IMG/VR virus record: IMGVR_UViG_3300017971_000546
Span: 1 to 35,428 of that record
From: a virus
DNA length: 35,428 nucleotides
Direction: 5' to 3' (one strand)
Below are positions 1-35,428 of the stretch, in pieces. A program made the position numbers and the translations under genes. How positions within the stretch are numbered: position 1 is the stretch's first letter; every line of letters begins with the position of its first letter. The notes under the pieces are model-generated. The model was not told the origin of the DNA and searched no databases. It saw only the letters and a program-made list of their open reading frames with translations.

Positions 1-31
1 ACATCATAAACAAAAAACTACTCCTTTGAGC

Positions 32-61
32 AGCCCACGCTGTTTAATATTCGTGTGGGCT
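32..61 (+). other. Inverted repeat before the first gene
   Basis: A 7-bp perfect stem (AGCCCAC at 32-38 with GTGGGCT at 55-61) encloses a 16-nt loop just ahead of the first gene. A T-run follows at 69-74, but after several other bases, so it is not a clean intrinsic terminator. It may end an upstream transcript or form a 5' leader hairpin. Confidence 0.4.
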
Positions 62-78
62 AGAAAGGTTTTTTGCTC

Positions 79-2214
79 ATGCGAATGGGTTCAGAGCACT
101 TCATCCTGAAAGACTTTGCATTCTATGATGCAATGATAATGCCTGTTTTGGGTCTTCGGACAATAGCTGTATACGAGGTCCTTCGAAGGCACATTTGGAG
201 GAGTCTCAAAAGAGGCAGCCTGCGCTCCAAAAAAGCATTTCGAGAAGGAAGATTGTGCACAACTGTGAGTCGACGAAAGGTTGCTCACATGACGGGTATG
301 AGCATCCGTGGGGTGCAGAGGGCCCTAAATAAGTTACGTGTTTTGGGATGGATACAAGCCAAAAACGGCAAAGGTACAGGAGAGACTCTTCTGGCTCAAT
401 TAGGATATCGAGATAGCAATGGATCAGAAGTTTTCTATGCAGACGGTAGCCTGCGAGAGCTGTGGATAGGATTGGAACGTCTAGTCGAAAAAGAAGACCT
501 AGACAGTATACACGAACTCACATGCGAACAGAGAGAGACTTATACCAGATGGTATTTCAGAAAAGTGGTAGAAGAATTCGGAAGTGATGAAAATGAATAC
601 AATGGCACACATGTTGACGATATAGGTGAACAAATACCTATAAACACTGATAACAATGATACACATATATTCGACACTAAAATTCCTGATAATCAGGAAG
701 TTGGTAACATGGTACCCCAAACACCTCCTATCGAGGGTGTGACATCAGGTGCCCGACCCCTAGTGACACAGGGTGCTCAACTTACCCCTCAAAGTAGTGC
801 CAGGGGGGAACTTATAAATAGAGAACAGTTTTTTTCCAAAGTAGAGAAGTCCATGGAATATGATAGTCTCGCTCGCTCCGCTCGCTCGAAGCACTTCGGA
901 CTCTCCGAGTCCTCAGTGCAACAAAATGGAGAGAATACTTTTCAAGTTAGGGTCCAGGGCTCCGGGTCCAATAGCCTAGATTTGTCATCTTTAAAATTAA
1001 AAAATGAAAGAACAAAAGAAAAAAATACTAAGAACAAAAAAAATATTAAAAATTCAAAATTTGATAAAAAAGAAGAAGAAAGACTTAAAATAAAAGAAGA
1101 AAATACTAAAAACAAAAATGTTAAAAATAACTTAAAAGTACTTAACCAAGCGAATGTTAAGAACGAAAAAGAGATTAAACGTGTTGTCACAATTGATTCT
1201 GTGGGTGAAAACTTGGACAATTCTGTGGGTGCGCCTTGTAACACTGCGAAATCTGATACAAACGATATGGCTAATTTTTGTTCACATACTGCCAAATCTG
1301 TGAATTTTTCAGATTGTGACACTGGATCTGTCAATGTTTTTGCATGTGATGATGAAATCACAATTGATTCTGTTGGTGACAAAACTGTCAATGTTGACAA
1401 GTTGTGTGAAGGTGGGACATCTGCTGCCATTGTTCCTGTTGAGGAGCCTTTGGATGACAATGCTATTGACAGAACGCGGGATGTGGTGCAAGATATTGAT
1501 GTTTCTTCTGCTGAAAGGTCTAAGAGAGTGTTGGAAGCAGCAGAATTGGGAGCTCGAAAAGCTGATATGCAGCGTGATAAGAATCGTGAGCGTGCTGCGG
1601 ACAGATTGCGCCGTCGTTTAGAAGCTCAACGAGATCAGCAGTTGGAGAGTGGTGATGTCGTGCCTGAGAGCGCTCAGGAAGCTCGAAGGCTTTCGACAAG
1701 GGGTAAGGGAAGGGGAGTGCAGAAGAGGGCTCAGAGCGCTGTTACAGGGCAAACAAAGCGTTCTCGTGAGGAGCAGGTAGCTTATGCAGATGCTCATAAG
1801 CTGTGGGATTTGTATTTGGAGCTGCTCAAACGGATTGATCCTGAAGCGCCTGTGGCGGCGTGGTCTGCGAAGGGTAATGGGAAGAATCGTGGGCAATTGA
1901 CATCCCTTGTGAAAATGTATGGTGCTCATGCGACGGATTTGGCGATACGATATGTGATAGGAAACTGGCAGGTTGTTTTTGGACGGTATTTCAAGGATAA
2001 GCCGATGGGTGTTCCGAGTCTTGGCTTGTTGTATTCGTTGCACGAGCCGTTGTTTAGGGAAGCTTCGTTGTGGGCGAGGAATGCGGAAGCTGTTCGAGAG
2101 TACCATATTTGGTATGAGAAGAATCCTAATAGAGCTGTGCCCTCGGAATTGAGGTCGAAGTACACTATGGCGTGTGAAGTACTCTCGAAGCTGGGTTTTC
2201 GGGGAGGCCGATGA
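79..2214 (+). CDS. Winged-helix replication initiator-like protein
   Basis: A 711-residue protein. About residues 50-110 form a helix-turn-helix region (TVSRRKVAHMTGMSIRGVQR, then a basic wing), like the DNA-binding part of phage replication initiators and DnaD-type replisome organisers. A long low-complexity middle (about 300-370, Lys/Glu/Asn-rich) leads to a basic helical stretch and a C-terminal helical domain (about 570-680) that could recruit the helicase loader encoded next. ATG 79 has AAAGG about 10 nt upstream; ATG 85 is an alternative. Initiator followed by loader, helicase and primase is typical phage replication order. The first ~1.1 kb is richer in A and C than the GT-rich rest. 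Specific initiator activity is inferred from domain and context. Confidence 0.6.
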   Translation: MRMGSEHFILKDFAFYDAMIMPVLGLRTIAVYEVLRRHIWRSLKRGSLRSKKAFREGRLCTTVSRRKVAHMTGMSIRGVQRALNKLRVLGWIQAKNGKGTGETLLAQLGYRDSNGSEVFYADGSLRELWIGLERLVEKEDLDSIHELTCEQRETYTRWYFRKVVEEFGSDENEYNGTHVDDIGEQIPINTDNNDTHIFDTKIPDNQEVGNMVPQTPPIEGVTSGARPLVTQGAQLTPQSSARGELINREQFFSKVEKSMEYDSLARSARSKHFGLSESSVQQNGENTFQVRVQGSGSNSLDLSSLKLKNERTKEKNTKNKKNIKNSKFDKKEEERLKIKEENTKNKNVKNNLKVLNQANVKNEKEIKRVVTIDSVGENLDNSVGAPCNTAKSDTNDMANFCSHTAKSVNFSDCDTGSVNVFACDDEITIDSVGDKTVNVDKLCEGGTSAAIVPVEEPLDDNAIDRTRDVVQDIDVSSAERSKRVLEAAELGARKADMQRDKNRERAADRLRRRLEAQRDQQLESGDVVPESAQEARRLSTRGKGRGVQKRAQSAVTGQTKRSREEQVAYADAHKLWDLYLELLKRIDPEAPVAAWSAKGNGKNRGQLTSLVKMYGAHATDLAIRYVIGNWQVVFGRYFKDKPMGVPSLGLLYSLHEPLFREASLWARNAEAVREYHIWYEKNPNRAVPSELRSKYTMACEVLSKLGFRGGR
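739..1170 (+). other. Candidate replication origin inside the initiator gene
   Basis: Two imperfect direct repeats start 24 nt apart (GTGACATCAGGTGCCC at 739 and GTGACACAGGGTGCTC at 763). They are followed by two hairpins (CGAA/TTCG at 887-898 and GGACTC/GAGTCC at 898-912), repeated GGGTCC (950-955 and 964-969), and then a strongly A-rich tract at about 990-1170. Repeats plus an AT-rich tract inside an initiator gene is the arrangement of the lambda O origin. The repeats also encode a repeated peptide (VTSGARP / VTQGAQL), so protein-level repetition is an alternative. Confidence 0.35.
1187..1382 (+). repeat. Pair of 25-nt direct repeats in the initiator gene
   Basis: TCACAATTGATTCTGTGGGT at 1187 recurs at 1358 as TCACAATTGATTCTGTTGGT, and the match continues to about 1210 and 1382 with few differences. 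Both copies are read in the same frame as TIDSVG(E/D). They may be further initiator-binding sites or simply a duplicated peptide linker. Confidence 0.5.
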
Positions 2215-2232
2215 TGGTTGTTGGAGGCGATA

Positions 2233-2844
2233 ATGGGAGCGGTATTATTCAGGAGGAAGCTCTCGAAGGTTGATTTAGAGCGAATGAATTTGCCAGAGGA
2301 TTACTGGATGACGAAAGTTCAGCAGGTTCATTCAGGTGGTGGTATGCGTTCGGATGTTGAACGTTTGCTACATAATACAGATGCGATGATGTCTAAGGGC
2401 GTTGGGTTGATAGTACGAGGTCCTATTGGGGTTGGGAAGACTACTGTGGCTGCGTTGATGGCGAAGGAAGCCCGCTCGAGGGGTTACACGACGCTTTTTG
2501 TACGGTTGTGGGAATTCAGAGAGATGTTACGATCTAGGGCTCAATTTGATTTTGATACGACTATGTCGGAACGTGCTCGTGAGGTGGATTTGTTGATTTT
2601 GGACGATTTGCGTTGGGAGGACGAGAAGGCGAAATTTTTTACTATATCGGATATTAGCGAGTTGGTGTTGTATCGGGCGTCACGTCGTCGTGTCACGATA
2701 ATCACGACTAGATTTCGCGTTCAAGATTTCGATTTACCTCCGATGGATCGTTTTTCTGAAGTGTTGTTGTTCTTTCATGTTGATGGTCCGAACTTGTATG
2801 ATGTGCGTAAGCGTGCTTTGGAGCAGGTTATGTTTGGAAGCTGA
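2233..2844 (+). CDS. DnaC-like helicase loader ATPase
   Basis: A 203-residue AAA+ type ATPase. It has a Walker A motif GPIGVGKTT near residue 64 and a Walker B motif LLILDDL near residue 124, followed by a probable sensor segment (RVTIITTRF). The size and motifs match DnaC/DnaI/IstB-type loaders, which place the replicative helicase on origin DNA. ATG 2233 is chosen because GGAGG lies 5 nt upstream; a TTG at 2218 in the same frame has no comparable site. It sits between the initiator-like gene and the DnaB-like helicase, which fits loader function. IstB-like ATPases look similar, but no transposase is present. Confidence 0.8.
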   Translation: MGAVLFRRKLSKVDLERMNLPEDYWMTKVQQVHSGGGMRSDVERLLHNTDAMMSKGVGLIVRGPIGVGKTTVAALMAKEARSRGYTTLFVRLWEFREMLRSRAQFDFDTTMSERAREVDLLILDDLRWEDEKAKFFTISDISELVLYRASRRRVTIITTRFRVQDFDLPPMDRFSEVLLFFHVDGPNLYDVRKRALEQVMFGS

Positions 2845-2866
2845 GATTTTGTTATAAGGAGTCGTT

Positions 2867-4243
2867 GTGGACCTTGACAAAATGTTTGTTGCATCGGTGT
2901 TGTTGGCTGGTCGAGATGGTGTTCGACTTGCGAAAGACAAGGGAGTGGACGAGGAGTGTTTGGGTGGTGATGGTCTTGCCGTGTGGAAATTTACGCTCTC
3001 GTATGCCAGGGATTACAAAAGTGTTCCGGATTTTTCGATTGTAGAGGGGAAGACTGGAATTAAGTTGGAGGCGCCTCCTCCGGCACCGGTTGAATTTTAT
3101 ATTGATGAGGTATTGAATCGGAGGTTGCACAATGAGATAGGTGAGAAGCTTTTATTAGTCACGAAGCACTTTAAGGCACGGGAGCCGCAAGCTGCTTATA
3201 AGGAGTATGAGGCTGGGCTTCGTGATCTGCGGAAGTTGGGTGTTAGCGTATCGAAGACGGAGAGTCTGCCTGCGTTATCTCCTGAGTTTTTGGATTATTA
3301 TGACAAGATCAAGGCAGGTGAGCGTGGTGTCTTGACTCCTTGGCCTACTGTTAATGAAGCGACGTTTGGTTTTTGGCCGGAGGATTTGATTCTTTATGTA
3401 GCCCGTCTTGGAGTTGGTAAAACCTGGATTTTGACGATTTTGGCTAATTATGCTTGGTCTGTTCAGGGCAAGCGTGTGCTGTTTGCTACGACTGAAATGT
3501 CTCGGATAAAGATTTTGCAGAGATGGGTGGCACTTTATTTCCGTTTTCCGTACGGTGATTTGAGAAAAGGCCTTTTAGGAGAGTTTGCGGATCAGCGTAT
3601 GCGAGCTGGTTTGAAAGAACTTGAGAGTGTGGGTGGTTTTTATATTGTTGGGGGTGATTTTGATTTTAGAATAGAGAGTTTAGAACAGGCTATTGAGGAG
3701 AGTGAGCCTGATATAATTTTCATGGATGGTGCTTATCTTTTGAAGAGTTACGGGGATGGTAGGACTGAGAGTGCTTCAAATTCTTTTGATGAATTGAAAA
3801 GATGTGCGAAGCGGAACAGGGTACCGCTTGTGGCTTCGACGCAGTTTAATCGGGATGTGAAGGGGAATAAGACGTCGAGTGCAGGTGCGGAGAAAATTGC
3901 TTTGACTGATGCAGCTGGTTGGAATTCTGACATTGTTTTTGGTTTGATACAGACAGAGGATATGAAGCGCGACAGGCGTATGATTCAGAAGCAATTGAAG
4001 TTCCGTGAGGGTAGTGGGGAGGAGATTGAGACTTACTGGGATTTTGATACTATGTGTTTTGATGAGTTGCCTAAAGACCCACATGCTGCTTTTGGTGCTG
4101 TTGATGGTGATAATGTGTTGGGTGGTGGTGATCGGACGTCGCAATGGGCTCCTGTTTCTGAGGAAGAGTCTGCGAGTGATCCATATGGCAGTGGGTTGTT
4201 GTTAGGAGATACGGATAAAACGAATGAAGAGGTGCCGTTCTAA
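2867..4243 (+). CDS. DnaB-like replicative DNA helicase
   Basis: A 458-residue RecA-fold helicase of the DnaB C-terminal type, which unwinds the fork 5' to 3' as a hexamer. It has a helical N-terminal region (1-130), a Walker A form ARLGVGKT at about 179-186, a following TTEMS segment typical of DnaB, and a Walker B-like DIIFMDG near residue 285. GTG 2867 has AAGGAG about 8 nt upstream. It lies between loader and primase genes. Unusually, the protein ends in acidic residues plus VPF (EEVPF), like the tip of an SSB and like this phage's own SSB (DDVPF). Confidence 0.85.
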   Translation: MDLDKMFVASVLLAGRDGVRLAKDKGVDEECLGGDGLAVWKFTLSYARDYKSVPDFSIVEGKTGIKLEAPPPAPVEFYIDEVLNRRLHNEIGEKLLLVTKHFKAREPQAAYKEYEAGLRDLRKLGVSVSKTESLPALSPEFLDYYDKIKAGERGVLTPWPTVNEATFGFWPEDLILYVARLGVGKTWILTILANYAWSVQGKRVLFATTEMSRIKILQRWVALYFRFPYGDLRKGLLGEFADQRMRAGLKELESVGGFYIVGGDFDFRIESLEQAIEESEPDIIFMDGAYLLKSYGDGRTESASNSFDELKRCAKRNRVPLVASTQFNRDVKGNKTSSAGAEKIALTDAAGWNSDIVFGLIQTEDMKRDRRMIQKQLKFREGSGEEIETYWDFDTMCFDELPKDPHAAFGAVDGDNVLGGGDRTSQWAPVSEEESASDPYGSGLLLGDTDKTNEEVPF

Positions 4244-4695
4244 TGCCGGCTAAGCCTATTCCGGTGCTTGTTAAGCACTGTGCTTTAGCGATATATAAGA
4301 GTGGGTATTGCAAGGGGACTGAAGTGGAGCGGGTACAGCAAGCGTTTGACATTGCTGTGGGACGGTTGGCTCAGTACAAGTTTTTGTGGAAGTTGGGTGA
4401 GAAGGCTAGTCCTGTCAATATTCTGTTGACGGCTAAGGGTCGGAGGGCTGAGGCTGAGCATCAGCGGGAAGCTGATGGTCCTCCGAAGACTGCTGAGTGG
4501 GATGAGTTGTACACTCTCATTCAGGAAGAGGTTGAGGAGTTGGATGGTGCTGGTGGTGTGTCTCAGGAGGTTGCACCTGTGGTTGTTTCTGTTGATAGGG
4601 TGCGTTTTCAACAGAGACGGCGTCGTTTAGCGAAGGCAGCTCGGTCGGTGGCTCGGCGTGGTTCTAGAGTAGTGAAACGACGTAAGCGCCGGTAG
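4243..4695 (+). CDS. Small basic protein of the replication cluster
   Basis: A 150-residue protein that I do not recognise. ATG 4243 overlaps the helicase stop codon (TAATG), implying translational coupling. Residues 1-75 look helical and could be a compact DNA-binding or adaptor fold (segment VERVQQAFDIAVGRLAQYKF). An acidic stretch (TLIQEEVEELDG) follows, and the last 35 residues are extremely rich in Arg and Lys, suggesting nucleic-acid contact. Its place between helicase and primase suggests a replisome accessory role, but no catalytic motif is visible. Confidence 0.7.
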   Translation: MPAKPIPVLVKHCALAIYKSGYCKGTEVERVQQAFDIAVGRLAQYKFLWKLGEKASPVNILLTAKGRRAEAEHQREADGPPKTAEWDELYTLIQEEVEELDGAGGVSQEVAPVVVSVDRVRFQQRRRRLAKAARSVARRGSRVVKRRKRR

Positions 4696-4703
4696 AGTTT
4701 GGA

Positions 4704-5843
4704 ATGCGTGTTTCTAAAATTTTGGAATTCCTCTCGGCATTGGGTTGCGAGAAAATTTCTGTTGGTTCGAAGTGGGTAAGATCTACGTGTCCGTTACAAC
4801 ATCGTCATAGTGGTGGGAAGGATACGAATCCATCGTTTGGGATAGCGATTAGTGTTGGTGACAAGAGTGGTTGCAGGTGTTTTGGATGTGGTATTAGTGG
4901 GGATCCTATTGGTCTGTTGTGGCGTATGAGTGTTGAGGGATTGTCTATTGATTCTAATTTGTTATGGTTTTTGATGGAGCATAACAAGGTTGATGTAGAG
5001 AAGTGGCCTGATGAGCCTGTTATGTCTTCTGTTGATGGTAGTGAGAATGAGCTTCCTGAGCTCACAGTGTCGTCGTTGGAAGAGAACATAAAGGCATGTA
5101 AGAAGTACATTCCTTCACATGAGAGGAGGAAGAGAAAGAGTCGGTTTGTGTATCCGGAGGATGCGCCTCAAGCGGAGGTTCCGGAAGATATTTTGAAGCA
5201 GATGGTTTGTGATTTACCGGACAAGGTGATGGCGTACCTAACACGCAGTCCGAATAAGGTGTTAGGGATACGTGGAAGGGGTTTGGATCGGTTGACTGTG
5301 GGTGAGTGGGAATTGGGGTGGCATCCTTTGAGACAACGGATTTGTATTCCCATTCGAGATGAGAGTGGAAAGCTTGTGGCTGTGAGCGGGAGGTTATTTG
5401 ATGATGACAAGAATAAGAGATTGGGTCCGAAGTATTTACACTCTCGGTTTAAAAGGGATCGTGTTTTATTCGGGGAGCATTTTCATGATTCTAGCAATCG
5501 TGTTGGTTATTTGTTTGAAGGTTTTTTTCAGGTAATTTATGCATGGCATATTGGGTACAAGAATGTATTTGCTCGGATGGGCACTCATTTGAGTCAGTTA
5601 CAGGCTGAGAAGTTGGTTCGTTGGTGTGATAGGTTGGTTATTGTTCCTGATGGTGATAGGCCTGGTATAGATGCTGCGAATCGGGATGCGATGTGGTTGC
5701 GAGATTTAGAGGTTTTTGATAAGAGTGGGAAAGTCTTCAAGATATCTGAAGTTATCGTTGTAGATATGCCGCATGGGGAGGACGCGGATTCTCTGAAACC
5801 TAAGCAATTGCGCGAACTTTTAGGTTCTCGGTTTATTAGTTGA
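4704..5843 (+). CDS. DnaG-like primase (CHC2 zinc finger plus Toprim)
   Basis: A 379-residue primase that would make RNA primers for DNA synthesis. The N-terminus has a CHC2-type zinc-binding site: CPLQH near residue 29, then CFGCG about 25 residues later. A Toprim domain covers about 220-340, with the catalytic Glu motif FEGFF and the metal-binding PDGDRPG. The second conserved acidic position of the EG..D motif is Gln here (EGFFQV), a departure from the usual DnaG form, though DGD is kept. It is short for DnaG (about 600 residues) and lacks a clear helicase-binding domain, as in many phage primases. It follows helicase and loader genes. The start at ATG 4704 has only a weak SD (GAGTTTGGA). 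Confidence 0.85.
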   Translation: MRVSKILEFLSALGCEKISVGSKWVRSTCPLQHRHSGGKDTNPSFGIAISVGDKSGCRCFGCGISGDPIGLLWRMSVEGLSIDSNLLWFLMEHNKVDVEKWPDEPVMSSVDGSENELPELTVSSLEENIKACKKYIPSHERRKRKSRFVYPEDAPQAEVPEDILKQMVCDLPDKVMAYLTRSPNKVLGIRGRGLDRLTVGEWELGWHPLRQRICIPIRDESGKLVAVSGRLFDDDKNKRLGPKYLHSRFKRDRVLFGEHFHDSSNRVGYLFEGFFQVIYAWHIGYKNVFARMGTHLSQLQAEKLVRWCDRLVIVPDGDRPGIDAANRDAMWLRDLEVFDKSGKVFKISEVIVVDMPHGEDADSLKPKQLRELLGSRFIS

Positions 5844-5868
5844 CAAGGGTTGTTTTGTTTGGTAGTTT
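5840..5868 (+). promoter_or_regulatory. Possible sigma70 promoter with extended -10
   Basis: TTGACA at 5840-5845 is a perfect -35 element. After 17 nt comes TAGTTT at 5863-5868, preceded by TG-N, so a weak -10 is partly compensated by an extended -10. It lies at the end of the primase gene and could drive the zinc protein and SSB genes. A small hairpin (TAGCC/GGCTA around 5875-5889) lies in the predicted leader. Confidence 0.35.
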
Positions 5869-5929
5869 GCTCTTTAGCCATGTAGGCTAGTTGGTGGCCA
5901 TAAGGGTCATTGAAAGTAAGGAGCAAATT

Positions 5930-6355
5930 ATGGTTGTCCGCGCTTTGGCTGTCCAAACGTGTGATCGATGTGAGAAACCTTTCGAGGAAAGACATCTGAT
6001 AGCTTGTGAGGAAGTTCCTGTATTGCCACAGGAAGGTCTTGTAATAAATAAAACGAGAGGTACGAACAAGGACCCGACTTCTGATGTTGAGGAAGTTGTT
6101 TCATTTGTTGATTTGTGTCCGGATTGTCGTAAGGTCATATCGAATCTTTTGGCTAGAATTCGTTTAGATCCGCAGCATACGGAGCGACGGAATGCTGTTG
6201 CGAAGGTGCGGGGTTCTGTTGTTGCTGTTCGGTCGAAATCGAAGGATGTTTCGAAGTCTAAGACGAATCCGTCAACGACAGCTAAAAAGTTGTCTGTTAC
6301 GGACGATGGTTTGAAAATTTCTGAGGATGAGAAGTCGGAGGTTTGTCATGGGTGA
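5930..6355 (+). CDS. Small four-cysteine zinc-binding protein
   Basis: A 141-residue protein. Two CxxC pairs, TCDRC near residues 8-11 and LCPDC near residue 57, probably bind one zinc ion. The C-terminal half is a Ser/Lys-rich flexible tail without predicted fold. ATG 5930 is preceded by AAGGAG about 7 nt upstream, better than upstream in-frame codons. The gene overlaps the SSB gene by 8 nt, so the two are probably co-translated. Zinc-ribbon proteins beside SSB genes often act as DNA-binding or transcription accessories, but no specific function can be assigned. Confidence 0.7.
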   Translation: MVVRALAVQTCDRCEKPFEERHLIACEEVPVLPQEGLVINKTRGTNKDPTSDVEEVVSFVDLCPDCRKVISNLLARIRLDPQHTERRNAVAKVRGSVVAVRSKSKDVSKSKTNPSTTAKKLSVTDDGLKISEDEKSEVCHG

Positions 6356-7145
6356 GTCTGGTTCATGGTATGATGTGGGTTTTGATGGTGTAGAGAAGGA
6401 ACAAAGGCGTTTGGACGAGCAGCAGGGTCCTGGGAGGTTGTGGATAGCTCCGGGAAACTCGAAAGAAATTGTATGGGTAGATGATAGTGCTGTTTGTATC
6501 TACGAGCACAATCCGAAGATGGATGGCAATTATCGCAATTGGATGACGTGTATGCAGGGTGTTTATGATGAGGTTGTGTGTTGTCAGCGATTGGGGCCGA
6601 AGTCTCGTTATTATGTGGGGTATTTGACGGTGGTGGATATGTCTGAGTGGTTAGATGGTCGTGGGAATTCTCATCAATATGAGCTCAGGTTGATCCAGTT
6701 GAAGCTTCGGCAGCTTAAGAAATTCCGTAGGAAGATGGAAGATCGCGGTGTTATGAAGGGCACCAAGTGGGTATTGACGCGGGAAGATAGTAGTTCGCCG
6801 ACATGTGGTGATGATTGGGATTATCAACGTGATATTGAGATGAAAAAATTGTTTGAGTTTGCAAACTATCGTGGGAAGAAGTTGGTGGACCTGTGGTCTG
6901 AGGCGGAGGCGGATCCTGCGGCTATGGCTCGCGTTCAACGGATATTCAAGGTGGCACCTGGCGATGATGGTACTTTACCTCGTGAGATTCCGTGTTTTAA
7001 TTATTTTGAGATTTTGAAGCCGCGTCCTCCGAAGGAAGTTCGTTTGATTTTGGGTGCTGTTGAAAAGGATGACGATTCTTCTTCTGGAGGTTCTTCGTAT
7101 GGTTCTCGTGTGTCTACTCCTAAAGAGGATGATGTGCCGTTCTAG
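6348..7145 (+). CDS. Single-stranded DNA-binding protein
   Basis: A 265-residue protein assigned as the phage SSB. A central region rich in aromatic residues and predicted strands (ESGSWYDVGF, SRYYVGYLTVVDMSEW, CFNYFEILKPR) fits an OB-type fold. The chain ends in a Gly/Ser linker followed by acidic residues and DDVPF, the hallmark tail by which SSBs recruit partners. Its length and lack of close similarity to bacterial SSB suggest a phage gp32-like family. ATG 6348 is chosen because GGAGG lies 7 nt upstream; an in-frame ATG at 6327 would overlap the upstream gene more. Family assignment rests mainly on tail and context. Confidence 0.7.
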   Translation: MGESGSWYDVGFDGVEKEQRRLDEQQGPGRLWIAPGNSKEIVWVDDSAVCIYEHNPKMDGNYRNWMTCMQGVYDEVVCCQRLGPKSRYYVGYLTVVDMSEWLDGRGNSHQYELRLIQLKLRQLKKFRRKMEDRGVMKGTKWVLTREDSSSPTCGDDWDYQRDIEMKKLFEFANYRGKKLVDLWSEAEADPAAMARVQRIFKVAPGDDGTLPREIPCFNYFEILKPRPPKEVRLILGAVEKDDDSSSGGSSYGSRVSTPKEDDVPF

Positions 7146-7156
7146 GTAAGGTTTGG

Positions 7157-7280
7157 CAGGGAGAGAGTCGGGCTTGCACGAGCATTTTTTTTGCATTTCC
7201 TTTCAGTGTTTGTGTAAAGTGCGGGAGGCTAAAGGCTAAAGGCGACTCTTGTTGTATTCCTGGGGAGGGGTACACACTTT
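7157..7280 (+). ncRNA. Structured RNA-like element, copy A
   Basis: The element can fold as P1 (CAGGGA 7157-7162 with TTCCTG 7257-7262) and P2 (GAGAGTCG 7163-7170 with CGACTCTT 7243-7250). The loop also contains AAAGTG (7216-7221), which can pair with CACTTT (7275-7280) beyond P1 to form a pseudoknot; TGTGTA/TACACA is an alternative. It lies in the leader of the 7333 gene. From GTGTAAAG onward it matches copy B except for one 7-nt insertion and one substitution. The function is unknown. Confidence 0.6.
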
Positions 7281-7332
7281 TTAATAAGTCTGAAAACCTT
7301 CACAATTTGTTGTGAGAAAGGAAGGATTAGAA

Positions 7333-7560
7333 ATGTTGTTAGTAACTTTAGACGGAGGTATTATGGCTCCGGGGATAGATTTTGACTATATTATTGATTC
7401 TCATGGGAAACCGATTTTCCATGAGCCTCGCAAGGTGTTCGAGGATTCTGTTGTTCAAGTGATAGATACCGAGACTTCTATAAGAAGAATTTTTAAGGGA
7501 CCTGATTTAGTTGAGTGCTCTGTCGGAATATTAGGAAGTGGAGGAAGGCCCGAGAGGTAG
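7333..7560 (+). CDS. Small protein of unknown function
   Basis: A 75-residue protein that I do not recognise. ATG 7333 has GGAAGG 7 nt upstream; the in-frame GTG at 7312 has no such site. The sequence suggests a small mixed fold (VTLDGGIMAPGIDFDYIID), with no cysteine pairs, membrane segment or catalytic motif. It is flanked on both sides by copies of the same structured RNA-like element, so its expression may be controlled by copy A in its leader. Confidence 0.6.
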   Translation: MLLVTLDGGIMAPGIDFDYIIDSHGKPIFHEPRKVFEDSVVQVIDTETSIRRIFKGPDLVECSVGILGSGGRPER

Positions 7561-7578
7561 AAGTTAAGGTGTAGAAAG

Positions 7579-7697
7579 CAGGGAGAGAGTTAGGCTTATG
7601 CGGATGGGTATTGTGTGCACAATATCCGGGAGTCCGTGTAAAGTGCGGGAGGCTAAAGGCGGCTCTTGTTGTATTCCTGGGGAGGGGTACACACTTT
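7579..7697 (+). ncRNA. Structured RNA-like element, copy B
   Basis: This is the second copy. P1 is CAGGGA 7579-7584 with TTCCTG 7674-7679, and P2 is GAGAGTT 7585-7591 with GGCTCTT 7661-7667. Relative to copy A, C-G becomes U-G and U-A becomes U-G, so pairing is kept. AAAGTG 7640-7645 can pair with CACTTT 7692-7697. A different internal hairpin (GGTATTGTG/CACAATATCC) fills the variable region. It lies in the leader of the 7727 gene. Confidence 0.6.
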
Positions 7698-7726
7698 ATG
7701 GTTCGTTTATTATAAGGTTGTGTGGC

Positions 7727-7966
7727 ATGTCTGATAATTCTCTTAGACTTCGATTTGTGCGGCTTTATTTGGGTAAGGCCAAGATGGATGTTTGTGTGTA
7801 TGATCCTGTTTTGGGAGATGTTCGCCTCGTGAAGTATGTTTGGAAAGCTAAGGAGGTTACAGATGAGCCTCCTGAGAATTGGTGGTCTACTGTTGTGGGA
7901 GAGGTGAAGTATCAGCGTGGTGTTGAGCTACGTAAGAAGAAGGGTACTTTCGTAGTAGGAGATTAA
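7727..7966 (+). CDS. Small basic protein of unknown function
   Basis: A 79-residue protein, not recognised. The frame is open further upstream to an ATG at 7598, but that stretch coincides with RNA-like element copy B. The start chosen is therefore ATG 7727 (MSDNSLRL), with AAGG about 9 nt upstream. The sequence alternates short strands and charged turns (RLYLGKAKMDVCVYDPVLGD) and ends in a Lys/Arg-rich strand, suggesting a small beta-rich fold. Its stop overlaps the next gene, so it is probably coupled to the helicase that follows. Confidence 0.55.
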   Translation: MSDNSLRLRFVRLYLGKAKMDVCVYDPVLGDVRLVKYVWKAKEVTDEPPENWWSTVVGEVKYQRGVELRKKKGTFVVGD

Positions 7967-7967
7967 T

Positions 7968-9305
7968 GTGCGTGTAGAGGTAGGTGGTTATGCTTGGCTT
8001 CCGAAGTCGGAGTTGAGTGCAGAGCAGGTTGTTAATTTGGAACGGTTGTTGACTGTGTATCCGACTAAAGCTTCTGATATTCCTGGTGACCCTCCGGAGC
8101 CGATTTATTTGTATGAGCATAATGGTGCTTATTTAGGGGTGCCTAGAGAGTTTTTTTATAAGCACAAGAAGGCTGTTCACAATGTAGATCTCCGCGTTAC
8201 AGAAGGTTCTGATGATTGGAGTCCGGCTGATTTTGTAGGTACGTTGCGTTCGGAGCAGCAGAGTGCTGTTGATAGTATGATCAGCCAGTTTGGTGCGGGT
8301 CGTTTGGGTGGTATTTTTCAGGCTAAGCCAGGGTATGGGAAGACGGTTGTAGCTTTGGCGACGGCTGTGCGGTTGAATATGCCGACGCTTGTTGTTGTCC
8401 ATAAAGAATTTTTGATGGACCAGTGGATAGAGCGTATTCGGACTTTTGTGCCGGGTGCAAAGGTTGGGAAGGTACAACAAAGCGAGTGTGATTTTAGGGG
8501 CAAGACATTTGTGCTTGGGATGGTTCATTCTTTATCGGGAAATTCGTCGTATCCGGATGAGTTGTGGCAGTGGCCTGGTTGTGTGATATTTGATGAGGTA
8601 CATCGAGTTGCGGCAAGGACGTGGTGTCCTGTGCCGGCCAAATTTTTGGCCAAGTATCGTCTTGGAATTTCAGCGACTCTTCGGAGAAAAGATGGCGCCG
8701 ATGCTGTGTTTTGGGAGAATATAGGTCCTGTTATTTTTGAAGCTCATGAGGAAAGGTTGGTGCCGGTTATAAAGCGTGTTTGGTCGACGTTTTCGTTGTC
8801 TAAGACGGACAGATTTAATCCTCACTTGGCTCCGCAGTCGCTTCTTTTGAGATTTTTGTGTGCGAGTCGAGAACGGAATGATTTAATAGCTGGTCAGGTT
8901 GTGGCTGCTGTGAGGGCTGGGAGAAAATGTTTGGTGTTGAGTGGCAGATTGAATCATTTGGAGGCTTTGGAGGTGTTGATACGGAAGCTTTGGCCTGCTG
9001 CTACAGGAGGCGAGTCTGTGGGTTGGTATGTTGGTGGTAGGTCGAAGGGGCAATTGATTGAAGCTGCGAAGGCTAAGGTTATTTTTGGGACTATTCAGTA
9101 CTGTTCTGAGGGGCTTGATATTCCTTCATTGGATACGTTATTTTTGACTACTCCTATGAGTGATGTTGAACAGGCAGTTGGGCGTATTTTACGTCCTAGT
9201 GACGGGAAGAAAAATCCGATTGTTGTAGATATTCGGGATGATATGGTTCCTATGTTTGAGGCTATGGGAAAGAAAAGGGAGAGATTTTATCAGCGCTTTG
9301 TTTGA
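7968..9305 (+). CDS. Superfamily 2 DNA helicase, UvsW-like
   Basis: A 445-residue DEXH-box ATPase. Motif I is KPGYGKT (about residue 118), motif II is DEVH in VIFDEVHRVA (about 207), motif III is SAT in GISATLRRKDG, motif V is around YCSEGLDIPS, and motif VI is QAVGRILRP (about 405). This pattern and length resemble T4 UvsW and related RadD/XPB-type helicases, which remodel forks and D-loops and promote branch migration. GTG 7968 has TAGGAG 6 nt upstream; the overlapping ATG at 7966 is in another frame and stops at once. It complements the RecA-like and resolvase genes downstream. Confidence 0.85.
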   Translation: MRVEVGGYAWLPKSELSAEQVVNLERLLTVYPTKASDIPGDPPEPIYLYEHNGAYLGVPREFFYKHKKAVHNVDLRVTEGSDDWSPADFVGTLRSEQQSAVDSMISQFGAGRLGGIFQAKPGYGKTVVALATAVRLNMPTLVVVHKEFLMDQWIERIRTFVPGAKVGKVQQSECDFRGKTFVLGMVHSLSGNSSYPDELWQWPGCVIFDEVHRVAARTWCPVPAKFLAKYRLGISATLRRKDGADAVFWENIGPVIFEAHEERLVPVIKRVWSTFSLSKTDRFNPHLAPQSLLLRFLCASRERNDLIAGQVVAAVRAGRKCLVLSGRLNHLEALEVLIRKLWPAATGGESVGWYVGGRSKGQLIEAAKAKVIFGTIQYCSEGLDIPSLDTLFLTTPMSDVEQAVGRILRPSDGKKNPIVVDIRDDMVPMFEAMGKKRERFYQRFV

Positions 9306-9353
9306 TCGTATAAGGTTTTTGTGGTGTTGCTTTAATAGCGAAGGGTGTTCGGA

Positions 9354-10031
9354 ATGAAACCTCTGAAAGTATGGAAAACCGTTGTGATGGAGGTGGATGG
9401 AGTTAAAGTCCAATTGTTCCATATCGGAGTTCTGAGTCGTATTGTTGGCAGATCTACGAAAACGTTGAAAACATGGGAGCTCAGGGGACACTTACCTGAG
9501 ACTCCCTACAGATCGAAGACGGGGCATCGGTTATACACGTTGGAGATGGTTGAGGCCATAATGGAGGCTCTCAGAGAGGCTGGGGAGCTTGGAAAGGTTT
9601 CTGTTAAGCCTAGGCAACGTGGTCGATATTTGGTACGTGGTTTGGTTTTTAAGGGGGCCTTGGAGCCTGTGTATATGAGATTGTACACGGTGGGGGCATT
9701 AGCTCAATCGATCAAGAAGACTCCTATGATGGTCAATCATTTGATGAAACGCGGTGCTATACCAGAGACCCCTTTTAGATCTTCTGATTCTAAAAGGGGT
9801 TATAAACTGTATACATCTGATATGATTAGTATTGTTAATATTGCTGTTCGCAAGCGTTTGATTGGGAGGAATGCTTTGAAGACGTCTCCCTATGAGAGTG
9901 CGGATATTTACAATGAGATTGAGCAATGCTGGAAGGATCTTGGTGTGTATGATGTTGTTGCTGTGGTGAAACCTCCGCCGTTGTCTGGTATTAAATCTCG
10001 GCGACGTTGGATAGAGGTCCATGGTTTGTAG
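9354..10031 (+). CDS. Double MerR-like helix-turn-helix protein
   Basis: A 225-residue protein with two copies of a MerR/excisionase-type winged helix. Copy 1 (about 14-75) has FHIGVLSRIVGRSTKTLKTW, then RGHLPETPYRS and HRLYTLEMV. Copy 2 (about 103-165) has LYTVGALAQSIKKTPMMVNH, then RGAIPETPFRS and YKLYTSDMI. The repeated P-E-T-P-[YF]-R-S and L-Y-T elements show an internal duplication. It probably binds two half-sites as a monomer and may regulate transcription or replication. ATG 9354 has AAGGG about 8 nt upstream. No effector domain is visible. Confidence 0.75.
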   Translation: MKPLKVWKTVVMEVDGVKVQLFHIGVLSRIVGRSTKTLKTWELRGHLPETPYRSKTGHRLYTLEMVEAIMEALREAGELGKVSVKPRQRGRYLVRGLVFKGALEPVYMRLYTVGALAQSIKKTPMMVNHLMKRGAIPETPFRSSDSKRGYKLYTSDMISIVNIAVRKRLIGRNALKTSPYESADIYNEIEQCWKDLGVYDVVAVVKPPPLSGIKSRRRWIEVHGL

Positions 10032-10048
10032 TGTGCTTTGGTGAGATC

Positions 10049-10066
10049 ATGAGTTTACACATATGA
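10049..10066 (+). CDS. Possible five-codon leader minicistron
   Basis: ATG 10049, preceded by GGTGAG, encodes five codons and stops at 10066, overlapping the methyltransferase ATG (10063) in an ATGA arrangement. The methyltransferase start itself lacks a good SD, so this minicistron could couple its translation. It may be chance. Confidence 0.25.
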   Translation: MSLHI

Positions 10067-12120
10067 AAAAACGTCTAATAGAAGAGTGGCTTCCAATCGC
10101 AGAAATAGGAATAGAAGGCCAGCGCGAGCGAACTCCGATGACTCCATTTCCTGCTCCAAATCGACTTCATGTGTGGTGGGCACGACGACCTCTTGTGGCG
10201 TCACGGGCTGCTATCCTTGCTTCTCTTTTACCGGAAGATGCCGACCGAGAGAAGTTTATGCATGTCTTGGGGATTCATGGGGATCCTGTAGGCACATTAA
10301 AGCGTATAAAGGAAGCCAAAATTAAAGGTAAAAATCTTGGAGCAAATATATACGGCTATAAGCGAGCATTTAGCTATTTAATAACTAATAAAGAGAAAGA
10401 ATGGATTGAATTTGAAATAAGACAGTTCGGACACAAAAATCCAATTATTCTTGATCCAACTTCCGGAGGTGGAAGTATTCCGTTTGAAGCTGTTAGGCTT
10501 GGAATATCAACAATAGCAAATGATCTTAATCCTGTAGCAAGCCTAATTCTCAAACAAACTGTTGAGGCTCCAATAAAGTTCAGTTCAGAAGTGCTTAAAA
10601 TATACAACCGAATCTCAAAAAAATTTATCGAACTTGCCAAGCCAAAATACAAAAATATCTTTCCAGAAGAGCCTAATCAAAATATGGTTGATGGATACCT
10701 CTGGGCCCGCACCATAACCTGTCCATATTGCGACGGCCTAATACCGCTGAATATAAACTGGAAACTTACAAAAGATGGAACCGGCGTTCGTCTCATTCCA
10801 AACAAAAAAACTCGAAAATGTGAATTTGAAATCGTAAAAACTTCCGACGAGCAGTCTCCCGGAACCGTTTCCAGAGGCAATGCTAAGTGTCCTTTTCCAA
10901 ATTGTGGCCGAGTTGTTGATGGAAAAGAAGTGAAACGACAAGCACAAGCAGGTAAAATGGGTGAGCAGCTCTATGCCATTGTCTATAAAGAACGAACCGA
11001 ATCAAAGACTAAAACCGGCAAGACTCGAGAAAAATGGGTTCGTGGTTATCGAGCACCAATGGAGGAAGATAATAATACTAAAGAAATACTGGCTCGGTTA
11101 GAAGAAAAAAAAGAAGAGTGGGAGAGCAACAATATAATTCCAACGGAAACTATTGGGCCACAGCATCCCAAGTATAGAATGGATAGATACGGAGTTTTGA
11201 AGTGGTACCAGGCATTCTCTCCACGCCAGCTTCTATGTCATGGAAGTAGCGTAGAAGTATTTAGAGAGCTTTTAGAGGAAGAGCAAAAGAAAGGACTCGA
11301 TGAGGCGGGAAAAGCAGCTTTTGTTTATTTGAGTTTCGCACTCGACAAGCTTCTTAATTACAATTCTTCCATGTCTGTATGGATGCCTACACGTCAAGTT
11401 GTTGCAAATACTTTTAATCGTCACGATTTCTCCTTTTGTTGGTCCTTTGCAGAAATGGCACCTCTTATTGTAGGACTTGGATATGATTGGGCTATCAAGC
11501 AAACAAAAAAATGCATTGTGGAGCTTATTGAGCTAACACGACCAGACATCAATATCAAAAATCGAAAAGGATATAACACTGAACAAACAGAACTTTTTTC
11601 AGATAAGATCAACTCTGCACAAGTGACATGCTCTTCTGCTGATGCACTTGTGCAGATTGATGATGGAACTGTTGACGTTGTTGTTATGGATCCGCCCTAC
11701 TACGACAATGTAATGTACGCTGAGTCTTCCGATTTTTTTTATGTTTGGCTGAAAAGAACAGCAGGGTATGTGTATCCTGAGTTTTTTACCAGACAACTTA
11801 CAGATAAAGAAAACGAAGCGGTGGCGAACCTTGCAAAGTTCGAGGGACAAAAAGGAGCTAAAGATCTTGCAGACCAAGACTACCGAGATCGCATGGTTTC
11901 GATATTTACGGAATGTCGACGTGTCATCAAAGATGATGGCATTATGACTCTTATGTTTAATCACAAAGCAACCAGAGCCTGGGACTCACTTATAAGCGGA
12001 GTTCTGGAAGCAGGGTTCAAGGTTACCGCTTCGTGGCCAATCAATACTGAGGCAGAGGGCAGCCTTCATATAAAGAACAAAGTTGCTGCAAAAAGCACGA
12101 TTTTTCTTGTTTGCAGGCCG
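10063..12120 (+). other. Segment of foreign base composition in the methyltransferase gene
   Basis: C content on the + strand is high here (12 of 60 at 10441-10500; 15 of 60 at 11341-11400). It is low just downstream (5 of 60 at 12181-12240; 4 of 60 at 12481-12540). Codons such as CCA, ATA, CAA and AAA replace the GT-rich codons of the neighbours. The shift lies inside the gene, so this reads as a recent recombinational replacement of the 5' part. Confidence 0.65.
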
Positions 12121-12438
12121 ATGCAGATCTGTTTGGATGATGATGTTTCATATTGGGAGGATGTCGAGCCTAAAGTAGTTAGGTGTGTGCGAGATCGCAT
12201 TGAAAAGTTTTATGATGCTGGAATTCGAGGGGTGGATTTATATTCATCGTGTTATGGTGTTGCGTTGGAGGTTTTGTCTGAGCACTGGCCACTCAAACGA
12301 TGTATTCCTCGAAAAGTTATTGTTAAGAAAAAGAAGTTTTTAGATGAGTTGGAGGATTCTTATGTAGTTACTACGGATGATGTTTTTTATGTTGTACGCA
12401 GTGAAGTGGATGCGTGGAGTTTGAATAGAGGGGTGTGA
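10063..12438 (+). CDS. DUF1156-family DNA methyltransferase (mosaic gene)
   Basis: A 791-residue protein of the COG1743/DUF1156 group of Zn-ribbon DNA methylases. The family N-terminus is clear (HVWWARRPLVASRAAI, about 28-43). The SAM-binding motif I is LDPTSGGGSIPFEAVRLG (about 131-148), with NDLNPVAS after it. A zinc ribbon follows (CPYC about 222, later CPFPNC about 282). Motif IV is MDPPYYDN (about 543), for N6-adenine or N4-cytosine methylation. The last ~105 residues (WEDVEPK, AGIRGVDLY) also match the family. Homologues occur in multi-gene bacterial defence clusters, but no partner genes are seen here, so it may be an orphan that masks phage DNA from restriction. Base composition changes abruptly near 12120. 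Confidence 0.85.
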   Translation: MKKRLIEEWLPIAEIGIEGQRERTPMTPFPAPNRLHVWWARRPLVASRAAILASLLPEDADREKFMHVLGIHGDPVGTLKRIKEAKIKGKNLGANIYGYKRAFSYLITNKEKEWIEFEIRQFGHKNPIILDPTSGGGSIPFEAVRLGISTIANDLNPVASLILKQTVEAPIKFSSEVLKIYNRISKKFIELAKPKYKNIFPEEPNQNMVDGYLWARTITCPYCDGLIPLNINWKLTKDGTGVRLIPNKKTRKCEFEIVKTSDEQSPGTVSRGNAKCPFPNCGRVVDGKEVKRQAQAGKMGEQLYAIVYKERTESKTKTGKTREKWVRGYRAPMEEDNNTKEILARLEEKKEEWESNNIIPTETIGPQHPKYRMDRYGVLKWYQAFSPRQLLCHGSSVEVFRELLEEEQKKGLDEAGKAAFVYLSFALDKLLNYNSSMSVWMPTRQVVANTFNRHDFSFCWSFAEMAPLIVGLGYDWAIKQTKKCIVELIELTRPDINIKNRKGYNTEQTELFSDKINSAQVTCSSADALVQIDDGTVDVVVMDPPYYDNVMYAESSDFFYVWLKRTAGYVYPEFFTRQLTDKENEAVANLAKFEGQKGAKDLADQDYRDRMVSIFTECRRVIKDDGIMTLMFNHKATRAWDSLISGVLEAGFKVTASWPINTEAEGSLHIKNKVAAKSTIFLVCRPMQICLDDDVSYWEDVEPKVVRCVRDRIEKFYDAGIRGVDLYSSCYGVALEVLSEHWPLKRCIPRKVIVKKKKFLDELEDSYVVTTDDVFYVVRSEVDAWSLNRGV

Positions 12439-12439
12439 G

Positions 12440-12958
12440 ATGAAGGCGAAGGTTGTTAATGAGAAGGGAGTTCCTTCTGAGGAAGCGATTGGGGAGTGTG
12501 GTATTGAGGGGCCGTTTGATGCTGTTGATGTTGGGGATGTTAAGTGGCATGTGGACGATGGTAATTTGGAAGATGTTTTGATTGGGAGTGGTGCTGAAGG
12601 CAGTGTGGATAAAAGTGGTATTGTGGTTTCTGTGAAGCGGCAATTTAAAGAGGATGGGGATCTTTTTGGTATTGATGATGATTCTGATGAGATGAATGTG
12701 CGTGATTTTTGTGTGGAGCCGGCTCGGACGGGAATTCGGTTGAACACTACGGTTAATATGGGGAATTTTTGGAGTGTGTCAGTTCAGGTGAATGTTGATG
12801 TCCCTTGTTATTTTGAGGAGCTTGATTCGGCGTTTAATTTTGCAGCGAAGTTTGCAGCTGAGCGGTTGGAGTCTGAGACTGAGAAGGCGAAGGCTCGTGT
12901 TGAAGAGTTACGCAAAAAGCGTAATCCGAAAAAAGGTTCTAGGGAAGATTTGTTTTAG
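12440..12958 (+). CDS. Conserved-looking phage protein of unknown function
   Basis: A 172-residue protein. The first ~85 residues are acidic, Gly/Asp-rich and probably disordered. Residues about 90-150 form a compact region (NTTVNMGNFWSVSVQVNVDV, then PCYFEELDSAFNFAAKF), and the C-terminus is a Lys/Arg-rich helix. The central pattern looks like a small alpha/beta domain that recurs in phage early regions, but I cannot name it. It starts one base after the methyltransferase stop and is followed by an SD (TAGGAGGG) for the recombinase, so it belongs to the recombination operon. Confidence 0.6.
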   Translation: MKAKVVNEKGVPSEEAIGECGIEGPFDAVDVGDVKWHVDDGNLEDVLIGSGAEGSVDKSGIVVSVKRQFKEDGDLFGIDDDSDEMNVRDFCVEPARTGIRLNTTVNMGNFWSVSVQVNVDVPCYFEELDSAFNFAAKFAAERLESETEKAKARVEELRKKRNPKKGSREDLF

Positions 12959-12967
12959 GAGGGTGTT

Positions 12968-14062
12968 ATGAGTGAGTCTAGTAGGTTTGATTCTTTTATG
13001 GGGGGTAAATTGATAGAGCAGATTAGGAAGAAGCATGGTGCGAAAATTTTAATATCTGCTAGAGATGCTCAGTTGCGGAAGGTTGATCGGATACCTACTG
13101 GGATATTTTTTTTGGATTATGCGCTTGGCGGAGGTTTTCCGGCTGCTAGGACTAATATTATATGGGGGCATAAATCGACGGGGAAGACTGTAATATGTTT
13201 GAAGGCTTTGGCTAATGTTCAGAAGATGTGTGTGTCTTGTTATACATTTCTGATTGATGGAAAGTGTGAGTGCGGCAAGTTTCGTGAGAGCGTTTGTGCA
13301 TTTTTGGATGTTGAGGGTTGTTGGGATGAGGATTGGGCTCGGTGTCATGGTGTGGATCCGGATCGATTGGTTTTGTCTACACCTGAATATGCTGAACAGA
13401 CACTTGACATGATTGAGGCGCTGATACGTTCTGGGGAAGTGGATTTTATTGTTACGGATTCGATTGCTTTTCTTTCTCCGGAGAATGAGATTAAGGAGAG
13501 TACTGGTAAATCTCTTCAGGCGGAGCAGGCTCGTGTTCTTGGGCGTGCTATTCGTAAATTTGGTGCGGCTCTTAATCATCTTTCGAATCGCAAGGGTCGT
13601 AGGCCGACTCTGCTTTTTACGAATCAAATACGGATGAAACTTGGGGTTATGTATGGTAATCCTGAGACACAGTCAGGTGGGTTGGCTCCTGGATTTTCGG
13701 CAACGACTGAGACGAAAACGTATGGGGGCAAGTATGTGATGGATGAGAATACGGGGAAGCCGTTGTATGTGGATCTTAGTTTCAGAATTGAAAAAAATAA
13801 GTCGTATGGTCCGAGAGTTGAGGGCACGTGGAGGATGATACTAGCTGATACTAAGATCCATAAAAAGGGGGATGTGTATGAGGAGCCGGCTATGGTGGAT
13901 ATGGCGTTGCGGTTAGGATTGGTTGAGAAGGCTGGTAAATCGGATGTTATGTATTTGGGAAAGACGTATAAAACAAAAGAAGGTTTGGTGAAGAAACTCA
14001 TTAAGGATTCCGTTATGAGGGCTGAGTTTGTGGATAGTTTGAGAAGTGTTTTGAGGGTATGA
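12968..14062 (+). CDS. RecA-like recombinase with inserted zinc-binding loop
   Basis: A 364-residue strand-exchange ATPase. It has the RecA entry motif PTGIFFLDYALGGG, Walker A GHKSTGKT (67-74), Walker B around VDFIVTDSIAF, and an L2-like region NQIRMKLGVMYGNPETQSGG that matches RecA closely. It would form filaments on single-stranded DNA and drive recombination-dependent replication, as UvsX does in T4. Four cysteines at about 88, 91, 100 and 102 (CVSC, CEC) form an insertion just after the P-loop helix, a probable zinc knuckle absent from standard RecA. AGGAGGG precedes ATG 12968 at good spacing. UvsW-like and resolvase genes nearby support the role. Confidence 0.88.
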   Translation: MSESSRFDSFMGGKLIEQIRKKHGAKILISARDAQLRKVDRIPTGIFFLDYALGGGFPAARTNIIWGHKSTGKTVICLKALANVQKMCVSCYTFLIDGKCECGKFRESVCAFLDVEGCWDEDWARCHGVDPDRLVLSTPEYAEQTLDMIEALIRSGEVDFIVTDSIAFLSPENEIKESTGKSLQAEQARVLGRAIRKFGAALNHLSNRKGRRPTLLFTNQIRMKLGVMYGNPETQSGGLAPGFSATTETKTYGGKYVMDENTGKPLYVDLSFRIEKNKSYGPRVEGTWRMILADTKIHKKGDVYEEPAMVDMALRLGLVEKAGKSDVMYLGKTYKTKEGLVKKLIKDSVMRAEFVDSLRSVLRV

Positions 14063-14065
14063 GCT

Positions 14066-14461
14066 ATGGCTGACGAAGGTCCTAGACCGAAGGTGTTCGA
14101 TCCGGGGTACGATCGTGTCAAGAAGTCCTCGAAGAAGGAACGTGACATTGCCAAGCGTCTTGGTGGATACACGCATAAACGTTCTGGGGGGTTGCCGTGG
14201 TCGCGGGGGGATGAGACGACTGCGTGCGGAGATGTGACAACGCCGGAGTTGCATATTGAGCATAAGAGAATTGGGCCTGGAACAAAATCTGTTGGGTTAA
14301 AACGGGAGTGGTTGAGGAAAGTGACAGTTGGGGCGGAGCGCCGTATGAAGACTCCGGCGATGGTGTTTCATTTTGAGGGTGCTGAGGGTTATGATGAAGA
14401 TTGGCTTTTGATGCCGTTGGATTTGGCTGAACGGTTGTTATCTATGTTAAGGGGTCCTTGA
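14066..14461 (+). CDS. PD-(D/E)XK nuclease, Holliday-junction resolvase-like
   Basis: A 131-residue protein. The order KKERDIAKRLGG (Glu about residue 25), SRGDETTACGDV and HIEHKRI (the E-x-K pair) matches the small PD-(D/E)XK fold of Hjc-type resolvases and phage VRR-type nucleases. It would cut branched DNA during recombination or packaging. It starts 3 nt after the recombinase stop, with GAGGG about 8 nt upstream, and its stop overlaps the next ATG (TGATG). A RuvC-like gene lies 2 kb downstream, so this could instead be a nicking or end-processing nuclease. Confidence 0.7.
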   Translation: MADEGPRPKVFDPGYDRVKKSSKKERDIAKRLGGYTHKRSGGLPWSRGDETTACGDVTTPELHIEHKRIGPGTKSVGLKREWLRKVTVGAERRMKTPAMVFHFEGAEGYDEDWLLMPLDLAERLLSMLRGP

Positions 14462-14796
14462 TGCGATTGAGTGATCTGGATGGTATTCGAGATAGTTTGA
14501 ATATTTCTGCGTTTGGTAGGGTTCGGATAATAATTGGTAAAGGGGATAATGATGATATTGTATTGAATATGGAATGTACTTCTTGTGATGATCTTCTGGT
14601 TCGAGATGGTGGTTTATGGGTGTGTTCATTGTGTGGGCAGGAGATTACGGATCGAGAACTGTCTGATTTTTTGAGAGTTTGTTATGAGTGGTTGGGTTCT
14701 GTGTTAGGTTCTGCTTCTGAAGACGTGAAGCATGAAGAAGTTAAGATTGGATTGGAGGATGTTAAGCGATGGGTGCGATCTCTGATGGGCATTTAA
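14461..14796 (+). CDS. Small zinc-ribbon protein
   Basis: A 111-residue protein with a C4 zinc ribbon at about residues 39-60 (ECTSC then VCSLCG) and a helical C-terminus (about 65-110). The zinc ribbon may contact DNA or a partner protein. ATG 14461 overlaps the upstream stop in TGATG, with AAGGGG 6 nt upstream. Its 3' end overlaps the Cas4-like nuclease start by 28 nt in another frame. It is likely an accessory factor of the recombination cluster; no enzyme motif is visible. Confidence 0.65.
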   Translation: MRLSDLDGIRDSLNISAFGRVRIIIGKGDNDDIVLNMECTSCDDLLVRDGGLWVCSLCGQEITDRELSDFLRVCYEWLGSVLGSASEDVKHEEVKIGLEDVKRWVRSLMGI

Positions 14797-15614
14797 AGAA
14801 GTTACTTCGCAAGAATTTTTGTGATGATCGTAAGATTGATCCGTTTGATGAGAAAACGTGGTTGAGGGTGTCGGGTTTGGCTGGTTTGTGTGCCCGTGAA
14901 GAGGCTTTGCGTGTCAGGTTGGGGGTGGTGAGGGATGATGTTGTTGATGCGAATCTAGGGTTGATTTTTGAACATGGTCATGCGTTGCATTGGGTTATGC
15001 AGAACAAGATTTTGCCTGAATTGGGTGTTTTATACGGTCGTTGGTTGTGTGGATGTTGTGGTTCTTATTTTGGTGGCGCGGATGAATGGATGCTTCCTTT
15101 GTCTGGTGATTTTTTTGATAGTCAGATTTTGAGACCTCAACGATGTGTAGTTTGTGGGGTTTCTATGACACATGAGAATTCTTTGTACAAAGAGCAATGG
15201 ATTAAGGATCCTACACATAGGATTGCGGGGCATCCTGATGGGTTTTTGCGTTTGGATGGGATGGATGGTATGGGTATTTTGGAAATCAAAAGTATCAATT
15301 CTCGGGGAGCGCGAGATGTTCGTAATTGTGCGAAATTGGATCATGTGACTCAGTTGCAATGTTACATGTGGATGGTGGTTGCTCGATGGGGTAAAATTTT
15401 GTATTGGGATAAAGGTACGGTTGGGTTGCGGGGTTTGATTGAGCATGTTGTTGAGTATGATGATGATCATGTTGGTGTGATACGGAAGCATATTTGTGAT
15501 GTATGGGATGGGATTGAAGGCGGGAAATTGCCGGATCCTATTTGTGTTTCGTCCGATTGTAAGCGAGCGCGTGCGTGTAGTGTGGTAGACAGCTGTTTTG
15601 GAGTGGCTTTGTGA
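14769..15614 (+). CDS. Cas4/RecB-like PD-(D/E)XK nuclease with probable Fe-S cluster
   Basis: A 281-residue protein. The nuclease core shows AGHPDGFLRL, then ILEIKSINS (D...E-x-K), and QLQCYMW, the Q-x3-Y motif of the RecB/Cas4 family. One N-terminal cysteine (GLCAREE, about residue 37) and three near the C-terminus (CVSSDC, ACS, SCF) fit the four-cysteine [4Fe-4S] arrangement of Cas4/AddB nucleases. A separate zinc finger is inserted (CGCCG about 93, CVVCG about 125). Such phage enzymes resect DNA ends for recombination. ATG 14769 has GGAGG about 10 nt upstream. No CRISPR array or Cas1 is present, so a replication or recombination role is more likely than spacer acquisition. Confidence 0.78.
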   Translation: MGAISDGHLKKLLRKNFCDDRKIDPFDEKTWLRVSGLAGLCAREEALRVRLGVVRDDVVDANLGLIFEHGHALHWVMQNKILPELGVLYGRWLCGCCGSYFGGADEWMLPLSGDFFDSQILRPQRCVVCGVSMTHENSLYKEQWIKDPTHRIAGHPDGFLRLDGMDGMGILEIKSINSRGARDVRNCAKLDHVTQLQCYMWMVVARWGKILYWDKGTVGLRGLIEHVVEYDDDHVGVIRKHICDVWDGIEGGKLPDPICVSSDCKRARACSVVDSCFGVAL

Positions 15615-15973
15615 TGCGTCATGTTGTTCCTCTTGTGATTAGCCCGGAGATTCTCCGGCCGTTGCCACAGGTTCTTTGGGATGTATCCTGTTCTATTTGT
15701 GATAAGAGACAAGCTCGTTGGGAACATTGCAAGTCTGGTGTTCGGAAGGGCATTCCTGTTTGTTCGTTGTGTTGGTTGTATGAATCTGAGTGGGGGAGTA
15801 GTCGTCGAAGTGGTGTTTATGGGATTGTTTGTGATGTGGAGGAAATGAGCGGGGGTGTGTTTGAGAAATTTGAGAATGGTAGATTAATGCGATGTAGTGA
15901 CGCAGATCGTATTTTGTCGAGTATTGTTGTCACGTCTAGGATTTTGGTATATCGGAGGCATGGTTGTGGGTAG
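15614..15973 (+). CDS. Small cysteine-rich protein, probable zinc finger
   Basis: A 119-residue protein of unknown function. CSIC (about 26-29) and CSLC (about 50-53), with an HC pair between them, form a probable zinc-binding module. The C-terminal half has no recognisable motif. ATG 15614 overlaps the upstream stop (TGATG), and the 3' end overlaps the RuvC-like gene by 8 nt. Its place between two nuclease genes suggests a DNA-binding accessory role, but this is context only. Confidence 0.6.
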   Translation: MRHVVPLVISPEILRPLPQVLWDVSCSICDKRQARWEHCKSGVRKGIPVCSLCWLYESEWGSSRRSGVYGIVCDVEEMSGGVFEKFENGRLMRCSDADRILSSIVVTSRILVYRRHGCG

Positions 15974-16517
15974 TGTTTATGTTATGGGTGTTGATCCTGG
16001 ATTCAGTTCTGTGGGTGTGGCTATTGTTAGTGTGTGTTCTTCATGGGAGTATGTTTCGGATGTGCGTGTTATCCGGACTAAGAAGTCCGGAAAGAAGAAA
16101 AATATTCGTGCGATGGATGATGATTTTAATAGAAGTGTTTTCATTGCGGGTCAAATGCAATCGATTATAGAGCACTGGCGACCTGTAGCGATTGTGGCTG
16201 AGGAGTTTTCTCTTGTGAGAAATGCGTCGTCTTCGGCGAAGGTTGGGAGATTTTGGGGGATTTTGGCAGCTCTTTCGTTGCTCCATAAGTTGCCTGTAGT
16301 TCAGGTCATGGCTGTGGATGTTAAGGAATTGTTGTGTGGTAATAGGTCTGTTTCTAAGAAGGATGTTCAAGGGGTTTTGTTAGAGCGGTATTCTGGGTTT
16401 GGTGTGTTTATGGAATCCACGCCTAAGAGTTTATGGGAGCATGGTTTTGATGCGGTTGGGGTTGTTGTGGCTGGTCTTGATAGTGATGTGATTCGTATGG
16501 CATTGAAATGTAGTTGA
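15966..16517 (+). CDS. ruvC: RuvC-like Holliday-junction resolvase
   Basis: A 183-residue RNase H-fold nuclease. The first catalytic Asp lies in VMGVDPGFSSVGVAI, the Glu in VAEEFSLV (about 77) and the last acidic motif in HGFDAVGVVVAG (about 160), the RuvC order. It would resolve four-way junctions symmetrically during recombination and before packaging. GTG 15966 is chosen because GGAGG at 15954-15958 is 7 nt upstream; ATG 15960 sits only 1 nt from that SD. The length matches RuvC (about 170). A second, unrelated resolvase-like nuclease is at 14066. Confidence 0.85.
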   Translation: MGSVYVMGVDPGFSSVGVAIVSVCSSWEYVSDVRVIRTKKSGKKKNIRAMDDDFNRSVFIAGQMQSIIEHWRPVAIVAEEFSLVRNASSSAKVGRFWGILAALSLLHKLPVVQVMAVDVKELLCGNRSVSKKDVQGVLLERYSGFGVFMESTPKSLWEHGFDAVGVVVAGLDSDVIRMALKCS

Positions 16518-16589
16518 TGCTTCTGTGCGTTAAAAGTTAACTACCACTCGGGTTTTTGCCGTTTTGCTTTACCGCGAAGGGAGCATGGG

Positions 16590-17468
16590 ATGAAGAGTTC
16601 ATTACAAATAAAGGAACCTGTCGGATCTGAGGGGTGGTCTGTGCAGGTCCGCAGACAGGCTAGGAATCTGGTTACTACTATTGATCAAGGCTATATGCAA
16701 TTGGCTGAGATTATTCATACTGTGTGGTCTACGCCGATAGAGGGGAATTCTAACAATGCTTGTATAACTGAGTCGTGGGGGTATAGGAATTATATTCAGT
16801 GGGCTGAGGAGGAATTGAATATAGATCGTAGGAAGGCGGAGCGGCTTAAAGCGATTTGGCATCATTTGCATGTTCGGTTAGGGGGGAAGTTAGATCATCG
16901 AGTACAGAAAAAAATAGTTGATTTAGGCTGGACAAAGGTCCGTGAGCTCATTCGAGTTTTGGATGCGGATAATGCTCTAAAGTGGGTTGAGGTTGCTCGG
17001 GGCCTCAATAATAAAGAATTGAGGGATGCTATTAGGCATGCTCTTACGGCGCAGGAGAAGCAGGATCAAGTGGAGGCTGTTAAGGGGGCAGACAAGAAGG
17101 AGGAGGATGATGAAGAAGATGAGTGGAAGGGGCCTTTACCTCCGGTGGATATTGATCGTTTTAAAGAGATTCGATTTAAGCTGACTCCAGAGCAAAAAGC
17201 GAATGTACAGTTTGCGATTGGTAGGGCGAAAGAGCTCGCGGAGTCTGATAAACCTGGTCATTGTTTGGATATGATTTGCACGGATTTTCTGGCAACTAAC
17301 ACATGGGGTAAGTCGGATGATCCTGATACTATTTATCGATTTTTTGCAAAGTTTGAGCGGCTCACGGGGAAGCGTTTGGTTGTGATGGATGGGGAGTCGT
17401 TCAGGATAGAGTATGGTATAGATTCGCTGTCAAAGGCGGCGCAATTGTTGGAGGATAGTGATGAGTAG
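16590..17468 (+). CDS. Helical, possibly DNA-binding protein of unknown function
   Basis: A 292-residue protein, not recognised. The N-terminal 150 residues are helical, including WGYRNYIQWAEEELNIDRRK and a region (VRELIRVLDADNALKWVEVA) resembling helical domains of partition or plasmid-copy proteins. An acidic linker (EEDDEEDEW, about 172-180) leads to a C-terminal domain with KLTPEQKANVQFAIGRAKEL. ATG 16590 has AAGGGAG 7 nt upstream. The 72-nt gap before it holds a small palindrome (GTTAA-AAG-TTAAC at about 16530), a possible operator. It opens a short run of genes ending with DNA polymerase. Confidence 0.6.
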   Translation: MKSSLQIKEPVGSEGWSVQVRRQARNLVTTIDQGYMQLAEIIHTVWSTPIEGNSNNACITESWGYRNYIQWAEEELNIDRRKAERLKAIWHHLHVRLGGKLDHRVQKKIVDLGWTKVRELIRVLDADNALKWVEVARGLNNKELRDAIRHALTAQEKQDQVEAVKGADKKEEDDEEDEWKGPLPPVDIDRFKEIRFKLTPEQKANVQFAIGRAKELAESDKPGHCLDMICTDFLATNTWGKSDDPDTIYRFFAKFERLTGKRLVVMDGESFRIEYGIDSLSKAAQLLEDSDE

Positions 17469-17727
17469 TTGGAAGAAGGATGTTGATGCTGAGAACGCAT
17501 CTTTTTCTTGTGGGCCTGTTTTTCAGTTAGGGTCTAGGGAGTATCCTATTGTTGGTGTGAGTGCTTCGGATTTTGATGAGACTGCTGAAGTGTTGACGTT
17601 AGAGGAAGAAGAATTTAGTTCTTCAGATGATGGTGAGATTATTGGTAGTGTTGTGCGGAACAAGGATGTTATATCTGAATGTCAAGAGTTGTACGCGTGG
17701 TATTTGGCTTGTTTGAAGCATTCTTAA
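17461..17727 (+). CDS. Small acidic protein of unknown function
   Basis: An 88-residue protein with an acidic middle (TLEEEEFSSSDDGE) and a helical C-terminus ending in YAWYLACLKHS. No fold or motif is recognised. ATG 17461 has GGAGG 6 nt upstream and overlaps the preceding gene by 8 nt, so it is probably co-translated. It may be an adaptor for neighbouring replication proteins, but nothing in the sequence proves this. Confidence 0.55.
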   Translation: MSSWKKDVDAENASFSCGPVFQLGSREYPIVGVSASDFDETAEVLTLEEEEFSSSDDGEIIGSVVRNKDVISECQELYAWYLACLKHS

Positions 17728-17737
17728 GGAGGTTTTT

Positions 17738-17968
17738 ATGGGCCTTGTTCTTCCTATAAACCCTGAGCATTTGTATAGTGAGTTGGAGAGTATAGAAAAA
17801 ATAGTGTCTAGATGGCGTGAAGAGGTTGGTGGTGGGATAGTTGGATTAGATAAGCCTGCGGTGAATGCTGAGGAGAAGCTGGAATTGTTTGTTAGGCAAT
17901 TGACTGGGGAACTGTTTTTCGTAGCAGGGAAATGCCAGAATATGGCTGTTGTTTTGTCCGAGCGTTAG
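17738..17968 (+). CDS. Small helical protein of unknown function
   Basis: A 76-residue protein, mostly alpha-helical, with a likely amphipathic helix (LYSELESIEKIVSRWREEVG) followed by a second helix. It has one of the best SD sites in the window, TAAGGAGG 5 nt before ATG 17738, suggesting high translation. It directly precedes DNA polymerase. It might be a polymerase accessory, but no motif supports that. Confidence 0.6.
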   Translation: MGLVLPINPEHLYSELESIEKIVSRWREEVGGGIVGLDKPAVNAEEKLELFVRQLTGELFFVAGKCQNMAVVLSER

Positions 17969-17978
17969 GTGTTGTGTG

Positions 17979-19772
17979 ATGGAGTACTCTTTTATAACAA
18001 GTGCTTCTGATCTGTGCCAAATAGCAGAGAGAATTAGTCGAGTGAGTGTGTTGGGTCTTGATGTGGAAACTACTTCTTTGGATCCTCGGCATGGTCAGAT
18101 TCGGCTAGTTCAGGTGATTGTTCCAGGGAAAGGTAATGATGGCCGTGGGGATATTTTTGTCATAGATTTGTTTAAAACTGGCGGTTTAGGTCCTATTCTC
18201 AGAGCTTTTGTGGATACGAAAGCGATATTTGTTGTTCACAATGCTAAATTCGAGCAAAAGTGGTTTTGGTGGAAGTATCGGATTCGTCTTTGGCCTGTTT
18301 TTTGCACTATGCGTGCGAGTGCTCTGATTTATAATGGGAAGCGTGGTTTGAGATATGATTTAGATTCTGTTGTTAGTCGAGAGTTGAATGAGATTTCTAA
18401 AAATACTGGACAAGGAAGTTCTAATTGGGCTGGTATACTTACGCAAGTTCAGCGTGACTATGCGGCTGAGGATGTTCTTCGCCTTTTGTCTCTCAGAGAT
18501 GTTCTGAAATCAAAATTAGCTTCGCATGGGTTGTTGACGGCGGCATTGATTGAGTTTGGTGTGTTATTTGCGGAGGGGCGTGTTGAGTTGAATGGTCTGC
18601 CGATTGACCGTGAACGGTGGTTAGCGTTGGCTGATGCTAATAGGATAGAGCGAGATCGTATGCGAGAGTCTTTGCTTTATGAGCTTCCACATCCTGTTGG
18701 TCAGATGTCGTTGCCAGGTATGTCGTGTGCCTGGAATGTGAATTCGTCACAGCAAATGTTAAAGTCTCTTAAGAAGTTAGGTTTGAAGATTTCTGGTACG
18801 GAAGAGATTGAGTTAGCTCAGTATGTTGTTAAATACCCTGTTGTGAAAAGTGTTATTGATTATCGGCATATAGATAAACGTGTGAGTACGTATGGTGAGG
18901 GTTTTCTACGCCATGTTGATAGTGACGGGCGCATACATCCGGATTATTATGGTCAGCTTGTTACGGGCAGATATTCAGCGAATAAAAGCTTGCAACAAAT
19001 ACCCGGTATGTTTGAGTTCAGAGATTGTTTTCGGCCACCGGATGGGAGGTGGTTAGTCGGGTGTGATTATAGCGGTGTGGAGATGCGATTATGTGCTGAA
19101 ATTTCGGGGGATCCTGTTCTTATTCAGGTTTTTGTTGATGGTTTGGATGCACATAGGGCAACGGCTGCTGTTATAGTTGAAATTCGGGTTGAGGATGTTA
19201 CGAAGGAGCAGCGGTCGGCGGCGAAGCCCGTGAACTTTGGGCTTATATATGGCATGATGCCAGATAAGCTTGTTCTTTATGCCATGTCTAATTATGGTGT
19301 TATTCTTTCGTTGTCAGATGCTAAAATGTATAGAAAACGGTACTTTGAACAGTACAAGGGTATTGAACGGTGGCATAAGAGGGTTCTTAGGGAAGGAAAG
19401 CGATGTGGAGCGTCGCGTACTTTGAGTGGTCGTATACGGTATCTGGATGCTAGTGAAGCTCATAATGAGTATTACAACACGCCTATTCAGGGGACCGGTG
19501 CTGATATGTTGAAAACTGGATTGGCTATTGTTCAGGATAAAGTAGATGATGTGTTTGGGGTTACTCCGAAAGAAACTCCTGATGGTCCTGTGGCTATTGA
19601 TCATCATGTGCATGATGAGATAATTTTAGAATGTGATGAAGATCCTGAGATGATTAAAGAGTGTGAGAATTTGCTGGCGTCGAGTATGAAACAGGGGATG
19701 GAGAAGTTTGTTCGAAGAGTTCCTGCTGAGGTGGATTGTTCGAATGGGCGGTCTTGGGCAGAGATTCATTGA
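17979..19772 (+). CDS. Family A DNA polymerase with 3'-5' exonuclease
   Basis: A 597-residue replicative polymerase. The DEDD exonuclease domain has GLDVETTSLD (about 26-35), HNAKFEQKWF (about 88) and YAAEDVLRLL (about 167). The polymerase domain has motif A GCDYSGVEMR (about 363), motif B RSAAKPVNFGLIYGM (about 412-426) and motif C VHDEI (about 543). The motif B helix keeps the Lys and the Y-G pair, and the position after FGLI is Tyr, allowing chain-terminator use. There is no 5' nuclease domain, as in T7-like and many myovirus enzymes. ATG 17979 has only a weak SD (TTAGGT about 10 nt upstream). Confidence 0.93.
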   Translation: MEYSFITSASDLCQIAERISRVSVLGLDVETTSLDPRHGQIRLVQVIVPGKGNDGRGDIFVIDLFKTGGLGPILRAFVDTKAIFVVHNAKFEQKWFWWKYRIRLWPVFCTMRASALIYNGKRGLRYDLDSVVSRELNEISKNTGQGSSNWAGILTQVQRDYAAEDVLRLLSLRDVLKSKLASHGLLTAALIEFGVLFAEGRVELNGLPIDRERWLALADANRIERDRMRESLLYELPHPVGQMSLPGMSCAWNVNSSQQMLKSLKKLGLKISGTEEIELAQYVVKYPVVKSVIDYRHIDKRVSTYGEGFLRHVDSDGRIHPDYYGQLVTGRYSANKSLQQIPGMFEFRDCFRPPDGRWLVGCDYSGVEMRLCAEISGDPVLIQVFVDGLDAHRATAAVIVEIRVEDVTKEQRSAAKPVNFGLIYGMMPDKLVLYAMSNYGVILSLSDAKMYRKRYFEQYKGIERWHKRVLREGKRCGASRTLSGRIRYLDASEAHNEYYNTPIQGTGADMLKTGLAIVQDKVDDVFGVTPKETPDGPVAIDHHVHDEIILECDEDPEMIKECENLLASSMKQGMEKFVRRVPAEVDCSNGRSWAEIH

Positions 19773-19802
19773 TGTCTAGTTTGGATGCATACGAGGTTTT
19801 TC

Positions 19803-20501
19803 ATGGCGTGGTTGAAACCTGTGAATATTATTGCTAGGGATTTGAATGATGCGTGGTTTCAGGCATTGGAACGTGTTGTGTGTGATGGTCGTGTATGGAC
19901 TGTTGAAAGAGGTTCGTATGTTGGTCAGCGGCGTTGGGAACTGGATTTTGTTACAATCCATATAACACATCCAGGGACTCGACCTTTGGTGCCAGAGATT
20001 CCATGTCATTTGTCTCATATACCTCCGCCTACGACTATGGAGTATGTTGAGGAGTATTTGAGTTATTTGATGGAAGATGAACCTTTGAAGGAGCATGAAG
20101 TCTACACGTATGGGGAGCGTGTGAAGCCCCAAATGAATGAGATTATAAGGAGGTATAAGGATGGTGGGTTTGGGTCTAACCAGGAGTGTATATCGGTGTC
20201 GATGCCGTCGGATATAGCGTTGGATGACCCTCCATGTATGAGAAGTATAGATACTCGGATAGTGGCTGCTGATGGTTTAAGAAGAGGAGAACCTCAGAAG
20301 TTGCATTTTTTTCCTTATTTTAGGTCATGGTGTTTGGTTGGGGGTTTTCCTTCCAATTTGGCAGCGTTGAGACTGATGCAGGAGTATATGGCGGATCAGA
20401 TAGAGGTTGATGCAGGAGAAATGCTGTGTACTTCAAAGGGACTTCATGTCTATGAGTTTTATGTGGACATGGTGAAAGATATTGTAGGGGTTGTGGTATG
20501 A
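19803..20501 (+). CDS. Archaeal-type thymidylate synthase family protein
   Basis: A 232-residue protein of the ThyA fold, closest in pattern to the short archaeal thymidylate synthases rather than bacterial ThyA. Catalytic Cys145 lies in DPPCMRSID, then the phosphate-binding YFRSW (Arg174, Ser175), GFPSNLAALRLMQEYMA (Asn185) and SKGLHVYEF (His215, Tyr217). It should bind dUMP or dCMP and transfer a one-carbon unit to C5, giving dTMP or a hydroxymethyl pyrimidine. ATG 19803 has GAGG 6 nt upstream; ATG 19785 is less supported. It sits between DNA polymerase and bS21. Whether it makes dTMP or a modified base for phage DNA cannot be decided from sequence. Confidence 0.8.
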   Translation: MAWLKPVNIIARDLNDAWFQALERVVCDGRVWTVERGSYVGQRRWELDFVTIHITHPGTRPLVPEIPCHLSHIPPPTTMEYVEEYLSYLMEDEPLKEHEVYTYGERVKPQMNEIIRRYKDGGFGSNQECISVSMPSDIALDDPPCMRSIDTRIVAADGLRRGEPQKLHFFPYFRSWCLVGGFPSNLAALRLMQEYMADQIEVDAGEMLCTSKGLHVYEFYVDMVKDIVGVVV

Positions 20502-20761
20502 GTTCAAGAAGTGCTTTGTATGAGGATCACGAGCCTGTGGTGTTAAAACCGCTTGAGGTAGTGGTTATAGGGGGGCGTTTGGATCGTGCTCTGAAAAAAT
20601 TGAGACGAAAAATGGCACAGGAGGGTGTTTTGAAGGAGATGAAGCGGCGTCGCAGAGCTGTTAAGCCTAGTGAGCGGCGTCGTCGGAAACGTGCGGATGC
20701 AAGAAAAAGAGCTCGTAAGAGGGTTCGTTTACAGGAGAGAGTTTCCAGGTCGATGGCCTGA
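20498..20761 (+). CDS. rpsU: Ribosomal protein bS21 homologue
   Basis: An 87-residue very basic protein. Residues about 18-78 follow the bS21 pattern closely: PLEVVVIGGRLDRALKKL, then a helix EGVLKEMKRRR, then KPSERRRRKRADARKR. Host bS21 sits on the 30S platform near the anti-SD of 16S rRNA and helps start translation, so the phage copy could replace the host protein and favour phage mRNAs. The start overlaps the upstream stop (ATGA), with AGGGG about 8 nt upstream. The extra ~17 residues at the N-terminus exceed typical bS21. Confidence 0.92.
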   Translation: MSSRSALYEDHEPVVLKPLEVVVIGGRLDRALKKLRRKMAQEGVLKEMKRRRRAVKPSERRRRKRADARKRARKRVRLQERVSRSMA

Positions 20762-20807
20762 TTGAATACTAATTTTTTGTCTTGTAGGACTGTGAAAGGT
20801 GTTTGGT

Positions 20808-21260
20808 ATGAGAGGTTTTAGTGTGTTGGAAGATGTACCACGTTCTTCTGTGGATCACTGGGAAACTGTAGAGGTTTTGCATTCTGAGAAGAAGAATGGT
20901 TCTGGTCAATTTAACGAATTGGGTGTGTCTGTAGAGGTACAGCGACCTATTTTTAGTGACGGTCGTGAGGGTCGTGTTGGTTTGAGTGTTGTTTTCCGAC
21001 GGGGTGACAGATTGTTGCGATTGAATTGTCCTAATGGTTCTATGCAGGAGGTGTCGTCGTTCTTGGACATGATTTCTGGATTGACTCCTGAGCGTTTAGA
21101 TTTGTTTGGAAGGGAGTTTGAGGTGATACGTAAGCGTTACAATGGGCAATCTAGGCGTGATCGTAGTGATGTTGGTGTTCAACCAGGTGCTGATAGTCAA
21201 AGGGGTTATGGGAATTTGCCTTCGTTTCGGCGCAGACGTCGTAAGGGTTTTGAACAATAG
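20808..21260 (+). CDS. Protein of unknown function before the packaging genes
   Basis: A 150-residue protein, not recognised. A beta-rich region (about 25-75: ELGVSVEVQRPIF, VGLSVVFRRGDRLLRLN) is followed by a helical segment and a C-terminal Arg-rich tail (SFRRRRRKGFEQ). ATG 20808 has AAAGG about 8 nt upstream. It lies between bS21 and the putative small terminase. The basic tail suggests nucleic-acid contact. Confidence 0.55.
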   Translation: MRGFSVLEDVPRSSVDHWETVEVLHSEKKNGSGQFNELGVSVEVQRPIFSDGREGRVGLSVVFRRGDRLLRLNCPNGSMQEVSSFLDMISGLTPERLDLFGREFEVIRKRYNGQSRRDRSDVGVQPGADSQRGYGNLPSFRRRRRKGFEQ

Positions 21261-21270
21261 TTGTTGTGGG

Positions 21271-21933
21271 ATGGGGAAGAAACCAAAGCTATTGGCTAGA
21301 AGCGATAGATTCAAGCGTATTAGGAGTCTTAAATGTTTTCAGGAGGTGTGTGATCGGCTTCGAGCTGGTTGGGTGCTGAGTGATGTTGCTCGTTATATTC
21401 AGGATGATCGGAAAGAGCTTACGAATATGACGCAGCTTACATTGGTTCAAAGGTTGAGTTCATTTCGGAAAACGATGCCTCCTGTGGAGTTGGTGTCTAA
21501 GCGGTTTCCTGATGTTTTTGAGAAGGCGAAGGCTCGTGTGGATAGTAGTATTGACGAATTGGGGGAGCTGGAGGAGTTGTACAGGATTCAAAAACATCGG
21601 ATTTCTTTAGGACATACTGCTGAGAAGGAGCAGAACAAACTTGCACACTCGATGACATCGGAGATTCGGGAAGCTCGGAATATATTGGAGAGTTTAGCGA
21701 ATCTTAAAATGGATATGGGATTTTTACGTCGTGTTCCAAAGGGTGTGGAAGTGAATGTTACTGAGGATGTTTTGGTTGAACAAGTTGTTGGTAAGTTTGG
21801 GGATGGGGTTGTAGGAGATGTGCTTAGCAATCCGGAGTCTAGAAGAAAAGTTCTTGGGGTTGTGGAGCGGTTTATGAAGTTGCCGGAAGCTGATTTGTCA
21901 TCTGATGATAGTTCTGATAAATCTGAAAGTTAA
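21271..21933 (+). CDS. Putative terminase small subunit
   Basis: A 220-residue protein placed directly before the large terminase, overlapping it by one base. The N-terminal ~80 residues are basic and helical (VCDRLRAGWVLSDVARYIQD, then NMTQLTLVQRLSSFRK), a plausible DNA-binding region. A long helical middle (about 90-165) could oligomerise, and the C-terminus is acidic and Ser/Asp-rich. This domain order (DNA-binding, oligomerisation, terminase-binding tail) is that of small terminases, but sequence identity is not evident and the call is by position. ATG 21271 is chosen over the in-frame 21142 start, which overlaps the upstream gene. Confidence 0.5.
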   Translation: MGKKPKLLARSDRFKRIRSLKCFQEVCDRLRAGWVLSDVARYIQDDRKELTNMTQLTLVQRLSSFRKTMPPVELVSKRFPDVFEKAKARVDSSIDELGELEELYRIQKHRISLGHTAEKEQNKLAHSMTSEIREARNILESLANLKMDMGFLRRVPKGVEVNVTEDVLVEQVVGKFGDGVVGDVLSNPESRRKVLGVVERFMKLPEADLSSDDSSDKSES

Positions 21934-24900
21934 TGATAGAATATGTTGATGGTCACTGGCGTTCTGTCAGGACACGTAAAGAGAATTCTGATTTATTAGA
22001 AAAGGATTTAGGTACGCTTTCTCCTGAAGAGCAGGTAGCCATTAATTATCTGCTTGCCGAGCTTTCTGATCCTTCAAAAGAGACAAAATTTCTCAATGCG
22101 CTTGGAGAGCTGGAGTGGGTTCGTACTCCTGTTGACATCGAACGATTTTGCAAAGATCCATATTATTTGGGTAATACTTGCGATTCAATTTATCCGGTGT
22201 GGTTGGAAGCGCTGAAGGAGATTTTTGATGGTGGTTACAGGGAAGCTATTTTCACAGGAAGCATTGGTTGTGGAAAGTGTGTTCATCCGGATACAGAAGT
22301 TTACGATGTGTCGTCTGGGCGTAGGCGGAAGGTTAGTGAGTTTGGTGAATTTCATATAACGTCTATGGATTCTGATGGGAAGCTTGTTCCTGAGTTGGCA
22401 ACAGCGTTTCCGTCGAAGGTTAAAAGTTGCCTGCGAGTTGAGCTTCGGGGGGGTCAATCCATAATTTTGAGTGAAGATCATCCTGTGTTTACTGGTAGAG
22501 GTTGGGTTCGAGCGGATTCTTTAGTGTTGAGTGATTTGGTGGCGACTCCTCGAAGATATCCTGAGCCGTTCGAGGTTTTTTCTATAAGTGATGATACGTT
22601 ATCTCTTGTTGCATTTTTGCTTGCTGGAAAGTTGTCTTTTGATGTAATGGATGCGCATGTTCGGTTGGTGGATGAATTTGTTCGGTTAGCTGATAGGTAT
22701 GGTGTTGGTACGAAAGGAGTCCAAAGTATTATTAGACGATACAGGTTGGGTGGTAAGTTGAGTCATAGGAGGGTTCCAGCAGAGTTTTATGGTTTATCGA
22801 GTGGGCAGGTGGCTTTGTTTTTGAATAGGTTTTTCGGATGCGTTGGTTCGGTACAAATTTGTGATAATGATGTGAATATTGAAGTTGTTTTAGATTCTGA
22901 GATGTTGGTAGATGATCTTCGATTCATGCTTTGTAGGTTAGGTGTTCTTGCTAAGAAGTCTCTTAAGAGATCTGGATGTGGAACGGATGCTTGGAGTCTG
23001 TCTATTGAGTCTAGTGAGCATGCTTTATTATTTTTGAGTGTTGTGGGAGATTTGTTTTCGAGAGAGTCTGTGTGTCAGGAGGCTCGGAGTGTTTTGAGTG
23101 TTGTAGAGCCTAATAAAGATGTTGGTTTAATTTCTGTTTTTAGTAGTGATGCGGGTACTGATATTTTTTGGGATGGTGTTAAGTCTATTGAATGTGTTGG
23201 GTGCATGAAATTGTGTGATGTGTCTGTTCCTTCGACGTCGTGTTTTGTTGGAAATGGTATTGTGGTGCACAATACATTTGCTGCGAGTATAGGCATTTGC
23301 AGGCTTTTGTATGTTTTAAGTTGCATGCGAGATCCTCAAAAATCATTTGGTCTTGCAGCGAATTCAAACATGTCAATATGTTGTTTGTCGGTGAATGAGG
23401 TTTTGGCTACGAAAGTTGCTTATGAGAATATTGCGACGAAGGTTGAGGCCAGCCCGTATTTCCAAGAGCACTTTCCATTTGAGAAGACAAAGAAGGAGCT
23501 GCGATTTCCGAAGCACATTTGGGTGGCGGCGCGGGCGTCTAATGATGGTTCTGTGTTGGGTTTGAATATCATTTCGTGCCTTCTTGATGAAACTAACTTC
23601 ATGCCTCAGAACTCTGGAAAGAATCGCGGTCCTCAGTTTGTTATTCAGGATAGAGCTGAGGTTTTGTATGACGCTATTCAACGTCGTACGAAGTCTCGAT
23701 TTTCTAAAAAGGGAAAATTTCCTGGTATAATGTTTGTTGTTTCATCAAAACAAACTAAAAATGATTTTACGGCGCGTCGGATAAAGCAATCTATTAAGGA
23801 TTCTACTGTATATGTGTGTGATTTTTCTCTGTGGGATGTTCGTCCTCATGATTATGAGGGAGATGATTGGTTTCATGTCATAGTGGGTAATGAACAATCT
23901 CCTAGTAGAATTGTTGGTGAAGATGAGGATATTGATGCTTTGAAGTTACTTCTACCAGAGGATTGTGTGGTTATTAGAGTACCGGATGATTTCAGGCCGG
24001 ATTTTGAGAGTAACCTTGAAGGGGCTATTCGGGACTTGGCGGGTGTTTCGACTGTGGCTGTGAGTCCGTATATTCAGATCCGGTCGAAGATTGTAGAGGC
24101 TATTCGTCCTTCGTTATCTCATCCCTTTAGTGTGGAGGTTTATGATCCTTCTAAGCCTGGTGATTTTTATTGGAATAAAATGGTCAGGAAAGATTCAGCA
24201 TATGAGTGTGGTGTGGCTCCAATTTTGAACCCTCACGCACCTAGGCATATTCATATTGATCCTTCTATGACGAAGGATTGCACTGGTATTGCGATGGGGC
24301 ATGTGGCTGGTTTTACTGAGGTGGTTAAGAAGGATGGTGATGGTAATAAGTTTTCGGAGCGTGCGCCGGAGATATTGATAGATTTTATGTTGCGAATTGT
24401 GCCTCCTGTTGGGGGAGAAATTCTTTTTGGGAATCTTAGAAAATTTGTTTATCAATTATCTCGTCGGGGTTATGTGATTACGTGTGTGTCTGTAGATTCG
24501 TGGAATTCTGCTGATACTGTGCAGAAGTTGAATCAAAGAGGTTTCAATTCTATTGTTTTGTCTGTTGACCGGACGCTTGGACCGTATGATTTGTTGAAGT
24601 CTGCTTTGTATGAAAACCGTTTATTTTATTATGATTATCCTCCGTTATTGGAGGAACTACGTGAATTAGAATATGACCGTGTGAAGCGGAAGGTTGATCA
24701 CCCAGTTAATGGTTGTTTTGTAGGATTTACTCGTATTCCTTTGCTTGATGGGACGCATCCTTGTATTTCTGATTTGGTGGATTGTGATGTTTGGGTTTAT
24801 TCTGCTCGTTCTGATGGTACTGTGGTTCCTGGGTTAGCGCGAGGGCGGATGAGTGGTGTGCGGGCGGAATTTGTGGATGTGATTTTGGACAGTGGTGCTG

Positions 24901-25904
24901 TTGAGAGATGTACTCCAGAGCATCTATGGATGTTGAGAGATGGTACGTATAAAGAGGCGTCTTGTTTGAGGCCTGGTATTGATAGATTGATGCCTGTTAA
25001 CAGACAGTGGCCAGTTAATGGGGGGTATGAGCGTATTTCGGATCGAAATCGTGTTAAATTGCTCACACATCATGCTGTGTGGGTGGGTATGACAGGACAG
25101 GTAGTTCCGGAGGAGTACTGTGTGCATCATTTAAATGGTGTGAAGACAGACAATAGGCCTGAGAATTTAAAACTGATGCTAAAATCCGATCATTTGCGGG
25201 AACATACTGGACGGAGGCATCGTGAGGATGCTGAATGGAGGGCCCGTCTCTATGAAGGGGCTCGAAGGTTTAATGAGAGTGCGGAGGGAAGACGTAAGCA
25301 TGCTTTGGCAGCTCAACGGACTGCTGCTAATAGAACTCGTGAGGATTTTTTATGTAGTGCGAGAAAGAATCCAAATTTCAGATCAGATATAGATGCTTCG
25401 GCTCTTGAAAAAGTAAAGGATGATCCTGAAGCTGTTAATGCTAATGCGGTCGCTAGAATTTTAGGATGTGGTAGGAATGTTGTTATTCGTGTTTTGAGGG
25501 AGCTGGGGTTTTCTACATGGGACGAATTTCTTGCAAAGGATACTGGGGATAATCACAAGGTTAGAGATGTTGTTTTTGTGAAGCTAGATGAACCGGTGCC
25601 TGTGTATGATTTGGAAGTGAAGGTGCATTCAAATTTTGCTTTGAGTTCTGGAGTGTTTGTTCATAATTCAAAAGATGTATCTGATGCAGTTGCTGGGGTA
25701 GTGTGGACGTTGACTGAGAACTCGTCTAGTTTGCCGTTATCATTTTTACGGAATGCTCCTAGTTGTGCTGATATGTGGTTGGAGGAACATCAGCAGGCTG
25801 CTATGGCAAGTAATTATGGGAGTTCGGATGTTTCTGACATGTCAGCTGATTCTATGGTACTGCCTCCGTTCTTGATAGGTTCTGGTAATAGTTGGGATGA
25901 TTGA
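21933..25904 (+). CDS. terL: Terminase large subunit containing two inteins
   Basis: A 1323-residue precursor. Removing two inteins (332 and 318 residues) leaves a 673-residue packaging motor. Intein 1 splits Walker A: GSIGCGK before, T after. Walker B is probably CLLDETNF. The nuclease domain has IDPSMTKDCTG, VSVDSWNS and, after intein 2, SKDVSDAVAG, giving the acidic residues of a T4 gp17-type RNase H-like nuclease. Intein 2 splits that last motif: DHPVNG before, SKDVSDAV after. Both interruptions fall on active-site residues, so the motor should be inactive until splicing. The ATG overlaps the small-subunit stop. Confidence 0.93.
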   Translation: MIEYVDGHWRSVRTRKENSDLLEKDLGTLSPEEQVAINYLLAELSDPSKETKFLNALGELEWVRTPVDIERFCKDPYYLGNTCDSIYPVWLEALKEIFDGGYREAIFTGSIGCGKCVHPDTEVYDVSSGRRRKVSEFGEFHITSMDSDGKLVPELATAFPSKVKSCLRVELRGGQSIILSEDHPVFTGRGWVRADSLVLSDLVATPRRYPEPFEVFSISDDTLSLVAFLLAGKLSFDVMDAHVRLVDEFVRLADRYGVGTKGVQSIIRRYRLGGKLSHRRVPAEFYGLSSGQVALFLNRFFGCVGSVQICDNDVNIEVVLDSEMLVDDLRFMLCRLGVLAKKSLKRSGCGTDAWSLSIESSEHALLFLSVVGDLFSRESVCQEARSVLSVVEPNKDVGLISVFSSDAGTDIFWDGVKSIECVGCMKLCDVSVPSTSCFVGNGIVVHNTFAASIGICRLLYVLSCMRDPQKSFGLAANSNMSICCLSVNEVLATKVAYENIATKVEASPYFQEHFPFEKTKKELRFPKHIWVAARASNDGSVLGLNIISCLLDETNFMPQNSGKNRGPQFVIQDRAEVLYDAIQRRTKSRFSKKGKFPGIMFVVSSKQTKNDFTARRIKQSIKDSTVYVCDFSLWDVRPHDYEGDDWFHVIVGNEQSPSRIVGEDEDIDALKLLLPEDCVVIRVPDDFRPDFESNLEGAIRDLAGVSTVAVSPYIQIRSKIVEAIRPSLSHPFSVEVYDPSKPGDFYWNKMVRKDSAYECGVAPILNPHAPRHIHIDPSMTKDCTGIAMGHVAGFTEVVKKDGDGNKFSERAPEILIDFMLRIVPPVGGEILFGNLRKFVYQLSRRGYVITCVSVDSWNSADTVQKLNQRGFNSIVLSVDRTLGPYDLLKSALYENRLFYYDYPPLLEELRELEYDRVKRKVDHPVNGCFVGFTRIPLLDGTHPCISDLVDCDVWVYSARSDGTVVPGLARGRMSGVRAEFVDVILDSGAVERCTPEHLWMLRDGTYKEASCLRPGIDRLMPVNRQWPVNGGYERISDRNRVKLLTHHAVWVGMTGQVVPEEYCVHHLNGVKTDNRPENLKLMLKSDHLREHTGRRHREDAEWRARLYEGARRFNESAEGRRKHALAAQRTAANRTREDFLCSARKNPNFRSDIDASALEKVKDDPEAVNANAVARILGCGRNVVIRVLRELGFSTWDEFLAKDTGDNHKVRDVVFVKLDEPVPVYDLEVKVHSNFALSSGVFVHNSKDVSDAVAGVVWTLTENSSSLPLSFLRNAPSCADMWLEEHQQAAMASNYGSSDVSDMSADSMVLPPFLIGSGNSWDD
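22278..23273 (+). mobile_element. Intein 1 with degenerate LAGLIDADG endonuclease
   Basis: The intein starts at Cys1 in GCGK|CVHPDTEV and ends at GIVVHN|T, so +1 is Thr. The splicing block ILSEDHPVF (TxxH-like) and the final His-Asn are present. The middle resembles a LAGLIDADG endonuclease, but the two acidic motifs appear lost: SLVAFLLAGKLSFD instead of a G-D-G form, and FFGCVGSV instead of F-D-x-D-G-S. Splicing residues look intact, so it may splice but no longer home. Confidence 0.88.
24714..25667 (+). mobile_element. Intein 2 with HNH endonuclease
   Basis: The intein starts at Cys1 in DHPVNG|CFVGFTR and ends at SGVFVHN|S, so +1 is Ser. The block B motif is CTPEHLWM. The insert carries an HNH nuclease signature (YCVHHLNGVKTDNRPENLKL) with basic NUMOD-like segments and a helix-turn-helix (NANAVARILGCGRNVVIRVL). 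All visible catalytic residues are present, so both splicing and homing may be active. Confidence 0.9.
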
Positions 25905-25943
25905 ATAGTTTCAATCTTTTCTTGTTCGTGTTAGAAAACATAT

Positions 25944-26279
25944 ATGAATGTTAGGAACATGCTTGAAAATGTTTTCGGTGGTGGGGGTACTGTGGCTCCT
26001 AGTGGTACTGGTGCTATTCTAACGCGCCCGTCGAAGCTTTCTGTGGATGTTGTGAATGAAGTCGTGAAGGCTATGCCTCTAGATGGGTTGTATAAAGATT
26101 TGGGGGTTGTTGCGGCTAATGTTTTGGCGGATTCGTTAGAATCGCGGTCATTGCGTCCTGCTGATTATGCTGCACTTTCTGATCTTTCTGATGTGGTGGC
26201 GAAGCGAGTTGTGAAACATTTAGTAGAGTCGGAAGTGTTTTCTCGGGCGTTTTCTGATCAGATGGCTGCGAGGGGATAG
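25944..26279 (+). CDS. Small protein between terminase and portal
   Basis: A 111-residue protein of unknown function. A Gly-rich N-terminus (VFGGGGTVAPSGTGA) is followed by a helical domain (VDVVNEVVKAMPLDGL, then DLSDVVAKRVVKHLVESEVF). No transmembrane segment or enzyme motif is visible. ATG 25944 has no clear SD. Its place between terL and the portal gene suggests a packaging or head-completion role, but this is position only. Confidence 0.6.
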   Translation: MNVRNMLENVFGGGGTVAPSGTGAILTRPSKLSVDVVNEVVKAMPLDGLYKDLGVVAANVLADSLESRSLRPADYAALSDLSDVVAKRVVKHLVESEVFSRAFSDQMAARG

Positions 26280-26320
26280 TCAAGTTTTTAGTGTTGGGTT
26301 TTCGCTGTTGGGAGGTTTAG

Positions 26321-28093
26321 GTGGGCGCAGTTCAAAATGTTGTGGATAGGCTTCGTAATGCTTTTGTTGTTGATAAAGAGCGTGGCGGCGAACTTTTGGC
26401 AAGAGGTAGCACGTCCCCTGTGTATCCAGATTCTGGGTATGATTTGCTTCAGGCGTACGGGTATGATGCTCTATCTGATTATTTGAAGCTAGAGCAAGAT
26501 CTTCTAAGTAGATACGTAGATTACGAAGAAATGGATGAAAATGATTTGCTAGCTTCTGCTCTTGACATATATGCTGATGATTCGTCGCAGCCTGATACGC
26601 AGTTGCAGCGCACTGTGTGGGTATCTAGTCCGGATAAGACTCTTCAGGGGATATTGGATGATTTGTTTTTCAAGCGCCTTCGTTTGGATGAAGAGATTTG
26701 GGAGATTGCGCGTTCTTTGTACAAATATGGTAATGATTTTGAAGAATTGTTAGTGAACAATGATGGTGTTGTTGGTTTGAATTTTCTCCCTGCGCCTACT
26801 GTTCGACGAGTTGAGGGTCCCCGTGGTGAGCTTCATGGGTTTGTGCAGGATTTCAGAGGACGGTTCAGTTATTCGCCACAAGAGTTTCAGAGAATCTTAT
26901 CTCAGAGAAATGATGCTGTACGTCAGGCTATGTCGTATAGCGGTGCGAGATCTCCAGAGCATCCGTTTCAGAGAGTAGTGGCGTTAGAGCCTTGGGAGGT
27001 TGTGCATTTTAGGACACGCGGTAAGCAGCGGCGTAGTACTTATGGCTGGAGTGTTATGGAGCCGTGTCGTTGGATTTGGAAGCGTTTGATGCTTCTCGAG
27101 GATGCGGCTTTGATTTATAGGCTTCAACGCACGCCTGAGCGGCGAGCTTTTTATGTGGATGTTGGGAATTTGCCTCCTATAGAAGCTTTGGCTCATGTGA
27201 ATCGGGTACGTCAACAGCATAAGAAGAAGAGGTTTGTAAATCCGACGACACAGAAGCTTGATTTGAGATTTGATGCGTTGGCTCCTGATGATGATTTTTG
27301 GATTCCTGTGCGTGAAGGGAAGGAAGGTACACGGATCGAGGTATTGGGAGGTCCTGTTTGGCAAAGTGTTGAAGATCTCGAATATTTTCAGAAGAAAATG
27401 TTTGGAGCTTTGAAGGTTCCGAAGGCATATCTTGCTCAGGATGACACTACGTCAAGGGCGGTGCTTTCCAGTGAGGATGTTCGGTTTGCGCGGACGATTC
27501 TCCGTGGGCAGCGAGAGTTGAGAAATGGCCTCCGCAAGATTTCTCGGACGCATCTGGCTGTTTTGAAGATTGATCCTTATGAAGTTGATTATTCGATATA
27601 TATGACGGTGCCTTCTGCTATTTTCGAGTTAGCACAACTTGAGGCTCGAAATGCTCGAGCTGATTTAGCTGCTCGTATGCGTGAGCATGTTTCTCTGAGA
27701 TGGATTTTGGAGGAGGTTTATCAGCTTTCCGATGAGGATATTGCGCTGATTATTCAGGAACGTTCTGAGGATGTTATTCGTGAAGGAAAAGCTCAGGCGG
27801 AGGTTGAGAAGCTAAGTGCTCTGGCACAAGCTGCTGCTGAAAAAGCTAATGTTGGCGAGGGTTTGTCGTTACAGGATCGCATCAAGTTGCTTGAACGGAA
27901 GCTAAGTTCTGTACCTCGTAGACTTCGTGAGCGAATATCGGAGAAGGAGCTTCTTAGTGGTAGTCGGGAGGCTGAGAAGCGTTCTACGGACAAGTTGGAT
28001 AGAATCATGCGTTCCAATGATTATCAGACACGGCATCTAAAAGAAGTTGGAGGTCTCCTTCGTGACATTGTTTTGTCGGTTAAGGGACGTTAG
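26321..28093 (+). CDS. Portal protein, T4 gp20-like
   Basis: A 590-residue protein with the features of myovirus portal proteins: a helical N-terminus with LLASALDIYADDSSQPD, a central region YKYGNDFEELL, an EPWEVVHFRTRG strand segment, then GWSVMEPCRWIWKRLMLLED and a C-terminal helical part. The motif VPKAYLAQDDTTSRAVLS resembles the gp20 segment before the channel helix. The dodecameric portal forms the DNA channel that docks the terminase. GTG 26321 has GGAGG 5 nt upstream. The long coiled-coil C-terminus (about 480-590) is typical of the crown. It follows terL in normal packaging order. Confidence 0.88.
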   Translation: MGAVQNVVDRLRNAFVVDKERGGELLARGSTSPVYPDSGYDLLQAYGYDALSDYLKLEQDLLSRYVDYEEMDENDLLASALDIYADDSSQPDTQLQRTVWVSSPDKTLQGILDDLFFKRLRLDEEIWEIARSLYKYGNDFEELLVNNDGVVGLNFLPAPTVRRVEGPRGELHGFVQDFRGRFSYSPQEFQRILSQRNDAVRQAMSYSGARSPEHPFQRVVALEPWEVVHFRTRGKQRRSTYGWSVMEPCRWIWKRLMLLEDAALIYRLQRTPERRAFYVDVGNLPPIEALAHVNRVRQQHKKKRFVNPTTQKLDLRFDALAPDDDFWIPVREGKEGTRIEVLGGPVWQSVEDLEYFQKKMFGALKVPKAYLAQDDTTSRAVLSSEDVRFARTILRGQRELRNGLRKISRTHLAVLKIDPYEVDYSIYMTVPSAIFELAQLEARNARADLAARMREHVSLRWILEEVYQLSDEDIALIIQERSEDVIREGKAQAEVEKLSALAQAAAEKANVGEGLSLQDRIKLLERKLSSVPRRLRERISEKELLSGSREAEKRSTDKLDRIMRSNDYQTRHLKEVGGLLRDIVLSVKGR

Positions 28094-28143
28094 GCTCATA
28101 TTTTGTTGACATTTTATTCTTTTAGGGGCTAATCTTTGACAGA

Positions 28144-29019
28144 ATGCTTGATATGTTGGTTGGTGATTATCTCATAGCAGATTCGGAAGAACGGCGGCTT
28201 CGGCTTAATAGTTATGAGGCGAAGATTTTGCAGGCTCGTGATCTTCTTTCTGAGCATTTTGGTTCTGATACTTTTGAGTTGGTATCTACCATGGATGATT
28301 CTGCGGTAGTGTGTTCAAATGGTGTTTTTTATAGAGCCATGTTTGGAGAAGGTGGTGGAACGGTTTTGTCTGAATTGGATGTCGAAGTGTTTAATAGGGA
28401 TAATGTGCGTGTTTTTGTTGAGCGGGAGTCTTTAGAAATTGCGGATTTGTTTATTCGTGGGCATATGGATGATTCGTTGCGTAAGTTGGAGAATGTTGTT
28501 TTGAATGTTCCTGGGTTTGATTGTGAGTTCGCTGAAGTTTCTAGGTTGACTTCTTTGTTGTCCGCTCCAAGGTTATGGAGACGGGTCTTTGATCGAAAGC
28601 GTGCTTTCATTATTGAATTTTTGGAAACGGTTCCTTGTGTGGAAGGTGCTTCTGTGTTGCGCGATATGCTATCTGAGTTGTATGATAGATTTCGGGGTAA
28701 AGGGTTGGAGGAGGTTCTCTGTACTGTGTTTAAGGATTGTTTAGAACGGATGCAACATGATGTGGTGGATTCTGTTTCATCATCGGGTTTGTTTCCTGTT
28801 TTAGACCGTTCTTCGGATATGGTGTTGGGAGCATATCGGGATTTTGTGGATGATTTGCTTGAGGACCTATATGTTTTGGGTGAAGCGGGTTCTCGTGTGA
28901 AGATTGAAGGCGTTGGTGACCACGCTCTATTCTTAGACAAGTTGATTAAGGGTGTGGGAGATCGTGCGGTTGCTAGTTGTTTCATTGTTGCGGCCAATAA
29001 GAAGCTTGACGTTGGCTAG
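28144..29019 (+). CDS. Head-region protein of unknown function
   Basis: A 291-residue, mostly helical protein with no recognised motif. It begins MLDMLVGDYLIADSEERRLR and has several predicted amphipathic helices (about 90-270). It lies between portal and the acidic protein, where T4-type phages carry small head-core genes, so a prohead-core or head-completion role is possible. ATG 28144 lacks a clear SD. Codon use is ordinary for this phage. Confidence 0.6.
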   Translation: MLDMLVGDYLIADSEERRLRLNSYEAKILQARDLLSEHFGSDTFELVSTMDDSAVVCSNGVFYRAMFGEGGGTVLSELDVEVFNRDNVRVFVERESLEIADLFIRGHMDDSLRKLENVVLNVPGFDCEFAEVSRLTSLLSAPRLWRRVFDRKRAFIIEFLETVPCVEGASVLRDMLSELYDRFRGKGLEEVLCTVFKDCLERMQHDVVDSVSSSGLFPVLDRSSDMVLGAYRDFVDDLLEDLYVLGEAGSRVKIEGVGDHALFLDKLIKGVGDRAVASCFIVAANKKLDVG

Positions 29020-29033
29020 AAGGAGAGGATAGT

Positions 29034-29876
29034 ATGAGTTTTCTCAGACACCCTGTTGTAATATCTACTCTGGAAGAAGATTTTCGGAAAATTGGTCTCA
29101 TCAAGGAAGATGCGGAGGGGAGTGCTCCTGCTTCGCAGGAAGAAGCTTCTTCGGATGATGCAACCGTGGCGAGTGGGGGTGCTGCGGCGAGCGATTCTTC
29201 TAGTGCTGAGGGTTTCAAAGAGAATTTCCAACGGCGTTGGGATGATTTGGGGAATGCCGGTGTTGAAACTCTCGTTTTAGACGATGATGGTATGGATGAA
29301 TTGGAGTCTTGTGCTGGTTTGTCTGATGAGAAAGATTCTTCAGAGACTAAGGTTGCGTCTGAGGACGAATCATCTTCGGATGATGAATCGAATGATGTTG
29401 CTGAAGCACCTGAATCTGTTTCGATGGAGTCGGTCATTCAAGCGATGCAGGTCATCAGTTCTTTTATTGTCGAGGATTCAAAGGAGGTTTCTTCTATTGA
29501 GGAAGCTACTTCTGCTTTTGAGGAAGTTGGTAAAATTGCCGTTAGACTTCGGGAATTTTTTGAATCTCTTGGCAAGTCTCAAGATGATTCGGAATATGTT
29601 GAGATCGCTGCGGCCTATGATGAGATTGCTAAGTATTCTGATGGTGTTGTAGATGTTCTCAGCAACGAGCCCGATACCGTTGATATGTTTAAATTAGGTG
29701 GTACTCTCAAGGAGTATTTGGATACGGTGCTTCAGGGGTTGGAAGCGTATTCGGTTCTTCGTGAGGCTTCTGATGATGAGATTTCGGATGATACTTCAGT
29801 AGCGTCTGGGGATTCCGACGATTCTACGGATGTGGAAGAGGCTGAGGGTGTTGGTTCTGAAGGGGGAAACGAATAA
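29034..29876 (+). CDS. Acidic head-region protein, zero-frame product of a likely -1 frameshift
   Basis: A 280-residue acidic protein rich in Ser, Asp, Glu and Ala, with low-complexity stretches at about 24-60, 92-130 and 245-280 and a helical centre (about 130-235). Composition and place (after the portal, before protease and capsid) suggest a scaffold or prohead-core protein. AAGGAGAGG precedes ATG 29034. Its last codons contain the slippery heptamer GGGAAAC just before the TAA stop, and a GC-rich stem follows. A -1 shift there would replace the last residue and add 79 basic residues (358 in all). Confidence 0.7.
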   Translation: MSFLRHPVVISTLEEDFRKIGLIKEDAEGSAPASQEEASSDDATVASGGAAASDSSSAEGFKENFQRRWDDLGNAGVETLVLDDDGMDELESCAGLSDEKDSSETKVASEDESSSDDESNDVAEAPESVSMESVIQAMQVISSFIVEDSKEVSSIEEATSAFEEVGKIAVRLREFFESLGKSQDDSEYVEIAAAYDEIAKYSDGVVDVLSNEPDTVDMFKLGGTLKEYLDTVLQGLEAYSVLREASDDEISDDTSVASGDSDDSTDVEEAEGVGSEGGNE

Positions 29877-29929
29877 GGCGGCGGCGCCCCCTCCCTCCTA
29901 AGAAGGGGGGTTCTTGGAGGCGACGTCGC
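29864..29929 (+). promoter_or_regulatory. Predicted -1 programmed ribosomal frameshift signal
   Basis: G GGA AAC at 29864-29870 fits X XXY YYZ in the zero frame. A 7-nt spacer (GAATAAG) leads to GCGGCG at 29878-29883 (or 29881-29886), which pairs with CGTCGC at 29924-29929 with one G-U. Within it, CCCTCCT 29893-29899 pairs with AGGGGGG 29904-29910 around an AAGA loop. The zero-frame TAA is at 29874. The heptamer and spacer are canonical; folding is by eye. Confidence 0.6.
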
Positions 29930-30109
29930 ACGGCATATTCTTCTGGAAGAAAAGAAGTTGTTGGGGCTGATAGAAGCGTGGTGAAGAGAAAGGCCCGAAC
30001 TGTGGGTTCTCGTATGGCAGTTTTAGATCGTCCTGGTTATGGTGGGGTTTTGGATACTATTATAGGTCGCACCCCGTTTCGGTCTAGTTTTCGATGGAAG
30101 AGGTCGTGA
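29870..30109 (+). CDS. Basic -1-frame extension of the acidic protein
   Basis: An open frame of 79 codons from CGA 29870 to TGA 30107-30109 with no ATG, GTG or TTG near its start. The frame is open back to 29861, just behind the slippery site. The product is very basic (starts RIRRRRPLPPKKGGSWRRRR, ends FRSSFRWKRS), fitting DNA or acidic-core binding. If made by -1 frameshifting it joins residue 279 of the acidic protein. Other readings: a separate protein from a non-standard ATA at 29873, or a shorter one from GTG 29978 or an internal ATG. Its stop overlaps the protease ATG (TGATG), so translation through it would couple to the protease gene. Confidence 0.6.
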   Translation, partial: RIRRRRPLPPKKGGSWRRRRTAYSSGRKEVVGADRSVVKRKARTVGSRMAVLDRPGYGGVLDTIIGRTPFRSSFRWKRS

Positions 30110-31779
30110 TGAAAACTCAGGTTACAGAGTCGAATCCTACAGAGAATCAGTTGATTGATGAGCAGGTTAAGTCCTGTAAATTAGAGCTTGTGGAAGGGGA
30201 AGGCCGTAAGAAGGGGCGTGTGTTTGCTCGTGGGGAGTTTGGTCATGCGGCTAATCCCACTGCAAACAAGCGACTTTACCGACCTCAAGTTTGGGAGAGC
30301 AATTTTGCGCGTCTTAAATCCAGTTTGGATGAGAAGAAGGTTCTTGGGGAATTAGATCATCCGGAATCTGGAAGAACTGCACTACAACGAGCGTCTCATG
30401 TGGTTACTTTTTTGTCTTTGGAAGGAGATGTTGTTAAGGGTGAGGCTGAGATTCTAGACACTGCTAAAGGGAAAGACTTGAAAGCTATTTTGGGAGCAGG
30501 TGTTCCGGTTGGAGTGAGTTCTCGTGGGTATGGAAGTACTAAAATTAACAAGGATGGTATAGAAGAGGTTCAGGACGATTACAAGCTTGTTACCTTTGAT
30601 TTTGTTGCTGAACCTGCTGATCCCACGGCGTATCCTGAAATTGTATTTGAAAGTGGACGCGGTGAAGATTTACAGTCTGCTTCGATGTTGTTTGAGGGTT
30701 TTGATGTGGGGTCTGAGCATTCGGTTTCTGTATCTTCTGAGGAGTCTGGTGATGTTGAGGATGTTGTTGATGCGGATGGGGCGTCTTCTGGGGATAGTGA
30801 TAGGACTGGTGATGTTGAGCAGACGTCGGAGAAGGCTGATGGTGTGGAAGTGGCTTCGGAACTTTGTCAATCATCTTCAGATGAGGAGAAGGGTGTCATT
30901 TATGTAGATGCTCTTCGTGAAGAGTTTGCCAATGAGATTGTTAGTCGGATAGGAGCTCTTCGTTCGGATGTTGAGGCTGCTGTACGTGCTGAGATGGCGT
31001 CGGATCCGGAGATAGGTGGAGCAAAAGCTGTTTTGGAGCAGATAAAGTCTATTATTCGTCCTCATGTTCTTACTGAGGGTGATAGTGCGATTATTTCTGA
31101 GAAGGATTCTGAAATTCAAGCTTTGCGGTCTGAAATCCAGGATCTTCGGTCTCAGAGGGGTGAATTGGAGCTGAAGATCGAGGGTTATGTGGCAGCTATT
31201 GAGAAATTGGCTGCTGCTGCAAAAGAGGCTGGTTATCGGTTCCATCTCGAGCGGTTGTTGCATGAAGATGATAGTGACGCCAAACGTATTCGTAAAATTG
31301 TAGGTAATGTTTCTCAGTATGAGAATCCGGATGATTTGCGGAGTGTGGTAGAGAAGGCTCGTAATGAGATGCGTGCGTTTCGTATTGAGGAAGAGAAGGT
31401 TCTTGGTAGAAATAAGGAGCTCACTGAGGAGTTGGAGAAGGTACGGGAGGCTAATCGCGATCTGGAGCTGAGAGTGTATGCCTCCACTGCGTTGCAAAAT
31501 CATCCTAAAAGTGCGAGAATTTTTCGTATGCTGGAGAGGACTGGCATGCAGTCCAAAGAGCATATTGATGCGTTTATAGAGGAGTTCCGTGAACCTGAGA
31601 GAGGTCCCGATGATTTGGAACGTGTCCGTAGTAGAGTTCGGGCTCAGTTGTGTGGTGGTTTGGAGCATCGGGATGAGAGTGCTGAAAGTGTGAGGGGCAA
31701 TGGTGTGGAGCGGGATTATAATGGGCTGGGAGCATCGCTCACAGATTTGCAGCACTTGGCAGGTTTAAGAAGGGGTTGA
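30109..31779 (+). CDS. Prohead protease fused to a scaffold-like coiled-coil domain
   Basis: A 556-residue protein. The N-terminal ~180 residues match the T4 gp21-type prohead serine protease: catalytic His84 in GELDHPESG and Ser137/138 in VGVSSRGYG, with VTFDFVAEPADPTAYPE after them. An acidic Ser/Asp-rich linker (about 195-260) is followed by a long coiled coil (about 325-470: SEIQALRSEIQDLRSQRGEL) like a scaffold. A protease-scaffold fusion would release and degrade its own scaffold during maturation. ATG 30109 overlaps the preceding -1-frame stop and has AAGAGG 6 nt upstream. Confidence 0.85.
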   Translation: MKTQVTESNPTENQLIDEQVKSCKLELVEGEGRKKGRVFARGEFGHAANPTANKRLYRPQVWESNFARLKSSLDEKKVLGELDHPESGRTALQRASHVVTFLSLEGDVVKGEAEILDTAKGKDLKAILGAGVPVGVSSRGYGSTKINKDGIEEVQDDYKLVTFDFVAEPADPTAYPEIVFESGRGEDLQSASMLFEGFDVGSEHSVSVSSEESGDVEDVVDADGASSGDSDRTGDVEQTSEKADGVEVASELCQSSSDEEKGVIYVDALREEFANEIVSRIGALRSDVEAAVRAEMASDPEIGGAKAVLEQIKSIIRPHVLTEGDSAIISEKDSEIQALRSEIQDLRSQRGELELKIEGYVAAIEKLAAAAKEAGYRFHLERLLHEDDSDAKRIRKIVGNVSQYENPDDLRSVVEKARNEMRAFRIEEEKVLGRNKELTEELEKVREANRDLELRVYASTALQNHPKSARIFRMLERTGMQSKEHIDAFIEEFREPERGPDDLERVRSRVRAQLCGGLEHRDESAESVRGNGVERDYNGLGASLTDLQHLAGLRRG

Positions 31780-31799
31780 GAACTTTTTGTTTAGGTGGG

Positions 31800-31815
31800 C
31801 GGCGGCGATCCGCCG
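31800..31815 (+). other. GC-rich hairpin in the capsid gene leader
   Basis: CGGCGG (31800-31805), loop CGAT, CCGCCG (31810-31815): a perfect 6-bp stem 25 nt before the capsid GTG. It may protect the capsid mRNA 5' end, act as a processing site, or slow ribosomes from upstream. No T-run follows, so it is not an intrinsic terminator. Confidence 0.55.
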
Positions 31816-31840
31816 AATGTACTAAACCAGGGAGGCAATA

Positions 31841-33337
31841 GTGGAAGCTCGACAGATGCTGAGAGAAGAGGGTCGTCGATCGATCGCCGACCAGAGTTAT
31901 GTTGGAGCTCTCATTCGAAAATGGGGGGATTTTCTTGAGGGACTTTCGGATCGGGATGAGCAGAGTCGGTATATTTTGGGATGTACTGCGATGCTTATGG
32001 AAAATGAGTCGCTGTGGCTTCAGTCGTTGACAGAGGACACACGGACTGTGAATGTTGGTTCGTTCACAAAATTCATTTTTCCTGTTTTGCGGAGAGTTTT
32101 TCCGAATCTGATCGCTAACGAGATTGTCAGTGTTCAGCCGATGACTTCTCCGGTCGGTGCTGTTTTTTTCCTCGACTACGTGTATGGTTCGACAAAAGGT
32201 GGTGTTACAGAGGGGGATGTATTTCCGCGCGACTTCGATAGAGATTTCTCATCGGAGTATGTGAACGGTGAGGCTATCGCGACAGGTGATGGTACCAACT
32301 ATGTTTCTGGGCAGGATGGTCTTGATGCTGTACTAGCGTGGACTCCTGTTCGTCCTTTGGACTCTGCACGCGGATTTTCTGTCACTCTCAAAGAGATTGA
32401 CGCTACCACTGGTGAGGCTGTTGCTGGTCAGACGATTGTGGACGATGGTTCTGGAGCTTTTGCGTCACCGGCGACAGCAGGAACTATCAATTATTCGAAC
32501 GGTGCAATTACAGGTGTGGAATTTGCTTCTGCGCCTAGTAGTGGGAATCAGATCAAGGCTTATTACTACTTCGATGGTGAGCTCAACACCAAGGTTCCTG
32601 AAGTAAAATTGGATGTGAAAAAAGCTGCTGTGGAAGCTGTGCCACGTCGTTTGAAAGCTCTGTGGTCGTCTGAGGCGGCTGAGGATCTCCGTGCGTTCCA
32701 TGGCATTGATGCTGAGACAGAGCTTGTGTCGATTATTGCGCAGGAAATTGCGCTTGAAATCGATAGAGAGATCATCCAAGATCTGTTTCTCTCGTCGACT
32801 GGCACCACTGGTACTTTTGACCGGATTCCTCCTGGTGGTATTGCAGAGATCGATCACTTCCGTGCGATGATTACTCAGATCAGTACGGTCTCGAATATCA
32901 TTCACAAGAAAACCCTCAGAGCTCCTGCGAATTGGATTATCACAAGTCCTGAGATTTCGGCTCTTCTGACCCAGCTTACAACGCATGGTGACTTCAAGCC
33001 GATTTGGTCTGGGGACATGAGTCCGCAGTCTCCGAATGATACTATGCGGCCAAGAACTGCGCATGGCCAATTCACCATCTACAAGACCGGTACACTCATG
33101 AACAAGTGGATTGTTTATGAGGATCCGTTCTTCACTACTAACAAGATGATGGTCGGTCTCAAAGGTGGTTCTTTCCTCGAATCCGGCTATGTTTGGGCTC
33201 CATACATTCCGTTGCAGGTGACGCCCACATTTTTAGATCCTTCAGATTTTAGTTTTAGGAAGGGTTTGCGAACTCGTTATGCGAAGAAATTGCTTCGTCC
33301 CGATTTCTACGGCCAGCTTACCATAACTAACCTCTAA
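31841..33337 (+). CDS. Major capsid protein, T4 gp23-like
   Basis: A 498-residue protein with gp23-type features: VNVGSFTKFIFPVLRRVFP (about 71-89), VSVQPMTSPVGAVFFLDYVY (about 96-115) and C-terminal GLKGGSFLESGYVWAPYIPL, all typical of HK97-fold myovirus capsids. A beta-rich Gly/Ser/Thr segment at about 170-248 is a likely surface insertion domain. GTG 31841 has GGAGG about 6 nt upstream. C use is higher than in neighbouring genes, consistent with codon bias for high expression. It follows the protease gene in standard T4 order and is expected to be cleaved near its N-terminus. Confidence 0.9.
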   Translation: MEARQMLREEGRRSIADQSYVGALIRKWGDFLEGLSDRDEQSRYILGCTAMLMENESLWLQSLTEDTRTVNVGSFTKFIFPVLRRVFPNLIANEIVSVQPMTSPVGAVFFLDYVYGSTKGGVTEGDVFPRDFDRDFSSEYVNGEAIATGDGTNYVSGQDGLDAVLAWTPVRPLDSARGFSVTLKEIDATTGEAVAGQTIVDDGSGAFASPATAGTINYSNGAITGVEFASAPSSGNQIKAYYYFDGELNTKVPEVKLDVKKAAVEAVPRRLKALWSSEAAEDLRAFHGIDAETELVSIIAQEIALEIDREIIQDLFLSSTGTTGTFDRIPPGGIAEIDHFRAMITQISTVSNIIHKKTLRAPANWIITSPEISALLTQLTTHGDFKPIWSGDMSPQSPNDTMRPRTAHGQFTIYKTGTLMNKWIVYEDPFFTTNKMMVGLKGGSFLESGYVWAPYIPLQVTPTFLDPSDFSFRKGLRTRYAKKLLRPDFYGQLTITNL

Positions 33338-33390
33338 TATTACACGTATTTAGAACTCTCCTGTTTTTAGACTCCTTATATTACTTTTTC

Positions 33391-33418
33391 TTGACTATTG
33401 AAGTCATTTGGGTATAAA
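33391..33418 (+). promoter_or_regulatory. Sigma70-type promoter for the endonuclease-methylase gene
   Basis: TTGACT at 33391-33396 and TATAAA at 33413-33418, 16 nt apart, each match 5 of 6 consensus bases. It lies in the gap after the capsid gene, so the next gene can be transcribed on its own by host RNA polymerase. Confidence 0.65.
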
Positions 33419-33449
33419 AGTAAGTTAGTTTGATACAGGTGGTAAAAAC

Positions 33450-35297
33450 ATGGGTCGAAAACCTAAAAGTTTGAGTTTGGATTTATCTCGCTGGTCTCCT
33501 GAATTGGCTTGGATGGCAGGTGTTGTTTATGGTGATGGTTATTCTAGTAATCGTAAGGGAAAACAACGGGTTACTGTTGTGAGTGGTGATGAAGAGTTGT
33601 TGGGTAAGTGGGTTTCTGTTGTTGGAAGAGGTGTTGTAAGAAAGCGCAAGGATTGTAATACATGGCAGGTTGAAGTAGGCAGTATGTTTTTGTCTCAGTG
33701 GTTTGCTGATCGTGGTATCGATGGTAAGAAAGCTGGGAGTTTGATGTGGCCGCGTGATTTGCCAGAAGAGTTTAAGGTGCATTTTGTTAGGGGTTTGTGG
33801 GATACGGATGGTTCTGTGATGCGACAGAAGCGAGAAGGGAAGAGGATAGATCAGTTGCGTTTATGTTATTGCAGTAAGGCTAGGGATTTTGTGGAGCGTG
33901 TTGCGGAGGAAGCTCCTGTGAAATTGTTTGTTGAGAAGCAGGTTGTACAGAGGCTTGGCAGATATAAGGGTTATGAGTATTGGATTGCTACAGTAGGAGG
34001 GCGCCAGGCTGAATTGTTTTTTGATTGGTTGTATTTGGATTCGCCTGAAGCTTTAAGGTTAAATCGTAAGTGGGATGTTGGTGTGAAGTTTAAGGAGTGG
34101 ATTGAGAGTATAACGAGTCGTTGTGAACGGTGTGGTAAGGAAGTTCGGGATCGACGGCTTTGTAGAGATTGTCAGAGAGTGAAGTGGGAGAATGCGGTGT
34201 GTGGTTGTGGAGGTTCTCCTGTTGTTGCTAAGGGGTTATGTCGGCGTTGTTATAATAAAGAGCGTAGAGCGCGATTGTTGGATTGGAAAGATGACATAGC
34301 TTTGTGTAGGTTGGAAGCTTTTTCTAAAGATAAGTGGTTAAGTTTGGATGCTACAGAGATGGGGTCTGAAGTTGACTGGGTTGTTCGTACGTATTTGGAT
34401 AAAGGTTGTCCTATGATGTTGGTGAAGCGGTTGGATGAGGATGATCCTTTAGGAGGAGTGCGTCGTGGGGTTGTGGAGGTGGATGGTAATGTGGTTGTTA
34501 ATAAAGGCCGTAAAGGGCAACGTATATGTTCTGCTGCGCATCCACATCGTTTAGAGGCTCGTCATCGCACGAATAAATGTTCTGTCGTTAAGGCTTTCAA
34601 GTCGGAGGAGCTAATACGCAAAGCTGTTTTGTTTCAATTGGAGCATGGGGAGCGTGTGACTCCTATGCGTGTTGTGAATGCGCTTTCAGCTATGTTGAAG
34701 AGTCCTTTGAATTTTCCTCCTGTGTTAGCGCGGTGGATTGTAGACAATTATGCTGATACTGATGGTATTGTTTTTGATCCTTGTGCTGGGTATGGAGGTC
34801 GTTTATTGGGAGCTATGGCTTCTGAGAGGAATGTTACGTATGTAGGACATGATATTGAGCCAAGGACTGTTAATGGTAATAAGCGGTTGGCTAAGTGGTT
34901 GGATGTTGAGGATCGTGTTTGTATTGAGAAAGCTGGAGTGGAGGACATGGTTAAATGGCCGGAGGCTTCTTTAATTTTCACAAGTCCTCCGTATTATAAT
35001 CGTGAGGTGTACGGTGATTATGCTGAGAAGCGACTTCGGAGGTATGGTGGAGTTGATGAGTGGATTGACGGGTTTTTAGCGACATTAGTTGGAAGAAGTC
35101 TAGGATATGCTGACAAATTTGTATTGAATATTGCTGCTATACGGCTTGGAGATCGTATTATAGATTTGCCTGGTGAGGTATGTCGTTTGGTTGAGAATTG
35201 TGGGGGTGTGGTTGAGTATATATGGGATTGGAAAACTTCAGTGTTTGGAAGTCGGTCTAGTACTGAGAAATTGATTGTGTGTTCTGGTGAACTCTAA
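33450..35297 (+). CDS. LAGLIDADG homing endonuclease fused to zinc ribbons and a DNA methyltransferase
   Basis: A 615-residue protein in three parts. Residues 1-210 are a LAGLIDADG endonuclease with both motifs and acidic residues intact (LAWMAGVVYGDG 19-30, HFVRGLWDTDGS 111-122). About 223-270 hold two zinc ribbons (CERCG, CRDCQ; CGCGG, CRRCY). The C-terminal part is a DNA methyltransferase with motif I FDPCAGYGGRLLGA (about 441-454) and motif IV FTSPPYYN (about 510-517), the type of orphan phage methylases. ATG 33450 has AGGTGG 7 nt upstream. The gene has its own promoter and a downstream terminator. One protein may both cut and protect a site; which base and site are unknown. Confidence 0.85.
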   Translation: MGRKPKSLSLDLSRWSPELAWMAGVVYGDGYSSNRKGKQRVTVVSGDEELLGKWVSVVGRGVVRKRKDCNTWQVEVGSMFLSQWFADRGIDGKKAGSLMWPRDLPEEFKVHFVRGLWDTDGSVMRQKREGKRIDQLRLCYCSKARDFVERVAEEAPVKLFVEKQVVQRLGRYKGYEYWIATVGGRQAELFFDWLYLDSPEALRLNRKWDVGVKFKEWIESITSRCERCGKEVRDRRLCRDCQRVKWENAVCGCGGSPVVAKGLCRRCYNKERRARLLDWKDDIALCRLEAFSKDKWLSLDATEMGSEVDWVVRTYLDKGCPMMLVKRLDEDDPLGGVRRGVVEVDGNVVVNKGRKGQRICSAAHPHRLEARHRTNKCSVVKAFKSEELIRKAVLFQLEHGERVTPMRVVNALSAMLKSPLNFPPVLARWIVDNYADTDGIVFDPCAGYGGRLLGAMASERNVTYVGHDIEPRTVNGNKRLAKWLDVEDRVCIEKAGVEDMVKWPEASLIFTSPPYYNREVYGDYAEKRLRRYGGVDEWIDGFLATLVGRSLGYADKFVLNIAAIRLGDRIIDLPGEVCRLVENCGGVVEYIWDWKTSVFGSRSSTEKLIVCSGEL

Positions 35298-35305
35298 GTG
35301 TCTTA

Positions 35306-35339
35306 GAAGCTAAGAAGTAGCTTCCTACCTACCTTTTTT
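35306..35339 (+). terminator. Possible intrinsic terminator
   Basis: GAAGCTA (35306-35312), loop AGAAG, TAGCTTC (35318-35324): a perfect 7-bp stem 9 nt after the methyltransferase stop. A T-run (35334-35339) starts about 9 nt beyond the stem, so it is not an ideal terminator. It may serve genes on both strands. Confidence 0.5.
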
Positions 35340-35366
35340 GGTGTACTTTGATTGTAGCGAATTGAA

Positions 35367-35428
35367 TCATTTCCGACCTCTTGCTTTGCCGAATCGCCGT
35401 TCGAATTCGTGCCAAACGACTTCGTAAT
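35367..35428 (-). CDS. Possible 3' end of a minus-strand gene
   Basis: Reading the minus strand from the window edge gives 19 codons (YEVVWHEFERRFGKARGRK) ending in TGA at 35369-35367. The + strand here loses its GT-rich bias, consistent with a change of coding strand. If real, this gene converges on the methyltransferase gene with the 35306 hairpin between them. The fragment is too short to identify and may be chance. Confidence 0.3.
   Translation of the reverse strand, partial: YEVVWHEFERRFGKARGRK

Follow-up and report, generated by a model that had tools for sequence, protein, structure and literature searches.

How is a strongly basic reading frame expressed when it opens, with no start codon of its own, over the last codons of an acidic gene? 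This question is raised by the head genes of the window, that is, the whole stretch of DNA analysed here, a 35,428-base virus fragment from IMG/VR. Towards its 3' end lies a T4-type head module, and from the portal to the major capsid gene all features given below lie on the plus strand. A gp20-like portal protein (26321–28093; phrog_213, E 9e-58) is followed by a 291-aa ORF without a confident family (28144–29019; no PHROG, one Pfam match below cut-off), whose position between the portal and the acidic gene is also kept in relatives. The acidic head-core candidate is a 0-frame ORF of 280 aa (29034–29876), and the basic tail, a -1 frame ORF of 81 codons plus stop, extends from 29864 to 30109. 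Then come a gp21-like prohead protease (Peptidase_S77) with a C-terminal coiled-coil region (30094–31779; phrog_207, E 3e-45; PF03420), which probably starts at 30109, and a gp23-like major capsid protein (31841–33337; phrog_138, E 5e-69). The order portal-core-tail-protease-major capsid protein parallels T4 20-67-68-21-22-23, which supports a role in the head, and from its gene position we infer that the acidic protein is a component of the prohead core (scaffold).

Other features of the surrounding genes were recorded as well. An ORF resembling ribosomal protein bS21 lies at 20498–20761 (phrog_21469, E 1.3e-9), and RpsU is likewise found near head genes in Microcystis phage Mel-JY01. Directly 3' of the capsid gene, a 615-aa ORF (33450–35297) gave weak endonuclease/methyltransferase matches (phrog_4645, phrog_498, phrog_12517). 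The long C-terminal coiled-coil region of the protease ends in GLGASLTDLKHLAG, and in LR756511 (L055) a separate gene 3' of the protease carries a similar terminal motif, LGVDLDTLKTLAG; this shared motif suggests that the window protease may be a protease-scaffold fusion.

The acidic gene ends GGG GGA AAC GAA TAA and contains the heptamer G_GGA_AAC at 29864–29870, as the earlier note had reported. The 7-nt spacer that it described was found as GAATAAG (29871–29877), and in the predicted fold GCGGCG (29878–29883) pairs with CGTCGC (29924–29929) around an inner hairpin, as claimed, giving a stem-loop at 29878–29929. The -1 frame had been said to be open for 79 codons exactly from the slip site; it is open, but it holds 81 sense codons counted from GGG. 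A TGA at 29858–29860 leaves this frame open from 29861, one codon ahead of GGG, and it ends at the TGA at 30107–30109. The onset of the ORF has no standard start codon, again as described: the first 38 tail codons are free of ATG, GTG and TTG, and the first such codon is a GTG at 29978, past the invariant core of the tail (RxRRTAYSSGRxE, 29918–29956, with RRTAYSSGR beginning at 29924). The proposed charge contrast was also borne out, with a net charge at pH 7 of about +22 (pI 12) for the tail and about -56 for the 0-frame product. A shift at this site predicts the junction peptide ...VGSEGGNR (tryptic form EASDDEISDDTSVASGDSDDSTDVEEAEGVGSEGGNR), and the 0-frame form ends GGNE.

We propose that ribosomes translating the acidic core gene would reach G_GGA_AAC and pause at the stem-loop 7 nt 3' of it. 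A fraction would re-pair on GGG AAA and read on in the -1 frame, attaching the 81-codon basic tail, while the non-shifting ribosomes would terminate two codons later. Judged from comparative sequence evidence, a programmed -1 ribosomal frameshift very probably joins the acidic core protein to the basic tail. The base runs here are 3–5 bases long, too short for transcriptional slippage.

Relatives were collected by several searches. The protease search gave six relatives with 44–56% identity over most of the length, together with one distant partial match, and each of the six shares the acidic ORF, its heptamer and a basic -1 ORF that lacks a start. With a tail profile, 40 loci were recovered, and with a second profile two more; a DNA pattern encoding RxRRTAYSSGRxE matched 62 contigs, of which roughly two dozen had not been found by the profiles. 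The analysed set comprised 59 loci (the window and 58 more), which formed 40 clusters at 85% tail identity. Every family member is a metagenomic sequence, and the carriers of the cassette appear to be a large group of uncultured T4-like phages. No tail homologues were found in GTDB genomes or in named phages, PHROGs contained no family matching the acidic protein or the tails tested, and no match was found in Rfam. A small protein ending QGGN in cyanophage P-TIM40 was considered as a comparable frameshift and rejected, as no XXXYYYZ sequence is present there.

In 35 of the 40 clusters, the tail overlaps the upstream head-core ORF and is in the -1 frame relative to it. Within this overlap, an in-phase XXXYYYZ heptamer was present in 30 of the 35 clusters against 1.9 expected, and GGGAAA in 24 of the 35 against 0.26 expected, the expectation being taken from the background frequency of such sequences in these ORFs. 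The P-values obtained for GGA usage at the slip-site codon were set aside as circular, because the loci had been picked for GGGAAA. The slippery sequences in use are G_GGA_AAC/AAA/AAG and, at the homologous place in other lineages, C_CCU_UUC, A_AAC_CCU, G_GGG_GGC and U_UUU_UUU. On the protease tree, which was built by a quick method and has many weak forks, the slip-site type switches at least nine times with the -1 geometry retained. Such swapping of canonical heptamers at one site is hard to account for without selection for slippage. Immediately 5' of GGG, L014, L021 and L044 have a stop in the -1 frame, so that this frame can be entered only via the heptamer. For E. coli, which may not be the host here, A_AAA_AAC is reported to shift less than A_AAA_AAG, and G_GGA_AAG to be highly shift-prone (PMC5009743). 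Five of the -1 clusters lack a canonical heptamer and have CCCUACC, CCCUAUC or CCCUUCU in its place (such junctions were seen in L028:3960-4003, L030, L032, L102, L136 and L035); these are possibly an unconventional -1 site with proline tRNA slippage.

The tail could instead be a separate cistron, translated by termination-reinitiation or from an AUA/CUG start that spans the 0-frame stop and has SD-like purines 5' of it, so that no fusion would be made. In the window, the codon over the stop is indeed ATA and is preceded by GGGGG; the gene overlap is tight, and five other clusters have a tail gene with its own ATG or GTG start. However, the -1 codon across the 0-frame stop varies among the 35 clusters (CTG, GTA, CTA, ATA, GTG, TTG or TTA) and is ATG in none of them, although ATG is one or two changes away, and an AUA/CUG start was rejected because the codon is neither conserved nor ever ATG. 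The stretch from the slip site to the core is free of ATG, GTG and TTG in 27 of the 35 clusters, and some in-frame start occurs in 8. A separate cistron would also leave unexplained the in-phase heptamers and their canonical replacements, the position of the heptamer 8–26 codons ahead of the stop in some clusters, and the structure just 3' of it. We consider this explanation very unlikely.

The RNA structure 3' of the slip site was assessed in a 70-nt fold segment starting 4 nt past the heptamer (+4 to +74). The mean z was -1.98 over 30 clusters, with 70% below -1.5, whereas 11 other offsets gave mean z values of -0.10 to -0.67 (paired p 1e-5 to 0.015 against the slip-site segment). The outer 12-pair helix was 90% paired in six sequences of the window's clade, three pairs showed two-sided changes, and the inner hairpin was less conserved than the outer helix. 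The 7-nt spacer of the window lies within the range of about 5–9 nt expected of a stimulatory structure. The comparison with relatives that the earlier note had called for was thus in its favour: the heptamer, the -1 geometry, the downstream structure and the startless basic ORF are kept across deep divergence.

Next to the signal, the tail itself was analysed. Among the six tails of equal length in the window's clade, pN/pS was 0.167 in the tail frame compared with 2.3 and 2.9 in the other two frames, each of which contains stops, and the differences at codon positions 1/2/3 numbered 150/97/596. In the alignment of 34 tails, R, RR, AYSSGR, and E with the following G were invariant in all 34. 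On these substitution patterns, the tail is evolving as a protein under strong purifying selection. An error in assembly or sequencing, or decay of a gene, might be suspected given the metagenomic origin of the sequences, but the same geometry recurs in 35 independent clusters from different metagenomes and the tails diverge at third positions. This cross-cluster comparison refutes such an origin, the chance of which we regard as negligible.

The end of the tail meets the start of the protease. In the window, TGATG (30107–30111) combines the tail stop with the candidate protease start in a 1-nt overlap; the same arrangement (TGATG/TAATG) is found in 16 of the 35 clusters, ATGA in 3, and adjacent codons in 2. 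Because the tail stop overlaps the protease start, re-initiation by shifted ribosomes is possible, and re-initiation at TGATG might link the protease dose to the shift. The frameshift could then be real and mainly regulatory, sending ribosomes to TGATG so that the protease is made as a fixed fraction of the core, with the tail secondary. The overlapping or abutting junctions, 21 of the 35, are in line with this, as is the abundance of the T4 protease, about a tenth of that of the main core protein (PMC9958956). This explanation is nonetheless unlikely in our judgement: the tail is itself under strong purifying selection and carries an invariant motif, branches with a separate tail gene retain the tail without a frameshift, the next ATG lies at least 5 nt past the tail stop or is lacking within 20 nt in at least 8 clusters, and directly 5' of its start the protease gene carries its own purine-rich stretch.

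In five clusters the tail is a gene of its own with an ATG or GTG start (L042/L156, L150, L159, L154/L155 and L046), in L159 with a classical ATGA overlap. Each of these separate-gene tails begins with a short leader containing L/I-x-E, with E at residue 10, 12, 14 or 16. The leaders are MSLIPLSLLLGE, MSEVVARIDAFLSE, MTMMTMIENYVEGLSE and MKHTIKMIEE, the choice of start in L154 being uncertain. Shuffling puts the probability of finding four leaders of this type at about 0.0016, a modest figure that is a product and hinges on the choice of start codons. The T4 protease gp21 cleaves behind L/I-x-E, and proteins are directed into the T4 head by MKTYQEFIAE, the 10-residue leader of IPII/IPIII (PMC9026906). 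The separate-gene leaders agree with the T4 type, in which 10–19 N-terminal residues end in L/I-x-E. The state of the tail, fused or separate, changes at least three times on the protease tree. The earlier note had named relatives with a standard start codon for the basic ORF as evidence against a frameshift. Such relatives do occur in these five clusters, but their tails have a leader of their own and they lie on other branches, indicating that fusion and separate gene are two states of one module and that the case for the window stands.

The acidic core protein has a conserved N-terminus, LRHPVVI(S/T)xLEEDFRKIGLIK (consensus LRHPVVITSLEEDFRKIGLIKE), followed by a helical domain and an acidic linker. 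The AlphaFold2 model was helical, with mostly high confidence at about residues 131–254 (29424–29795), and a fold search of BFVD and PDB gave no match at E<=0.001. In L023, L035, L041 and L046 the core protein, though acidic elsewhere, has a Lys/Arg-rich block in its N-terminal third. Where the last helix gives way to the linker, 14 of the 35 clusters have an L/I-x-E motif at one aligned column, its middle position varying among seven residues (R, H, T, I, S, V, E), and in several more clusters the motif lies only a few residues away; in the window it is L-R-E at residues 242–244 (29757–29765). This motif resembles a gp21-type protease site and is a candidate for prohead protease cleavage. The density of L/I-x-E over whole proteins is enriched (263 vs 142), but this is not proof because other window proteins lean the same way (z 1–2).

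These observations bear on the function of the fusion. We suggest that a minority of the acidic core protein copies, fused to a basic internal protein, would bring it into the prohead during assembly, in the way that Gag carries Pol. A gp21-type protease would then cleave at L/I-x-E (e.g. L242-R-E244) and free an acidic-linker/basic piece, and in the separate-gene branches the leader with L/I-x-E, which is like a T4 capsid-targeting sequence, would target the tail instead. Alternatively, the shift could be real and the two forms could be scaffold isoforms, the basic tail binding the inner capsid surface, the portal or DNA without being released as cargo. The acid-base contrast fits such isoforms, and a shell-scaffold protein with a -1 frameshift is already known in CsoS2A/CsoS2B (PMC5009743). 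Against them, the tail is expected to be cut away from the helical domain, given the conserved L/I-x-E directly ahead of the linker, and in branches with a separate tail gene the tail is made on its own, not as part of the acidic protein; we regard isoforms as rather unlikely, if a serious contender. A cargo role of the basic tail, delivered into the prohead by fusion, is our preferred reading of the sequences, held tentatively and at a little less than an even chance. The fuller proposal, in which Gag-Pol-like packaging and protease release were swapped at least three times with a leader-bearing gene and the shift also feeds the protease start, would likewise be possible, and we put it forward as provisional.

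The cassette represents a widely conserved recoding site in T4-type prohead core genes, where we found none described: a search of the open-access PMC literature yielded no account of a frameshift in such a gene. The tail lies outside PHROGs, and startless ORFs are liable to be missed by gene callers; its product has probably been overlooked. The entry of internal proteins into T4-type heads has been called mysterious (PMC9958956), and the exchange between fusion and stand-alone gene makes it testable. In addition, the family provides no fewer than five naturally occurring slippery sequences at a single homologous position, a series for bacterial recoding studies.

The earlier note had limited known phage frameshifts to tail chaperones and T7 gp10. 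That list was incomplete, as -1 frameshifts in phage structural genes also include those in the capsid genes of T3, A2, A118, A500 and PSA (PMC5009743). The capsid genes of T7/T3 (gene 10), Lactobacillus A2 and Listeria A118/A500 resemble the window in that a -1 shift within a head gene gives a minority of the protein copies an extended C-terminus. In those phages, however, the coat protein is extended (by an Ig-like domain in T3 and A2), whereas here the extension is a short and strongly basic tail on the product of a gene that does not encode the shell, and the window's family alternates with a stand-alone gene. Lambda G/GT likewise uses a -1 shift at a heptamer of the G_GGA_AA class, close to where the first ORF ends, to make a minority fusion, but these are tail genes, and the window cassette lies among head genes and its tail is unrelated in sequence. 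A tail-chaperone frameshift of the G/GT type was rejected here, as the cassette sits between the portal and the prohead protease and not upstream of a tape measure gene; the acidic and tail proteins gave no PHROG or Pfam match to tail assembly chaperones. T4-like phages reportedly make their tail chaperones without frameshifting (Vladimirov 2022, as cited in PMC10885494).

T4 gp67/gp68 occupy the same interval (20-67-68-21), where an acidic protein is followed by one with a basic C-terminus and both have a role in the head core, but they are separate genes with their own starts. The "scaffold-region" label of the earlier note holds for the position between gp20 and gp21 and does not extend to homology with gp67/gp68: no sequence similarity to these or to T4 internal proteins was detected, and the idea that the tail is a gp68 homologue, which came from R-x-R-N-A-F in gp68, was rejected at a profile comparison probability of 0.1%. 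T4 IPII/IPIII are also small basic proteins, and share the leader with L/I-x-E at residue 10–16 with the separate-gene tails only; they are not homologous, and the window's branch has a frameshift fusion in place of the leader, its packaging being presumed. Although their proteins are unrelated to those of the window and the analogy is one of logic only, retroviral Gag-Pol and alpha-carboxysome CsoS2 likewise use a frameshift to tie a minority domain to the protein of an assembling particle or scaffold.
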